From positions 1 to 64,000 of the forward strand of contig JAEUSP010000088.1 in the NCBI GenBank assembly GCA_016788565.1: a stretch of 64,000 bases of DNA. The letters are read 5' to 3'. The notes beneath the pieces are model-generated. The model worked only from the letters and a program-made list of their open reading frames with translations. It was not told the origin of the DNA and made no database searches. The stretch comes from Chlorobiota bacterium. Its GTDB lineage: Bacteria > Bacteroidota > Ignavibacteria > OLB7. Shown piece by piece: positions 1 through 64,000 of this stretch; position 1 is the first letter of the stretch; the number at the start of each line of letters is the position of its first letter. The translations under genes and the position numbers were made by a program.

Positions 1-649
1 CATATAACGTTATGGCGAGTCCATTCAGTGAATCACGAAAGCAGATAGAATAGATTTCATCTTTTTTAGGAGAGAAAGTATCTATTCTGTTATAATCATA
101 GAATTGAGCATTAATTGCACTCCATGATTCTCCATAATCTGTTGTCTTTAATAAGAGATAGTTAATCCGATTGCCGCCGTTTGGAAATGCTTCTGCAACA
201 TAATAGCCGCCCGCATATAGTACTCCATTCCCACAAGAAGAGATATTTCGAATCATTCCAGGTATTATTGGCTGTATGGGCTTCATCCATGTTTTACCAC
301 CGTCAACTGTTCGGTAGATTGCTGTATAATATTTTTTATCTCCGTTGTGCCTATCACCAACAATGAATCCTGTGTCACGGGAAATAAATAACATTTTTTG
401 AGAAAAAAACAAAGAATCTAAGAATGGAACTATCTCCCAATCAAACCCTCCATTCTGTGTAGAAATCACTGTAACAGCTGAATAATCTGAGAATTTATTG
501 CCAACAGCAATCCCATTCTCTTCATCAAAAAAGTGAATGCCTTGCCATCCAATAGAGGAGGTATCTGTCAATGGGAACCAACCAGTTTGTGCTATCGTTC
601 TATTGGCAGATAGAAGACTTAGGAGTAATAGAATCGGAATTGTTTTCAT
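1..649 (-). CDS. Secreted BNR/Asp-box repeat protein, N-terminal part (cut by window edge)
   Basis: The minus strand is open from an ATG at 647-649 to the window edge, about 216 codons with no stop, so the C-terminus lies outside. A good Shine-Dalgarno (AAGGAG) sits just upstream. The product starts with a signal peptide (MKTIPILLLLSLLSANRTIAQ) and then shows Asp-box-like turns such as RTVDGGKTW and KTTDYGESW, typical of the beta-propeller or Ycf48-like proteins exported in this phylum. It begins 14 bp after the stop of the galactose-oxidase-like gene and is probably cotranscribed with it. The DNA is clearly AT-richer than most of the window. No enzymatic function can be assigned; a C-terminal sorting domain would be expected but is not visible. 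Confidence 0.8.
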   Translation of the reverse strand, partial: MKTIPILLLLSLLSANRTIAQTGWFPLTDTSSIGWQGIHFFDEENGIAVGNKFSDYSAVTVISTQNGGFDWEIVPFLDSLFFSQKMLFISRDTGFIVGDRHNGDKKYYTAIYRTVDGGKTWMKPIQPIIPGMIRNISSCGNGVLYAGGYYVAEAFPNGGNRINYLLLKTTDYGESWSAINAQFYDYNRIDTFSPKKDEIYSICFRDSLNGLAITLY

Positions 650-663
650 GGCATCTCCTTTAT

Positions 664-1722
664 CTACTCAATAAAGATGATAAAGGATTTGGAAACAGCA
701 CCCGTAATGCTGCTTAAGAAGACCATGTATGGTCCCGGGGGCAATAAGTATCTACCTTTGGGATTGTCTGTATCCGAAGGTATTCTAATAGCAAACGTTG
801 AATCCGTTAGCATGGGTGGGTTGTTTGAAGAAGCTGTAGAAACTGCTTTTAGAACAACGCACCGTTGGTCGTTTGCAAAAGCGTGGGTGACAGCGTATAA
901 CCGTATCAATACAATTTTGTTGGAGTTGATATCACCCCAACGCCATTTATTAAGCAATTCAATAATAATTCGATCACCATACTTAACTCTTGCAGTTGGG
1001 ATTCTAAACTCAGGCCCAATTCCTTTAAGCAGATATTCAGGCGTGTATATCTCAAAAGCCATAATACGATTACCCATATCTACTGTACCATCATCATCTG
1101 CAGCGGCATTCACGTTTGAGTCGCAAATTAGAACTCTACCATCATACAACAGAATTGCATTAGAATGGTAATTCCGAGGATACTTTAGTTTTGGCTCTTT
1201 CAGTACAGACCAACGCGGATTCGATGCAAAATGATCATAGAATTCGATCTCAAGAACTCCATCTACATCTTTAGGAGGATACGTTGAATTAATGCCGCCA
1301 ACTAACATAACAGTCATATCTGGCAATATGATAGCATTACCATAGTAGCGTCTTTTGGAAGAATATCCGTTGGCTGTACTAGACCTATTACATGAATTCC
1401 ATTGCCTACGTTGAGTTTCTGGGGCGATTTTGGTATCGCTATTCCACGTTGGGTTTTTGAACTGCCACTGGTTGGCATTGGCAACGTTGATCTGTTGATC
1501 GCTGCCAAGCGCAGCATCGGTGGGGTTGGCCGTAAGGGCGACCGGAGAGCCAGCAGCGTGCCAGACGCTGGGAGGAGTGGCAAAGGTTGTGCTGTTGAGG
1601 AACAGCACAGTATTGCCGTTGAGGGTGGCATTGGCGATGATGTCAAGAGGGTTGCGGGGGTTCGCGCTGGCAAGTTCGCGCCAGTTGTCGGCGGCATCGG
1701 GAGCCAGGCAGTTGCAGGACAT
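664..1722 (-). CDS. Truncated galactose oxidase/glyoxal oxidase-like protein (C-terminal half)
   Basis: The 352-residue product matches the C-terminal part of the galactose oxidase/glyoxal oxidase family. A Kelch-like strand (GNAIILPDMTVMLVGG, about 128-143) is followed by the copper-site motif NYHSNAILLYDGRVLI with Tyr185-His186, then the Ig-like DUF1929 domain with VTHAF (His280) and the closing PPGPYMVFLSS motif. Family members usually exceed 600 residues. Here the N-terminal blades and the axial Cys/Tyr crosslink region are absent and no signal peptide is seen. I chose the ATG at 1722, which has GGAGGG upstream; an ATG at 1854 would add 44 unconvincing residues. Base composition changes near 1440 from GC-rich to AT-rich, so the first ~94 codons look foreign to the rest. 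It may be a remnant or a fusion with little oxidase activity. It is followed at once by a BNR gene. Confidence 0.7.
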   Translation of the reverse strand: MSCNCLAPDAADNWRELASANPRNPLDIIANATLNGNTVLFLNSTTFATPPSVWHAAGSPVALTANPTDAALGSDQQINVANANQWQFKNPTWNSDTKIAPETQRRQWNSCNRSSTANGYSSKRRYYGNAIILPDMTVMLVGGINSTYPPKDVDGVLEIEFYDHFASNPRWSVLKEPKLKYPRNYHSNAILLYDGRVLICDSNVNAAADDDGTVDMGNRIMAFEIYTPEYLLKGIGPEFRIPTARVKYGDRIIIELLNKWRWGDINSNKIVLIRLYAVTHAFANDQRCVVLKAVSTASSNNPPMLTDSTFAIRIPSDTDNPKGRYLLPPGPYMVFLSSITGAVSKSFIIFIE

Positions 1723-1981
1723 GGCGAAAACCCTCCAAAAAATTGGCTTTGGTGTGAGGAATTTGGACGCGGCTCTAACTACAACAATTATTTGTGGTGA
1801 GCAAGGGATTTTTTGGGGGAGAAGGAAAAAAAATGGCTCACCTAAAATTCGCACGCCACCTCATAGATAAGCCGCGACTGTTCTGTTGTGCGTCACTCGG
1901 CAACGCCATGGATGCCCCCCGCCGTTACTCACCCATTTCGTAACTTCGCCCACGTTTTTTTCACAGCATCAACACCAAGCA

Positions 1982-3622
1982 ATGACCGAACAACAACTTG
2001 TTGGAACCGCAAACGCTACCAGCAACGGCACAGCAGCATCAAGCACCCCAGAAACATCAGCAGAAACATCCGCACCCGCCGAGAACCCGTTCGAGCGGCT
2101 GGGCCGGATGCGAGCCGAGTCGCGGCTTGGCGGCGGCCAGCGGCGGATTCAGGATCAACACAAAAAAGGGAAACTCACCGCCCGCGAACGCCTTGAAGCA
2201 CTGTTAGATGAAGGAAGTTTTGTGGAAATAGATGCCTTTGTGCAACACCGCTCGCGCGATTTCGGGCTGGATGAACAACGCTACTTAGGCGATGGCGTTG
2301 TCACCGGAACCGGAACGATTAACGGGCGGACGGTGTGTGTGTTCTCGCAAGATTTCACGGTGTTCGGTGGGTCATTGTCGGAGGCCCATGCCGAGAAAAT
2401 TTGCAAGATCATGGACCTTGCCATGAAGATCGGCGCGCCGGTTGTTGGGCTGAACGATTCCGGCGGGGCGCGCATCCAGGAAGGGGTGGTTTCGCTGGGG
2501 GGATATGCCGATATTTTCTTGCGAAACACCTTGGCTTCCGGCGTGATCCCGCAAATCTCGGCAATCCTTGGCCCCTGCGCTGGCGGCGCGGTTTACTCAC
2601 CCGCCATCACCGATTTTGTGGTGATGGTGCAAGGCTCCAGCTACATGTTCGTGACCGGCCCCAACGTTGTGAAAACCGTCACCCACGAGGACGTAACCCA
2701 GGAAGAGCTTGGCGGCGCAACAACCCACGCAACAAAATCGGGCGTGGCGCACCTTGCCGAACGGACCGAGGTGGATGCGTTGATGGCAATCCGGCGGATG
2801 CTTGGCTACATGCCGCAGAACAACCGCGAACAACCGCCAACCATCAGCCTTGACGACCCGGATGACCGCCGCGATTTCATGCTGAACGCCATCATCCCCG
2901 ACAACCCGAACAAGCCGTACGACATCAAGGAAGTGATTAACCGGGTGGTGGATCACCGCTCGTTCATGGAAATCCACGAAGGCTTTGCCGACAACATTGT
3001 GGTGGGGTTTGCGCGGCTGGGCGGCCAGGCCGTTGGGATTGTTGCCAACCAACCGGCGGTGCTTGCGGGGGTGTTGGATATTGATGCCTCGGTGAAAGGG
3101 GCGCGGTTCGTCCGGTTTTGCGATTGCTTCAATATCCCGCTGGTGGTGTTCGAGGATGTTCCCGGATTCCTTCCAGGAACCGACCAGGAGTGGCGGGGAA
3201 TTATCCGGCACGGCGCAAAACTGCTGTACGCCTTCTGCGAAGCTACCGTTCCCAAAATGACCGTCATCACCCGCAAAGCCTACGGCGGCGCGTACGACGT
3301 GATGAACAGCAAACATATCCGGGGGGATTTTAACGTGGCCTGGCCAAGTGCCGAGATTGCGGTGATGGGGAGCAAAGGGGCGGTGGAGATTTTGTTCCGC
3401 AAGGAGATTGCCGAATCAGCCGACCCAGAAGCCGCATTGGCCGCGAAGGATGCCGAGTATCGTGAGAAATTCGCGCACCCCTACCTTGCCGCCGAGCGTG
3501 GCTACATTGATGACGTGATCGAGCCAGCCGACACCCGCCCCCGCCTGATCCACGCACTCCGTTTGCTCCGCAACAAGCAGGACACCAACCCCTGGCGGAA
3601 GCATGGGAACTTGCCGTTGTAG
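1982..3622 (+). CDS. Acyl-CoA carboxylase carboxyltransferase (beta) subunit, propionyl-CoA carboxylase-like
   Basis: The product belongs to the carboxyltransferase family of propionyl/methylmalonyl/acetyl-CoA carboxylases, which move CO2 between biotin and an acyl-CoA. Visible signatures are [18 protein letters not shown] near the N-terminus, [11 protein letters not shown] and [16 protein letters not shown] in the first crotonase-like half, and [12 protein letters not shown] and [13 protein letters not shown] in the second half. The 546-residue length from the ATG at 1982 fits, with a ~35-residue Thr/Ser/Ala-rich N-terminal extension. An upstream in-frame start at 1886 would add a Cys/His/Pro-rich stretch that looks non-coding. 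No biotin carboxylase or biotin carrier gene is nearby, so the partner must be elsewhere. Propionyl-CoA specificity is likely but cannot be proven from sequence alone. Confidence 0.93.
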
Positions 3623-3637
3623 CGTTTCTGGTGTGAT

Positions 3638-3676
3638 AAAAAATCAGCGGCCATCGTGTTTCCCCGATGGCCGCTG
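3638..3676 (-). terminator. Intrinsic terminator after the Yip1 gene
   Basis: A perfect 12-bp stem (CAGCGGCCATCG at 3645-3656 pairing with 3665-3676, 8-nt loop) is followed on the minus strand by a run of six U (complement of 3638-3643). It lies between two convergent genes. It should end the minus-strand Yip1 transcript and may also slow readthrough from the carboxyltransferase gene. Confidence 0.8.
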
Positions 3677-3707
3677 TTGATAACGAAAGCTGTTGTTTGT
3701 GTGGGAA

Positions 3708-4292
3708 TTATCGTCCCATCATTGACGCTGCCGAAAGCCCGAAGACACCCAGAATAGCGGTTGCAAGGATGCCAGCCAGCACAACGTACACAACGATGTT
3801 CACAACCAACGCAACGATGACATACACCACCCGCTTATCGTCCGGAGTTTGCATCGTGCTTGGAAGCCCTAAGTACATCAGGTAGATGCCGTACAGCCCA
3901 CCAGCCATTGCTGCAAACCCGCCAAGCACTGGGACAATGGACAAGATGCCGGCCACCCATGCCGGAGTGTTGGAATAGACCACCAATTGGAAGGCACGCC
4001 CCTGGTTTGCTACCGACCCGAACGACGACGCAAGCGCGTTCACAACAAACGCAGCAATGAAGGTGCCAATTAACGAGGATACCAACGAGGCAACCCCCAT
4101 TGCCACCCCAAACATCAACCCCAACGGCCCCAGCAATCCGCTGCCGATCAGTGTGCCAACAACTGGTATCAGCATCAGCGGCAACGCATACCCGGTGATT
4201 AACGATCCGGTATCCGGTTCTTCAGTTTCGATAACTGGCCATTCGGTCTTCGGCGTTGTGATGATGCTTTTCGCACGGTCAACAAGGCTCAT
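3708..4292 (-). CDS. Yip1-family integral membrane protein
   Basis: The 194-residue protein has a short cytoplasmic N-terminus (MSLVDRAKSIITTPKTEW) typical of bacterial Yip1-domain proteins, where RA+xII..P..EW is conserved, and then about five hydrophobic segments: LPLMLIPVVGTLIGSGLLG, GVASLVSSLIGTFIAAFVV, ILSIVPVLGGFAAMAGGLYGI and a last one near VIVALVVNIVVYVVLAGI. Family members are inner-membrane proteins of unknown precise role. The start at 4292 has GGGGAG in good position; an ATG at 4409 would read through a tandem repeat and is not credible. It is monocistronic, ends at an intrinsic terminator, and diverges from recR across a region with tandem palindromic repeats. Confidence 0.85.
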   Translation of the reverse strand: MSLVDRAKSIITTPKTEWPVIETEEPDTGSLITGYALPLMLIPVVGTLIGSGLLGPLGLMFGVAMGVASLVSSLIGTFIAAFVVNALASSFGSVANQGRAFQLVVYSNTPAWVAGILSIVPVLGGFAAMAGGLYGIYLMYLGLPSTMQTPDDKRVVYVIVALVVNIVVYVVLAGILATAILGVFGLSAASMMGR

Positions 4293-4330
4293 GGTTCTCT
4301 CCCCTTTTTGTTTGGTTGTTGATTGATGCT

Positions 4331-4436
4331 CTCTGCCAGCTTGGCCATTGTGTGTGTGATTGCCAAACCAGCTTGGCAATCGTCTGTGATTGCCAAACCA
4401 ACTTGGCAATCGCGTCTGATCGCCAAGCCGCGCCGA
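4331..4436. repeat. 30-bp tandem repeat made of TTGCCAA/TTGGCAA palindromes
   Basis: About 3.5 copies of a 30-bp unit. Two full copies begin at 4361 and 4391, each containing GATTGCCAA and its inverse TTGGCAATC around a 6-nt loop. Degenerate copies flank them at about 4335 and 4421. The array occupies the divergent gap between the Yip1 gene and recR, so it may be an array of operator sites or simply hairpin repeats. Confidence 0.75.
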
Positions 4437-4552
4437 ACATACAGGATATTTTCACAACCTGAAAGAAACTTCAACGATACGGCTGCAATTCAATGAATGA
4501 TAATGGGTGATATTGCCAAAAAACTTGATCGTCGCAACCTCTTCCCAGCACC

Positions 4553-5149
4553 ATGCTCCATACCTCTCAATCTCTCGAATCAGTTATTGAACACCTAAGC
4601 AGCCTTCCCACCATTGGCCGGAAGACCGCACAACGCATCGCCCTCTATCTGCTGAAACAACCCCGCGAGGAGGTGGTGGCAATGGCGCGCGCCCTTGTTG
4701 ACATGAAGGACAAAACCGCCTACTGTACCATTTGCCAGAATATCACCGAGCAAGACCCCTGCGCAATTTGCCAATCGCCAAAACGGGAGCGCAACGTTAT
4801 CTGCGTTGTTGGCGAACCGAGCGACGTGCTGGCCGTGGAAAAAACCAACGACTACCACGGCCTGTACCACGTGCTTGGCGGCGTGATCCACCCGTTGGAT
4901 GGCGTGGGGCCGGATGACCTAAAAATCAAAGAACTGCTTGCACGAATCGGCAATGGCGACCAAGAGGTAATCCTTGCACTGAACCCTAATGTTGAAGGTG
5001 AGATGACCACACTCTACCTGGCAAAACTGCTGAAACCGCTTGGGGTGAAAGTCACACGCATCGCTCGCGGAGTTCCGTTGGGCTCGGCATTGGAGTTTGT
5101 TGATGAAGCCACCATCTCCCGAGCACTGGAGGGGCGTGTTGAAGCCTGA
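4553..5149 (+). CDS. recR: Recombination protein RecR
   Basis: A full-length 198-residue RecR, which works with RecF and RecO to load RecA on single-stranded gaps. The N-terminal helix-hairpin-helix carries the family motif [17 protein letters not shown]. The C4 zinc finger is [20 protein letters not shown] (four Cys). A Toprim domain follows with [16 protein letters not shown] and the Walker-B-like segment [12 protein letters not shown], and the C-terminal motif [19 protein letters not shown] is typical. The start ATG at 4553 matches the usual N-terminus. A methyltransferase gene overlaps its 3' end, so the two are probably translated from one message. Confidence 0.97.
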
Positions 5150-5939
5150 TTCAATCCCAACACCAACGCCGGAACCGCACCAGCAAACCGAAGAATGGTT
5201 CGAGCGTTGGTTCCGCAACCCACTCTATCTGAAGCTGTACGCACACCGCGACCGCACCGAAGCCGAGCATTGTGTGGAGCTGATCCTTCGGGCAGTTGCC
5301 AGCGGCCCACGTCCAGCACCACGCCACGCGCTTGATCTGGCTTGTGGCCCCGGCCGTCACTCCATCACGCTATCACGCCACGGGCTGCGGGTGACAGCGG
5401 TGGACCTTTCCCCCACGCTGCTTGGCCACGCGCTGGCCGCCGCCGCAAACGAAGGGGTGGAAGATCACATCCGTTTTCTCCGTTCCGACATGCGCCACAT
5501 CAGTTTTCATCAGGAGTTTGACCTTGCGGTGCAGTTGTTCACCAGCTTCGGTTATTTCGATAGCCCCGCCGATGACTTCTTGGTGCTTGAACGGGTTCGC
5601 GCCGCGTTGCGCCCGGGCGGCCACTACGCGCTGGACCTGCTGAACGAGCAACACTTGCGCGCTTCGCTGATGAACACCAGCACAAAATGGGTGGATGATT
5701 TGGAGGTGGTGGAACGCCGTCAGATTGTTGATGACCGCGTGGAGAAAATCATCACTATCCACACCGGAACCGAGCAGATGGAGTTCCACGAATCGGTCAG
5801 GCTCTACTCACCCGAAGCTATCGCGCTGATGTTGGCCGATGCAGGGCTGGTTCCGGTGCAATGGTTTGGCGATTATCACGGGTCGGCATTTCACCCCCAA
5901 CACTCGGCGCGGATGCTGGTGATTGCGCGGGCTGAGTAA
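5136..5939 (+). CDS. Class I SAM-dependent methyltransferase
   Basis: The product has the Rossmann-fold methyltransferase signature: motif I is [14 protein letters not shown], followed by [11 protein letters not shown] (acidic residue for the ribose hydroxyls), FLRSDMRHI and [13 protein letters not shown]. The substrate is not evident. It overlaps the end of recR. The start is uncertain: ATG 5097 would overlap recR by 53 bp, while GTG 5136 or TTG 5139 lie just behind a GGAGGGG run inside recR; I used 5136. Translational coupling to recR is likely. Downstream, 45 bp separate it from a lipoprotein gene. Confidence 0.85.
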
Positions 5940-5984
5940 GCGTTTACCAAAACAAAGAGCGATGAGCATCAACTCCCGAAATCA

Positions 5985-6605
5985 ATGAAGCAATCTTCCG
6001 CAATGCCTTGCCTGCGCCGTGCGGCATTGCTGCTGCTGGGGGTTGCCATTGCTGGCGTTGCTGGCTGCGGGCTGTTCGCCACCCGCGACCCCGAACCGCC
6101 CACCAGTGCTGGCTCCAATTTCGAGCCGCCAACCGCGCCAACGTTGGTGCTGCGGAACCTTGAGAACGCCCTGAAATTTTCCAACCCCAGCGATTACCGC
6201 CGTTGCTTCAGCGATTCAAGTCGCGGGCTTCCCCCCTTCCGGTTTTTTGCTTCGGCCCAGGGGGCATCGGCTGCCCCAACACTGTTTGCCGATTGGTCCA
6301 TTGAGCGTGAGGAAAAATACCTCCGCACAATTTTTGCCGAGCTTCAGCCGGACCTTGCTTGCTCGGTGATTTTTACTCCATCGGAGATTACCGAGCTTCC
6401 CATCGGCGACTCCATCCAGTTTACCGCAAGCTACCTTGCCCGGTTCCCCCACACCCGCAGCGCGGTTGAACAGATTGCCGAAGGTGAGTTGCAGTTTACC
6501 TTGCGGTTGTCGCGGCTGAACGAGTGGGCAATCGCCAGCTGGCGCGACATCGCAATCCCGGGAAAAACAAGTTGGTCGGTGATAAAAGCACGGTTTAGCA
6601 ACTAA
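5985..6605 (+). CDS. Lipoprotein of unknown function, NTF2-like
   Basis: A 206-residue protein with a lipoprotein signal peptide: basic n-region, a hydrophobic LLLLGVAIAGVAG stretch and a Cys at the lipobox VAGC. The mature part starts with a proline-rich linker, and then LRNLENALKFSNPSDYRRCFSD resembles the opening of small NTF2-like/SnoaL folds. The next gene encodes a protein of the same plan (LQNVQYAFTYGDTLIYGSLLHPDF-like), so the two look like distant paralogs. They sit 10 bp apart and lead into the heparinase-like and flippase genes, which hints at an envelope role in polysaccharide handling. No specific function is recognised. Confidence 0.75.
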   Translation: MKQSSAMPCLRRAALLLLGVAIAGVAGCGLFATRDPEPPTSAGSNFEPPTAPTLVLRNLENALKFSNPSDYRRCFSDSSRGLPPFRFFASAQGASAAPTLFADWSIEREEKYLRTIFAELQPDLACSVIFTPSEITELPIGDSIQFTASYLARFPHTRSAVEQIAEGELQFTLRLSRLNEWAIASWRDIAIPGKTSWSVIKARFSN

Positions 6606-6614
6606 CAAGAGTTT

Positions 6615-7127
6615 GTGAAATCTTCCGCCAACATCGTCGCTGCACTGCTGTTGCTTGCCCTGGCAAGCTGCACCAACCCGTTCGCGCCAAAGTTGGAGCC
6701 GGGGCTTTCCAACCTTTCCTCCGTGCTTGGCGACCAGCGGACCGTGGCCGGCGTTTTCCAGAACGTCCAGTACGCCTTCACCTACGGCGACACGCTGATT
6801 TACGGAAGCCTGCTTCACCCCGATTTCCAGTTCCGCTACTACAACCCCGACCGCGCTGCCGAGGTGGCCTTCAACCGCGATGAGGAGATGCGGATTGCCT
6901 GGAATTTATTCCACAGTGCCGACCAGATTGACATCCAGTGGAACGACTACATCTCGCAAGACGGCGACTCCATCCGCCTGACCGTTACGCGCGCCTACAC
7001 CATGAAGGTCATCCTGCAAGCCAGCGAAACCTTCCGGGTTGATGGCCGCGCACAATTCCGCCTGACCCGCAACGCACCAACCGATGTATGGCTTATCCGA
7101 ACCTGGTTCGACGAATCAAATTCTTGA
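6615..7127 (+). CDS. Lipoprotein of unknown function, NTF2-like (paralog of the preceding)
   Basis: A 170-residue product starting at GTG 6615, with a short signal peptide and lipobox LASC. After it come VFQNVQYAFTYGDTLIYGS and HPDFQFRYYNPD, a pattern of two helices and strands seen in NTF2-like lipoproteins, ending in a strand-rich half (FRVDGRAQFRLTRNAPTDVWLIRTW). It resembles the preceding lipoprotein in layout. The stop lies 40 bp inside the next open frame, so translation is probably coupled to the heparinase-like gene. Function unknown. Confidence 0.75.
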   Translation: MKSSANIVAALLLLALASCTNPFAPKLEPGLSNLSSVLGDQRTVAGVFQNVQYAFTYGDTLIYGSLLHPDFQFRYYNPDRAAEVAFNRDEEMRIAWNLFHSADQIDIQWNDYISQDGDSIRLTVTRAYTMKVILQASETFRVDGRAQFRLTRNAPTDVWLIRTWFDESNS

Positions 7128-9076
7128 TTGCTTCGGCACGGCGGCATGGGCCCGGGCACGTTGCGCAGGTGTTCTGGCAAGCATGGCGGCGGCGGGCCTA
7201 CGCCCGAAAAGATCACCCGCGCCCAAGCGTTGCCACATTCCAACATCAGTTCACTTTTTTCCGCACGCCCGAAGCCTTTGCTGATGATTTCCACCGGGCT
7301 GCTTCCCCACGGTTTCCGCTTGCCGATATCACCCCAGAACTGCTTTCCACCCTGCCCGATTTCGCAACGCTGATCGGCAATGCCGAACGGTTTGCGGCGG
7401 GGAACACCTCACTGCTGGGCTGCCAAATTTCCGCGCCCGGTGGCCGCTACGATTGGCATCGCGATTACGGCACGCAGATGCGCTGGCCGCTGGATCACTT
7501 CTCCCGCATCCGATTTATGGATGGCGACGGAGCCGACGTGAAATACCCCTGGGAACTAAGCCGGATGTACTGGATTTCCTGGCTTGGAAACGCCTACCGC
7601 GCAACCGGCGACGAACGCTGGGCAACCCAGTTCCAACGGCTGATTGACGACTGGCAGAAGCAGAACCCACGCGACGTTGGCGTAAACTGGGCAATGCCGA
7701 TGGAGGTGGCGATTCGCGGATTCTGGCTGACGTGCGGATACTCACTCTTTGCCGGCTCACCTTCCCTGGGCCGCGATTGGTGGAGCAATTACCTTCTGCT
7801 GGCCTGGGAGCATGGCGACCACCTTTGGCACAACCTTGAGTATTTCTTCAATCTCACCAACCACTATCTGGCCAACTGTTTTGGCTTGCTGGCGATTGGC
7901 GCGCTGCTGCACGACCACCCCGACGGACAACGCTGGTTTGCCACCGGGCGGAAATGGATGATTGAGCAGCTGGCGGCGCAAGTCACCAGCGATGGAGTTC
8001 ACTACGAACTCTCCATTGGCTACCACCGGTTGGTGCTGGAGATGTACCTGATTGCTTTGCTTCTCACCCAGCGTGTTGGTAACCCGTTTCCAGAATCCGC
8101 GCGGCGGAAGATTGAGCAAATGGCGGAGTTTCTGTGCGATTACCTTCCCCCCTCCGGAACCGTCCCGCAGTTTGGGGATTCGGATGATGGAGTAATCCTC
8201 CGGCTGGCCGAATCGCAGCCGTTGTACGACCACCGTGGGTTGCTGGCACTGGCGGCGGTGATGTTTGAGCGGGGGGATTTTAAGCAGTCGGCAGGCGGCT
8301 TCAGCATGGAAGCGGCGATGCTGACCGGGGATGCTGGAAGGACGTTGTTCGATTCGCTGGAAGCAAGCCGCCACAAGGGTTCGCGGCTCCGCAGCCAGGG
8401 CGGTTTTGCGGTGCTGCGGAACCAGTGGATGCACGTTGTGGCCGATGTTGGGCCAATCGGGCTGCATGGCAACAACGACACACTCTCCTTCACGCTGCAT
8501 ACTTCCGAAGGGGAAATGGTGATTGACCCGGGGACCTTCTGCTACACCCGAAATCCAACCGCACGCAACGAACTGCGCAGCACCCGTGCCCACAACGCGC
8601 CAATGCTTGACCGCACCGAAATCGCCCAGTTCGACGGCCTGTGGCGGGTGAAGCAGGATAGCACCGATGTAAAAATTTTGGCCTGGGAAACCACCGACGA
8701 TGGAGCCACGCTGGAAGCCGAGCATCACGCCTACCGGGCGGCTCCTTCTGGCAGCATCACAGTTCGGCGGCGGTGGGAATTGCGCGGGAAACACCTGGTG
8801 GTAGAAGATGAGCTTGTGGGGAGCGGCCAACACCATGTGGAGCTTCGCTTCACCCTGCCGGGCAAGCTCACGGTGCAGCAAACCGAGCCGACGCGGGCAA
8901 CAATCAGCAGCGGCGGAACCGACCACGTGGAACTGAGTTGCAGCCACCCGTTTGCAATCGCCCGTGGATGGTGCTCACCCAGCTACGGCGTTTCCGAACC
9001 GGCGTGGTGGTTGGTGATGAGTTTCGACACATCCCCGCCACAGCGATTGCGCTATCTTTGGCGCGCTCTGATCTAA
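7088..9076 (+). CDS. Heparinase II/III-like protein (alginate lyase superfamily)
   Basis: A 662-residue protein with the two-part architecture of heparinase II/III family members near exopolysaccharide genes. The alpha/alpha-toroid half has WELSRMYWISWLGNAYRATGD, NLTNHYLANCFGLLAIG and DGVHYELSIGYHRLVLEMY. The beta-sandwich half begins near GGFAVLRNQWMHVVADVG and carries GNNDTLSFTLHTSEGEMVIDPGT-type residues plus RSTRAHNAPMLD. The conserved Asn, Tyr and His residues of the toroid (NHYLAN, YELSIGYH) are present, so lyase activity on an acidic polysaccharide is plausible. No signal peptide is obvious. It overlaps the upstream lipoprotein by 40 bp and precedes a flippase, which fits a capsule or exopolysaccharide locus. 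Confidence 0.88.
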   Translation: MAYPNLVRRIKFLIASARRHGPGHVAQVFWQAWRRRAYARKDHPRPSVATFQHQFTFFRTPEAFADDFHRAASPRFPLADITPELLSTLPDFATLIGNAERFAAGNTSLLGCQISAPGGRYDWHRDYGTQMRWPLDHFSRIRFMDGDGADVKYPWELSRMYWISWLGNAYRATGDERWATQFQRLIDDWQKQNPRDVGVNWAMPMEVAIRGFWLTCGYSLFAGSPSLGRDWWSNYLLLAWEHGDHLWHNLEYFFNLTNHYLANCFGLLAIGALLHDHPDGQRWFATGRKWMIEQLAAQVTSDGVHYELSIGYHRLVLEMYLIALLLTQRVGNPFPESARRKIEQMAEFLCDYLPPSGTVPQFGDSDDGVILRLAESQPLYDHRGLLALAAVMFERGDFKQSAGGFSMEAAMLTGDAGRTLFDSLEASRHKGSRLRSQGGFAVLRNQWMHVVADVGPIGLHGNNDTLSFTLHTSEGEMVIDPGTFCYTRNPTARNELRSTRAHNAPMLDRTEIAQFDGLWRVKQDSTDVKILAWETTDDGATLEAEHHAYRAAPSGSITVRRRWELRGKHLVVEDELVGSGQHHVELRFTLPGKLTVQQTEPTRATISSGGTDHVELSCSHPFAIARGWCSPSYGVSEPAWWLVMSFDTSPPQRLRYLWRALI

Positions 9077-9112
9077 GCTCACGCATCCTAATCCCGGCCG
9101 ATTTCTTCTTTC

Positions 9113-10486
9113 ATGGTTGCCAACAACCCACAGCCAACTGCCGAACACGCAGCCGAACAACCGCAACGCCCCGCACGCTCGCCGCAGCGGCTGGCATTGT
9201 GGGCCGCTGCCGATAAAAGCCTGCAGATGCTGTACGGCGTGGTGCTGATTCTGGTCCCGCTGAAACTCTTCACCCCCGACCAGTGGGGCGTGTGGACGGT
9301 GTTCCAGGCGTTGTTTTTGGGGCTAAGTCTGTTGGGGGATTTCTTCATCCTTCAGCCGATGGTGAAACTTTGCGCCGAAGAGCACAAAATTTCCCGCTCG
9401 ATCATCACCGCCTCCTCCCTACTCTATCTGGGTTTCATGGTTGTTTTGGGCTACGGCATCACCCTGCTTGCAGTGCCGATTGCTGATGTTCTGAAAAGCG
9501 GTTCGGCGGTTGAGGCGTTCCGAACAATCGGTTTTTTGGTGCTGAGCACGGCACTGCGGAACATCACCATTCGGGTGTTGCAGGTGGATTACCGGATCAT
9601 CCCAATTTTCCTTGTGGACCTTGCCTACTTCGGCGGTGTGATTGCGCTGATGCTGCTTGGCGGTGCCAGCGGCCACCTGACCGATTCGATGGTGTTGATT
9701 GACTACAACCTGTATGCGTTCATCGCCAGCTCCATCACCGGGCTTCTGTTCACATGGCGGTGGATGATCCCCACCACAACTCACCTTGCCGACTCCGTTC
9801 GCCGCGTTCTGGCGTTGGGGGTTCATCAAGGTGGAACGGGGATATTGACGATTATCCAGCAGCAAGGCGATGCGGTGATTGTTACCTCAGTTCGCGGCCA
9901 CATTGCCGCGGGGGTCTATAACGCCGCAAAAATTTTCTACCGATTTTTTGAGTCCATCCGCGACGCGGCGCAGTTGCTGCTGGTTCCGGCAACCTCGCGC
10001 GCGTATGCCCAGGAGCGTGTGGAATCGGTGAAGGAGATTGCCGAGCTTGCCACCGCCGCGCTGGTGGTGCTGATCTTTCCGCTGTCGCTTCTTTTGATTG
10101 TTGTTGCGAACGTTGTGGTCCCGATTATCCTGCCCAACAAGGAGAGTTCCATTCCGGTGTTTCAGTGGCTGATGGGTTCGGGGTTTTTCGCGCCGTTTGT
10201 GATTGTGCCGTCGGTGGTGCTGCTTGGCATGGGCCACACCCGCGACCTGTTCCGCGGCACGTTTCTTGGCACGGTGGTGATGGCCGTTGGCGGCGTTGTG
10301 CTCACCTACTTTTTCTACGAAGCCGGGATGGGAATTGCGCTTCTGCTTGGAACCGCCACAACCGCCGTATTCCTAACTCAACGGATGAACCGCTACATCC
10401 CGTTCACCTTCGGCTCGGTGATTCGCCGCTCCCGCAGTTTTGGCCCGGCAGTCCGCCGCCGCCTTGCTGCACTGCGGAAGGCGTAA
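9113..10486 (+). CDS. Polysaccharide flippase-like membrane protein (MATE/Wzx superfamily)
   Basis: A 457-residue, strongly hydrophobic protein with roughly 12-14 membrane segments and no signal peptide. The pattern RLALWAAADKSLQMLYGVVLILVPL at the start, then LGDFFILQPMVKL and regular ~20-residue hydrophobic blocks, is that of oligosaccharide flippases of the MOP superfamily that move lipid-linked sugar units across the inner membrane. The ends are basic (RRSRSFGPAVRRRLAALRKA). It is 36 bp downstream of the heparinase-like gene and closes the operon-like run from 5985. No polymerase or glycosyltransferase lies beside it, so the polysaccharide is unknown. Confidence 0.85.
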   Translation: MVANNPQPTAEHAAEQPQRPARSPQRLALWAAADKSLQMLYGVVLILVPLKLFTPDQWGVWTVFQALFLGLSLLGDFFILQPMVKLCAEEHKISRSIITASSLLYLGFMVVLGYGITLLAVPIADVLKSGSAVEAFRTIGFLVLSTALRNITIRVLQVDYRIIPIFLVDLAYFGGVIALMLLGGASGHLTDSMVLIDYNLYAFIASSITGLLFTWRWMIPTTTHLADSVRRVLALGVHQGGTGILTIIQQQGDAVIVTSVRGHIAAGVYNAAKIFYRFFESIRDAAQLLLVPATSRAYAQERVESVKEIAELATAALVVLIFPLSLLLIVVANVVVPIILPNKESSIPVFQWLMGSGFFAPFVIVPSVVLLGMGHTRDLFRGTFLGTVVMAVGGVVLTYFFYEAGMGIALLLGTATTAVFLTQRMNRYIPFTFGSVIRRSRSFGPAVRRRLAALRKA

Positions 10487-10487
10487 G

Positions 10488-10600
10488 GGGGATCGGGGGG
10501 CGGGGGACGGGGATCGGGGGACGGGGATCGGGGGACGGGGACAACTCCAAGATTCGGCATTCGGCATTCGGCATTCGACATTCGACATTCGACATTCCCC
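10488..10600 (+). repeat. Composite heptanucleotide repeat block (G-rich plus CGGCATT/CGACATT)
   Basis: Immediately after the flippase stop come about seven units of GGGGATC/GGGGGAC (10488-10541), then AACTCCAAGATT, then about six units of CGGCATT and CGACATT ending in CCCC at 10600. Every unit is 7 nt. The rest of this 407-bp gap (10601-10893) shows no coding signal, only the recA promoter candidate. Confidence 0.9.
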
Positions 10601-10760
10601 TCTGAGCAGATTTCCGTGACCGCTTGCCGTAGATTGTTGCCCATCGTTGAAGCCCCAATGAACCAAGCGGAAAAGGGGGCAGAAAACATGCAGATGCGTG
10701 ATGATTGTGGCCGTTCAGCAGCCGCCTCAAAAAAAAAATTTCATCCATCACAAAAACTGC

Positions 10761-10791
10761 TTTGTTGTTTCGGTGCAACACCCTATTTTCG
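10761..10791 (+). promoter_or_regulatory. Candidate Bacteroidota-type promoter of recA
   Basis: TTTG (10761-10764), a 19-bp spacer and TATTTTCG (10784-10791) match the Bacteroidota consensus TTTG-N19/21-TAnnTTTG at all but one defined position. It lies about 100 bp before the recA ATG. No obvious SOS box was recognised. Confidence 0.45.
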
Positions 10792-10893
10792 TGCTGGTCA
10801 TCATTTGAACACCTCGATGACGAAACCTGAATCAAAGAAGCAACCTGCGATACCGAACCTTCATTTCATACACAACTAACCTGAGAAACGACC

Positions 10894-11985
10894 ATGGCTG
10901 ACGCATCATTGGACGCACGGAAGAAAGCCCTTGAAACGGCGATGGATGCCATCGAAAAGCAATACGGCAAAGGCTCCATCATGAAATTGAGCGACCACGC
11001 GGTCGTTCCGGTGGAAGCAATCTCCACTGGCTCCCTTTCGCTTGATACAGCCATTGGAATCGGCGGGGTTCCGCGCGGGCGAATCATCGAGATTTTCGGC
11101 CCGGAATCGTCGGGCAAAACCACCATCTGCTTGCACGTCATCGCCGAAGCACAAAAGCGTGGCGGAATGGCCGCGTTTGTGGATACCGAGCACGCGCTGG
11201 ACATCAACTACGCCGCACGGCTTGGCGTGGATGTCAACAACCTTCTGCTGGCCCAGCCAGAGTACGGCGAGCAAGCCTTGGAAATCGTCGAGACGCTTGT
11301 CCGTTCCGGCGCGTTGGATGTGATTGTGGTGGACTCCGTTGCCGCGCTAACCCCACGTGTGGAAATCGAAGGGGAAATGGGGGACGCGCAGATGGGGTCG
11401 CAAGCGCGATTGATGTCGCAAGCAATGCGGAAACTGAACGCCGCCATTGGCCGCTCCAACTCGGTGGTGATGTTCACCAACCAGCTTCGGAACAAGATTG
11501 GCGTGGTGTATGGCAACCCCGAAACCACCACCGGCGGCAACGCGCTGAAGTTCTACGCCTCGGTTCGGATGGACATCCGCCGCAAGGAGATTTTGAAAGA
11601 TGGAACCGACATCGTCGGCAGCCGCGTTCGGGTGAAAGTCATTAAAAACAAGGTGGCTCCACCGTTCAAGGAAGTGGAGTTCGACATCATGTTCAACGAG
11701 GGCATCTCCAAGATTGGCGATATGCTCGATATGGCAATCAGCGAAGGGCTGATCCAGAAAAGCGGGTCGTGGTTTACGCTTGGCGAAGAACGGGTACAAG
11801 GCCGCGACGGGCTGAAGAAATTGCTCAGCGAAGACCCCGCACTTGCTTCGGCATTGGATCGCCAGCTACGCGAACACATGGGGATTCCGGTTCCGGTGGC
11901 AACCCGCAACGGAGCCAGCAGCAACCCCGCCGCCGAATCCGAAGGCGCACCAGTAAAGGCCAGCCGCAAGCAATCAGCGAACTAA
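10894..11985 (+). CDS. recA: Recombinase RecA
   Basis: A full-length 363-residue RecA, the ATP-dependent strand-exchange protein. The Walker A motif is GPESSGKTT at residues 69-77, Walker B is [12 protein letters not shown], loop L1/L2 regions read [19 protein letters not shown] and [19 protein letters not shown], and the C-terminal domain contains KSGSWF. An acidic/basic variable tail ends the protein ([10 protein letters not shown]). The ATG at 10894 gives the standard N-terminus. It is monocistronic: a Bacteroidota-like promoter lies upstream and a strong intrinsic terminator about 115 bp downstream. Confidence 0.99.
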
Positions 11986-12100
11986 GCCATTCCGGGGAAG
12001 AGAGTCACCGTGAAATAGTTCATCCCACACCACAACACAACGGCCGAAGCAACGCCCAACACACCACACAGGGCAACATCACACCGGCCAAACAAGGAAT

Positions 12101-12142
12101 CGCCGCCATGACGCTCACAGCCGTCATGGCGGCGGATTTTTT
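12101..12142 (+). terminator. Intrinsic terminator of recA
   Basis: A perfect 13-bp stem (CGCCGCCATGACG, 12101-12113, pairing with 12122-12134) has an 8-nt loop and is followed by GA and six T (12137-12142). It lies between recA and the convergent BNR gene. Confidence 0.9.
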
Positions 12143-12152
12143 ACCAGCCCCC

Positions 12153-15053
12153 CTACCGATGCACCATCAATCTGCCGCGAACAACCGTTTCCCCAAGCTG
12201 AAGTTCGTAGAAGTAGCTACCATTGCTTAGCTGGCTGCAATCCAACGCCACGCTTTGCGCCCCGGCAGGAACAATGCCCAGATTCTGCTTGCTCACAATG
12301 CGGCCAACAGGGTCTATCAACCGGACTTCAACCTCAGCTTCATGCTTCACGTGAAATTCAAGCAGCGCATTTGCTGCAATGATGTTTGGCCTGATGGTTG
12401 CGTGTTGCGTGTTCCGCTCAAGGTCGCTGCCAACCATCCCTTCGGTGAACATCACGTTATCAACAAACCACCCTTCGGCCTGGCCCAATGTCCCTGTCGA
12501 AATTCTAAAACGCACGAACACTAACCGTCCCTCCCCCGCCGAAGCAAGGTTTCCGAACCGCTCGGAGTGCCACTTGCCGTGGGCCGATGCGGTGTCGTTC
12601 CAATCGGCGTAGGAACCCGAGTTCCACCAACCCAGCGTTTGCCATGTTTGCGTGGTGTCGTGGCTGATCTCCACATATCCACTATCGCTTTTGTCAATAA
12701 TGGCAAGGTGGTCGAACCGGAGTTCGGTGTTCGATTTCACCAGCACCGGCCATACCTGCGTGAAGCTGTTGGTGCGGGCCTTGTAGCGTCCGATGGGGGA
12801 GTCGGTGAGTGAGTTCGGCGGGGTCTGCGATTCGTCATCGGTGAGGCCCCATGTTCCTGTGGCCAGCAGCTTCGGCGGATCTGCGTCGAACCCTTCGGTG
12901 TAGTAGTCAACTGGCCCACCGAAGGCAATCACCGAATCGCTGTTCGCGCTTTCGTTGCTGGGGCTGGCGGCATCCTGGATGCTGGCACGGTAGATGTAGT
13001 AGCCACGCTTTGCCGGGGCATCGTTCACGGTGATAACCGAGCCGGTGTCCCCTGTCCCTTCCGCCACTTTTTCGCCGTCGCGGTACAGCCTCCACCCTTT
13101 CAAGTTGTTCAGCGGGGTGATAGAGTCGGCACGAAGCGAAGGAAGCCGCAACCGCAAACCGACTTGCGGGCCGATCTGGGTAACTGCAAGAATTGTTGGG
13201 GCCAGCGGCAGCTTTGCATCCCCGGCCGTAAACGTCACTTCGCGCGCGATGCTGGTGTCGGGGCCGGCTGCAACGCGAACTTCGTAGCGGTATTCTTGGC
13301 CAATCGTCAGGCCGTTTTCGGTGAAGGTGGTGGTTCCGGAGGCCAGTGTGCGGTGCGGAACTCCATCGCGCGAAAGCTCCAGTGTGTAGCCGCTGAACGG
13401 CTTTCCGAAAATGCTCTCCATTGCTGGATTCTGCCAGGAAAGATTTGCTTCGGTTAAGTCTTCAAACCGCCCGCGTGCCACAAGATTTTCCACAGGATAG
13501 GGCTGGCGAACCTTGATGATTGCGGTGTACACGTCGTTGTTGTCGTTGTCGCGGGTATCCAAGTGGGAAGGGTAGATGCGGCCAGCATGGAAGGCGCAGC
13601 CGCTGTAATCCCCGGCAAAAACTTGGTCAATAAACGGGTTTTTCCGGAAGTCGCTGGTGGCATCGGTGGCGCGGCGGTCAATCCAGGTTTCACCACCGTC
13701 CGAGCTGTAGCTGATGTAGGTATCAATGGCAATGTTCGCGGGGTCGTTGCGGCTGTCGCTGTACATGATCGCGATGTCGCCGGTGGTTTCATCTACGCTC
13801 ATCCAGGGCCACCATTGGTCGTTGGCCGGGGTGCTGGTAATCACCCGTGGCTGGGTCCAGGTTTGGCCGCCATCGGTGGAACGGAGGAAGTAGAGATCGG
13901 GAGTAAGTCCGGCACAGTAGGCCAGATAGAGCCAACCTTTGCGGGGCGAGTTGGAGTTATCGGCCATCATCGTTGGGTACGTCTCGGCGCGGAAGGTCCC
14001 TTTCAGAACGTGGTAGGTGCTTTTGTTGGCTCCGCTTCCAACGGTGCGGACGGTTCCGTGGGTGGGGTAGTTTTGCACCGGGTAGGTTGGCGCGCTGAAG
14101 GTCGCGCCGCCATCGGTGGAGCTTGCAAAGCCGATGGAGCGCGCCGGGCCATCGTTCCAAGCAACGTACAACTGGCCGTTCGGCCCGGTGGTGGTGATTG
14201 GGAAACTTTGGCCGAAGGTGGTGTCCAGACTGTTCCCCGATTTCCGGGGGCTTACCCGCACCGGCGCGCCCCAGGTAAGCCCGCCATCGCTGGAACGGGC
14301 CACCACAATTTGGGTGGAGCTGTCGCTGTCAATCACCCGCTTCCAGGGGGTGTACAAATTTCCGCGATAGGGTGAGCTTGGCGAGTTGTCGGCCTCGATG
14401 TAGTATTTATCCTCGAACGCCGAATCATCGGTCATCGTCCCTTTGTGTTCAATCACCACGTAGGGGAGCGACCACGACGCGCCGCCGTCGGTGGTTTTGC
14501 AGAGATAGACCCCGGATTCCCCGGTGTTGTTGCCGCGTGGGAACGCGCCGAACATCACATAGCCATTCCCCAAATGGTCGAACGCCACCGATGGGTCGTT
14601 TCCCGTTTGCCAGTTCGTGTTGATCTTCCCCAAATCGGTGTTTTTCCAACTGTTTCCTCCGTCGGTGGAAACATAGACGATGGAGCCGCGCGTGTCCACA
14701 GCGGAGGAGATCAGAAGGTTGGGATTCAGGGGGCTGATGGCGATTGAGCTTTCGTTTTGGGCGGGGGGATTCACCGCTGGCTCGCCCGCAATTGTGCTGC
14801 GGTTCAGAAAAAAACCGGACTGGCGGTTGATTGGCGAACGAAGCAGATACGGACGTTCCTCCTTTTTCTCCCCTGTTTCTTCCCGTTCATGCTCACCCCG
14901 CTCGCCACGTTCGTAGGATTCCTCAAGGGCGGGGCGGGCGCGGCGGCCGTGGTCGGGGCGTTCGCCGGAGGGTTCGGGTTCGGGTTTGGGTTGCGCTTGT
15001 GCGGCAACAACGCAGGCGATCAACAGCAGTGGAGTAAGGAAGAAGCGTTTCAT
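12153..15053 (-). CDS. Secreted sialidase-fold (BNR) protein with Fn3, MAM-like and C-terminal sorting domains
   Basis: A 966-residue exported protein. After the signal peptide (MKRFFLTPLLLIACVVAAQAQ) and a charged Glu/Arg-rich linker comes a beta-propeller with at least six Asp boxes (STDGGNSW, TTDGGASW, SSDGGLTW, STDGGATF, STDGGQTW, SSDGGETW). A fibronectin type III-like stretch follows (about 545-740), then an immune-inhibitor-A/MAM-like jelly roll (YYTEGFDADPP to GWFVDNVMF). The last ~80 residues (IRPNIIAANALLEFHV to SYFYELQLGE) look like a type IX secretion sorting domain. Asp boxes occur in sialidases but also in many non-enzymatic propellers, so no hydrolase activity is claimed. The ATG at 15053 was chosen over 15092 because it starts the signal peptide. 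It diverges from the flavin reductase gene. Confidence 0.88.
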   Translation of the reverse strand: MKRFFLTPLLLIACVVAAQAQPKPEPEPSGERPDHGRRARPALEESYERGERGEHEREETGEKKEERPYLLRSPINRQSGFFLNRSTIAGEPAVNPPAQNESSIAISPLNPNLLISSAVDTRGSIVYVSTDGGNSWKNTDLGKINTNWQTGNDPSVAFDHLGNGYVMFGAFPRGNNTGESGVYLCKTTDGGASWSLPYVVIEHKGTMTDDSAFEDKYYIEADNSPSSPYRGNLYTPWKRVIDSDSSTQIVVARSSDGGLTWGAPVRVSPRKSGNSLDTTFGQSFPITTTGPNGQLYVAWNDGPARSIGFASSTDGGATFSAPTYPVQNYPTHGTVRTVGSGANKSTYHVLKGTFRAETYPTMMADNSNSPRKGWLYLAYCAGLTPDLYFLRSTDGGQTWTQPRVITSTPANDQWWPWMSVDETTGDIAIMYSDSRNDPANIAIDTYISYSSDGGETWIDRRATDATSDFRKNPFIDQVFAGDYSGCAFHAGRIYPSHLDTRDNDNNDVYTAIIKVRQPYPVENLVARGRFEDLTEANLSWQNPAMESIFGKPFSGYTLELSRDGVPHRTLASGTTTFTENGLTIGQEYRYEVRVAAGPDTSIAREVTFTAGDAKLPLAPTILAVTQIGPQVGLRLRLPSLRADSITPLNNLKGWRLYRDGEKVAEGTGDTGSVITVNDAPAKRGYYIYRASIQDAASPSNESANSDSVIAFGGPVDYYTEGFDADPPKLLATGTWGLTDDESQTPPNSLTDSPIGRYKARTNSFTQVWPVLVKSNTELRFDHLAIIDKSDSGYVEISHDTTQTWQTLGWWNSGSYADWNDTASAHGKWHSERFGNLASAGEGRLVFVRFRISTGTLGQAEGWFVDNVMFTEGMVGSDLERNTQHATIRPNIIAANALLEFHVKHEAEVEVRLIDPVGRIVSKQNLGIVPAGAQSVALDCSQLSNGSYFYELQLGETVVRGRLMVHR

Positions 15054-15151
15054 GTTGATGTTGAAGGGTTTACGCGGATCAGTTGGCAACAAAGTAAAGC
15101 ATCAGCCGCCGAACCACAACACCGTGGCGGTTCAATGATTATTTTCGACCC

Positions 15152-15679
15152 ATGTTCCGATCCGATTATGACCGCTGGAAAGACCTCCCTCCTGTTTCAC
15201 CCGACGAGCTTCGCCAGGCATTGCGGCAGTTTGCCAGCGGTGTCACGATTGTCACCACGCAGCATGACGGCATCCGCTACGGCATCACCGTTTCGGCGTT
15301 TGCTTCGGTGACGCTGGAGCCGCCAACGGTGATGGTCTCGATTAACAGCGCAAGCCAGTTAGCCGATATGATAAAGGAGGCACAAACGTTCGCGGTGCAT
15401 ATCCTTGCCGAAGATCAGGAGGAGCTTTCGCAACGGTTCAGCGCGCCGATTGATGGTGATGAAAAATTTGGGAACCTTCCGGTGGCCGAAGGGGTTAATG
15501 GGATTCCAATCCTGAACCGAATGCTTGCACAGTTCGAGTGTGTGTTGGATAGAACCATCCAAGTTGGAACCCACGTGGTAATGTTCGGGAAAGTTGTTGG
15601 CACCGAATCTCATCCCGATCCCGCGTGGCCATTGCTTTACTATCACCGCGAATATCACCGGCTGAACCGCCCCGAGTAA
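15152..15679 (+). CDS. Flavin reductase-like (FMN-binding split barrel) protein
   Basis: A 175-residue member of the flavin reductase-like family, which reduces FMN or FAD with NAD(P)H or supplies reduced flavin to a monooxygenase. The signature run is LRQFASGVTIVTT, then YGITVSAFASVTLEPPTVMVSINSAS-type residues contacting flavin, FAVHILAEDQEELSQRF, and the final YYHREYHRL. Length and order are standard. No monooxygenase gene is adjacent. It is followed after 18 bp by dacB on the same strand. Confidence 0.92.
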   Translation: MFRSDYDRWKDLPPVSPDELRQALRQFASGVTIVTTQHDGIRYGITVSAFASVTLEPPTVMVSINSASQLADMIKEAQTFAVHILAEDQEELSQRFSAPIDGDEKFGNLPVAEGVNGIPILNRMLAQFECVLDRTIQVGTHVVMFGKVVGTESHPDPAWPLLYYHREYHRLNRPE

Positions 15680-15697
15680 CTGTGGGCAATCCACATC

Positions 15698-17272
15698 ATG
15701 GACTCCATGATCCAGAAGAACGATAACGCCACGATTCTGCTCCGCCACAGCATTCGGCTGCTGCTGTTGCTGCTTGCCTTTGCTGGGCACACTCGGCTGG
15801 CAGAATCGCAGCATCTTCCGGCACCGGGAACAAGCCGTTTGCAGCCGCAGTTGCAATCGGAATCGCGGGTAGCGGTTGCACGGCTGGCACGGGATATTGA
15901 TGAAATTCTTTCCGACCGCAATTTCAGCGATGCAACGTGGGGCGTTTCCGTTGTTAGCTGCCAACATGGCGATCACCTTTATCGCTACCAGGACCGCCGC
16001 AACCGCCAAATGGCCAGCAATATCAAGCTGCTAACCACCATCACCGCGCTGAACAAGCTGGGAAGCGATTTCCGTTTTGCGACCGAGGTGATTGCCACCG
16101 GTGAGGTGGCCAACGGCGTGTTGCAGGGGGATTTGGTGATCCGTTGCAGCGGCGACCCTTCCCTTTCCCCCAGTTTTGGGATCAACCCGCAAGAGGTTCT
16201 GCAATCGTGGGCGCGTGCGCTGGATTCGTTGGGTATCCGTTCGGTGCGCCACGTGTTGGTGGATGCTTCCCTGTTCGACACCATCCCCTACGCCCCGGGC
16301 TGGGCTTGGGATGATGAGACGTTTGGGTTCAACGCGCCAATCAGTGGCGCGGCCATCTACGACAACAGCATTGCCGTCACCATCACACCCGGGAAAACCG
16401 CTGGGAAGCCTGTGCAGATTGATCTTTCCCCTTCCACCGCCTACGTCACGCTGCGGGTTACGGCGCAAACCACCCGCTCCGATTCCGTTGCAACCCTGGA
16501 CATCCACCGCGACCGCGGAAGCGGGGTGATTGTGGTGGCGGGGAATATCGCTGCCGGTGCCGAGCCATATACCGAGCATATCAGCATCGAGCAACCTCCA
16601 CTTTTTTTTGCAACGCTACTCCGCGAGGAGTTGGAGCGGAGTGGAATTGAGGTTCGCGGCGGGGCATTTGATTCCGACAACTCACCAATCCACGACCCAC
16701 AGCGGACGGAACGGAGGGTTGCCCTCTATCTTTCCCCCGAACTGCGCCAGATTGCAGCGGCCACCAACAAACAGAGCCTGAATCTTTCTGCAGAGATGAT
16801 CCTGAAAACGCTGGGGAGGCAAACCGCTGGCGTTGGCACAACATCGGCGGGGGTGGAATCGGTGAAGCGGCAACTGAGCAAGGCGGGGATTGATGTTGAA
16901 CGGCTTCGGATGGCCGACGGGTCAGGGCTTTCGCGGCAAACGTCCATTTCCACTGCCGACATGACCACACTGCTTCGGTGGGCCTACGCCAAGCCAACGC
17001 TCTTCCGCGACGTTCTTTCCACACTCTCGGTTGCCGGCAGCGATGGAACCCTTGCCGCCCGCATGGTTGGGACCGCCGCCGAAGGGAATGTGTTCGGGAA
17101 AACGGGATACATGGGTGGGGTCAGGGCGATTAGCGGCTACGTCCGCACACGCGACGGCGAGTGGCTGGCGTTCAGCATTGCCGTCAACAACTACACCGTC
17201 CCCACGGCAGTGGTGAACAAAGCACACGACCAAATTTTAACCCGCCTGGCAAACTTCAGCCGCAAGGGGTGA
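15698..17272 (+). CDS. dacB: D-alanyl-D-alanine carboxypeptidase/endopeptidase (PBP4, peptidase S13)
   Basis: A 524-residue class C penicillin-binding protein that trims or cleaves D-Ala crosslinks of peptidoglycan in the periplasm. The three active-site motifs are visible: SNIK (SxxK) in MASNIKLLTTI, SLN (SxN) in NKQSLNLSAEMILK, and KTG in FGKTGYMGGVRAISGYV. Other S13 landmarks are GDLVIRCSGDPSLS and FDTIPYAPGWAWDDE. An N-terminal hydrophobic segment (LLLLLLAFAGHTRLAESQ) is the signal peptide. A later in-frame start is possible but ATG 15698 places the basic n-region correctly. Confidence 0.95.
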   Translation: MDSMIQKNDNATILLRHSIRLLLLLLAFAGHTRLAESQHLPAPGTSRLQPQLQSESRVAVARLARDIDEILSDRNFSDATWGVSVVSCQHGDHLYRYQDRRNRQMASNIKLLTTITALNKLGSDFRFATEVIATGEVANGVLQGDLVIRCSGDPSLSPSFGINPQEVLQSWARALDSLGIRSVRHVLVDASLFDTIPYAPGWAWDDETFGFNAPISGAAIYDNSIAVTITPGKTAGKPVQIDLSPSTAYVTLRVTAQTTRSDSVATLDIHRDRGSGVIVVAGNIAAGAEPYTEHISIEQPPLFFATLLREELERSGIEVRGGAFDSDNSPIHDPQRTERRVALYLSPELRQIAAATNKQSLNLSAEMILKTLGRQTAGVGTTSAGVESVKRQLSKAGIDVERLRMADGSGLSRQTSISTADMTTLLRWAYAKPTLFRDVLSTLSVAGSDGTLAARMVGTAAEGNVFGKTGYMGGVRAISGYVRTRDGEWLAFSIAVNNYTVPTAVVNKAHDQILTRLANFSRKG

Positions 17273-17504
17273 TATGCCGGAACTTGGCGGCTAACAGTTG
17301 AAACGGTTCTGGTGGTGGGGGTGGCTTGTTCGGTGCGGTCAATCTTCCGTATTCTTGCCCCGTTCGTTCGCAGCGATTTTCTTCCTTCTCTCCTTCCTTT
17401 CCGCAATCCCAGGTTGCCACCAGGCTCGTAAAGACTGTGGTAACTCACCATTTTTTTTCCCAACAACACCGCTGGCCAGTGTAACAGCCACGCCCGTTGG
17501 TTGG
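17273..17504. other. Intergenic stretch with no recognisable feature
   Basis: The first part of the 544-bp gap between dacB and the large BNR gene. It has pyrimidine-rich runs but no convincing coding frame, terminator or RNA. The rest of the gap holds the repeats listed next. Confidence 0.6.
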
Positions 17505-17738
17505 TTATTACTGCAAACAAATTGATTTGCAAGAATCAAGGGGTCGTCCTCCCGAACTCACGCACCGTCATCGCGAGGAGTCTTCGACGAAGCGATCTCG
17601 CGGGTTTCTGGGAAGTCATCGGACACACAGCCACACGCGAGATCGCCACGTCGCTGTCGCTCCTCGCGATGACGAAGGGCCGTTAGCATTTCAGCTATCC
17701 CCTCCTGATACTCGCAAACCACTTCCGTGAGAGTATAT
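17505..17738. repeat. MITE-like element (GGTTTGCGAAA family), degenerate copy carrying a second palindrome
   Basis: The left end (17505-17532, CAAATTGATTTGCAAG) and right end (17712-17738, CGCAAACCACTTCCGTGAGA then GTATA) match the ends of the two better copies at 52916-53031 and 59960-60094. Between the ends lies a complete 109-bp palindrome of another family (17566-17674), which makes this copy longer. Left end is diverged, so the assignment is tentative. Confidence 0.5.
17566..17674. repeat. Palindromic element with CGTCATCGCGAGGAG terminal inverted repeats
   Basis: Perfect 15-bp terminal inverted repeats (17566-17580 and 17660-17674) with a second inverted pair inside (GCGATCTCGCG / CGCGAGATCGC). 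Copies or half copies recur at 32765-32871 and 50851-51004. The CGTCATTGCGAGGAG type of element is widespread in environmental bacterial genomes. No transposase is encoded. Confidence 0.85.
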
Positions 17739-17748
17739 TACTGCAACC

Positions 17749-17805
17749 GAACTCACATTGTCTGAACTCACATTGTCTGAACTCACATTGTCTGAACTCA
17801 CATTG
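17749..17805 (+). repeat. 15-bp tandem repeat directly before the BNR gene start
   Basis: Four copies of GAACTCACATTGTCT (17749, 17764, 17779, 17794; last copy partial). The array ends 11 nt before the ATG at 17817, where a ribosome-binding site would be. Confidence 0.9.
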
Positions 17806-17816
17806 CCGGCATACAC

Positions 17817-20800
17817 ATGAGCAACAATCGTATGAACAACTCAGCATCGAACCGTCTGCACCTTCGGCTGATGGTGGGGGGATTGCTACTGATCCTTCTT
17901 TCCCCGTGGCTCCGTTCGCAACAAGTAGAGATGGAGCGGGAAGAGGAGAACCCGATGAAGCGGATGGAATTCTACTTCAACCTTCGCTCCTACCCGTTCG
18001 GAACCATTCCGAAAGGGGCACGCCAGGATGCCATTCTTCAGATGACCGAAAAAATGCGGCAGCACCGCACACCGTTCCAAGCATTGAAGCAGTGGCGGCA
18101 GCTTGGCCCGTACGATCTTGGTGGCCGAATCCACAGCATTGCCGTTCACCCGACCGACGGGAAAACGTTGTGGTGCGGCGCGGCAAACGGTGGCGTGTGG
18201 AAATCCGACAACCGTGGCGACACCTGGCGGCCAGTGATGGATACCGAGAACTCACTTTCGATGGGGGCAATCGCTGTTGATCCAAAAAATCCCAACATCG
18301 TGTATGCCGGAACCGGAGAGCCGGTGAGCGCAAACGGCGACACCTACAACGGCGCAGGGATTCTGAAAAGCATTGACGGTGGCGAGACTTGGACGACGCT
18401 GGGGCTAACCAACGTGGGGTCCATCACCGACATTGTGATCAACCCAACCAACACCAACAACATCATCGCCAGCGGCGTTCGGAACAACGCGGGGTTGTAC
18501 TGGACCGAGGATGGCGGCAACACCTGGACCCGGTCATCGAACATTGCGATTGCAGACCTTTCGATGCACCCCACCAACCCGAATATCTTGCTGATCGGAA
18601 CCTTCAGCAACGGGCTGTACCGCACCACCGATGGCGGGAAAAGCATCGGCACAAAAATGGGGGGGATTGGCAACGCAAACCTGACGGTCAGCCGTATCTC
18701 GGTGGAGTTTGCCCGCAGCGATGGGAACATCGCCTACGCATTGGCCTACGAATACCCGGGAACCACAATCCATTATTCTCGCATCTACAAATCGGTCAAC
18801 GGCGGGCAAAGCTGGACCAACTCCTTCGATAGCGACCGCAACGGGATTGACTTTTTGGCAAACGTTGCCCAAAGCCAGGGGTACTACAACAACGTTATCT
18901 CCGTCCACCCCACCAACCCGAACATTGTGCTGGCCGGTGGTGTCTATATGGTTCGGACCGACAACGGCGGGAACACCTGGACGGAAGTTGGCGACGAGGT
19001 TCACGTGGATCACCACGCAATGGCCTTCGACCCCGAAAATCCCAACACCTTCTACAGCGGGAACGACGGCGGGATGTACCGGAGCGAAAATGCGGGCCAG
19101 TCGTACGACAAAAAATCGCGGGGGCTGGCCATTACTCAGTTCTACGCAATGGCAGTTGACCAGAAGAAAGACAGCCTGAATTACGGCGGAACCCAAGACA
19201 ACGGAACCGTCACCAGCAGCTCGGCAGTCTATGGGAACATCATGGGAGGCGATGGCTTCTTTGTGGTGGTGGACCACACCAACTCCAACATCTACTACGC
19301 CGAAAATCCAAACGGTGAGAACATTTCTCTGTTCCGCAACGGCCAACGCTCCACGGTGATGCGGGGGATTGATACCGACGAAGAAGCCGGCTGGGCCGCA
19401 CCGTTGGTGATGGACCCTGCACGACCGGAAGTGATGTTTGCCGGGCGGCGTTCGGTGTATCGCTCGATCACTGCCGGAACTTCTTCCATGGTCTGGGAGC
19501 GGGTTAGCCCATTCTTTGATGGTGTAGTTTCGGCGATTGCTGTCAGCCCTGCCAAAAGTGAGGTGGTGTATGCCGGAAGCACGCAAGGTACGGTGATGGT
19601 TTCCACCGATGCAGGGGAGCAGTGGAGCGATGTTTCCAACGGCCACGGGCTTCCCAACCGCGCCGTCACCGATTTTGCTCCCTCGCTGAAACAGCCCGGA
19701 ACCGCATTCATCAGCTACAGCGGGTTTTATTCTTCGCACGTGTACCGCACCACTGATTTTGGCCAAACCTGGAGCGACGCAAGCAACGGGCTTCCCGACA
19801 TCCCGATCAACGCGCTGGCGATTCATCTGGATGACGACAACATCATCTACGCCGGAAGCGACGTTGGGATGTTCATCAGCACCGATGCAGGGAACACGTG
19901 GGCCAGCTACAACAACGGCTTCCCCCGCACCGAAATCCGGGACATTGAGCTTCACAAAACCAAACGTGTGGTGCGCGCCGCCACTCACGGGCGCAGCATG
20001 TGGGAGGTTGATGTAGAGGTTCCCGCCATTCCCCCTTCCATCACCTCACCCGTTGGCGGGGAAGTCTGGCGCGCAAGCACAAGCCAGATACTTTCGTGGC
20101 ACGGATTCACCGGCCCGGTGCATCTGGATTACTCGCTGGACAATGGCCGCACGTGGAAACGGCTGAAAAACAACCTTGCCGGCGACGTGATGCGCTGGGT
20201 GGTGTTCGACACCGCAGTCATGGAGGCCAAAATCAAAGTGACCTCCATTCAGGAGCCTTCGCAAAGCGTTGTTAGCAACAGCTTCACGATTGAACGCTAC
20301 CAAGTTGGAACAGTGCTGAACGCAACCGGCGCGCCGGGGGTCCCTTACGGAATCTGCTACGATGGCCAGTTCCTGTGGGCAACCAATTTCAGCAGCAACA
20401 AACTGCTGAAAATTGATCCGAAGACACTGATCTCGGTTGCCGAGGTCCCTGTCCAAATTGCTGGCGCAGATAGTCTGTTCACCGACATCACCTACGTCCC
20501 AGAACGGGGAACATTTTTTGTGCACCGGCTACGCTCAACTGGTGCCGAGGACCCGGGGGGATTCCTGTATGAAATCACGAAAGAAGGGGAACGGGTGAAC
20601 CAATGGACCTCACCGTTCAAATATCCAATCGGGCTTGCCTGGCTTGGTGCGCGGAATCCTGACCAACCCTACTTGTACATGAGCGATCGCAACGGCGCGC
20701 AGGAAGTGCGGATCGTCTCCCCCGATGCCCCGTTGGAGCCATTGCTGAAATACAACCGCTCCAAACAAGTCCGCTACGGCCCGCGTGGTGCATGTGCCGG

Positions 20801-21365
20801 GGCCGATGGATTGTCGGTGTGGCAGGTCATCACCGACTTCACCGGCGACGCACTGAACAGCGCGACCGCAACCCGCTTCAATTTCGACGACGACACCCAG
20901 GCGTTTTGCCCGATTGAGCTAACCGCTGGCGCGGCTTCCGGGTTTATCAACGCACGCGGAATTGAGTTAGACCCTGCCGATTCGAACATCTGGGTATCGG
21001 ACTACAACGGCAGCATCTACAAACTGACCACCTGCGATTACAAGCCGAATATCCCGGGGCCGGATACGCCAACCGATGCCCCCATCAACGTAGCGGTTGC
21101 CGGGTTGCGGCTTTCGGAAAACCGGCCAAACCCGTTCACTTCGGCAACGGATGTCAGCTTCGCAATCGGGACCTCAGCCTCCGTTGGGTTCCGCTTGGTG
21201 GACCTGCAAGGGCGGACGGTGATGGAGACCGAGGCAGCAGTGTACGAGCCTGGCGAGCACACGGCCCGGTTGCAGCCGATTGGCATTGCTGCCGGAACCT
21301 ACCGTTTGGTGATGTACGCCAACGGCCAGCCAACCGAATCGCGGGCTGTGGTTTATCTGAAGTAG
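17817..21365 (+). CDS. Large secreted BNR/VPS10-like propeller protein with type IX C-terminal domain
   Basis: An 1182-residue exported protein. A signal peptide (LHLRLMVGGLLLILLSPWLRSQ) precedes two beta-propellers rich in Asp boxes such as KSDNRGDTW, SIDGGETW, TEDGGNTWTR, RTDNGGNTW, STDAGEQW and STDAGNTW, the layout of sortilin/xyloglucanase-like domains. Around residues 735-830 there is an Ig-like segment (ITSPVGGEVWRASTSQILSW), then an NHL-like stretch (GICYDGQFLWATNFSSNKLLKID). The last ~85 residues (SENRPNPFTSATDVSFAI to GIAAGTYRLVMYANG) are a clear type IX sorting domain, so it is expected outside the outer membrane. Enzymatic activity is not evident. A second in-frame ATG lies at 17832. 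Confidence 0.9.
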   Translation: MSNNRMNNSASNRLHLRLMVGGLLLILLSPWLRSQQVEMEREEENPMKRMEFYFNLRSYPFGTIPKGARQDAILQMTEKMRQHRTPFQALKQWRQLGPYDLGGRIHSIAVHPTDGKTLWCGAANGGVWKSDNRGDTWRPVMDTENSLSMGAIAVDPKNPNIVYAGTGEPVSANGDTYNGAGILKSIDGGETWTTLGLTNVGSITDIVINPTNTNNIIASGVRNNAGLYWTEDGGNTWTRSSNIAIADLSMHPTNPNILLIGTFSNGLYRTTDGGKSIGTKMGGIGNANLTVSRISVEFARSDGNIAYALAYEYPGTTIHYSRIYKSVNGGQSWTNSFDSDRNGIDFLANVAQSQGYYNNVISVHPTNPNIVLAGGVYMVRTDNGGNTWTEVGDEVHVDHHAMAFDPENPNTFYSGNDGGMYRSENAGQSYDKKSRGLAITQFYAMAVDQKKDSLNYGGTQDNGTVTSSSAVYGNIMGGDGFFVVVDHTNSNIYYAENPNGENISLFRNGQRSTVMRGIDTDEEAGWAAPLVMDPARPEVMFAGRRSVYRSITAGTSSMVWERVSPFFDGVVSAIAVSPAKSEVVYAGSTQGTVMVSTDAGEQWSDVSNGHGLPNRAVTDFAPSLKQPGTAFISYSGFYSSHVYRTTDFGQTWSDASNGLPDIPINALAIHLDDDNIIYAGSDVGMFISTDAGNTWASYNNGFPRTEIRDIELHKTKRVVRAATHGRSMWEVDVEVPAIPPSITSPVGGEVWRASTSQILSWHGFTGPVHLDYSLDNGRTWKRLKNNLAGDVMRWVVFDTAVMEAKIKVTSIQEPSQSVVSNSFTIERYQVGTVLNATGAPGVPYGICYDGQFLWATNFSSNKLLKIDPKTLISVAEVPVQIAGADSLFTDITYVPERGTFFVHRLRSTGAEDPGGFLYEITKEGERVNQWTSPFKYPIGLAWLGARNPDQPYLYMSDRNGAQEVRIVSPDAPLEPLLKYNRSKQVRYGPRGACAGADGLSVWQVITDFTGDALNSATATRFNFDDDTQAFCPIELTAGAASGFINARGIELDPADSNIWVSDYNGSIYKLTTCDYKPNIPGPDTPTDAPINVAVAGLRLSENRPNPFTSATDVSFAIGTSASVGFRLVDLQGRTVMETEAAVYEPGEHTARLQPIGIAAGTYRLVMYANGQPTESRAVVYLK

Positions 21366-21428
21366 CCAGCACCAAGAAGCGGCGCGCAATGCTGCTTCCA
21401 TACCGGAACGCTGTTGCATCCTGACACT

Positions 21429-21549
21429 AGGAGCCAAGCGATGAGCCTACACGAAACCGGTAGAATGGTGCGTCATAAGGATTGAGTGGTGAAATCCAAG
21501 CAGACTGACACCACAGACCCGCAAGGGTAGTTCAGGGTGCTTGGCTCTA
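21429..21549 (+). ncRNA. Candidate structured RNA upstream of bshB1 (possibly HEARO/omega-RNA-like)
   Basis: A ~120-nt segment closed by a perfect 9-bp stem (GAGCCAAGC at 21431-21439 with GCTTGGCTC at 21539-21547). Inside are a stem ACC/GGT region, GGATT..AATCC (21479-21496), GTGGTG..CACCAC (21486-21513) and a GNRA hairpin ACCC-GCAA-GGGT (21517-21528). No frame codes through it. A strong terminator follows about 30 nt later. The order of hairpins, the GATGA near the 5' end and GTTCA near the 3' end recall HEARO/omega-RNA elements, but that is a memory-based guess. Alternatively it is a leader controlling bshB1, or an unknown small RNA. Confidence 0.5.
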
Positions 21550-21578
21550 AACTCCTCCTTTTTGTTGTGATGGGTGTG

Positions 21579-21614
21579 AATGCTGCTCTCGGTTTCGGGA
21601 GCAGCATTTTTTTT
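21579..21614 (+). terminator. Intrinsic terminator after the candidate RNA
   Basis: A 10-bp stem (AATGCTGCTC, 21579-21588, pairing with 21599-21608) with a TCGGTTTCGG loop is followed by a T-tract to 21614. It stands 135 bp before the bshB1 ATG. It may end the upstream BNR transcript, a free small RNA, or act as an attenuator. Confidence 0.9.
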
Positions 21615-21748
21615 ACTCACCTTCCGGCGCGGAAACCGTTGCGTTCAGGCGTATTTTTTCTGCACGTGAAAATCCAACGGGTCTCCAAACTGGAATCCAA
21701 TTCCCAGTCCAATCCAAAACAACAACTTCACTTCACAATCCAACAATC

Positions 21749-22513
21749 ATGGCAGAACAAGAACCGGGGGGTGTTGATATTCTTGCAATCGCGGCTCATC
21801 CTGATGATGTTGAGCTTCACATTGCCGGAACGGTGATGAAATCAATCGCGCAAGGGCATCGCGTGGCAATTTGCGATTTGACCGCTGGCGAACGTGGGTC
21901 GCGGGGGTCGCGCCAGTTGCGCCAGCAGGAGACCGCCGCCGCCAACACTATTCTTGGCATTCCAGAAGGCAATCGGGTGAATTTGGGGATACCGGATGGT
22001 GATATCCAGCTTTCGCCGGCGAATGTGCTGAAGGTGGTTGGTGTGATTCGCAGGTTTCGCCCGCGGGTGATCTTGTTCCCAGCCCAGCGGGACCGCCACC
22101 CCGACCACGAAGCGGCTCACCAGTTGGTATGCCGTGCCTATTTCGATGCAGGACTGATTGCCGTTGAAAGCAATGATGATGACGGCCGCGCACAATCGCC
22201 ACACCGCCCCGTGCGGATGTTCATGTACTCACACTCATGGGAGGATGAACCCGATTTCGTGGTGGATATCAGCGATTTTTTTGAGCGAAAGTTGGATGGG
22301 TTAGCCGCCTACGGCTCGCAATTCTCCGTCCCCGGAAGGAATGTGGAAGACCCAGCAATGGGGCCACAAACATTCATCTCCAGCAACGAGTTCATGGAGT
22401 ACTACATCGCACGAATGCGCCGCTTAGGCTTCCAAATTGGGGCGCGATACGGCGAAGGATTCCAAACCTGGGGCGGCCCGCTGAAAGTGGAAGATTTGCT
22501 GAGCACTGTCTAA
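21749..22513 (+). CDS. bshB1: Bacillithiol biosynthesis deacetylase BshB1
   Basis: A 254-residue PIG-L/LmbE-family zinc deacetylase. The metal motif AHPDDVELH lies at residues 16-24 and the second motif is RHPDHEAAH. TAGERGSRGS and DISDFFERKLDGLAAYGSQF are the characteristic stretches of BshB1, which removes acetyl from GlcNAc-malate to give GlcN-malate, the precursor of the thiol bacillithiol. BshA and BshC are not in the window. The gene follows the structured RNA and terminator by 135 bp; the leader between has no strong ribosome-binding site. Confidence 0.92.
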   Translation: MAEQEPGGVDILAIAAHPDDVELHIAGTVMKSIAQGHRVAICDLTAGERGSRGSRQLRQQETAAANTILGIPEGNRVNLGIPDGDIQLSPANVLKVVGVIRRFRPRVILFPAQRDRHPDHEAAHQLVCRAYFDAGLIAVESNDDDGRAQSPHRPVRMFMYSHSWEDEPDFVVDISDFFERKLDGLAAYGSQFSVPGRNVEDPAMGPQTFISSNEFMEYYIARMRRLGFQIGARYGEGFQTWGGPLKVEDLLSTV

Positions 22514-22604
22514 AAAAGCACATACTCTTCTTTCTTCTTCGCGACCTTTGCGCCGCCCTGCTTTGCGTCTTTGCGTGAACTCTTACTTCCCCCCCCGTGA
22601 ACTC

Positions 22605-23555
22605 TTACTCCCCCAACCCCAACTCCTTCCGCAACGTGCTGTCGGCATTGTTGTGGCGGCTCCAGTAATCGGTCATCAAGGTGTGAGTAAGGCGAGCAGT
22701 GGTTGTTAGCGGCTTGCCGAAATCGTCGTACCGCTCGGTCCAGCCAACGATTTGGTGCGGGAACTCACTCCGGAAATCAATCGCCAGCACACGCTCGCCA
22801 GCCCCATAGGTAATGGTATATCGGCGAAGATTGTCCCCCGTCGAATCACTCACAGGATGTAGTTCGGCCTTTGCATCGGCCACCGCCAGCGGCTTATGCC
22901 GCAGCCGCGAAGCCAGCGTCCCGGGGATCAGCTTCACCGCACCCAGCGGAAGCGTCTGCGGTGCAATGCGGATGCGGGTCCAAAGCTCATCTTCCAGCAT
23001 GGCCGTATCCAACGCAAAATTCCGATCCCCTTCGCGCTCGAAGTAGGAGCGTTCCTCCACGTTGTACGACTTCCCTTTCAGGTTCAACTGCATGAACACA
23101 TGGCCGCACCACTCCTGCACGGTGGTGCTGACTTTCAGCGTGCGCGGCTGTGCAAAAACCTCCACCGGTGTGAAGACTGAGGTCATCAGCGAGTACGGGT
23201 AGATTCCGGTCAGGAATTTCTTGGTGAAGTTGAGCTTCAGCACCGAAGTTGAGGGCCGCCCGCCGGGGGCCGACTCCAATTTCACTTGCGGCTCGGTCAG
23301 GAAATCTTCGGTGACGAACACCAGCACTGCATCGCCCTTGTGAAGCTGGCCGTAGCGTGCTTGGGTTAATTCGTAGCGGCTGAGTTCCGCCTTCCCCTGG
23401 CTCCAGTAGCGATGCCACTGCTCGGTTGCAACCGTGGCTGCCGGAGCCGGAGCTGGCGCGGGTTGCTTTGCCGGCGCGCCCCCATCCGACTTTCCATCGT
23501 TACACCCAATCAATCCCAGAATAAGCGTGAGTAATGCTGATGCTATTGTGTTCAT
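22605..23555 (-). CDS. Bacteroidota lipoprotein of the type often mis-annotated as septum formation inhibitor Maf
   Basis: A 316-residue lipoprotein: signal peptide MNTIASALLTLILGLIGC with the lipobox Cys at 18, then a Pro/Ala linker. The mature part carries the conserved pattern of a widespread Bacteroidota family: YWSQGKAELSRYELTQARYG, AVLVFVTEDF, VLKLNFTKKFLTGIYPYSLM, QEWCGHVFMQLN and a final STLRKELGL. Public entries often call these proteins Maf, but no Maf nucleotide-pyrophosphatase motif is present and the role is unknown. The ATG at 23555 begins the signal peptide; an ATG at 23588 adds 11 residues without benefit. It is about 140 bp downstream of the cysS stop on the same strand. Confidence 0.85.
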   Translation of the reverse strand: MNTIASALLTLILGLIGCNDGKSDGGAPAKQPAPAPAPAATVATEQWHRYWSQGKAELSRYELTQARYGQLHKGDAVLVFVTEDFLTEPQVKLESAPGGRPSTSVLKLNFTKKFLTGIYPYSLMTSVFTPVEVFAQPRTLKVSTTVQEWCGHVFMQLNLKGKSYNVEERSYFEREGDRNFALDTAMLEDELWTRIRIAPQTLPLGAVKLIPGTLASRLRHKPLAVADAKAELHPVSDSTGDNLRRYTITYGAGERVLAIDFRSEFPHQIVGWTERYDDFGKPLTTTARLTHTLMTDYWSRHNNADSTLRKELGLGE

Positions 23556-23601
23556 GGTCTTCAAATAATTAGCAGTTGGTTCTTGCAAAGCATACGTTAA
23601 G

Positions 23602-23662
23602 CCACCGAATAGCCTCCCCGCTCATGCTGAGCCGCGTCGAAGTATGAGCGGAGCCACCGAAT
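23602..23662. repeat. CTCCGCTCAT palindromic element, copy 1
   Basis: CCGCTCATGCTGAGC, then CGTCGAAGTATGAGCGG, flanked on both sides by CCACCGAAT. Reverse orientation relative to the copies at 30321, 32930 and 46808; same orientation as the copy at 62454. Confidence 0.85.
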
Positions 23663-23696
23663 CTCGAAGCAGCCGCTCTCCCTTTCTCTACTTCGC

Positions 23697-25172
23697 CTAC
23701 TCCCCCATCGTCCAGCGGGTTCCTTCTTTGGTGTCTTCCAGCACTACTCCACGTTCTTTCAGTCGGTCGCGGATCAGGTCGCTGGCCGGCCAGTCTTTGC
23801 GGGCGCGGGCCTCGCGGCGTAACTCGATGAACAGCTCCATCAACTGTCCCGTCAGCGCGTTGTTTTGCGTGGTTGCGATTGGCCGCGAGAAAAGATCAAA
23901 CCCCAAAATCTGATCGAAGGCAATGCGGAGGGATTTGTAGAACGCCAGCAACCCAGCCGGGTCGGCGTTGCCAGCCGCCAGCAGGCTGTTGAGTTCGGTG
24001 ATGCCAGCCGCAAGCGCGCCCAACGCAATGGTGGTGTTGAAGTCATCATCCATTGCGGCCAGAAACTCGGTGAAGAATGGCGGCATTGCGTCAACGCTGG
24101 CGGTGTCGGCATCATCCCCCACAGCTTGGCGCAACCGCTCGGCAGCGCGCCGGAATCGCTCCAGCCCGGCCTGCGCGGCGGCCAACGACTCCATGTCGAA
24201 ATCCTGGGGCGAACGGTAATGGCTTTGCAGAATCAGATAGCGAATCGCCATCGGGTCGTACTGCTCCAGCATCTGCTTCAGCGTCATGGCGTTCCCAGCC
24301 GATGCTCCCATTTTATCGCCGCCGATACGGATCAAATTGACGTGCATCCACCAGTTCACAAAGGGCTTCGCGTTGGCGGCTTGGCTTTGCGCAATCTCGC
24401 ATTCGTGATGCGGGAACATGTTGTCCAGCCCGCCAGCGTGGATGTCGAAGGTCTCCCCCAAATAGTATTGCGCCATCACCGAGCACTCTAGATGCCAACC
24501 CGGGTAGCCCCATCCCCAGGGTGAGTACCACTGCATGGAGTGTTCTGGCTCGGCAGCTTTCCAGAGCGCGAAATCTTGCGGGTTCCGCTTCTCTTCAAAC
24601 ACTGCAATTCTTCCGCCATGCTGTTGCTCCTCTAACTTCCTGTTGGAAAGGCCGCCGTAGGGAACAAAGCCCTCGGGAACGCCCCGCCCCTCGTACGCAT
24701 GAACATCAAAATAGACCGATCCGTTGGCCTGATATGCCAACCCTTTTTGGAGTAACTGCTCGGTCATCTCAATCTGCTGGCGGATGAAATCGGTGGCGTG
24801 TGGCACGCGGTCCGGGCGCATCACCCCAAGCCGGTCAAGGTCATCGAACCAGCTCTGTTCGTAGTAGAGGGCAATCTCGAACGGAGACCGATTTTCGCGG
24901 CGGGCTTGCGCCTCCATTTTGTCCTCGCCGTCGTCGGAGTCGTCGGCAAGGTGACCAACGTCGGTGATGTTCATCACAAACATCACGTGGTCGGGGCCAT
25001 AGATGTGCGCCAAGTAACGGCGAACCATGTCGGTGCTGACGTAGCTTTTGGCGTGGCCAATGTGCATGTGCTTATACACCGTTGGGCCGCAACGGTACAT
25101 CCGCACAAGGCTTGGGTCAATCGGCCGGAACTCTTCTTTGGTTCGGGTCAGGGTGTTGTAGATATAGAGCAT
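23697..25172 (-). CDS. cysS: Cysteine--tRNA ligase
   Basis: A full-length 491-residue class I aminoacyl-tRNA synthetase that charges tRNA-Cys. The N-terminus MLYIYNTLTRTKEEF, zinc ligand and HIGH region (CGPTVYKHMHIGHAKSYV), the WHLECSVMAQYYLG and DIHAGGLDNMFPHHECEIAQ segments and the DALR-type C-terminus are all present. The second signature, normally KMSKS, reads KMGAS, so its usual second lysine is alanine. The translated region starts only a few bases after an array of heptamer repeats (25177-25265), which replaces any ribosome-binding site. Confidence 0.96.
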   Translation of the reverse strand: MLYIYNTLTRTKEEFRPIDPSLVRMYRCGPTVYKHMHIGHAKSYVSTDMVRRYLAHIYGPDHVMFVMNITDVGHLADDSDDGEDKMEAQARRENRSPFEIALYYEQSWFDDLDRLGVMRPDRVPHATDFIRQQIEMTEQLLQKGLAYQANGSVYFDVHAYEGRGVPEGFVPYGGLSNRKLEEQQHGGRIAVFEEKRNPQDFALWKAAEPEHSMQWYSPWGWGYPGWHLECSVMAQYYLGETFDIHAGGLDNMFPHHECEIAQSQAANAKPFVNWWMHVNLIRIGGDKMGASAGNAMTLKQMLEQYDPMAIRYLILQSHYRSPQDFDMESLAAAQAGLERFRRAAERLRQAVGDDADTASVDAMPPFFTEFLAAMDDDFNTTIALGALAAGITELNSLLAAGNADPAGLLAFYKSLRIAFDQILGFDLFSRPIATTQNNALTGQLMELFIELRREARARKDWPASDLIRDRLKERGVVLEDTKEGTRWTMGE

Positions 25173-25176
25173 GTTG

Positions 25177-25265
25177 GAATGTCGAGTGTCGAGTGTCGAG
25201 TGTCGAATGTCGAATGTCGAATGTCGAGTGTCGAATGTCGAGTGTCGAATGTCGAATGTCGAATG
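25177..25265 (-). repeat. Heptanucleotide array (CGACATT/CGACACT) at the cysS start
   Basis: About 12.7 units of a 7-bp repeat; on the minus strand it reads CGACATT with CGACACT variants, ends in CCAAC and is followed directly by the cysS ATG. The same unit occurs at 10553-10600, 30459-30491, 32895-32929 and 46882-46917. Confidence 0.95.
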
Positions 25266-25495
25266 AAAGATGAGAAATGGGAAGCATTGGAGACACTGAG
25301 GAATCCAGCCGCCTGCTTATGCTGAGTCAGTCGAAGAGCGAGACCACACACAAAAATGCCAGCACCCCTCCCCTCTTTTCTCTTTCTCTCTTTTCTTCTC
25401 TCTGTGCCCTCTGTGCCTCTGTGGTTCATCAATTCGGGAATCGGGGCAGTGTCAGAAAAATCCCAGGGTTGCCGCCAAACACAACCCGGCCGCAA
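25266..25495. other. Non-coding gap with degenerate repeats
   Basis: Between the heptamer array and the hydrolase stop. It holds a degenerate CTCCGCTCAT-type element near 25317-25340 (TTATGCTGAGTCAGTCGAAG) and a pyrimidine-rich run ending in CTCTGTGCCTCTGTGGTT near 25400-25430, a string that recurs in intergenic DNA of many environmental bacteria. No coding frame is supported. Confidence 0.6.
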
Positions 25496-26173
25496 TCAAC
25501 CAAAAAATTCTTGAATCTCGGCCGCAAGGCGTGGCAGCGGTACTTTCTCGATTGGGTGCGGCGTGGCCGGAAGCACCGCCAACTGGCCGTTGGGAATTTG
25601 GCGGAATATCTGCACCGTCTCCTCGATGCTCACCATCTGGTCGCGGTCGCCAACACCAACACGGACGGGGGTTTGGATTTGCGCCAAATCTTGCAGCGTC
25701 ACCTCCGGCTGCTCGCCAAGCGCGGTCATCATGGCAGCGGTGCGGTGCAGAAGTTCATCCAGATTGTTCGGGCTGTGGCGTTGCTGCAACGCGGCGTAGA
25801 ATTGCGGGACTTTCTGCTGCATTTTTTCTGGGTTCAGCATTGCGGCCTCGCGTGCGGCTCCGTCTGGGTTCCAATCGAATTTTGTGGCAAGGGTGAACAG
25901 CCTCCCAACGCGCGCGGGATGGTGGCGCGCCAGATACAGCCCCACGTATCCTCCCATGCTGTAGCCGAAGATGTCGGTTTGCTCAATCCCCCGTTCCTGC
26001 ATCCACTGCAACACCTCTAGCGCGCAATGGTGGATGCTGAACGGACGTTCCGGGAACGGCTGGCCGCCATGCCCCTGAAAGTCCAGAGTATGAAGTTGGA
26101 ATCGGTCGGCCAGCAGCGGAAGCAACGGGCCGAATTGTGATGCAGCGCCAAGCGCGCCGTGAAGTAGTAGCAT
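25496..26173 (-). CDS. Alpha/beta hydrolase, N-terminus apparently shortened
   Basis: A 225-residue alpha/beta-hydrolase: oxyanion-side motif LLLHGALGAASQF at the very start, nucleophile elbow GYSMGG, acid GDRDQMV and the C-terminal His in ATPHPIEKVP. The substrate is unknown. Family members normally have ~15-25 residues (the first beta strands) before the HG motif; here the ATG is placed directly at MLLLHG and a G-rich heptamer array (26174-26226) abuts it, so the 5' end of the gene may have been lost or displaced by the repeat. The reading frame stays open into the repeat but without a usable start codon. Activity is uncertain. Confidence 0.82.
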   Translation of the reverse strand: MLLLHGALGAASQFGPLLPLLADRFQLHTLDFQGHGGQPFPERPFSIHHCALEVLQWMQERGIEQTDIFGYSMGGYVGLYLARHHPARVGRLFTLATKFDWNPDGAAREAAMLNPEKMQQKVPQFYAALQQRHSPNNLDELLHRTAAMMTALGEQPEVTLQDLAQIQTPVRVGVGDRDQMVSIEETVQIFRQIPNGQLAVLPATPHPIEKVPLPRLAAEIQEFFG

Positions 26174-26226
26174 GTTGGTTGTCGGGTATCGGTTGTCGGG
26201 AATCGGGGGTCGGGGGTCGGGGATTA
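26174..26226 (-). repeat. G-rich heptanucleotide array at the hydrolase start
   Basis: Units GGGTATC, GGTTGTC, GGGAATC, GGGGGTC on the plus strand, all 7 nt. On the minus strand the array ends in CCAAC right before the ATG, as the cysS array does. Confidence 0.85.
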
Positions 26227-26255
26227 GTTAGCTCATGTACCAAACCTCGCACCCG

Positions 26256-26545
26256 CGCCCCCCTGCTTCGCTCTGGCGAGCTTCGCGTCCCCCCAAATTT
26301 GGGGGGAAACAAGATGCAGAAGAAGGCTACTCATTCTTTCACTCTTCACTCTTCACTCTTCCTTCCTCGCCCCCCTGCTTCGCTCTGGCGAGCTTCGCGT
26401 CCCCCAAATTTGGGGGGAAACAAGATGCAGAAGAAGGCTACTCATTCTTTCACTCTTCACTCTTCACTCTTCACATTTCACTCTTCCTTCCTCGCCCCCC
26501 TGCTTCGCTCTGGCGAGCTTCGCGTCCACCCAAATTTTGGGGGAG
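26256..26545 (+). repeat. 112-125-bp tandem repeat with a CCCCCCAAATTTGGGGGG palindrome
   Basis: Three copies start at 26256, 26368 and 26493 (third partial). Each has CTTCGCTCTGGCGAGCTTCG, the C6-AAATTT-G6 palindrome and GATGCAGAAGAAGGC, followed by CACTCTT heptamers; the second unit is longer by extra heptamer copies. Open frames through it are repeat artefacts. The remaining gap to 26636 shows nothing else. Confidence 0.9.
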
Positions 26546-26636
26546 AGGTGTCGATGAGCCGATTAGCCATACTCTGAACTTGGAGACCTCTGACTGCATT
26601 GAGGTTCGGCCCCATTCTTTTGCTCAATGCTTGCGT

Positions 26637-27149
26637 TTACCTTATCTCTTCCCCCCAAGCGTGTTCTTGGTCGCCGACTTTCATGTCGCGCAGCAATTTT
26701 AGGCCGTGGGGAAGCACTGGCACGATGGCCGAAAGGCATTCGGTGACGGCTTTGGGTGAGCCGGGAAGGTTCACAATCAGGGTGCGGCGGGCAATGCCAC
26801 ACACCGCGCGCGAAAGGGCGGCAAACGGAGTTTTCTGCAGCGAGGCGGTTCGCATTGCAGCGGTTAGCCCGTCGGCGCGGCGGTCAATTACCGTCAGGGT
26901 TGCTTCGGGGGTGATGTCGCGCGGGGCGAACCCGGTTCCGCCGGTGGTTAGCACCAACGCAATGTTTTCGCGGACGCATCCTTCCAATGCCCGAATCACC
27001 TTCTCCATCTCGTCGGGGATAATGTCAATCCGCTGGATGTCGAACAATTCTTCATCCAATAATGCCGCCGCTTCCGGGCCGGAAAGATCGGCGCGTTCGC
27101 CCGCCGCCGAGCGGTCGCTGACGGTGATGATAACAGTGCTCCAAGCCAT
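26637..27149 (-). CDS. mog: Molybdopterin adenylyltransferase (MogA-type)
   Basis: A 170-residue MoCF-domain protein that adenylylates molybdopterin before molybdenum insertion. The signature motif is LTTGGTGFAPRDITPEAT, with an SDR(S) start region (IITVSDRSAAGE) and NLPGSPKAVTECL at the third conserved site. The ATG at 27149 gives the usual MAWSTVIITVSD start; an upstream ATG at 27212 adds residues outside the fold. No other molybdenum cofactor genes are present nearby. It is 59 bp downstream of a secreted-protein gene and probably the last gene of the run that begins at 30106. Confidence 0.92.
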   Translation of the reverse strand: MAWSTVIITVSDRSAAGERADLSGPEAAALLDEELFDIQRIDIIPDEMEKVIRALEGCVRENIALVLTTGGTGFAPRDITPEATLTVIDRRADGLTAAMRTASLQKTPFAALSRAVCGIARRTLIVNLPGSPKAVTECLSAIVPVLPHGLKLLRDMKVGDQEHAWGEEIR

Positions 27150-27208
27150 AATCGGTGTTGTGTGTTTGCAGTAGGAATGTTGTTGTTCTGATGCTGGCCA
27201 GCGCAACA

Positions 27209-28093
27209 TCATGGGTCGTTCTTGTTCGTTAGCCAGTGGCGTTTGGCAATCATTGCCACGCCGCTTGTGTTCGGTTTGTTCTTCATCAAGAAGCCTTCCT
27301 TGCCGGAGTTGGCCGCGGCCAGCGCGCTCTTCAGTTCGGTCGGGATTGGCAGCAGGATGCCAAGCTCGGTAAGGTTTCCACGCGCAGCTTCGCAGCCGTG
27401 GGGCAGGCCAATCCGAACAGCAACCTTCTTCCCTTCCAGATGATGAAAGGCGAAACGGGAGAGGAAATCTTCGGGGAAATAATACTCACACTTCCCGTTC
27501 CACTCGCGTAAGCTGGCCACCAACTGCGATAACTTCTGCGGCTTCCTTCGGATTCCCCGCTCGGCTAATGCTGTTTTCACCAGCTTGTCGGCAAGCAGGC
27601 TTTTTAGAATATGGGCTTCGGGAAAAAGATCGGTGAGTACCACCAGCTGGGTTGGGCGTGCGGTGTTGATAACCACATAATCGGTTTGCGCCATCGGGTG
27701 AGCAAGGTAGATGCAGCTGGCGTAGTTGCTCCGCCGTAGCGAGACGTAGCTTCCCACAAACGAAAGCACCGTTACGCCACGTTCGTACTCACACCAAATG
27801 GAGTCTGCGGGAATTTCATTTTCGCTTCTGGCAAACTCCGCAAACTCATCGGCCCACTGCCGCAAAGCGTTGTCGCGCTCGGAATAGATGATGCGGTTGT
27901 CCCGGGCAATCGTCACGTTGTCGGATGTCCAGGTGAGCGTTCCCCCGGCGGTTGTGCCGCTCCAGAATGTTTGCGCGGCAGGCTGCGCAAGCGTTGGAAT
28001 TGCTTGCAGCAACGGCAGTGCAGCAACCAGCAGCGCAATCATGCGAGCCAGTTTATTGAACTTCGGTTGCTTCCGGCGTAGTGGCTTCTTCAT
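27209..28093 (-). CDS. Secreted protein of unknown function
   Basis: A 294-residue product with a basic n-region and hydrophobic core ([22 protein letters not shown]), so it is exported. The mature domain begins with a strand-rich segment ([20 protein letters not shown]), has [18 protein letters not shown] and a section on [22 protein letters not shown]. This could be an RsiV/DUF3298-like anti-sigma or sensor fold but I cannot confirm it. It overlaps the end of lptB by 41 bp and is followed by mog, so it is part of the same transcript. Function not recognised. Confidence 0.7.
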
Positions 28094-28901
28094 ATCGTTC
28101 TAACTTGAAGGATTCGCCAAGATAGCGGCGGCGCACCTCTGGATCGTTGGCGATTTCGTGGGCGGTTCCGCTGCGGAAAATTCCGCCATCAATCAGAATA
28201 TAAGAACGGTCGGTGATGGTAAGCGTTTCGTGGACGTTGTGATCGGTAATCAGCACACCAATACCCCGCTGGCGCAGCTTCTTGATGATGTGCATAATCT
28301 CCTCCACCGCCAACGGATCAATCCCCGCAAACGGCTCATCAAGCAGGATGAATTTTGGGTTGGTGGCAATGGTGCGGGCAATCTCGGTCCGGCGGCGTTC
28401 GCCACCGCTTAGCATGTAGCCCATCTGCTTTCGGATGTGGGTGATGGAGAACTCCTCCAGCAATTCATCCACGCGCTCGCGGCGTTGGGCGCGGGGGTAG
28501 CCGGTAAGCTCCAACACCGCAAGCAAGTTCCCCTCCACCGTCATTTTCCTGAAGACGGATGCTTCCTGGGGAAGGTATCCAATCCCCCGGCGGGCGCGGC
28601 GGTACATGGCGATGTTGTCAATGCGGGCATCACCCAAAAACACCCGCCCCTCGGTGGGGCGGACCATTCCAACAATCATGTAGAACGTGGTGGTTTTTCC
28701 GGCTCCGTTTGGCCCCAGCAACCCCACCACTTCCCCCTGGCGAACCGCCAGCGAGACATCACGGACCACTTGGCGTTTCTTGTAGCTTTTCACCAAGTGG
28801 TCGGCGCGTAATGTTGCCAGCCCTTCGCTTCCGTTTGGTGAAGCAAAGGGCGTGGCAAGGATTGATTCGGGCTGATGAGTAGCGGCGGGGGTTGGGTTCA
28901 T
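28053..28901 (-). CDS. lptB: LPS export ABC transporter ATP-binding protein LptB
   Basis: A 282-residue ATPase that powers lipopolysaccharide extraction with LptF/G/C. Walker A is GPNGAGKTT, the signature is LSGGERRR, Walker B is [13 protein letters not shown], and the switch His is in DHNVHETL. The LptB-specific [19 protein letters not shown] is present. A ~30-residue N-terminal extension is unusual but ATG 28901 overlaps the protease stop in an ATGA, which supports it. LptFGC/A are not in the window. The chain protease-lptB-secreted protein-mog is on one strand. Confidence 0.97.
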
Positions 28902-30106
28902 CGGGTTGGCGCAGTGGTTAGCTTCATGGTTTTCTGGCTGGTCTTTCCGTCGCGCAGCACTTTCATGGTGATGGTGTCGCCAACTTGCGAATCGGAGATC
29001 AGCGCAACGGCATCATCCTCGCTTTTAATGGTTTCACCTTTGATTTCTTTGATCACATCACCCGGCTCCAATCCGGCTTGCGCGGCTGGCGAGCTTGGGA
29101 TAATCTCCACCACCACCACCCCTTCTTTTTCCTGAAGTTGCAGGTAGCGGGCAATGCGGTCGTCAATCTGTTGGATGTTCATTCCGGTCCAGAAATTGCG
29201 GTCAATTCCATCCCCTTTTTTTAACTGGTCAACGGTTGTTTTCAGCCGGTTGGTTGGCACGGCAAACCCGATGCCGATGGACCCAGCCCCCATCCCACTT
29301 TGGGCGGTGGAGTAGATGATGGTGTTCATCCCAATCAGTTGCCCAAGCGCGTTCACCAGCGCGCCGCCGGAGTTACCGCTGGAGATTGCCGCATCGGTTT
29401 GGATCATCCCACGGTAAACACGGCCATCTTGCGGTTGCAGGTTCACCTCGGTGTTGCTGACAACGCCAACGGTGACGGTTGGTTTGGAGTTGATGTCGAA
29501 CAACCCGAACGGATTGCCCAGCGCGATTGCCCACTCACCCACCACCACATCATCAGAATTTCCGAACTCAATGAAGGGAAGATTTTTCCCTTCGATTTTC
29601 AGCAAGGCAACGTCGGTGGTGGGGTCGCTGCCGATCACTTTGGCATCGTATTGCTTGCCGTCGGTCATGGTGACAATCACCTTGCTTGCTCGGCCAGCAA
29701 CGTGGTCGTTGGTGACGACGTAGCCATCGGCGGAGATTATGAACCCCGAGCCAAGCCCGTGAAGTTCTTGCTTGAAAGTCCGGCGGTGCGGAGCCATGTA
29801 GCGTTGGAAATATGGATCATCTTCAAAGAATTGATCCATCAGGCTGCGGTAGCGCATTTCGCGGACCTCCGTCACGTTGATCCCCACCACCGCCGGCGAG
29901 ACTTTCTCGACAGCGCGGGTGATGGCGTTGCGGCGCGACCCGGTGATCTCGCTGTTGGCGCGGTCAATGGCTGGGGCGTTGGAGGTTCGTGTTCCGGTTG
30001 TTCCGTTGTCGCGTGGTTCCTGCGCGGTGCAGGCCGAAGCACCCAACGCCAGCAACAACAGCGGAAGGATGCGGGTTCTATAAGCGAACGTTAGTCGGTT
30101 CTTCAT
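28898..30106 (-). CDS. Trypsin-like serine protease with PDZ domain (HtrA/DegP family)
   Basis: A 402-residue envelope protease. The catalytic triad is visible: His in VVTNDHVAG, Asp in [11 protein letters not shown], Ser in [11 protein letters not shown]. One PDZ domain follows ([24 protein letters not shown]), as in DegS/HtrA forms with one PDZ; DegP has two. The N-terminus has a hydrophobic stretch ending LGASAC, so it is exported and possibly lipid-anchored. The ATG at 30106 begins the signal peptide; an ATG at 30145 adds 13 residues. It starts the lptB operon, which fits envelope quality control. Confidence 0.93.
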
Positions 30107-30238
30107 GGTGATTGCGTGGAGAAATTGTTTGGCATTTGAAAGCACAGCCCCCTAAACGGCTGTTGGCAAAAAAAATTGAGGAATGCCGTTGTGTGTGTTT
30201 GTGGCTTCGATGTTGCAATGGGCGCAATGTACAGAAAG

Positions 30239-30297
30239 GGCGGGGAATCGGGGGGGGCGGGAGTCGGGGATCGGGAGTCGGGGGGGAGCGAGGGGCG
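30239..30297 (+). repeat. G-rich heptanucleotide-like array
   Basis: GGGGATC, GGGAGTC and GGGGGGG-type units of about 7 nt, like those at 10488 and 26174 but more degenerate. The 130 bp before it (30107-30238) show nothing else. Confidence 0.75.
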
Positions 30298-30320
30298 GAT
30301 GGTTTGAACTTTGCTTGTTC

Positions 30321-30378
30321 CGGTGGCTCCGCTCATACTTCGACAAGCTCAGCATGAGCGGAGGGCTGCGTTCGGTGG
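30321..30378. repeat. CTCCGCTCAT palindromic element, copy 2
   Basis: CTCCGCTCAT and ATGAGCGGAG form a 10-bp stem around a ~17-nt TTCGACAAGCTCAGC loop, flanked by CGGTGG on both sides (30321 and 30373). Confidence 0.9.
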
Positions 30379-30387
30379 AAGCTCTAT

Positions 30388-30491
30388 CACTCTTCACTCT
30401 TCACTCTTCACTCTTCACTCTTCACTCTTCACTCTTCACTCTTCACTCTTCACTCTTGCATTCGACATTCGGCATTCGGCATTCGACATTC
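30388..30491 (+). repeat. CACTCTT array followed by CGACATT/CGGCATT array
   Basis: Ten perfect CACTCTT units (30388-30457) run into about five CGACATT/CGGCATT units (30459-30491). The array touches the stop codon of the downstream-ending Fn3 gene (minus strand). Confidence 0.95.
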
Positions 30492-32669
30492 CTACTGCAT
30501 CTGCTTCGCCACCACATCCGACAACAGCGACTCCCCCTTTTCTGTCACCACGCGGACGGCGTATTTCCAGACTGGTTCGCCAAGAAGGTTGTCGTCGTTG
30601 AAATCTCGTGCATCGGGGGGAAGGGTTTTGTACGGCTCCAACGCCCCGTGCAAACCTGCGCGATAAACCTCGATCCGAACCGGGGCTTCGTTGTTGCCCG
30701 GCGCGTAGCTCCAACGCAGCTGGATGCTGGCGGAGTCGGCACCAAGCTCGATTGCAAGGTTGCTCACCGTGGCCGGTGGACGCAGGCGGTAGGCCGCGGC
30801 ATACACCGAATTGGAAGGCTGGCTTTTCAGCCCGCTGGCATCTTCGGCCACCAGTTGGTAGTGATAGATTTCCGACGGAGTTGTTGAGGTATCCTGGTAG
30901 GTTTCCGTTTCCTGGGTTAGCTCGGCCACTTGCGCCCACACGCTATCTTCCCCCTGGCGGCGCATCACCAACTGGCGAACAACATCCGTGGCACTGCTGC
31001 GGTTCCACCGAATCACCACCGAGGAATCTGTCCCCTCAATGCTTTGAATCGTTGGAGCATCGGGGGCGATATGGTCGGGCTGGATTAACTCCAACGGAGC
31101 GGAGAGGGGCGATTGATTTTTCCGCGCATCGTAGGCCAGTACTTTGTAGTAAATCTTCCGCGACTCACTTTGCAAACGGAGCGTATCCACAAAGGCGGTG
31201 TCGGCGATTGGAAACGGAGTCAATCGGGTGAACTCATCGGTGGAATCGTTGGCAAAGAAGAGATCATACAGGCAGCTATCACGATCCGGCACTGTGGGCC
31301 ATTTCAGGAAAATCAACCCGCTGGTGTCAATCCTCCCTTCTACTCCAACTGGCTGCTTGGGGGGAATCCGATCAATCACTTCGGCAAAGATTGTTGTTGC
31401 TGGGCCGAAATTTCCGGCGGTATCCACCGAGGCAACGATGTAGTACGACCCGGCGGTATCGGCCCCGCTCACCGTGAAGCTGCGGGCGGTCCCCGGAAGC
31501 GTTGCCGTCACCGTGTCGAACGGACCTTCATCCCGCACCGAACGCAACACTGCGAACCCTGCAAGGTCGGCTTGGATTACCGTTGGCATCTTCCACTGCA
31601 ACTGCATCTCCGTCTGGCTCATCTCCTTCCCTTTCACCTCGGTTGGGGCCGCCGCCGGGGTTAGGTCCCGCCCCATCGCGCTATCCAGAAGCTCGGGTCG
31701 TGTTCCACCAAATGGATCCATGCTGGAGAGCCGATAATGGTACCACCGATAGTTAGCAATGGCGGTATCGCGGAAGGTGAACTGAATAACAGAGGGGTCA
31801 TCCGCAGTGGAATTTTCAGCGTCGGTGCTTAAGGCAACCAACGGGCTGCGGTGCAGCTTGCGCCATGTTTTTCCGGCATCGTCGGAGCGTTCCACCCAGA
31901 AGCCAGATGCACCCCCCTGGCGTAAGCTGGTCCACGTCAATGCTATCGAGCGGTCGCCCGCTGTGATGCGGCTTCGTTTGATTGGCGCAACCCCCGAACC
32001 CTCACCAGCAAACGCATAACCCGGCTTCACGGGGTCGGAAGGGACTTGCGTGGCAAGGGTGACGCGGTAGATGAGTTGCTTGGAGTAGAGGGTTGCCGTG
32101 TCCACCGTTCGATCCACAAAACGGATGCCCAACCCCTGGGCAGCAATCGGATCAAGGTCGGCGGCGAAGAGCGACATCCCGTGGCGGTTGGCAAGCTCGG
32201 TGGCCTGCAATCCCAGCGACCGCGCACTCCCCGGCGGAACGTTCAACGCAGCGGCCGGGGTTGACTCGCCAAGCAGCATCTGGGCGGCAACCATCTGCCA
32301 CTGCTTGGTGGTGTCGGTCCCAACCGATTGCTGCCACTGCTCCAGAGTCCACGGACGAATCGGCTGCGGGGTCAGCCTGGTGAAGCTGAGAGTGTTGAAG
32401 TTGACTGGATAGGTGGCGTTCTCCGGCAGCACGGCGCGCTCCACAATGTAGCCCACCTGGTTGGCCGTCAGCCACGCCCCCGGGGTGGTTGGCCCCCAGC
32501 GGAGGACCACAGAATCGCCTTCGCGAAAAATTTTGGCGGCAACAGCAATGGCGGCTGGTTGCGGTTCCTTTGGCTGGGCCGATAGCTGGGTTGATGCCAG
32601 CGCTGATAGCACCAGCATCAACATCATGGCTGGAAGTACACGCCCCACCACTGCTTTGCTTTTTTCCAT
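30492..32669 (-). CDS. Secreted fibronectin type III-like protein
   Basis: A protein of about 725 residues with a signal peptide (VLPAMMLMLVLSALASTQLSAQ) and at least four consecutive Fn3-like domains; typical turns are YYIVASVDTAGNFGP, YYKVLAYDARKNQSPLSAP, HYQLVAEDASGLKSQPS and WKYAVRVVTEKGESLLSD. The N-terminal ~300 residues form one or more less clear beta domains. No type IX sorting domain is seen. Starts at 32699, 32684 or 32669 are possible; I used 32669 because it puts Lys residues before the hydrophobic core. Role unknown; probably a surface scaffold. Confidence 0.8.
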   Translation of the reverse strand: MEKSKAVVGRVLPAMMLMLVLSALASTQLSAQPKEPQPAAIAVAAKIFREGDSVVLRWGPTTPGAWLTANQVGYIVERAVLPENATYPVNFNTLSFTRLTPQPIRPWTLEQWQQSVGTDTTKQWQMVAAQMLLGESTPAAALNVPPGSARSLGLQATELANRHGMSLFAADLDPIAAQGLGIRFVDRTVDTATLYSKQLIYRVTLATQVPSDPVKPGYAFAGEGSGVAPIKRSRITAGDRSIALTWTSLRQGGASGFWVERSDDAGKTWRKLHRSPLVALSTDAENSTADDPSVIQFTFRDTAIANYRWYHYRLSSMDPFGGTRPELLDSAMGRDLTPAAAPTEVKGKEMSQTEMQLQWKMPTVIQADLAGFAVLRSVRDEGPFDTVTATLPGTARSFTVSGADTAGSYYIVASVDTAGNFGPATTIFAEVIDRIPPKQPVGVEGRIDTSGLIFLKWPTVPDRDSCLYDLFFANDSTDEFTRLTPFPIADTAFVDTLRLQSESRKIYYKVLAYDARKNQSPLSAPLELIQPDHIAPDAPTIQSIEGTDSSVVIRWNRSSATDVVRQLVMRRQGEDSVWAQVAELTQETETYQDTSTTPSEIYHYQLVAEDASGLKSQPSNSVYAAAYRLRPPATVSNLAIELGADSASIQLRWSYAPGNNEAPVRIEVYRAGLHGALEPYKTLPPDARDFNDDNLLGEPVWKYAVRVVTEKGESLLSDVVAKQMQ

Positions 32670-32764
32670 TTCTGTGAAAGTCATATCTGTGAGAGTCATC
32701 AGACGTTAGTTCAGATAGAGTTGGATTGACGAGAAATGAATGCGGGTTCTGTCATCTTCCCCCC

Positions 32765-32871
32765 TGTCATCGCGAGGAGTCTTCGAGGATTTTTCCGCAC
32801 CTCACCCACCGTCATTGCGAGGAGTCTTCGACGAAGCAATCTCGCGGGTTTCTGAGAAGTCAGAGGGCGCG
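32765..32871. repeat. CGTCATCGCG palindrome family, two left half copies
   Basis: TGTCATCGCGAGGAGTCTTC at 32765 and CGTCATTGCGAGGAGTCTTC at 32810 are tandem left ends without the matching right end, relative to the full copy at 17566-17674. Confidence 0.75.
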
Positions 32872-32892
32872 ATTCGCTGGCAACTCCAAAAT

Positions 32893-32988
32893 TTGGCATT
32901 CGGCATTCGACATTCGGCATTCGACATTCCGGTGGCTCCGCTCATACTTCGACGGGGCTCAGCATGAGCGGAGGGCTTGGTTCGGTGG
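32893..32988. repeat. Heptamer array joined to CTCCGCTCAT palindrome, copy 3
   Basis: AACTCCAAAATTTGG begins the block at 32882, then five CGGCATT/CGACATT units to 32929, directly followed by the palindromic element CGGTGGCTCCGCTCAT..ATGAGCGGAG (32930-32988). The same AACTCCAAGATT start precedes the arrays at 10541 and near 46867. The rest of the gap to 33056 shows nothing else. Confidence 0.85.
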
Positions 32989-33056
32989 GGCACCAAGCCA
33001 CTGCAACCACCAAACACCTGCATGGTGGTGCATTTGGTGAAGTACGAACTGGCGCA

Positions 33057-36000
33057 TCACCTTGGGTGCCAAATCCTTAAGTGAAATGGCGCATCACCCG
33101 CAGCTGGACTTCCCTGACTTACTTCAGGGACGCTCACTACGCGCTCCCATGGGAACTGCGCCATAAGCCCCGAACATCGTTGCCAAATACGGATGCCATA
33201 GGTGACTTCTTGAACAGTGTAGATGTTATCGCCGTTGGATCGCCCGTAGTAGAAGGGGATAAAGTGGTCACTGCCACTCTTCCAATGGTAGTCGTATGGA
33301 CGCGGACCCGCGCGATGATCCCGCCAGTAATTATAATTCCATCCTACATTAGGATCAGGATGAAGAATGCGTCTTCCAAATTCATCAACGTTTGCCTTCA
33401 TCTGGTACAAGTAATCGTAGGCATAGTCGAAGGAGAAGATCACGGATTTGCCGTTATTGGTTAATCCACCACTGTCAAGAGCGATATGTCGGCGGCGGTT
33501 AAAGATATCCCTTGCATCCTGGCTAATAGTACCAGCATACTCACCACCTTCAAGAGCTCCCTGAACTTGATGCTTCCACCAATATGATTGCTTGATCAGG
33601 TTTAGATCTGGCTGAATCTCCAGTATCGGTTTTGATTTGTACCGCTTATTTCCTGTGAAATATTCATAATTATCAGCACCAATTTCATAGAGATCAAAAC
33701 CTTCTGTGCTGGTAATTTTCAGCTCCGTACGGTACGGCGTTTCTTCCACTACTTCCAGCTTGCAGTCTTTGAGTTTTGCCTGATAATTCTCATAGCGGCT
33801 TGTGCCAAAACTGAATGATGCCAACACCATTTTCTGGACATATTTTCGTGTTGTTGTTCCGCTAAGACTGCGCCGAGTAATCGTATCGGATTCTTTGCTT
33901 TGGGTTGCCTTGTTTATTGACTCATTTACAGTGCCAGTTTTGCCACCGTAGGCATCTGCCCGAATAAGCTCAATCTGATAGCGTGTACTCGGTTTCAAGG
34001 CTCGTGGGGTTCCTGTCAGGTTTACCGACCGCTCATGAGCGTCGTAGCTGGCTATGTAGCCTCCACCTAACACTAAAGTTCTTTGGCCATTCGGCATCAC
34101 TTCGTACAGATCGGCAGAAATCACAGTGATTGCCCCCGGAGCAGTTTTCTTATGTTCAATAGGATCGAACAGGTACGTTTGATTTTGCTCCAAGCGTATT
34201 CTGGCGTACGCAAACGTCTTTGCCGAAGTCTTGCATTCCCAATCTTCGATAAAGAATCGCTGATCGGTTTCCGGTGTGGTATAAGCCACATTTTCCTGTG
34301 GGATGGTTGTGGGCCGGTCGCCGCTGGTGAAGGTGATGGTCGTGTCTTCCACCATCTGCTTGCCGTCGTATTGGGCATCCTTCCATTGACCATTGACCAG
34401 CTGCACCATCTTCACCCGCACCATTACGCGGTGTTCGGTTTTTGATTCCATCAAACTTTCTGGAATCAGTTCTGCTGTGATTCCATCGCCGGCAATCTTC
34501 TGTGTAGCCTTTACCGGAACGTAGCCACTACCCGATTTCTGCTCAAGTTTGATGTAGTCCAGCACCATGCGGTACCGGTCTTTTGTGGTCCCATTTCCTA
34601 ACTCCATCTCGGTGTTCAGCGCAATGTTGAAGGCCGCCCTGGGGTTGGCCATCACCGATACATCCTTCTCACCGGTGCGTGGTGTGATGTCGGAGATCAT
34701 TTTAAGATCGGCTAGCTCATCGCGCATCGGCGCGCACGGTTCGCCAACGGAGAACTCGAACTTGAAGCTCCCTTTTATCATCCCGCTTAGGACGCTGTAC
34801 TGCCCGGCCACTGCCCCTTTTGCCCAAGCGGGATTTGGCGCGCCCGCTTCCAACACCGCATACGCCTCGGCCTTGAAGATGCTGACGCTTAACCGCTTGA
34901 AGAAGAGCTTGACGCTGATGCCGATGTCGGCGTTCAGCCCAGCATAAATCTGGAAGTTGCCGTACCACCCGTTGATCCCGATTGGGCTGTTACCGCCGCA
35001 GTTGACGGTTGGCCCGTAATTCATCACCGAGGCATCGAACCCGGCTACGGCACTGATGTCGCCGTAAAAAATCAGGAACTCCTTCCGCCCCGTTTCAAAC
35101 GTGGCTTTCACACCAAACGCCAAGCCATCGCCGCTGGTGATCCTCATGTTGTCGCGCCCGCTTTTGTACGTGATCCCATTTTTATCTAGCCCAGCATAGA
35201 TTGCTTGGGGAATATCGGGCATGGCGGGGATGTCCTTGCCGAACATGAAGTAGCCTTGCACGTTCGCGAAATTCATCAACGTGACGTTCATTGGCCCCGG
35301 GTTAGCATTGGTCGTGTCAGGGGTGCCGAATTTCACGTACCATTTCTTTGGGGAAACATGAAGCCGGATTTTGGCACTTGCTTCCACCACCGGAGCTTGC
35401 TTCAAATCGGCATCAAATGTCCCGTCGAAGGTTTCGGTGGGCGGGGTGAACGTCAGGTCAATTTTCATCGTCAGTTTGGCATCGCTTCGGTTCGGGAACT
35501 TGGAGGTCATACCATAACCATCACCCTTTAGTGAAATGCGCCCAAGCCCCCAATCTTTGGTGATCTCAACCTCCAACGCAATATCCCCATTGAAGGCTTC
35601 CGGTCGGGTGGCCCCAAGCGTCAGCATCAGCCGCACACCAAACATGATGTTCTGATCGGGCTGGTACATGTAGCCGGAAAGGGATTCCCCAACCTTTGCT
35701 TTGCTGGGGTCGGAACTGGATTCCAACGGAAGTTTTGGGCCGGGAACGGTTGTGTCGCGCGCCATGTTGAACCACAACCCGCCGCCGCCGCCGTAAAAAC
35801 TCAGCCCCGTTTGGATTGCCCCCACACCCAGCGGGATTCCCGGGGTGAACTTGGCGGCAAAGTCTATCAGCCCGTAGCGGAATTTGGAGCTACCCTTCGG
35901 CTCCACTGCGCCGAACTGCGCCACAACATCAACCTGGATTTTTTCCAAGATATTCGCCACCACCTTGCCGTAAAATCCGGTCCCATATTTGGAGTCGTTG

Positions 36001-39000
36001 CGGTAGAAGATGACGGTCCCTTTCACGCTAACGGCGGGGCCAACTGTGGCATCAACATCAATGCGGTTCACGTCAACACGCTTGAAAACGAATTTCTGCG
36101 CGCCGGGTTCGGACCCCATCTCACCAATCACCGAAAGCGTTGTGGAGCCGCTGAAGGAGCCGTTGCCAAGTTTCAGCAAGTTCAGGTTCACCCGGAATTG
36201 CACCCCGATTTCCGGTTTCTCCTCGCCGGTGCTGATGGCCGTTACTCCATCAATGCTTAACGGGAAGCCGGCCAAGCCGCGCTGTTCCGGCGCGGGTTCC
36301 GGTTGCGGCGTGGAGGTTGCCGTTGCCGTTGGATCGGGAGCAACGCTGGTTCCGTTGCTTCCGCCAGCAACGGTGGTTCCGTTAATCAGCCAGGTGCCGC
36401 TGCTCAACACGTAGGGCTTCACCGATTGCACCTTGAAGTTCTGCACGGCAATATCCAGCGCAAATTTTGGCGGCTTGTTTGCTTCGGTTTCGCCGCTGCC
36501 ACCGCTCCCCTTGCCAAAGGCAATTCCCGCACTTAAATCCAACGTTGCAACCCACTTCAGTTGCTGCCCGCTTGCCGTGGAAGTTGGGCTGGTTGGCGTT
36601 GTTGTTCTGGGCGTTGTTGGGCTGGTTGGCGTTGTTGCGCCGGGCCGTGTGGTTGGCGTAACGGCTTTCTTTTCCAGCGTCACCGTCACGTTGTCCAACC
36701 GCGCCCGCGCAACCCAAAGGTTCATCGGGATAGCCTTAAGATTCGCAAGCGATAACGTGATTTTCGGGAGCCGCACTTTTGTGGCCGTTGCCCCGCCAAC
36801 CGGAGTTGTTGGAGTAGTGGTTCCCACCGGTGTGGTTGGCGTGGTGGGTGTGGTTGCCGCACCACCCGCTGGCCGGCTTGTGCTGACCGCAGGATACTCA
36901 ATGGTTGCTTTGTAGTTGATGGTTGTGTCGGCAATCGGCAGCTGGATTGCACCGGCAACCGAGAACGATTTGGGTGAGTTGCTCACCACTTCAAACCCTG
37001 CCGTGTCAATGCTGATTCCCCAACCGCCGGCACTCCCTTCGCTGATCGGCAGAAGGTTATGGGCCGCCGCGTTGCAGCTAATTCCGGTTTTATCAATCAT
37101 CAGATACTTCACCCCAATGGTGATCGCCTTGCTGAGGTCGCTCCGGTTGGTGAACGCATTCGGCAACCGCAACGATCCATTGGCCAGATAGAAGCCACGC
37201 CATGTTTTATCCATCGCCCCGGCATACCCTTCTGGGAAGATCATTCCGGGGGGATTTTCGGTGGTGGAGAAATCCAGAGCAATGCTCCCAATCTCCGCCT
37301 GAACATCGGGGGCGGTTGCTGGCGCAAAACGGTCAATGGAGCCAACCAACATCAGGTTGAACCCACCCACCGTCCGCGTCACCCGCTGCACCAAGCCCGG
37401 TGCTGGTTGCCCGGGTTGGGAAGCAACGCTGGTGGGGGTGGTTGGGGTTGTTGGAGCAGTTGGAGTTGTTGTTGTTGGCGCGCCCCGCCGCCACGTGAAC
37501 GCAAACCGTGCGGTGACAAGGCTGGACTCGTTGTCATCAACTTCCCCCGTGGCGGCGTTGATTGGCACAACCCACGCTCGTGGCAACTGCGCCTGCAATC
37601 CAACACGCACCGTCTGGATTCCTTTGCAATCCCAGGTGATGTAGGTTCCGCTATCCCCCGGCGTTGCTTGGCCCCCTTTCACCGTAAAGCTCCACGATTT
37701 TCCCGGCTCGGTGTAGCCAACATCCGAAGCCAGATAGAACTCCCGTTTCGCGCCGCTGAAGCCTGTTGGGGTGAAGCAAAGATTGCGCGCACCAAACCCA
37801 AGCCCACCGTTTGCGCCAAGCACTGGCAAGGGGATTTTCACCGCAGCAGCAAGCGCGGCTCCGGTTGGCTTAAAGGTCATGCTGGTGATGCCGAAGGTGA
37901 TTGCCGATGCCTCGGCAGCATCCCCCGATTCGCCGGTTTGCGTTGCCGCGTCAAGCCCAATCGGAAGCATCGCCCCTTCCTTCGATGCAAGGTTTTTAAT
38001 CAGGCGAATTGCTTGCGTTGCCGCGCTGTAAGCGGTGGCAATCCCGGTTTGGGTCCACTGGCTGGTCCCAACGGCATCCAACGCCTCGGCTGGCAGATTC
38101 ACGCTTGGCGCTTGCTTCCCTTTCACCTCGCCAAAGAAGACTTGGCGAGCGTTGTTCACCTTCAGCCCGGTAAACTCCACCGCAACGCTAATCCCCCCCA
38201 TGAACGGAATCCGAATTTTTCCTTCGCCGGTAAGATTTCCCGGGGTGGCATCGCTTAATGAGGTCAGTGACATGCCGAACTGCCCAACCCGAAGGCTATC
38301 ACCCACCACAAACGCCGCCGTTCCCAACGTTTTGTTGAGCGGCTCGGGAAGCTCGCAATTATCGGGGCAGTTGGCGTTGGCAAGCACCGCCGTGGTGTCG
38401 TAGCGGAACGTGCTGAGCGCGCTGGCAACCGTTGGCGCGGTGCAGCTTGCGCCGCTGGCAAGCAGTGGTTTCCCTGGCTTGCGCGTAATCACCGCTTGCC
38501 AGAAGTAGCTGCTATCCATTTTTGGAGTGAAGGTGGTTCCCTTCAGCGTCAGCAGTGATGTGAAGTCGCCGGTGGCGTAGGTGTTGGTGAAGTTGACTCG
38601 GGTCAGGGTTTGCGTAAAATCTGGAACGCGCCCGCTGGCCGATGCAGGGCTTTCGGCCACCCCAAGCGTGGAACGCCTGCGCCATATTTTCAGCTGGACG
38701 GACTCTATTCCGTTGCTGTCAATCGCCGGCGTTGCCTTCAGCGAAAAACCGACGGCCGGGGCGGTGAGTTTGCTGTCGAATTTTGGGGTTTCGGCAGTGA
38801 GGTAGGCGCACGTAGCGGAATCCACCGTTGGCAGCTGGCCGTTGATGCGGAAGGTCCCAACAATGGAGGTTGCGGTGTCGCGGTTGCAGGCCACAAGGTC
38901 GTTGCGGATGGTTGCCCCGTTGCCAGCGTAGTGCATGGTGAAACGCCAAGCGTAGGTGGCATTGGCTTCGCCAACAAAGCCTTGTGTGTTCAGGAATGCA

Positions 39001-42000
39001 AGGTCAATCGTGGCGGTGTCGGGGCGGGCTTTCACGCCGGCCGCTCCGGTGAAGCTGAATGCCGTGTCGGGGCTGGATGCAGTCCGCAAAGCAGGATTGC
39101 TCTTCTGCTGTTCGGTGGCCAGTTTCCAGAGTTCAATTTTGCCGCCGGTGACTTTGGCGGTGTTGATGGTTGGCTTAATCTGCACCGCAAATGCTGGCCG
39201 CAGCGATGCCGTCCAGTCGCCGCCGTTGATTGGCGATGATGGAGTGATTGTCATGCACTGCGCAATGGCAGCGGAGCCGGTTGTTACGGTGAAGTAGCGA
39301 ACCTCACTCCAAGCATAGGCCATCGTGTCGGAGGGAACCAAGCTGCGGAGCATCCGGCTGGTGTCGTTGTTGGCCAACCACTTCACCCGCCAGTAATATC
39401 CCCCCCGCTCCAATGGCATCGAGTCGGCGATGGTTTTATAGACTTGGCCAAGCGCGGTGGTTGCCGAAGCCACGTTCGTGAGCGGGATGTTCGCAATCAG
39501 TTTCCCAAACTTGGATTTGGCGATGGTGTAGTTTCCGGTAAACGGAGTTGGGGAAACTTCCAGCATCCAAATCTCGCGCACTTTGCCGATGCTGTCGCCA
39601 ATCATTCCACGGCTTTTTTCGGCAGCCCACACGGCTCCATCGTTCGGCACCACTTGCGCCGCCGTTGCCGCCTGCGCCGTCTGGAAGGTGAACTTCACAT
39701 CACCGCTCACCTGGGCGTTGGCTTCCGGGGTTTGCGGCAGCGGGCTGGTAAGCCCAACTTTCAGCTTCCCCCCCACCGGGTTCACCCATTTGGTTCCATC
39801 TTGGTGCCCCAGCGTCACCTGTGCCGACCACTCCAATGGTGTCCCAGCAGGCAACGACCACGGCGTAAGGGCCGACCCCGCTCCCAACAAGAATGGAGTG
39901 TAGCGGTTGTTGTTCGCTGGGCTGTTCAGCACGGCGGCTGTTGGCGCGCTGTTGTTTGCCGCAATGTACTCGCGGTCGTACAACGTTTCTTCAAAGGTGT
40001 AGCTGCGCACCCGATTCTCCAGCTCCCCCCCCGCTTTCATCACGCTCACTGTTGAGTTGAACGTCTTCATCACCGGGCACAAGGGTGAGTAGCGGACAAT
40101 GATCGGCACGTTGCGGTACGGGATAGGAACCACATCCGATTTTGGGAAGGTGATGGCAAGGATCGGCTTGGCGCAATCGGCTGCGTCCTCCTCCTTCTCA
40201 GCCGTGCCGTAGGTGAAGGAGCAAGCCTCGCTCCAGCCATCGTTTGGGAACTTGATGATCCCCCTGCTATCCACCGTTCGGACCCGCCACGCATAGCTTG
40301 TTCCCACCGTCAGCTTGGGGGATAATGGGCCGAACTGATAGCCGGTTACCGTGAGTCCGTTTGATTCCAGAAAGAGAGGTGTGCTGGCGGCCAAGATTGC
40401 CTCTTCGGGAGATTTCCCCCCCTCCATCGGTGTGGCAACAAAGTCATATCTCAACTGGGCATTCGCCCCTGCTGGAACCACCGCTGGTGTCCACTGAATC
40501 AGAAAACTTTGGGTTGGATTGTTGCTAACAACTTCGCCGCAAGGCCCCGCCGGGCGGGCAACATCCACCGTGCTGAACAGATCGCCATCGTAGATGAAAG
40601 AGCAGACTTCGCTTTGGCCGTTGCTGATAAAAGTCACCGCGCCGTTTGCGTCGTAGGTCCGCACGCGCCAAGCGTAGGTTGTGCCAACCTGAAGCGGTGG
40701 CTGCGCAATGCCGTACAGGAACGTTGTGGTTGCCAGCCCTTTGTGCTCAAAAAAGAATGGCGGTGCTGCCCCGGCAATCGCTTGCTCCGGCGTTTGTCCA
40801 GCGGCCACCGGAACCATCAACAGGTCATACCGAACTTGCGCCCCCGGTGCCGTTGGCGTGGACCATTGGAAGTTCACAACCTGCGGCTGCGTTGCGGTGA
40901 TTGTGCTTCCGCAAACGGGAAGAATTGGCGAAGCCCCCTGCACCGGAACATCATCGCCGTAGGTGAAGGAGCAAACCTCACTTTGGCCCCCATTGGTGAA
41001 AGCCGCCACACCCGCTGCATCGAAGGTTCGCACACGCCAAGCGTAGGTTGTGCCAACCAGAAGCTGGGGCTGCGCAACACCGTACAGGAAGGTTGGGGTC
41101 GTCAGATTTTTTTGCTCAAAAAAGAAAGGTGGCGTTGCCCCGGCAATCGCTTGCTCCGGCGTTTGCCCAGCGGCCACCGGAACCAACATCAGGTCGTACC
41201 GAACCTGCGCGCCGGAAGCCACGGCGGTGGTCCATTGCAGGTTCACATTCTGCGGCTGGGTGGGGATGATGCTGGTCCCGCAAATCGGCAGCGTTGGCGC
41301 AGCAGTAACCGCCACCGTCCCGTAGGTGAAGGAGCACACCTCACTTTGTCCATTGTTGATAAAAGTCACCGCGCCGTTTGCGTCGAACGTCCGCACACGC
41401 CAAGCGTAGGTTGTGCCAACCAGAAGCGGTGGCTGCGCAACGCCATACAACAGATTGGTGGCCGTCAGATTTTTTTGCTCGAAAAAGAATGGCGGCGTTG
41501 CCCCGGCAATCGCCTGCTCGGGCGTTTGTCCGTTTGGCACCGGAACCACCAACAAATCGTACCGAACCAACGCGCCGGGCGCGGTTGGCGCAATCCATTG
41601 GAAGCTCACGTTTTGCGGCTGCGTTGGGGTGATGGTTCCCCCACACACCGGGGCCAGCGGCGAAGCCCCTTCCACCGGAGCGTTGTCGCCGTAGGTGAAG
41701 GAGCAGACCTCACTTTGTCCATCGTTGCTGAAGGTCAGTGTGCCGGAAGCGTCGAACGTCCTGATTCGCCAGGCGTAGGTTGTTCCGATGCTCAATGTGG
41801 GCTGGGCAACGCCATACTGGAAGCTGTTCGCCGTCAGATTTTTCTGCTCAAAAAAGAATGGTGGCGTTGCCCCGGCAATCGCTTGCTCCGGCGTTTGCCC
41901 AGCGGCCACCGGAACCAACATCAGGTCATATCGAATCTGCCCGCCCGGGGTTGTTGGTGTGGACCATTGCAAGCTCACATTCTGCGGTTGCGTTGGTGTG

Positions 42001-43289
42001 ACGGTTCCGCCGCAAACCGGAACAAGCGGCCGCCCCCCTTCGGCCAAATTGCCGTAGATGAAGGAGCAGACCTCACTTTGTCCATTGTTGATGAGGGTTG
42101 CAATGCCCGCAGCATCCGATGTCCGAATCCGCCAGGCGTAGGTGGTCCCAACTTGCAGCGGGGGTTGGGCAATGCCGTACTGAAAATTTGAGGCTGTCAG
42201 ATTTTTCTGCTCAAAAAAGAATGGTGGCGTTGCCCCGGCAATCGCTTGCTCCGGCGTTTGCCCAGCGGCCACCGGAACCACCAACACATCATACCGAAAT
42301 TGCGCGCCGGGGGCCGTTGGTGTGGACCATTGGAAGCCCACATTCTGCGGTTGCGCTGGCACAACGGTGCTGCCACAAACCGGAGCCAACGGAGCCGCCC
42401 CCTCCACCGGCGTGTTATCGCCGTAGGTGAACGAACAGACCTCACTTTGCCCGCCGTTGCTGAAGGTCACGGCACCGGCAGCGTCGAACGTCCTGATCCG
42501 CCAAGCATAGGTTGTCCCGACCTGAAGCGCGGGCTGCGCAATGCCATACAGGAAGCTGTTCGTTGTCAGATTTTTCTGCTCAAAAAAGAATGGTGGCGTT
42601 GCCCCGGCAATCGCTTGCTCCGGCGTTTGCCCGTTCGGCACCGGAACCAGCATCAGGTCATATCGGGGTTGCGCGCCGGGGGCGGTTGGTGCAATCCATT
42701 GCAGGTTCACACTCTGCGGCTGCGATGGAGTAATCGTTGTCCCGCAGGCGGGAAGGTTTGGGATGGCAGGGGCTGGAAACACAATCGTAAAGCTGGCGCA
42801 GCTTGTCCCCCCCTGGGGCGATAACGGGAAGCCATCGGAAGCCTCGATCGCATCCACACACAGGGTGTAGGCTCCTTCTGGCAGGCGGCCGGTGCTGGTT
42901 ACTTGCGCCGCAGCACTGCCGTTGATATTGGAGTTATTCAGGTTGAACACACCAATATCAACAGCGTTTTTGGTAACGGTCGCGCCCGGGGCAAGCTCGA
43001 ATATCGCCGAGGAGAAATCTGGTTTTGTTGTTAGCTCAACTGCACCATCGGCACTGGTAAGCCTGGCTTGTAGGCGCACAATGTAGGTAAGCCCGTTGGG
43101 GTCGTTGTGGGTTATCCGTATCTGGGCACGGCTTGGGTTTGCCTCCCAAACAGAAAGCGCGGGATCGAACGGCGGGGCCAGAATGGTCATCACCGAAACG
43201 TTCGTGGGCTGCGCGTGCGCAACGTCCGGCAGCGCAAAGCCAATGGCAAACGCTACCGCCAAAACAATCCATTGAAATCCTTTGCTCAT
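33057..43289 (-). CDS. Giant secreted TANFOR-like protein with seven tandem Ig-like repeats
   Basis: A 3410-residue protein. Signal peptide MSKGFQWIVLAVAFAIGFAL..VAHA, then an N-terminal domain (about 28-160) with LPEGAYTLCVDAIEASDG, resembling the TANFOR domain of Bacteroidota surface proteins. Seven ~118-residue repeats follow (about 165-1030), each with CG..I.PTQPQNV..QW, GQTPEQAIAGATPPFFFEQ and VGTTYAWRIRT; the seventh is diverged. Further beta domains, three Pro/Thr-rich linkers (near residues 1950, 2150 and 2210) and a long C-terminal section complete it. No type IX sorting domain is recognised at the end, which closes in WERVVSVPEVSQGSP. The last ~500 codons are AT-richer. The gene lies 54 bp after the beta-barrel gene and both are probably cotranscribed. 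Role unknown. Confidence 0.9.
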   Translation of the reverse strand: MSKGFQWIVLAVAFAIGFALPDVAHAQPTNVSVMTILAPPFDPALSVWEANPSRAQIRITHNDPNGLTYIVRLQARLTSADGAVELTTKPDFSSAIFELAPGATVTKNAVDIGVFNLNNSNINGSAAAQVTSTGRLPEGAYTLCVDAIEASDGFPLSPQGGTSCASFTIVFPAPAIPNLPACGTTITPSQPQSVNLQWIAPTAPGAQPRYDLMLVPVPNGQTPEQAIAGATPPFFFEQKNLTTNSFLYGIAQPALQVGTTYAWRIRTFDAAGAVTFSNGGQSEVCSFTYGDNTPVEGAAPLAPVCGSTVVPAQPQNVGFQWSTPTAPGAQFRYDVLVVPVAAGQTPEQAIAGATPPFFFEQKNLTASNFQYGIAQPPLQVGTTYAWRIRTSDAAGIATLINNGQSEVCSFIYGNLAEGGRPLVPVCGGTVTPTQPQNVSLQWSTPTTPGGQIRYDLMLVPVAAGQTPEQAIAGATPPFFFEQKNLTANSFQYGVAQPTLSIGTTYAWRIRTFDASGTLTFSNDGQSEVCSFTYGDNAPVEGASPLAPVCGGTITPTQPQNVSFQWIAPTAPGALVRYDLLVVPVPNGQTPEQAIAGATPPFFFEQKNLTATNLLYGVAQPPLLVGTTYAWRVRTFDANGAVTFINNGQSEVCSFTYGTVAVTAAPTLPICGTSIIPTQPQNVNLQWTTAVASGAQVRYDLMLVPVAAGQTPEQAIAGATPPFFFEQKNLTTPTFLYGVAQPQLLVGTTYAWRVRTFDAAGVAAFTNGGQSEVCSFTYGDDVPVQGASPILPVCGSTITATQPQVVNFQWSTPTAPGAQVRYDLLMVPVAAGQTPEQAIAGAAPPFFFEHKGLATTTFLYGIAQPPLQVGTTYAWRVRTYDANGAVTFISNGQSEVCSFIYDGDLFSTVDVARPAGPCGEVVSNNPTQSFLIQWTPAVVPAGANAQLRYDFVATPMEGGKSPEEAILAASTPLFLESNGLTVTGYQFGPLSPKLTVGTSYAWRVRTVDSRGIIKFPNDGWSEACSFTYGTAEKEEDAADCAKPILAITFPKSDVVPIPYRNVPIIVRYSPLCPVMKTFNSTVSVMKAGGELENRVRSYTFEETLYDREYIAANNSAPTAAVLNSPANNNRYTPFLLGAGSALTPWSLPAGTPLEWSAQVTLGHQDGTKWVNPVGGKLKVGLTSPLPQTPEANAQVSGDVKFTFQTAQAATAAQVVPNDGAVWAAEKSRGMIGDSIGKVREIWMLEVSPTPFTGNYTIAKSKFGKLIANIPLTNVASATTALGQVYKTIADSMPLERGGYYWRVKWLANNDTSRMLRSLVPSDTMAYAWSEVRYFTVTTGSAAIAQCMTITPSSPINGGDWTASLRPAFAVQIKPTINTAKVTGGKIELWKLATEQQKSNPALRTASSPDTAFSFTGAAGVKARPDTATIDLAFLNTQGFVGEANATYAWRFTMHYAGNGATIRNDLVACNRDTATSIVGTFRINGQLPTVDSATCAYLTAETPKFDSKLTAPAVGFSLKATPAIDSNGIESVQLKIWRRRSTLGVAESPASASGRVPDFTQTLTRVNFTNTYATGDFTSLLTLKGTTFTPKMDSSYFWQAVITRKPGKPLLASGASCTAPTVASALSTFRYDTTAVLANANCPDNCELPEPLNKTLGTAAFVVGDSLRVGQFGMSLTSLSDATPGNLTGEGKIRIPFMGGISVAVEFTGLKVNNARQVFFGEVKGKQAPSVNLPAEALDAVGTSQWTQTGIATAYSAATQAIRLIKNLASKEGAMLPIGLDAATQTGESGDAAEASAITFGITSMTFKPTGAALAAAVKIPLPVLGANGGLGFGARNLCFTPTGFSGAKREFYLASDVGYTEPGKSWSFTVKGGQATPGDSGTYITWDCKGIQTVRVGLQAQLPRAWVVPINAATGEVDDNESSLVTARFAFTWRRGAPTTTTPTAPTTPTTPTSVASQPGQPAPGLVQRVTRTVGGFNLMLVGSIDRFAPATAPDVQAEIGSIALDFSTTENPPGMIFPEGYAGAMDKTWRGFYLANGSLRLPNAFTNRSDLSKAITIGVKYLMIDKTGISCNAAAHNLLPISEGSAGGWGISIDTAGFEVVSNSPKSFSVAGAIQLPIADTTINYKATIEYPAVSTSRPAGGAATTPTTPTTPVGTTTPTTPVGGATATKVRLPKITLSLANLKAIPMNLWVARARLDNVTVTLEKKAVTPTTRPGATTPTSPTTPRTTTPTSPTSTASGQQLKWVATLDLSAGIAFGKGSGGSGETEANKPPKFALDIAVQNFKVQSVKPYVLSSGTWLINGTTVAGGSNGTSVAPDPTATATSTPQPEPAPEQRGLAGFPLSIDGVTAISTGEEKPEIGVQFRVNLNLLKLGNGSFSGSTTLSVIGEMGSEPGAQKFVFKRVDVNRIDVDATVGPAVSVKGTVIFYRNDSKYGTGFYGKVVANILEKIQVDVVAQFGAVEPKGSSKFRYGLIDFAAKFTPGIPLGVGAIQTGLSFYGGGGGLWFNMARDTTVPGPKLPLESSSDPSKAKVGESLSGYMYQPDQNIMFGVRLMLTLGATRPEAFNGDIALEVEITKDWGLGRISLKGDGYGMTSKFPNRSDAKLTMKIDLTFTPPTETFDGTFDADLKQAPVVEASAKIRLHVSPKKWYVKFGTPDTTNANPGPMNVTLMNFANVQGYFMFGKDIPAMPDIPQAIYAGLDKNGITYKSGRDNMRITSGDGLAFGVKATFETGRKEFLIFYGDISAVAGFDASVMNYGPTVNCGGNSPIGINGWYGNFQIYAGLNADIGISVKLFFKRLSVSIFKAEAYAVLEAGAPNPAWAKGAVAGQYSVLSGMIKGSFKFEFSVGEPCAPMRDELADLKMISDITPRTGEKDVSVMANPRAAFNIALNTEMELGNGTTKDRYRMVLDYIKLEQKSGSGYVPVKATQKIAGDGITAELIPESLMESKTEHRVMVRVKMVQLVNGQWKDAQYDGKQMVEDTTITFTSGDRPTTIPQENVAYTTPETDQRFFIEDWECKTSAKTFAYARIRLEQNQTYLFDPIEHKKTAPGAITVISADLYEVMPNGQRTLVLGGGYIASYDAHERSVNLTGTPRALKPSTRYQIELIRADAYGGKTGTVNESINKATQSKESDTITRRSLSGTTTRKYVQKMVLASFSFGTSRYENYQAKLKDCKLEVVEETPYRTELKITSTEGFDLYEIGADNYEYFTGNKRYKSKPILEIQPDLNLIKQSYWWKHQVQGALEGGEYAGTISQDARDIFNRRRHIALDSGGLTNNGKSVIFSFDYAYDYLYQMKANVDEFGRRILHPDPNVGWNYNYWRDHRAGPRPYDYHWKSGSDHFIPFYYGRSNGDNIYTVQEVTYGIRIWQRCSGLMAQFPWERVVSVPEVSQGSPAAGDAPFHLRIWHPR

Positions 43290-43343
43290 CAGGCTTGAAT
43301 GGTTGGGATTATCCAGGTTGTGCATCATCTGTTCGGGTAGGAA

Positions 43344-45026
43344 TTACCAGTTAAAACTGCGTGAGTAGGCGAAGGTTGCTTGCAGTTCGCTAAACGCTGG
43401 CTGCTGGCCGCTGGCTTGCACTTGGGTTGCATATCCGGTTAGCGAGAAATTATCGGCATCGGTAAGCCGATAGCTCACGCTGAAATTTTCGTTCAACACG
43501 GTGGCCTTGCTTTCGCTAAGCCCGGTGGTGTTGCTTTGGGAGAAGGTGACGGTGGTGTTCAGCGATAAAGCATTCTTCAACAAGGCTATTCCACCGTTCA
43601 GGCTTACCCCAAACGTCTGGTTGCTTCCGCTGGAGAAATCAGCCTTCGACCCACTGAGCGACAAACCGCAAGTGAGCGCGCTGGGGACGAACGCCACGGT
43701 GTAGCCAAGCGTTCCGGTCAGCGAACTGTTCTCGGAAAATTGGCTGGTGAAGGCGTTCAGGTCGGTGTAATCTTGGTAGCTGGCCATTGCCGTAATGGAG
43801 TGGGTGCGGGTGGTGTCTTCCTGGATAGTGAACCGTGGCGAGACCGTGGCCGAACGGGTGACGTTCCGCACGGCAATCGTGTCGTTCAGCGCCTTCTGCC
43901 CTGCGGCTTGGTTGGTGGAGTAGTTGGTGTAGCTCAGGTTGATGCCGAAGGCTTGCGACGGTGCCCAATCAAGATTCCCCGAGCCGATCAGCCGGTTTGT
44001 TCTGGTGGCCTTTTGGTTCTCAAGGTTATCCCGCTGCAACCCGATCGAGCCGCTCAGATTTATGGTTCCTAACCGCAATCGGGGGGCAACGGTGTAGTTC
44101 TCAACGTCGGTGTTGAAGTAGTAGGTCCCGAACGAGGCGAAGCCGGGGTCTATCCGTTCGTAGTTCAGCCGCACCCCCCAGCTGGAGAAATTCGCGTTCA
44201 GCCCGGCGCGCGTTGCGGCGGTGGAGCGTGTGGAGGTTTTCAGCGGCTGCAACCCGCGCAGCAATGCCGGGACACTGCTTGCTTCCGGGGCAATATCGGG
44301 CGAGCGGAGATTGGCCGTCACCACGCTCATGGCACCTTCGGCGGTGAACGTCAGGATGCCCGGAACAATCGGCGCGCCAAGCTCCATTGCCACCACCGAA
44401 TTTTGCTGCGGCTTGATGATGGATTCCCCGCTCAGTTTTTTCAGGCTGGTGCTGTCGTCCTTGGCTTGCAGGAAATTCAGCATCACCTTCCAGGGGCCGT
44501 TGCTGTATCCGGCTTGGGCGGCATAGCCCATCCGCTGGTAAGCTGGTTGGACGTATTGTTGCCCGCTGTCCGGTTCCACCGCACGCTGAAGCCGTCCGTA
44601 CATTGCGGCCACCTTAAAGTTCTCCGGTGCAAGCTCGAATCCACCTCCCAAAAACTGCATTCCAGCCAACGTATATCGGGAAAACTGAAGCGAGCGATAG
44701 CCAGCATGAACCGTCACCCACTGGTATTTTGGGGAGATCCCAACAATGTTGAAGGCCTGGCGGAAACTCCGCTCCCGCTCCGAAACAACAAAGCTGAGGG
44801 GAATAGCAACGCTTTTAATGGTGGGGGTTAGCGACCCACTCAGCAGCCAAGTAAACGGTGTCTGCCGGTCGGGGATACCGCTGGCGTTGTAGGCCGACAT
44901 GCTTGCGCTGATGCTTCCGCTAAGTGTGAAGACCGGCGCGCTTGCAACCGCTTCCACATCTTGGGCAACAACAGCACCGAACCCGCCAAGAAAGAACCAG
45001 AGAGCCAACCACAGAGAGATTCTCAT
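43344..45026 (-). CDS. Outer-membrane beta-barrel protein, partner of the giant protein
   Basis: A 560-residue protein with a signal peptide (MRISLWLALWFFLGGFGAVVAQ) and, through the rest, alternating strand patterns with aromatic belts such as YQWVTVHAGYRSLQFSRYTLAG and GINLSYTNYSTNQ. The end SYRLTDADNFSLTGYATQVQ to YSRSFNW has the C-terminal aromatic typical of outer-membrane barrels. No recognised porin or transporter family is evident. It precedes the giant secreted gene by about 54 bp, an arrangement that suggests they act together at the cell surface, but nothing here proves it. Confidence 0.8.
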   Translation of the reverse strand: MRISLWLALWFFLGGFGAVVAQDVEAVASAPVFTLSGSISASMSAYNASGIPDRQTPFTWLLSGSLTPTIKSVAIPLSFVVSERERSFRQAFNIVGISPKYQWVTVHAGYRSLQFSRYTLAGMQFLGGGFELAPENFKVAAMYGRLQRAVEPDSGQQYVQPAYQRMGYAAQAGYSNGPWKVMLNFLQAKDDSTSLKKLSGESIIKPQQNSVVAMELGAPIVPGILTFTAEGAMSVVTANLRSPDIAPEASSVPALLRGLQPLKTSTRSTAATRAGLNANFSSWGVRLNYERIDPGFASFGTYYFNTDVENYTVAPRLRLGTINLSGSIGLQRDNLENQKATRTNRLIGSGNLDWAPSQAFGINLSYTNYSTNQAAGQKALNDTIAVRNVTRSATVSPRFTIQEDTTRTHSITAMASYQDYTDLNAFTSQFSENSSLTGTLGYTVAFVPSALTCGLSLSGSKADFSSGSNQTFGVSLNGGIALLKNALSLNTTVTFSQSNTTGLSESKATVLNENFSVSYRLTDADNFSLTGYATQVQASGQQPAFSELQATFAYSRSFNW

Positions 45027-46744
<1,718 letters not shown>

Positions 46745-46762
46745 TTTTAAGGCTCCTTCCGC

Positions 46763-46794
46763 CGTCATCGCCCCGACGGGTTGGGGCGATGACG
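46763..46794 (+). terminator. Hairpin after eno, possible terminator
   Basis: A perfect 12-bp stem (CGTCATCGCCCC / GGGGCGATGACG) with an 8-nt loop but no T-tract. Its ends resemble the CGTCATCGCG palindrome family, so it may be a repeat remnant rather than a dedicated terminator. Confidence 0.45.
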
Positions 46795-46807
46795 ACACCT
46801 TATTGTT

Positions 46808-46917
46808 CGGTGGCTCCCCTCATACTTCGACGGGGCTCAGCATGAGCCGAGGACGGCGTTCGGCGGAAACTCCAAGATTTTTCATTCGACACTCGGCACT
46901 CGACATTCGACATTCCA
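46808..46917. repeat. CTCCGCTCAT palindrome, copy 4, plus heptamer array
   Basis: CGGTGGCTCCCCTCAT..CATGAGCCGAGGACGG (46808-46866) is followed by AAACTCCAAGATTTTT and then about five CGACACT/CGGCACT/CGACATT heptamers to 46917, ending CCAACA. This is the same composite order as at 32882-32988 in reverse. It forms most of the leader of the phosphohexomutase gene. Confidence 0.85.
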
Positions 46918-46942
46918 ACATTTTCCACAATCCACGAAGTTC

Positions 46943-48346
46943 ATGTCCATCATCTTCGGAACCGACGGTTGGCGCGGCGTGATTGCCGACGATTTCACGT
47001 TCAGCAATGTGGAACTGGTGGCGCGCGCTGCGGCCCAGTTTTTCAAAAAAGAACCCAACGCCGACCGTGGCGTGGTTGTTGGCTACGATGCCCGGTTTCT
47101 TTCCGACAAGTTTGCCGCACGGGTTGCCCAAGTCCTTGCCGCTGAAGGGCTAACCGTCTGGCTGACCGACGGCATCTCCTCCACGCCCCAAGTCTCGCTA
47201 ACCGCAAAACAAAAACGCCTTGCCGGGGGGATTGTCATCACCGCAAGCCATAACCCGGCGGAGTACAACGGGTTCAAGCTGAAGGCAGGATATGGCGGCC
47301 CGTCCACACCGGAAGCGGTGGCAAAAGTTCAGAAGAACGTGACGAAAATGGAGGCAGCCCCGCCGAAGCCAAAGAAGCTGAAAAGCCTTCCGGAACTGAT
47401 TGCCGCAAAGCAGGTGAAGATGTTCGATGCCAAGCTGGCCTACGTGGAGTATCTGAAAAAGAAAATTGATCTTGAGGCAATCCGCAACGCAGGGTTCAAG
47501 GTGCTGTACGACCCGATGTACGGAAGCGGAATCAACACCATGCACCTTCTGCTGCCGGAAGCCGAGCAACTTCATAACGAGTTCAACCCCGCCTTTGCCG
47601 ACATTGACCACCCCGAACCGATGGGTGAGTATCTGGGGACGCTGATTGACCGCGTGAAAACCGGCGGATTCACCGTTGGGCTTGCCACCGATGGCGATGC
47701 CGACCGCCTGGGAACCGTTGACGAACACGGAAATTTTGTGGATAGCCACCGAATTTTTGTGCTGCTGATGAAGTACCTGTACGAAGACCGCAAGCAACGT
47801 GGCGCGGTGGCCAAAACCATCTCGCTGACAACCATGGTGAACGATTACTGCCGCCGCAACAACATCAAGCTGCACGAAACCGCTGTTGGCTTCAAGTACA
47901 TCGCCAAGCTGATGACCACCGAGAAAATTGTGATCGGCGGCGAAGAATCGGGGGGGCTGGGAACCACACTTCACATCCCCGAACGCGACGGCATTTTTAA
48001 CGGGCTGTTGGTGCTGGAGATGATGGCGAAACGGGGGAAAACTCTGGGCCAGCTTTCTGCAGAGTTAGATGAGGAATTTGGCCCGCACCGCTACCGCCGG
48101 ATTGACCAAAAAATGACCGAGCAGAAAAAGCAGGCAATCCTTGCGCGCGCAAACGCGGGGGTGAAAGAACTTGCCGGAATGCCAGTCATCGAAACCAGCA
48201 CGGTTGATGGCTTTAAGTTTTTTGTTGAAGGGGGCTGGCTTCTGATCCGCGCCAGCGGAACCGAACCACTGCTCCGATTCTACGCCGAAGCCGACAGCAG
48301 CGAAAAAGTGGACGCAATCCTTTCAGCCGGGCTTTCGCTGGGGTGA
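46943..48346 (+). CDS. Phosphohexomutase (phosphoglucomutase/phosphomannomutase family)
   Basis: A 467-residue alpha-D-phosphohexomutase that swaps phosphate between C1 and C6 of a hexose or aminohexose. The catalytic Ser loop is TASHNPAEYNG, the metal loop is DGDADRLG, the sugar loop GGEESGG, and the phosphate-binding loop RASGTEPLLRFY. The N-terminus FGTDGWRG is standard. Whether the substrate is glucose, mannose or glucosamine phosphate cannot be decided here. The next gene starts at its stop (TGATG overlap), so they are coupled; both lead into a glycosyltransferase. Confidence 0.95.
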   Translation: MSIIFGTDGWRGVIADDFTFSNVELVARAAAQFFKKEPNADRGVVVGYDARFLSDKFAARVAQVLAAEGLTVWLTDGISSTPQVSLTAKQKRLAGGIVITASHNPAEYNGFKLKAGYGGPSTPEAVAKVQKNVTKMEAAPPKPKKLKSLPELIAAKQVKMFDAKLAYVEYLKKKIDLEAIRNAGFKVLYDPMYGSGINTMHLLLPEAEQLHNEFNPAFADIDHPEPMGEYLGTLIDRVKTGGFTVGLATDGDADRLGTVDEHGNFVDSHRIFVLLMKYLYEDRKQRGAVAKTISLTTMVNDYCRRNNIKLHETAVGFKYIAKLMTTEKIVIGGEESGGLGTTLHIPERDGIFNGLLVLEMMAKRGKTLGQLSAELDEEFGPHRYRRIDQKMTEQKKQAILARANAGVKELAGMPVIETSTVDGFKFFVEGGWLLIRASGTEPLLRFYAEADSSEKVDAILSAGLSLG

Positions 48347-49767
48347 TGAAATACTCAGCCTTCTACAATATCATGCCCGACGGAACGGTGAAGCAGATCA
48401 ATCCCTTCACCGGCAACGAGGTGTGGGCCGTACCGGAGCGGGCCGCGAAGCCAATCCAAAACGCCGCCACGGCCGCCGAACCGGCTTCGTTGGAAGGGAT
48501 TGATCGAGCACACATCTGCGCTTTCTGTTCGGGCAGATATTTGGAAACCGCGCCGGAGAAATTCCGCTACGTTCGCGAAGGGAACGCATGGCATCGCCAC
48601 GATTACCTGCTTGCCGACCAGTACTTCGCAACCGCAGCGGAATTTCGATGCTTCGCCAATTTATTCGAGATCGTCACGCTGGATTATTGGAAGCAGAATT
48701 ACGGCTACATCCCCTCCCCCACCGATCTTGAAAAACTTCACCGCCACGCCGCAACCGATGCCGGAATGCAACACCTTCGCGGCGTGGTGGAGTACAAACG
48801 GGCGTTCCGAGCCAGCAGAAACAACGGCCAAAAAGGGGGCGCAACGGCAAGCAAATCGGGGAACGGAAATGCGGGCGGAAATGGGAGCGGTAATGGAAAC
48901 GGAGGCGCGAACGGAAATGGGAACGGGCAAGAACATCGTGAGCTTTCCAACGATGACATCCTTGCCCTTAGCGAGCCGATGTACGCCGGCTGCCACGAGC
49001 TAATCGTTGCCCGAAACCACTACCACCCCAACGGAACCACCCAGGCGGACCTTCTCAGCAGTGGGCGGCTTACCCCCAGCGAGCATTACCACTATTTCAA
49101 AGCCACCATCGAATCGCTGGAGCGGATTGTGGCGCGCAACCGCTACGTTCGCTACGTCTCCGTTTTCCAGAACTGGCTGAAAGGGGCCGGCGCAAGTTTC
49201 GACCACCTGCACAAGCAGCTTGTTGGGCTTGATGAATGGGGGGCCTCGATCACCCGCCAAGTGACGATGCTGAAAAAGGACCCGAACGCTTTCAACGAGT
49301 ACGCCGCCAATTTTGCGGCGATGTTCAACTTGGTGTTTGCCGAGAACGAACACGCCATTGCCTTTGTGGGGATTGGCCACCGGTTCCCAACGATTGAGAT
49401 TTTTTCCAAATCGCGCCACGCCCGCCCCTGGGAACACACCCCCGAGGAACTGCAAGGCGTTAGCGATTTGGTCCATGCGTGCCACGCCGCAACCGGGGCG
49501 GAAATTAGCTGCAACGAAGAATGGTACTACAGCCCGATTGACGCGGTGGTGAAAATGCCCTGGCACGTGCTGATTAAATGGCGCATCCACGTGCAAGCTG
49601 GGTTCGAAGGGGGAACCAGCATCTTCCTGAACCCGATGACCCCAATCGAGCTTCGCGACCGAATTGTGCCACGCCTGTACGCGCTGCGCGATGAGGGCAC
49701 GGTGCAAAATGTGCTGATTGCCGAGGAGTGCAACATCGCGCCAAACCCACTGAACTACTACCTGTAA
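48346..49767 (+). CDS. DUF4921/GalT-like (HIT superfamily) protein
   Basis: A 473-residue protein starting with DGTVKQINPFTGNEVWAVP, the conserved opening of DUF4921 proteins, which resemble galactose-1-phosphate uridylyltransferases. A zinc-type pair HICAFC, an HIT-like FDHLHKQLV and WHVLIKWRIHVQAG are visible. A low-complexity insert of Gly and Asn residues (about 150-195) interrupts the middle. Function is not established; a nucleotidylyl transfer on sugar phosphate is plausible given the neighbouring phosphohexomutase, whose stop overlaps this start. GTG 48343 is an alternative start. A GT9 gene follows after 6 bp. Confidence 0.75.
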   Translation: MKYSAFYNIMPDGTVKQINPFTGNEVWAVPERAAKPIQNAATAAEPASLEGIDRAHICAFCSGRYLETAPEKFRYVREGNAWHRHDYLLADQYFATAAEFRCFANLFEIVTLDYWKQNYGYIPSPTDLEKLHRHAATDAGMQHLRGVVEYKRAFRASRNNGQKGGATASKSGNGNAGGNGSGNGNGGANGNGNGQEHRELSNDDILALSEPMYAGCHELIVARNHYHPNGTTQADLLSSGRLTPSEHYHYFKATIESLERIVARNRYVRYVSVFQNWLKGAGASFDHLHKQLVGLDEWGASITRQVTMLKKDPNAFNEYAANFAAMFNLVFAENEHAIAFVGIGHRFPTIEIFSKSRHARPWEHTPEELQGVSDLVHACHAATGAEISCNEEWYYSPIDAVVKMPWHVLIKWRIHVQAGFEGGTSIFLNPMTPIELRDRIVPRLYALRDEGTVQNVLIAEECNIAPNPLNYYL

Positions 49768-49773
49768 GCCACG

Positions 49774-50814
49774 GTGGGAACATTCGCCAAACGCGCCGAA
49801 CGATTGCTGCGCCGCTGTGTGCTGTGGCTGCTGTCACGGCGGTCGCGCCCAACTTCTGAAACCATGATTTCCACACTTTCTCCCTCCCCCTCCATCCTTC
49901 TGATCCGGCCCGACCGGATTGGCGATGCGATTATCACAACGCCCACCATCCAACTGCTTCGCCAGCGGTTCCCTGATGCCACCATTGGGTTGCTGCTTGG
50001 CGCAAAAAATGCCGCCGTTGCCGAACTGATGCCGGAAATCAACCGAACACATCTGCTCCCCGTTTCGGCCGCTGGCGCGCTGAAAGTCATGGGGCAGATT
50101 CGGGGCGAAGTGTACGATGTGGCAATCAACCTGGTGGCGAACGATTCGGCAAGCGCGACGGCCATTGCGGCGGCCAGCGGCGCGAAATGGAAAATTGGCT
50201 TTGCCGGGGAATCATCAAACATCTACGATGTTGCAATCCCGCGCCCCACCGGGCCGATGCACATCGTTCGGGAGACTTCGCTTCTGCTTGCTCCGTTCGG
50301 CATTCCCCCCATCGGCCCGCAGCCATCCGGGGATCACGAGCGGCTGCGAGTTCGGTTAAAAACAGAGTCGAATGCCGGAACCATGGTGGTGCTGAACATC
50401 AGCGGAAGCGAGCCAAGCAAGTACTGGGGAACCGAGCAGTTTGTGGGGCTGGGCCGTTTGCTGGGTGTGTTGGGAATGCAGGTTGCGGTTGCCTGCAAAC
50501 CAAGCGATGGCGCGTTGGCCGAACACATTGCCAACAAAGCGGAGGTTCAACTGATCCCTTCCACACCCAGCTTTGCTCAGTTTGCAGAGTACCTTGCCGA
50601 CCAGGCCGGCATGATCGTCACCCCCGACACCTCCATCGTTCACCTTTCGGCGGCGTTGGGGAAGCGAACAGTGGTGCTTGCTGCCGATGCCAACAGCATT
50701 GCAGCATGGCAACCCTGGGGAGTCCCGTTTCGGGTGGTGGACGGAAAAGGGGACCTTGCAGCAATCACCCCGCAGTCGGTGCTGAAACCCATTTTTGAAC
50801 TGCTGATGCCATAA
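49774..50814 (+). CDS. Glycosyltransferase family 9 (ADP-heptose:LPS heptosyltransferase-like)
   Basis: A 346-residue GT9 protein. Typical landmarks are SILLIRPDRIGDAIITTPTI near the N-terminus, the phosphate-binding region LNISGSEPSKYWGTEQFV and the closing ITPDTSIVHLSAALGKRTVVL-type motif. GT9 enzymes transfer heptose (or similar sugar) from ADP-activated donors to lipopolysaccharide core. An N-terminal basic stretch (KRAERLLRRCVLWLLSRRSR) comes before the fold. The GTG at 49774 is 6 bp after the previous gene; an ATG at 49864 is an alternative start just before the fold. An MsbA-like exporter lies downstream. Confidence 0.9.
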   Translation: MGTFAKRAERLLRRCVLWLLSRRSRPTSETMISTLSPSPSILLIRPDRIGDAIITTPTIQLLRQRFPDATIGLLLGAKNAAVAELMPEINRTHLLPVSAAGALKVMGQIRGEVYDVAINLVANDSASATAIAAASGAKWKIGFAGESSNIYDVAIPRPTGPMHIVRETSLLLAPFGIPPIGPQPSGDHERLRVRLKTESNAGTMVVLNISGSEPSKYWGTEQFVGLGRLLGVLGMQVAVACKPSDGALAEHIANKAEVQLIPSTPSFAQFAEYLADQAGMIVTPDTSIVHLSAALGKRTVVLAADANSIAAWQPWGVPFRVVDGKGDLAAITPQSVLKPIFELLMP

Positions 50815-50850
50815 CCCTCCCAAACTTACGCGCCGTCGTCATCGCACCGT

Positions 50851-51004
50851 CGTCATCGCGAGGAGTCTTCGACGAAGCGATCTCGCGGGTTTCTGGAAAG
50901 TCATCGGACACACTACCAGCCGCCAGATGGGCTTCGCCGCTGCTTCGCGGTGCCACGTCGCTATGGCTCCTTGTCGAAGACCCCGACCCGTCGGGGCGAT
51001 GACG
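50851..51004. repeat. CGTCATCGCG palindrome family, degenerate copy
   Basis: Left end CGTCATCGCGAGGAGTCTTC at 50851, inner CTCGCGGGTTTCTGGAAAGTCATCGGACA as in the full copy, and a right end (GGGGCGATGACG) with the CGTCATCGC ending at 51004 but a divergent centre. A partial copy of the left end also stands just before it (CGTCGTCATCGCA). Confidence 0.75.
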
Positions 51005-51071
51005 AAGGGGCCACATCGTTGCTCCGAGTAGAACGTACAATGAACCAACCGATCACACCAACCGCCGCACC

Positions 51072-52895
51072 ATGAAGATATTCCGCCCTCTGCTCCCGAT
51101 GCTCCGCCCCTACTTCGGATGGATGGCGTTGCTGGTGGCGCTCAGCATGGTGCACTCGCTCTTCAGCACCCTCACGATCAGCATCATCATGCCGATTATG
51201 AAGCTGATTTTTCCCGACGGAGCTTCCGGCGATGCCGCCTCGGTTGCTTCAACCGGAAGCACACTCACCTCAACCATCCTGAACCCGCTGACCGCATTGG
51301 TGATTGCCCCGGGGGATCGCCTTGCTTCGCTCTGGAATCTTTGCCTGCTGATCGTCGCCATTTTCCTGCTGAAAAACGCCGCGAAGTATTCCAGCTACTT
51401 GCTGAACGTTGCGGTGGAGGAACGGTTCATCCGCGACATCCGCAACCGGATGTTCGGCCACGCTTTGCGGCTTCCGCTGGGCTACTTCCACAGCCGCCGG
51501 CTTGGCGACTTGATGTCGGTGATGACCAACGACGTTGGCGCGATGAACGCCGCGCTTACTCCAACACTGCGGATGCTGGTTCAGGAACCGTTCCAGGTGA
51601 TTTTTATGATGTTCCTCCTGATCGGCATCTCCCCCACGCTTACTCTAATCGCCTTCAGCACCAGCATCCTTTCGGTGGTGATGATCCAGGTGCTGCGGAA
51701 ATATGTTCGGCGGTATTCGGAGCGGATGCAATCCACACTGGGGAGCATCAACAGCCGGTTGCAGGAATCGCTTCAGAACATCCGCATTGTGAAAGGCTAC
51801 AATGCCGAATCAGCCGAATCGGGGCGGTTCAACCAGCAAACCAACAACTACGTGACCGCTGCGGTGAAGCATGGCCGCGTTACTCACTCCACCGGGCCGT
51901 TCAGCGAGATGTTCGCGATTGTGGCGTTGGTGGTGGTGCTGTTCTACGGCGGAAGCAAGGTGATTGAAGGGACGCTATCCGGGCCGGAGTTGTTCACCTT
52001 CCTGTTTTTGCTGTTTGCCATCATGCAGCCCATCACCGCGCTGATCTCCCTTCCCACCAACATCCAACGGGGCATGGTTGCAGCCGAGCGGGTGATGGAG
52101 TTGCTGAACACCCCGCCGGAACCATCGGGGGGAACCGCAACGGCAATCACGCTAAACAACGAACTCACGCTGAACAACGTGAGCTTCCGCTACCGCCCCG
52201 ATACGCCGGTGCTGCAAGGGATAAACCTGACGATTCGGCGCGGGGAAACGGTGGCGTTGGTGGGGCCATCCGGCGGGGGGAAATCAACGTTGGCCGATTT
52301 GGCCGCGCGATTCTACGATCCTGAATCGGGAAGCATTCTGCTGGACGGAACCGACATCCGCCAGCTGGAAATTGGAAGCTACCGGCGGCTGTTCGGGATG
52401 GTGACGCAGGAATCGCTGCTGTTCAACGACACCGCGTTCAACAACATCGCCTACGGGCTGGAAGGTGCCGACCAGGCGGCCGTGGAAGCCGCAGCGCGCG
52501 CGGCCAACGCCCACCAGTTTATCGCCGCCATGCCAAACGGCTACCAGACGGTGATTGGCGACCGTGGTGTGTTGCTTTCCGGTGGGCAACGTCAGCGGCT
52601 GGCAATCGCCCGCGCACTTGTCCGCGACCCACAAATTTTGCTGTTCGACGAAGCCACATCGGCGCTGGATAACGAGTCGGAGAAATTGGTGCAGGAGGCA
52701 ATCAACCGCCTTCTGGTGAACCGCACCGCAATCGTGATTGCCCACCGCCTATCCACCATCCGCGCCGCTCACACCATTGTGGTTGTTGACGGGGGGCGCA
52801 TTGTGGAGGAAGGAACACACGAATCCTTAATGGCCGCAAACGGGGTCTATCGGAAATTGGTGGAGCTTGGGGAACGAAGCAATTACGCGGAGTAA
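51072..52895 (+). CDS. ABC exporter, MsbA/lipid A flippase-like
   Basis: A 607-residue half-transporter with a six-helix membrane domain followed by an ABC ATPase domain. Walker A is GPSGGGKST, the signature LSGGQRQR, Walker B ILLFDEATSALD, and the switch region has IVIAHRLSTIR. Such exporters move lipid A or drugs across the inner membrane as homodimers. Proximity to a GT9 glycosyltransferase and the presence of lptB elsewhere in the window fit lipid A-core export, but multidrug export cannot be excluded. Confidence 0.95.
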   Translation: MKIFRPLLPMLRPYFGWMALLVALSMVHSLFSTLTISIIMPIMKLIFPDGASGDAASVASTGSTLTSTILNPLTALVIAPGDRLASLWNLCLLIVAIFLLKNAAKYSSYLLNVAVEERFIRDIRNRMFGHALRLPLGYFHSRRLGDLMSVMTNDVGAMNAALTPTLRMLVQEPFQVIFMMFLLIGISPTLTLIAFSTSILSVVMIQVLRKYVRRYSERMQSTLGSINSRLQESLQNIRIVKGYNAESAESGRFNQQTNNYVTAAVKHGRVTHSTGPFSEMFAIVALVVVLFYGGSKVIEGTLSGPELFTFLFLLFAIMQPITALISLPTNIQRGMVAAERVMELLNTPPEPSGGTATAITLNNELTLNNVSFRYRPDTPVLQGINLTIRRGETVALVGPSGGGKSTLADLAARFYDPESGSILLDGTDIRQLEIGSYRRLFGMVTQESLLFNDTAFNNIAYGLEGADQAAVEAAARAANAHQFIAAMPNGYQTVIGDRGVLLSGGQRQRLAIARALVRDPQILLFDEATSALDNESEKLVQEAINRLLVNRTAIVIAHRLSTIRAAHTIVVVDGGRIVEEGTHESLMAANGVYRKLVELGERSNYAE

Positions 52896-52915
52896 ATTCA
52901 CGGTTTAGCTGGGGT

Positions 52916-53031
52916 TATACTCGGCGCAAATTGGTTTGCGAAACTCTACTCAGCTAGGTGTGGTATGGATTCCCGCTTTCGCGGGAATGACAACGACTAG
53001 ATTTTTCGCAAACCATTCTGTTTGGAGTATA
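52916..53031. repeat. MITE-like element (GGTTTGCGAAA family), copy 1
   Basis: Left end TATACTCGGCGCAAATTGG then TTTGCGAAA; right end TTTCGCAAACC..GGAGTATA (inverse, with mismatches). The centre carries ATTCCCGCTTTCGCGGGAAT. A second copy is at 59960-60094 and a degenerate copy at 17505-17738. Confidence 0.85.
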
Positions 53032-53430
53032 TCAATTATCAATTCCCCCACACTGCTCCAAACACAGCCGTTGCAACGCTTCCTCCAAATTGCGGCAACG
53101 CCCCGGATGAACCGGGGAAGTTTGGATAATTGCCGAGCGGAGCGACGTAAGCCAGTGGAACCGCTCAGATGGCGGCAACAACCCCACCACTCCCCCCGCC
53201 GCGCCGCCGCTGCAAACCCGCTGGTAGCCCTCCACAAAACGTTGAAGCAATGCCAAATCAAAATTCGGTTGCAGCGCGCAAATCCGTTCGGCTGAAATGC
53301 AAAATGCGGAGTCGATGTACCCCGATTGGCGCGCCAACAGCACCACTCCAATATTCGCAAAAGCTCCAGTGTGAACACGTGGCACACACCGCACAACTGC
53401 ATAATCGAACTCATGCCACACCCCGCTCAT
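53032..53430 (-). CDS. DUF3037 family protein
   Basis: A 132-residue protein with the DUF3037 pattern: FDYAVVRCVPRVHTGAFANIGVVLLARQSGYIDSAF is close to the family consensus (YxVVRYVP..GEFVNVGVVL). Function unknown. It starts 4 bp inside the upstream kinase gene (ATGA overlap), a pairing of HipA-like kinase plus DUF3037 that is seen in many bacteria and suggests a shared but uncharacterised role, perhaps as a regulatory partner. Confidence 0.8.
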   Translation of the reverse strand: MSGVWHEFDYAVVRCVPRVHTGAFANIGVVLLARQSGYIDSAFCISAERICALQPNFDLALLQRFVEGYQRVCSGGAAGGVVGLLPPSERFHWLTSLRSAIIQTSPVHPGRCRNLEEALQRLCLEQCGGIDN

Positions 53431-54269
53431 CGGCGATACTCCTTTGCCGCAAGCGGCTGGCTTTGCCGTGCTTGCCGCGCTTCCTCGGCAGCGGCAACAA
53501 ATAAACGTTCGCCACCAAGCCGCTGCTGGAAATATCGCTGGTAGGCTTGGCGATGCTCATCGGGCGAGGCAAATGCTGGGGCAACGCCAGCCGGAGCATC
53601 CATCAATAATTCATCGGGAATTAGTGCAAGAATTGCCGAAATATATTCCGGCAAAATTTGCTGGCGCAACCGTGCATCGGCATCGGGAATGCTGGCCGCA
53701 AACGGCAGCAAAACGTGGTCGCGAATTGGCGCAAAAGCGGAGTGCGGCGTTGATTCGGTAACGCCAGCCCAATGGTGATGAAAATAGAGTGCGGCCCCGT
53801 GATCTATCAGCCAAATTCCATTATTCCAAAACATCATATTTGGATTGCGCGGGGTGCGGTCAATATTGGTGGAAAAAGCATCCAGCCAGACAACGTTTGC
53901 CGCAAGTTCGGGATCAATTTCGGTGATAACAACGGGATCGAAATTGTAGGCTCCTTCCAAATAGCGCGCACCAACATTTATTCCCACACTTCCGCGAAGA
54001 ATGTCCTGAATTTCTGGGTCAGGCTCGGTTCGGCCAAAAGATTCGGTAATCTGAATCAGCGCAAGCGGTGGCGTTGGAAGCTGCAACAGCGTTGCAACCG
54101 AGCCAACGATAATTTCGGCGATTAATGCCTTTGCCCCCTGCCCCGCTCCGCGAAATTTCGCCACGTACATCCCGCCCCCTTCGGTATCCAAAATTGCCGG
54201 AAGCGATCCACCCTCGCGAAGTGGAGTGATGTAGCGAGTAGCTTGATAGGTTGGTAATGAAGGTATCAT
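53427..54269 (-). CDS. HipA-like kinase (HipA_2 type), partner of DUF3037
   Basis: A 280-residue protein resembling the HipA-type kinase fold. The nucleotide-binding strand region is MYVAKFRGAGQGAKALIAEI; the catalytic segment WLDAFSTNIDRTPRNPNMMFW has the D..N.DR..NPN pattern, and WLIDHGAALYF supplies a metal Asp. GVNVGARYL is the family's G.NFGSR-like motif. Real HipA toxins phosphorylate a tRNA synthetase, but the stand-alone DUF3037-linked clade has no proven substrate. The start ATG at 54269 was chosen because the upstream extension is Cys/Phe-rich and non-coding-like. Its stop overlaps the DUF3037 start. Confidence 0.82.
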   Translation of the reverse strand: MIPSLPTYQATRYITPLREGGSLPAILDTEGGGMYVAKFRGAGQGAKALIAEIIVGSVATLLQLPTPPLALIQITESFGRTEPDPEIQDILRGSVGINVGARYLEGAYNFDPVVITEIDPELAANVVWLDAFSTNIDRTPRNPNMMFWNNGIWLIDHGAALYFHHHWAGVTESTPHSAFAPIRDHVLLPFAASIPDADARLRQQILPEYISAILALIPDELLMDAPAGVAPAFASPDEHRQAYQRYFQQRLGGERLFVAAAEEARQARQSQPLAAKEYRR

Positions 54270-54470
54270 GGGGCGCAACTTACGAGAAAGGAGAAAAAAA
54301 AACATGAAGGCAGTATTGAAAAACTGCTTGTGACAACAAAAAATGCTGTGCATCTTCGCGCCGAGTTTCGATAAGAATTGATTGTCAATCAGTGAGCCAA
54401 ATACACAAACAAGCTGCACTCCATTGCAGCATTTCAACAACCACATACCCTTTGGAGCAATGTGATGATA

Positions 54471-54530
54471 GAACTTCCGCAAACGAACTTCCGCAAACGA
54501 ACTTCCGCAAACGAACTTCCGCAAACGAAC
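54471..54530 (+). repeat. 14-bp tandem repeat directly before the BNR gene start
   Basis: Four perfect copies of GAACTTCCGCAAAC (54471, 54485, 54499, 54513) plus GAAC, ending 1 nt before the ATG at 54532. Confidence 0.95.
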
Positions 54531-54531
54531 A

Positions 54532-56949
54532 ATGAGGGCCCCAAACCACTCCCCTGCTTGGCTACGCTACTCTGGAGTAATCCTCTCATTACTCTTTCCA
54601 TTGCTCTTATTATCCCAGCCCATTGATACGGCTGGGCGATGGAGCGAATTTGAGTTTTCATCTGGGCCATCGCCATTTTTTAGCCGCTACTACAACCCAA
54701 TGTTTACCGGGGCATTTTATTTCACTGACTCGGTAACGGGATACAGTGTGTGGTACAGCCGAAATTTCAAAGACACCAGCGGCGAGGGGGTTTATCGTAC
54801 AAAAGATAAAGGGGTAACATGGCATAAATGGAACGATAAAACCCCCTTCCCACATGAAATGTATGGCAGCTATGGAATTAGCCGTTCAGGGCAATACACC
54901 TCCGACACAGGGCGCACTTGGCAACAAATAAATTTTTTACCAGGCAAAACTCCCACAAAAATTGTTTACGATAACCCAAAGAGCAATGATCTTCCAGAGG
55001 TCATCGTCGCGCTGTACCGAGATAGCGGATTAGACAGGCTATGCTATTCGCTGGATAACGGTACAACATGGATTATTGCAGACACAATAAAGAAGTTTCT
55101 CAGAAAACACCCGGACGACACAACCCAAACATATTCTATTACTGCACTTAGCAACAAAACACTGTTTGGCAACATACCGATTGCTGATTCTGGCCAATTC
55201 ACAGGAGAGTATGCTATATGGAAGAATATCATAGGAGTTAGAGACTCCATTTTATACATGATAGTTTACGTGCAGGGTGACAACCCAACTAAGTCTTATT
55301 TATGCAGAATTAATCTATTCAAGAAGACGATGATAATCCGTCCTCTTGGAGATTACCCAAATATATTATTGATAAACAAAGATTTTTTGCTCAGCTATTA
55401 TGAAAACGAAAATCGGATATTGTATTCGATTAACGCAGGAGAAGATTGGGACACGATAGCCACCCCACGGTGGGTGCAATGGAAAACCATTCGGTTTTTC
55501 CCAAGCGGCTACATGGCCTGCGCCAATGGGTGGAGCAGTGATACCGGAAAAACATGGCATCAACGCTCCACACCGTACGGGCTTGGAAGTGCATTTTTCG
55601 TCCTTGATTCTGCACATCTTTTTCTGTACAACGGATCCATGTTGGGGCCATACTCCCAGCTTGCATGGTCTGATAATGCTGGATATTCCTGGCAAGATAA
55701 TGGCGTTCGGGGGCGAATTAGCACTGGCAGCGCATTGAACGGAACAGTGCTGGGAATCACCGAATACGGCCATTTTCTGCGAAGCACCGACTCGGCAGAG
55801 CATTGGTCGGAATTGCGCGCAACTCCAGATGCAATTCCTTCTGGGCTTGGGCGCGGGCAGCAATTGCAATGGCCCAACCCCGAAACAAACCCCGAATGGG
55901 TGGTGGCACTGGCGCAGCAAACCGGGCCCAACCAGCCCGCACGCTACGTGCTGATTGAAAGCCGCGATACTGGCGCGTCATGGCGCGTTACTTCGCCGAA
56001 TTTTGATGACACCATTGCGGCAACAAATTCATCGCTCCAATTTTTGCGCCGCAGCGATTCCGATGGCTTGGTCGCCTACCTGACCACGCCACGCGCAACC
56101 GACCCGCCAACAATCACAATGTACCGCAGTTTCGACTCCGCCAAATCGTGGCAATATCACACCACTGTGGAAGCAACAATGCTCCGTTTTATTGACGACC
56201 AACAACTGCTTGGCGCACGCCAGGGGGCACTGCTGCGGAGCGAAGATGGAGGAAAAGCTTGGGGGCTTACTCAACTCCTCAATGATGGTTCGCGAACTAA
56301 AGTTGCCGACTTGGTGGTTTTTAACCGAACTGATGCCACGGCAATTGTTCCCGAGGAATTATTCAACGATGATAAATGGACGGCATTCCATTCCTACGAT
56401 GGAGGAAAAACTTGGAGTGCCGTTCGTTCGGCTTCTCCTGTGAAAATTTACCGTGGGGAATCACGCTGGATTTCCCGCGCAAAAGCCTACTTGCTAACCG
56501 GAAGCAGGCTTGCCTACACAGCCGACACAGCACGGTCGTTTATGGTGGCAAAAAATCTTCCTGTTGTGGGGCCGTGGGTCAGCGATGCCAATTATTTCTA
56601 CTTCCTCTCCATGGACTCGCTGAAGGCCGGGCGTTGGCGGTTGGGTGGCGAACCAACCAGCGGAATACCAAGCTCAACGGTTAGCGGAATTACTGCACGA
56701 ATTGAGGGCAACCCTCTGCAGGGAGCTACAGCATCCATCCGGTTGGAGGTGGAAACACCACTCCCCTTGCAAATTCGGCTGATAGATATTCAAGGCGTGG
56801 AGCGAGTAGCAAAAAATGTTGGGATTGTGCCTGCCGGAGGTCATACGATTTCGCTGGATATTTCTGGAATATCCAGCGGGGAATATTTTGTGATCCTTGG
56901 CTGGCCAAGCGGGGTTACGCAAACATTGCCGTTGGTTGTTGCCCGATAA
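54532..56949 (+). CDS. Secreted BNR/Asp-box propeller protein with type IX C-terminal domain
   Basis: An 805-residue exported protein: signal peptide MRAPNHSPAWLRYSGVIL then LSLLFPLLLLSQ. The mature part is a run of Asp boxes (KDKGVTW, SDTGRTW, SLDNGTTW, SINAGEDW, SSDTGKTW, SDNAGYSW, SEDGGKAW, SYDGGKTW), as in photosystem-stability-like or sortilin-like propellers. The last ~75 residues (RIEGNPLQGATASIRLEV to SGEYFVILGW) are a type IX sorting domain. The DNA is AT-richer than most neighbours. Its leader is a 14-bp repeat array, so the ribosome-binding site is lost or unusual. Confidence 0.88.
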   Translation: MRAPNHSPAWLRYSGVILSLLFPLLLLSQPIDTAGRWSEFEFSSGPSPFFSRYYNPMFTGAFYFTDSVTGYSVWYSRNFKDTSGEGVYRTKDKGVTWHKWNDKTPFPHEMYGSYGISRSGQYTSDTGRTWQQINFLPGKTPTKIVYDNPKSNDLPEVIVALYRDSGLDRLCYSLDNGTTWIIADTIKKFLRKHPDDTTQTYSITALSNKTLFGNIPIADSGQFTGEYAIWKNIIGVRDSILYMIVYVQGDNPTKSYLCRINLFKKTMIIRPLGDYPNILLINKDFLLSYYENENRILYSINAGEDWDTIATPRWVQWKTIRFFPSGYMACANGWSSDTGKTWHQRSTPYGLGSAFFVLDSAHLFLYNGSMLGPYSQLAWSDNAGYSWQDNGVRGRISTGSALNGTVLGITEYGHFLRSTDSAEHWSELRATPDAIPSGLGRGQQLQWPNPETNPEWVVALAQQTGPNQPARYVLIESRDTGASWRVTSPNFDDTIAATNSSLQFLRRSDSDGLVAYLTTPRATDPPTITMYRSFDSAKSWQYHTTVEATMLRFIDDQQLLGARQGALLRSEDGGKAWGLTQLLNDGSRTKVADLVVFNRTDATAIVPEELFNDDKWTAFHSYDGGKTWSAVRSASPVKIYRGESRWISRAKAYLLTGSRLAYTADTARSFMVAKNLPVVGPWVSDANYFYFLSMDSLKAGRWRLGGEPTSGIPSSTVSGITARIEGNPLQGATASIRLEVETPLPLQIRLIDIQGVERVAKNVGIVPAGGHTISLDISGISSGEYFVILGWPSGVTQTLPLVVAR

Positions 56950-56969
56950 TTGGCCTACTGGTAAATGAA

Positions 56970-57009
56970 AAAACAGAACGAGCCGCCGATATGGTGGCTC
57001 GTTCTGTTT
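56970..57009. terminator. Bidirectional intrinsic terminator
   Basis: AAAACAGAACGAGCC pairs with GGCTCGTTCTGTTTT (15 bp, one further mismatch and two more pairs), with A- and T-runs on both sides. It serves the plus-strand BNR gene and the minus-strand lipoprotein gene that converge here. Confidence 0.9.
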
Positions 57010-57027
57010 TAGAAATGGTTGCGTGGA

Positions 57028-57882
57028 TTACCAATTTGGCGAAACGTTCCACTCTGCTGGATAATCGCTACCCGGGGAGAAGTGGATAGTAGTGATCGGC
57101 TGCACCAATTTGCTAAAATCGTGGTCGGGTGATAGGAACGGCATTTTGATGTCGCTGGTTGTTTTTCCGGCTGGCAAACGAATTTTCATCACCATCCGTG
57201 GCGATAGCGCCATATCATCCCGTTTGCGGCGATAATCGTTGTTGGAATAAAATCCTTTTTCAACACCCGCGCCAAATACCTGCCCCAAAGAAACCACAAA
57301 ACCGTAGTGGCGGTCGGGCTGCGTTAGCAGCAATTCTTTTGCTGCTCCGAGGATATTGTTGGTTCCTGACCAGGCTTGGCTACGCAGGCGAAGTTCGCCA
57401 ACATCGCTTGGCGGCACGCCACCTCTATCTGGGCGATTATTCCAGGTAAGCGTGCTGCGCCCCCAGGGTTCATTTTTGATTGCGCCAACATTTAGCAGTA
57501 AATCATCGGTTGTGCCATCCTCGTTTTTTCCTCCATGGAACATCTCGAATTTAGCTTCAAGAATTTCGGTTCCTTCCGGGAATGTTGGGCGAGCAAAGTT
57601 CACATAACTCAGCTTGTTCGCAAGCTCACCTTTGGCAACAACAAGGCTTCCATAATCGCCGAAATTTCTGTCGGCCTCCTCTCCTACCCTTCCAAAGGAA
57701 GCGTAAGTGTCGCGGTCGGAAGCCAGCCAGACGCAGACGGTTCCCCCTACGGCTGGGGTATCGGGTCTGCAGACACAGGAGCATGGGTCAGTCAGGCATC
57801 CGGTGAAGGTTAGCGAGCAAAGGATTATCGCGGTGAACATCCCAGCAAGTGTGCGTGTCATCTCAGCAAGTGTGCGTTTCAT
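57028..57882 (-). CDS. DNRLRE-like lipoprotein
   Basis: A 284-residue lipoprotein: signal peptide MKRTLAEMTRTLAGMFTAIILCSLTFTGC with the lipobox Cys, followed by several Cys residues (DPCSCVCRPD). The mature domain has SYVNFARPTF, EILEAKFEMFHGG and EPWGRSTLTWNNRPD, the strand pattern of DNRLRE domains found on surface proteins. A GGAGAG precedes the ATG at 57882. The first 15 residues are an internal duplication (MKRTLAE / MTRTLAG), encoded by a 24-bp direct repeat. Function unknown. Confidence 0.78.
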   Translation of the reverse strand: MKRTLAEMTRTLAGMFTAIILCSLTFTGCLTDPCSCVCRPDTPAVGGTVCVWLASDRDTYASFGRVGEEADRNFGDYGSLVVAKGELANKLSYVNFARPTFPEGTEILEAKFEMFHGGKNEDGTTDDLLLNVGAIKNEPWGRSTLTWNNRPDRGGVPPSDVGELRLRSQAWSGTNNILGAAKELLLTQPDRHYGFVVSLGQVFGAGVEKGFYSNNDYRRKRDDMALSPRMVMKIRLPAGKTTSDIKMPFLSPDHDFSKLVQPITTIHFSPGSDYPAEWNVSPNW

Positions 57883-58023
57883 TGGTCTCTCCAGTTTGGT
57901 GTAGTAGTTTTGTTGTACTGCTGTCTGTTTGCCGCAGCAGCATTAGCATTGCTTTCGGGTACGAACATAGCTGGGGGCCAAAGCCGCATCACTACTACTT
58001 TTTTTCACCGAGGCACACGGACT

Positions 58024-59937
58024 ATGGGGAAGAACAGAATAACCACACTGGAAACCGCCTACAACAAAGCCGCAGCCGGGGCCGCTGCCGCCAATGCCGG
58101 ATTGCGGCTGGGCTATGCCCTGCGGTATTATGATATGAACCGCGCAGAATCGGTTGGGTTGGCGGTAGTGCAAGAATCAGAATCGCGAGGGCTGCTGCAC
58201 CAACAAGCCTGGGCGCACCGCCTGCTTGGATTGCTTGCCACCCTGCGTGGCGATACCAGTGCTGCGGCACTTCATGCAGAGCAAGCAAAACAACTTTTTC
58301 ATCACGCAAAAGATCAGTGCGGAATGGCAGCGGTGGAACTTTTGCAAGCGTTGCAGGCACGGCGCGAAGGGAAGGATAGAGAAACTTTACAGTTGCTGAA
58401 AAAAATCCTAAAAATTTTCACGGCTCATAATGCTGTGGATGTATCCATCGAAACGCTTATCGCTATTGGTGGATTATTTGCCCGCACAGGAGATTTCGAT
58501 ACAGCGGAAAAGAATTTCCGGGCTGCAATGACGCTGCAACATGACGAAGATGGACTGCTGGCAGGGCAGCTGCTGTTAGCCATGCTACAAAAAGACCGTG
58601 GGGAAACTATTCCAGCCTTAGAGCAACTTCAGAAGCTGTACGAGCAAGCAACAGCAAAAGGGATGATGGTGGTAGCGTGCCGGGCAATTCACACGCTCGG
58701 GAAAATTAACAGCGAAATTGGGAATTACCCCGCAGCGTTGGAACAACTGAACAACTGTTTATCCATCAGCCAGTCCCAAAAATTGCTCCCGCTTGTGGTT
58801 GATGCTCATCGTTCATTAAGCATTATCTACAAAAATTTGCGCGATTATCCCGCTGCATTATCTCACGCAACGCACAGCCTTACCGGCACCAGGCAATTAG
58901 GCAACCGTTATTTGGAATCTTCTACGTTGGGGAGCATTGGCAATATCTACTATCCATTAAAAGAGATGGATACAGCCTTAAATTTTTATCAACAATCGCT
59001 TGCTCTTGCTGAAGAAATTCATGCCAATGATATTATTTCTATTCAGCTTGAAAACATCGCGAATATCCATCGTGATTCTGGAGATAGTGGCGGCGCGCTT
59101 GCTTTTTATCAGCGTGGATTAGCTCTCAACATCAATCTTGGGGATCGGTTCGGAGAAGCGCATTGCAAGTTCAACATTGGGATGCTGTATAACGACATCG
59201 GTCAGCCAACCGTTGGAATGCCATACCTCCATGAAGCGTTAGCCATTGCGGAATCGGCCAAAAACCCGCCGCTGCTTGCAGACATTCATAGTGAGATTGC
59301 ACGGTGCTGGGAATTGTCCGAACTCCCCGAACGTTTCCAACACGCTTACCACCACCTTAGCACATTTATGAAATTGCGCGAAATGATGGTAGGCCAAGAA
59401 CGCCAACGGGAGATTGGGCGGCTACAACAGCAGTTGGCCGCTGAGCAATCGCTTCGGCAACAAGAGAGGTTGGAACGCCAGCAACAAGAGCTTCAACAGG
59501 AACTACGCCACACTCAAGAAAAACTCACGATTGCCGGGGTTCATCTTGCAAAGAAAAATGAGATCATTGCCACAATGCAAGAACGATTGGAGGGCCTGCT
59601 GAAAACTGAAAACACCTCAGAGCAGCTATCGGTAGGGATGAAAGAAATCATCAGTGAATTTTCCACAGCGGAAGCTCAGCAGGATTGGGTGGATTTTCAG
59701 AAAAAATTGGAGACGGTGCATCAAGGATTTTTATCACAGCTATCCCAAAAATATCCAGATCTACATCCAGCGGAATTACGGGTTTGCGCACTGCTACGTA
59801 CGCAATTATCAACCAAAGAAATCGCTAATCTTTTCAATGTGAGCGATCGGGCAATCGAAAAATTACGCTACCAAGCACGAAAGAAAATTGGGCTGGACGG
59901 GAAACAGAATTTATCCGCATTTCTTGCCAGTTTTTGA
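58024..59937 (+). CDS. TPR-repeat regulator with coiled coil and C-terminal LuxR-type HTH
   Basis: A 637-residue cytoplasmic protein. Residues ~20-460 are tetratricopeptide-like helix pairs, e.g. AALEQLNNCLSISQSQKLLP, YPAALSHATHSLTGTRQLGN and GGALAFYQRGLALNINLGDR. A Gln/Glu-rich coiled coil (RQREIGRLQQQLAAEQSLRQ) follows. The C-terminus PAELRVCALLRTQLSTKEIANLFNVSDRAIEKLRYQARKK (about 585-625) is a LuxR/FixJ-type helix-turn-helix. Proteins of this plan in Bacteroidota are thought to sense or scaffold and then bind DNA. An upstream TTG (57910) would add a hydrophobic stretch; the ATG at 58024 is preferred. The gene diverges from the DNRLRE lipoprotein. Confidence 0.82.
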   Translation: MGKNRITTLETAYNKAAAGAAAANAGLRLGYALRYYDMNRAESVGLAVVQESESRGLLHQQAWAHRLLGLLATLRGDTSAAALHAEQAKQLFHHAKDQCGMAAVELLQALQARREGKDRETLQLLKKILKIFTAHNAVDVSIETLIAIGGLFARTGDFDTAEKNFRAAMTLQHDEDGLLAGQLLLAMLQKDRGETIPALEQLQKLYEQATAKGMMVVACRAIHTLGKINSEIGNYPAALEQLNNCLSISQSQKLLPLVVDAHRSLSIIYKNLRDYPAALSHATHSLTGTRQLGNRYLESSTLGSIGNIYYPLKEMDTALNFYQQSLALAEEIHANDIISIQLENIANIHRDSGDSGGALAFYQRGLALNINLGDRFGEAHCKFNIGMLYNDIGQPTVGMPYLHEALAIAESAKNPPLLADIHSEIARCWELSELPERFQHAYHHLSTFMKLREMMVGQERQREIGRLQQQLAAEQSLRQQERLERQQQELQQELRHTQEKLTIAGVHLAKKNEIIATMQERLEGLLKTENTSEQLSVGMKEIISEFSTAEAQQDWVDFQKKLETVHQGFLSQLSQKYPDLHPAELRVCALLRTQLSTKEIANLFNVSDRAIEKLRYQARKKIGLDGKQNLSAFLASF

Positions 59938-59959
59938 TTGCGGCCGAACTTTAAACAAT

Positions 59960-60094
59960 TATACTTGGCACAAATTGGTTTGCGAAACCCTACTCAGCTA
60001 TGTGTGCTATGGATGCGCTTCGCAGGCCTTCGGCTCCCGCTTTCGCGGGAATGACAGCGCGGGTTTTGTCGCAAACCACTTTCGTGGGAGTATA
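59960..60094. repeat. MITE-like element (GGTTTGCGAAA family), copy 2
   Basis: Left end ATACTTGGCACAAATTGG then TTTGCGAAA, right end TCGCAAACCACTTTCGTGGG then AGTATA, with the same ATTCCC/GGGAAT-type centre preceded by a GC-rich insert. The element fills the gap before a convergent gene. Confidence 0.85.
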
Positions 60095-60106
60095 CTTCCT
60101 CCCCCA

Positions 60107-61492
60107 TCACCACCTCCAAAGAAATGATAAAATTGGAGCGATTGCAACCTTCTTGATTGCCCCACCTAAGGCCGAGGTGAACACCAAGCCTTCGGTGTTG
60201 GCAAGGTCTGCACCCAGGCCGGCATCGAACGCCCAACGCTCGCCAAACCAACGGGCCGACACCACCACCGGAGCAATTCCGCTCGACTCCAAAATGTACC
60301 CTTCGGCAGCCATTTTGAACCCACGCCCCAACGTGATATCCCCTCCAATTCCCACCACCGCCGCCTTCCGGTTGAACGTCTCGAACGGGGTGACGTGATG
60401 CTTCCAGGTGTAGCCAACAGCAAGGTTCAGCCGCGACTCCCGATCCCCGTAGCTTGCCACCGCAAAAGGGGCCGCAAGGGTGATGTCCGATTCTGGAATT
60501 GAGGAATATCCAACGTGTCCCCCCACCGCCATGCTCACCTCACCTTCACGAAGGAACTCCCACTTTGCGCCAACAGTCCCCACCAGCAGTTGGCTGATTG
60601 CGGCTGGCACATACGTCCCTCCGCCAATCACCGTCAAGCGGTCGGTGATGCCGTAGCCGCCAATCAATCCAACAACGTCGTAGCTGCCAGCAAACGCCCT
60701 CCCTTTTCCCAGCGATTCCGCCGTTGGCATGATGATGTTGCGGAACGTTGTGGGGTCGGTCAGCGGCGGAAGCAGTGCGCGGATGGAGTCTTTCTTGCTG
60801 ATTTTTGGCGGCGGGGGTGGCGGCGGAACCGGAACGCTTACGGTGGTGACCGGTTTCTCAATCACGTAGTGAGTAAGCCCGCCGTTGGGTTGGCCGCGCC
60901 GCATGGCAAGCCGGATGGTGTCGGTGCGGGTTTCGGGGCGTTCGGCGCGGAAGCAGACTTGATATTTGAAATCATCCCCCCGGGCTATCCATTTGCCGTC
61001 TTGCTTTGGGGGCATGATCACCCGATACTGCGGGTTGGTGGAAAAAATCGAATCCACCTCACGCTCGTCGGAGGTGGTGATGAAGCATTGCAGACAGGTG
61101 TCGCGGCCAATCATCACCGGCCCGGAACGCTCGTGGCGAATAGTCCAATTTTCGGAGATGATATCAACTGTGGAGAATTTGCCGTCGCAATCGAACACCG
61201 TGAAGGTGACCGTTTCCTGCGGGTTGGGGTTCAGCACCAGCACCCGAACGTCCACTTGCTTTGGGCAGCCGGTGATGTTTGGCGCAAAGGGTTGCACACC
61301 GCGTGTGCTGGTTGCCCGTATCCGCTCAATCCCGCTGGGGTGCTTAATGGTGACGATGTTCTCGCCATTGTACAGGATACTGGGATAGACTGATAGTTGC
61401 GCTTGAGCAACCGATCCGGTGATTGCGACAAACAGAGGCAACAGCGCAGCCGCAAACAAGACGTTGGATGGAAGAAGAGAGGGACGGTGCAT
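60107..61492 (-). CDS. Secreted protein with C-terminal outer-membrane barrel-like domain
   Basis: A 461-residue protein with signal peptide LFAAALLPLFVAITGSVAQAQ. The N-terminal half carries two Cys pairs (TGCPKQVDVRVLVLNPN, RDTCLQCFITTS) and a proline run (SVPVPPPPPPPKISKK) linking to a C-terminal ~200 residues of alternating Gly/aromatic strands (DVVGLIGGYGITDRLTVIGG, LNLAVGYTWKHH) that end in SFLWRW, as in beta-barrel proteins. No family is recognised. The start ATG at 61492 was preferred to ATG 61645 because it begins the signal peptide. Confidence 0.75.
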   Translation of the reverse strand: MHRPSLLPSNVLFAAALLPLFVAITGSVAQAQLSVYPSILYNGENIVTIKHPSGIERIRATSTRGVQPFAPNITGCPKQVDVRVLVLNPNPQETVTFTVFDCDGKFSTVDIISENWTIRHERSGPVMIGRDTCLQCFITTSDEREVDSIFSTNPQYRVIMPPKQDGKWIARGDDFKYQVCFRAERPETRTDTIRLAMRRGQPNGGLTHYVIEKPVTTVSVPVPPPPPPPKISKKDSIRALLPPLTDPTTFRNIIMPTAESLGKGRAFAGSYDVVGLIGGYGITDRLTVIGGGTYVPAAISQLLVGTVGAKWEFLREGEVSMAVGGHVGYSSIPESDITLAAPFAVASYGDRESRLNLAVGYTWKHHVTPFETFNRKAAVVGIGGDITLGRGFKMAAEGYILESSGIAPVVVSARWFGERWAFDAGLGADLANTEGLVFTSALGGAIKKVAIAPILSFLWRW

Positions 61493-61596
61493 GATGGAAA
61501 CGCAGAGAAGGTGCGAATTGGTTTGGCGGAAAAATACCCAGATGATAGAAGTTTGGTTACGCCGTGCGTACTTTGCCGCAGCAAACGGAGCAACGC

Positions 61597-62418
61597 ATGA
61601 ACAACAACCCGATGATAACACCAACGGAACACACTTCCCAGCCATCAGTTTCTACACGGCTTGAGCGGGCATTGAACCCCGCGCTGATGATGAACTACCA
61701 GCGCGAATATCTGAAGCTCACCACCACCCTAACCTACGGGTTTCTGTTCACGCTGCCGCTGGTGCTGATCTACGAGCTTGGCACGTGGATACTCCACACC
61801 GGCGGGATCAGCAACATCCAGAACGGAGCGGATGTGATGGTGAAGCGAGTGCTGGAGATGGTGGGGTTAAGCGGAACGCTGGCGGTTAGCGCGTTGCTGC
61901 TGCTGATTGGGGGAATCATCTACCTGTACGAACGCCGCCACCGCTACCCGATTATCCCCCGCTACTTCGGCTTCATGTTCGGCGAAAGCGCGGTGTATGC
62001 CGTGGGGATTGGGCTGCTGGTCCAGACCCTGCTGGCCAATCTCTTCACTTTGAACATCCCCACGCTTTCAGCTTCGCCAACCGGGCCGGGGTTCTTCGAG
62101 GCTATCGTTCTTTCGTTTGGGGCGGGTTATTATGAGGAGTTCGTCTTCCGGCTGCTGCTGGTGACAGGTTTGTACGGGGTGCTGCAATGGGCCAAGAATG
62201 TTGGTGATAAAACCCGGTATGCAATAGCGGCCGTTGTTGGGGGGTTGATCTTCAGTTGGATTCACTACATCGGCCCGCTGGGGGATCAGTTCGAGCTGTG
62301 GAGCTTCACCTTCCGGTTCCTGATGGGGCTTGCGTTCAACGCGCTGTTTCTGCTGCGTGGGTTCGGCGTTGCAGCCATGACCCACGCCTTGTATGATGTG
62401 TGGGTGATGGCGTTGTAA
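61597..62418 (+). CDS. CPBP-family intramembrane metalloprotease (Abi/CAAX)
   Basis: A 273-residue polytopic membrane protein of the CPBP family. The active-site motif GYYEEFVFRLLLV (EExxxR), the following His in FSWIHYIGPLGD and the THALYDVWV motif are present. Such proteases act inside the membrane and are linked to prenyl-protein processing or bacteriocin immunity, but the substrate is unknown. The ATG at 61597 was chosen over GTG 61564. An intrinsic terminator lies about 150 bp downstream, after a CTCCGCTCAT palindrome. Confidence 0.88.
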   Translation: MNNNPMITPTEHTSQPSVSTRLERALNPALMMNYQREYLKLTTTLTYGFLFTLPLVLIYELGTWILHTGGISNIQNGADVMVKRVLEMVGLSGTLAVSALLLLIGGIIYLYERRHRYPIIPRYFGFMFGESAVYAVGIGLLVQTLLANLFTLNIPTLSASPTGPGFFEAIVLSFGAGYYEEFVFRLLLVTGLYGVLQWAKNVGDKTRYAIAAVVGGLIFSWIHYIGPLGDQFELWSFTFRFLMGLAFNALFLLRGFGVAAMTHALYDVWVMAL

Positions 62419-62453
62419 ACGCAGCAAGACTCACACAGAGTGGATGATCCGAT

Positions 62454-62513
62454 CCACCGAATCGCCCCCTCCGCTCATGCTGAGCCACGTCGAAGTATGA
62501 GTGGAGCAACCGA
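62454..62513. repeat. CTCCGCTCAT palindromic element, copy 5
   Basis: CTCCGCTCATGCTGAGCCACG then TCGAAGTATGAGTGGAG, between CCACCGAAT and CAACCGAA. Same orientation as the copy at 23602. Confidence 0.85.
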
Positions 62514-62572
62514 ACCGAGAAGCAACCGATAATCCCACTGCGTTTTCCCCCACAAAAACTTTCGGTGAGTCA

Positions 62573-62612
62573 AACAACAAGGCCATGCTGGCGAAGCATG
62601 GCCTTGTTGTTT
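62573..62612. terminator. Intrinsic terminator shared by the CPBP and FAH genes
   Basis: A perfect 17-bp stem (AACAACAAGGCCATGCT, 62573-62589, with 62595-62611) around a 5-nt loop, with short T-runs on both sides. It sits between the convergent CPBP protease and FAH-family genes. Confidence 0.85.
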
Positions 62613-62626
62613 TGAGCATTTGCTTG

Positions 62627-63676
62627 TTATGCCGCGCTGGCCTTCACAAGCTGGATTCCACGGTCGTCAACCTTGCGGAGGGTGTTGCTGAGGGTTCCCA
62701 GAAGATCAATCTGGCACTCCACAACATCGCCATCCTGAAGCCACCAGTTGTCGAACACTTTGGACCCGTTCAACTCCAAAAAACAGCCGGTGCCAACCGT
62801 TCCCGAGCCGATCACATCCCCCGGCAGCAAGGTTACGCCGTAGCTTGCGCGCTCAACAATTTGGGCGAAGGTCCAGGTCATATCCTTCAGGTTCCCGCGC
62901 GAGACTTCAGTCCCGTTCACCCGGGTCAGCATCGTCAAATCATACCGCTCCCCTTCTTGGCCCGGGATGCAGCGTTCGGCAAGCTCATCTTTGGTGACAA
63001 GCCACGGGCCAAGCGAGGTGGCGAAGTCCTTCCCTTTTGCCGGGCCAAGGCTCAGTTTCATCTCCTCCATTTGCAGCCACCGTGCCGACCAATCGTTCAT
63101 CACCATGTAGCCGGCAATGTATTCATCGGCTTCCTCGGCGCGGATATTCCTCCCTTCCTTCCCGATAACAATCGCCGCCTCCAGCTCAAAATCCAACCGC
63201 TGCATGTGAAGCTCCTGAACTTGGACATCGCCCGGCCCGGTGACGGCGTTGTGGTTGGTGAAGTAGAAAATTGGGAACAGGTCAAACTCGGGGATCATCT
63301 CCACCCCACGGTTGCGGCGCGCGGCTTCCACGTGTTGGCGGAAGGCATAGCCATCGCGCATGGAGGTTGGGTGGGGAACGGGTGAGAGAAGTTGGACCTC
63401 ATCCACTGGTTTCCAGCAGCTCAGAACGTCGCGGCTGGCCGCGGCCCATTGCAGCACGGCGCGGGCATTGGCCATTCCTTCATCGCCGGCACGAAGCAGC
63501 GTGAGGATGGAGTCGAACATGGAAACCGGCAGTTCGGCGTGGGAATCGGCGTAGGCGCGGGCCGCTGCCGAAAAATCGAGAACCTGACCATCGGAGTACG
63601 CCCCAAGGTGCTCGGCAGCATCGTGGCGATTGCTGTTGTTGGAGTTGTTGCTGGAGCGGTAACTAACAAGTTTCAT
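62627..63676 (-). CDS. Fumarylacetoacetate hydrolase (FAH) family protein
   Basis: A 349-residue FAH-superfamily enzyme, metal-dependent hydrolases or isomerases of beta-keto acids in aromatic degradation. The metal-binding acidic cluster (QRLDFELEAAIVIGKEG), NDWSARWLQMEE, GPAKGKDFATSLGPWLVT and GDVIGSGTVGTGC are the conserved parts. The N-terminus MKLVSYRSSNNSNNSNRHDA, with its Asn/Ser-rich stretch, is unusual. The start at 63676 fits; an upstream ATG at 63859 adds improbable residues. Homogentisate-pathway neighbours are not seen, so the exact substrate is open. Confidence 0.88.
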   Translation of the reverse strand: MKLVSYRSSNNSNNSNRHDAAEHLGAYSDGQVLDFSAAARAYADSHAELPVSMFDSILTLLRAGDEGMANARAVLQWAAASRDVLSCWKPVDEVQLLSPVPHPTSMRDGYAFRQHVEAARRNRGVEMIPEFDLFPIFYFTNHNAVTGPGDVQVQELHMQRLDFELEAAIVIGKEGRNIRAEEADEYIAGYMVMNDWSARWLQMEEMKLSLGPAKGKDFATSLGPWLVTKDELAERCIPGQEGERYDLTMLTRVNGTEVSRGNLKDMTWTFAQIVERASYGVTLLPGDVIGSGTVGTGCFLELNGSKVFDNWWLQDGDVVECQIDLLGTLSNTLRKVDDRGIQLVKASAA

Positions 63677-64000
63677 GCAAGGATTGAGTTGGTTTGTTGT
63701 TGCGAGCAAATATAGGGGGATGGGGGAAGTTGGGGGCAACGTGGGGATGTTTCTTCTTTGCCGCGATCCCAATGCGGCAGTGTACGGTTGCTCGGTTTGC
63801 GGATGTCCGCCACCCTTCAAGCCCCCCTGCCCTGCCGCGGAAGGGGAACAAGAAAACAACGGTGCAGGCTTGCACTGATAGCATCAAAGCCTGTTGATAG
63901 CTTACTATAAGCGCGAGCCGAATGTTTTTTTTGTAACCCCTGTCACAACCGCAGGTTCTATTACATTATTCCAGTAAGAAGCCAAAAAATTGACACCGCC
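63677..64000. other. Intergenic end of window, nothing recognised
   Basis: No gene, RNA or repeat was recognised. The last ~100 bp are AT-richer and contain a TTGATAGCTTACTATAAGC stretch that might hold a promoter, but the evidence is weak. Confidence 0.5.

Follow-up and report, generated by a model that had tools for sequence, protein, structure and literature searches.

We found that the intergenic DNA between the gene for a large secreted BNR/sortilin-type protein and bshB1 contains a real, conserved, non-coding structured element that ends in an intrinsic terminator. The reading that we favour for its core, positions 21449-21614, at about even odds, is a genus-restricted, stand-alone, terminator-ended small RNA gene (or the same kind of RNA arising by processing of a 3' UTR). 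An earlier note on the window (the whole stretch of 64,000 nucleotides analysed here) had proposed that 21429-21614 gives a structured, terminator-ended RNA with no reading frame. This proposal is supported by conservation in a genome of the same genus; the closing stem given for the RNA was mis-drawn, and the likening to HEARO was misplaced. Both an intrinsic terminator and a conserved non-coding structure were found at the locus. Judged from its sequence, the element is a plausible but ordinary small RNA candidate. It has little import beyond the genus, and its locus lends itself to testing in a lineage in which little RNA biology has been done.

The locus and its conservation within the genus

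The stretch 21429-21614 is flanked upstream by the stop codon of the BNR/sortilin-type gene and downstream by bshB1, all on the forward strand. The features of the locus are as follows.

17817-21365, forward strand: upstream neighbour, coding for a large secreted protein of BNR/sortilin type (PF15902 at 6e-32) whose tail is T9SS-like
21403-21429, forward strand: candidate promoter of the RNA, in a conserved block upstream of it (CCGGAACG/CTGTTGCATCCTGACACTA); the genome of the same genus has the same sequence save for a 2-nt insertion
21430-21448, forward strand: variable stretch that contains the 5' arm (21431-21439) of the closing stem drawn earlier; 9 of 19 positions identical (47%), flanks well conserved
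21449-21577, forward strand: predicted structured RNA core, with an ACAC/GTGT base of 4 bp followed by a rod hairpin (21471-21572) that has internal loops; the rod fold is common to both species
21517-21528, forward strand: tetraloop hairpin ACCC-GCAA-GGGT capping the rod; identical in both species
21545-21562, forward strand: pyrimidine-rich, anti-Shine-Dalgarno-like stretch CTCTAAACTCCTCCTTTT, 3' strand of the rod; within the 76-nt identical run 21538-21613
21578-21614, forward strand: intrinsic terminator with a 14-bp stem, a 4-nt loop and a T run, found by pattern scan; identical in the relative except for the last T
21749-22513, forward strand: downstream neighbour bshB1, bacillithiol biosynthesis deacetylase (TIGR04001, 248 bits; cut-off 182.5)

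The tail of the BNR protein scored 22.5 bits with TIGR04183, slightly below the cut-off of 23. Directly upstream of the start of this gene is a perfect 15-bp tandem repeat (17749-17805; GAACTCACATTGTCT, 3.8 copies), which sits in a run of 59 nt that the same-genus genome shares without change. The end of the gene and the conserved block 21403-21429 are 37 nt apart, and 134 nt separate the terminator from the ATG of bshB1 in the window. Since the block 21403-21429 has no match to a sigma-70-type consensus, its role as a promoter is one that we infer.

Among 61 genomes of relatives, the element was found in one, the single genome of the same genus (JADZEY010000138.1), where it is 87% identical. 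It occupies the same position there, between the BNR/T9SS gene and bshB1, within about 43 kb of largely syntenic DNA. Identity over the core 21449-21614 is 90%, equal to or above that of most genes in the aligned stretch (76-92%, mostly 80-90%); other intergenic pieces are 73-86% identical. Positions 21538-21613 form a run of 76 identical nucleotides, the longest of any intergenic stretch in the aligned 43 kb. The intergenic alignment breaks off after 21616; 21617-21745 is unaligned, and the alignment is taken up again from 21746, three bases ahead of bshB1. In the relative the terminator is separated from the ATG by about 46 nt, and this stretch is not conserved. The limits 21429-21614 of the earlier note are better redrawn as 21449-21614 plus the conserved upstream block 21403-21429, the part 21430-21448 not being conserved.

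The record JADZEY010000138.1 was deposited as 'Armatimonadetes bacterium isolate SJ842', yet its lineage carries type IX secretion-like tails. These tails (Por_Secre_tail just below cut-off) suggest a mislabelled MAG from the Bacteroidota side.

The element is present in a single copy in its own genome. Comparison with plasmids gave no match of note, and a viral scan was empty. A reading as a repeat or mobile element was rejected on these three results.

Predicted fold and coding potential

The stretch 21429-21614 folds at -72.8 kcal/mol against -56.0 +/- 4.6 kcal/mol in shuffles (z -3.7), a value matched by none of 200 shuffles; the terminator contributes a good part of this z-score. The strong terminator reported before was confirmed in the form listed above, and so was the GNRA tetraloop (ACCC-GCAA-GGGT), which is conserved. 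The several internal hairpins of the earlier description give way to one long rod hairpin with the GCAA cap, stacked on the terminator, and this fold is common to both species. The rod hairpin 21477-21562 alone had z -3.0 (matched by 3 of 300 shuffles). The relative without its terminator likewise had z -3.0, and with the terminator the values for the element here and in the relative were -4.5 and -4.9. In the two-species alignment of rod and terminator (50 pairs), 99% of the cells are standard pairs. One pair of the rod, 21505-21535, is compensatory, changing from C-G to G-C between the species; since the comparison rests on two sequences (shuffle control 246/500) and allows no statistical covariation, this pair is support and not proof. 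The rod/terminator structure is predicted, with backing from conservation.

The 9-bp closing stem described before, 21431-21439 paired with 21539-21547, is present in the window sequence. In the relative its 3' arm is unchanged but its 5' arm, which is part of the variable block, is not kept, so that pairs break. Three of the 11 pairs of the closing helix become non-pairs there and two weaken to G-U (86% paired overall); helices 2-5 of the same fold also break (80-90% paired). The covariation check suggested for homologous loci leaned towards the rod, with its one compensatory pair in two sequences, and not the closing stem. Without the terminator, the closing-stem fold had z -1.6 and was matched by 21 of 300 shuffles (about 7%). 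The 3' strand of the stem can alternatively pair with the internal CCAAGCA (21496-21502), giving the rod. For the relative, the rod is the fold of minimum energy, and it is so for the window sequence too if the start is set to 21403, to 21434 or to any later position. With a transcript start at 21423-21430, the closing stem wins by energy in the window species, so that a species-specific switch between closing stem and rod may exist according to these predictions. A pseudoknot in which GTGGTG/CACCAC crosses CCAAGC/GCTTGG would be compatible with the sequence; its positions are fully conserved, without variation, in both species.

No reading frame had been seen in the element before, and we likewise found no credible one. 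Among short ATG frames, 21441-21485 (MSLHETGRMVRHKD) alone has a plausible ribosome site, with AGGAG upstream. As read from the alignments, eight of its codons differ in the relative, each change being non-synonymous, and its ATG is replaced by TTG. A short leader peptide encoded at 21441-21485 was rejected for these reasons.

Known RNA families and distribution beyond the genus

The earlier note had likened the element to HEARO/omega-RNA and called for a comparison with Rfam, in particular with the HEARO model RF02033 and the riboswitch models. The whole window had no Rfam match at the gathering score, and RF02033 was unmatched at the locus to E=10 and, to E=1, in the own genome and 30 related genomes (31 together). 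The RRXRR domain of the IscB N-terminus (PF14239) had no match in the own genome and four related genomes, the control genome being likewise unmatched. The likeness was judged by eye from size and multi-stem structure; in general terms it consists of having several stems and a terminator, and it rested partly on the closing stem, which is not conserved. The element is also single-copy and syntenic, and we consider it extremely improbable that this is an orphan HEARO/omega-RNA lacking an iscB partner.

Sub-threshold Rfam matches at the locus are mainly to the terminator, the best being BTnc201 (RF04177) with 24.7 bits (cut-off 105; E 0.03). Like BTnc201 of Bacteroides and other terminator-ended, trans-acting small RNAs, the element is short, non-coding, structured, intergenic and lineage-restricted, and has an intrinsic terminator at its 3' end; it differs from them in that it has no common sequence family with them and no Hfq was found in its genome.

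The genus's own 6S RNA, too diverged for Rfam, was also considered. The element resembles 6S RNA (RF00013 and the class-specific form) in being rod-shaped, about 160-190 nt long, single-copy and terminator-ended, and RF00013 has no match in the family of the window. Elsewhere in the class RF00013 gave weak full-length matches, from which a class-specific 6S model was built. RF00013 exceeds its cut-off in one of 31 genomes; the class-specific model matches 31 of 35. The latter places 6S RNA on another contig of the own genome (G000:C81:21292-21448, locus L056) and at G001:C1:44762-44916, whereas at the present locus it scores 6.5 bits or less, which is noise. The identification as 6S RNA is refuted by these matches, and we give it almost no chance. 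In the alignment fitted to the model, 23 of 34 pairs of the class 6S RNA (loci L038-L067) have compensatory changes, with 161 such cells against about 50 in shuffles. Rfam gave nothing to E=1 at five 6S loci of the window's family. Taken from sequence comparison, the class thus appears to have a class-wide 6S RNA that is mostly missed by the Rfam model, and this is a more general result than the small RNA candidate itself.

A search of 245 genomes of the class and 395 of the phylum (overlapping sets) with a model of the element found no homologue outside the genus, under strict filters and with a model from two sequences, which could overlook relatives that have diverged. When a collection of 84,980 species was scanned with a loose pattern, only the same-genus relative and two chance matches came up; the latter, in a Chloroflexota MAG and in a Pseudomonas, were both rejected as they lack a match to the model. 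No such RNA was seen upstream of bshB1 in three other family members and seven further class genomes, and searching around bshB1 and the BNR gene in family members at full strength gave noise only. The BNR orthologues of other family members end without such an RNA, beside a gene that reads as dnaA (a name taken from reading the sequence, not from a model search). Since the RNA is absent outside the genus, it has no old conserved role and is therefore young or fast-evolving.

Possible roles of the RNA

It had been suggested that the element could be a riboswitch or attenuator of bshB1. As a leader, the RNA would sense a thiol, a metal or a protein, and the terminator would be bypassed when bacillithiol synthesis is needed. 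Like known riboswitch and attenuator leaders, it is a structured RNA with a terminator ahead of a biosynthesis gene, and the order RNA, terminator, bshB1 on one strand holds in both species of the genus. As the short stretch between terminator and ATG in the relative is not conserved, a separate conserved promoter of bshB1 is not evident there. The locus differs from such leaders in having no match to an aptamer family or Rfam riboswitch and no linkage to bshB1 beyond the genus. The 5' arm of the terminator has only weak upstream partners in both species, and a convincing antiterminator is not visible, although antitermination by a protein would be compatible with this. The spacing in the window, moreover, leaves room for a promoter of bshB1. 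Hence a bshB1 leader is conceivable but doubtful. A genus-confined new RNA class, with a rod that responds to a thiol or stress signal and controls termination before bshB1, is decidedly improbable. If control of bshB1 were true, it would be, as far as is known from a short search of titles and abstract openings in which no RNA-level control of bacillithiol synthesis was found, the first such control proposed for this pathway.

A plainer explanation is that the element simply belongs to the BNR/T9SS gene as its terminator and 3' UTR, its similarity kept by the closeness of the species and its rod incidental. The element does follow close behind the BNR stop codon on the same strand, and the syntenic genes and other intergenic pieces are themselves similar between the two genomes. 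However, a plain terminator needs neither a 76-nt identical stretch nor a shared rod of 100 nt, the adjoining 21617-21745 does not align, and the family's BNR orthologues lack such an RNA; we consider this explanation unlikely. For a small RNA gene speak the same place in the relative, the identical run, the shared rod fold with its compensatory pair, the non-coding character, the strong terminator, the lack of a competing antiterminator and the single copy. Against it count the thin covariation from two sequences, the lack of a recognisable promoter, of Hfq (no match in the own genome or eight relatives) and of a long complementary target, and the restriction to the genus.

If the element is a small RNA gene, transcription would run rightward from a promoter in or near 21403-21429 and end at about 21614 at the terminator. 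The RNA would fold into one long rod hairpin with the GCAA cap, its base stacked on the terminator. Alternatively, the same RNA could arise by 3'-UTR processing after read-through from the BNR gene. Most likely it would act in trans as a regulator via the pyrimidine-rich strand 21545-21562 (CUCUAAACUCCUCCUUUU). The sequence of this strand is similar to the anti-Shine-Dalgarno end of 16S rRNA and suggests that the strand could mask ribosome-binding sites. The complement of 21545-21562 with up to three mismatches occurs nowhere else in the own genome, and no ribosome-binding site there is matched in antisense over 18 nt.

The window has further repeats outside the element. Tandem arrays of 7 bp (GAATGTC, CTCTTCA, ATTCGAC), mostly intergenic, are found at 25177-25265, 30382-30457, 10552-10597 and other places, and some of them also match other places on the contig of the relative. 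On the reverse strand, a reading frame of 3423 amino acids (33057-43328) with fibronectin-III/Ig-like domains includes about six copies of a 369-bp repeat at 40589-42746.
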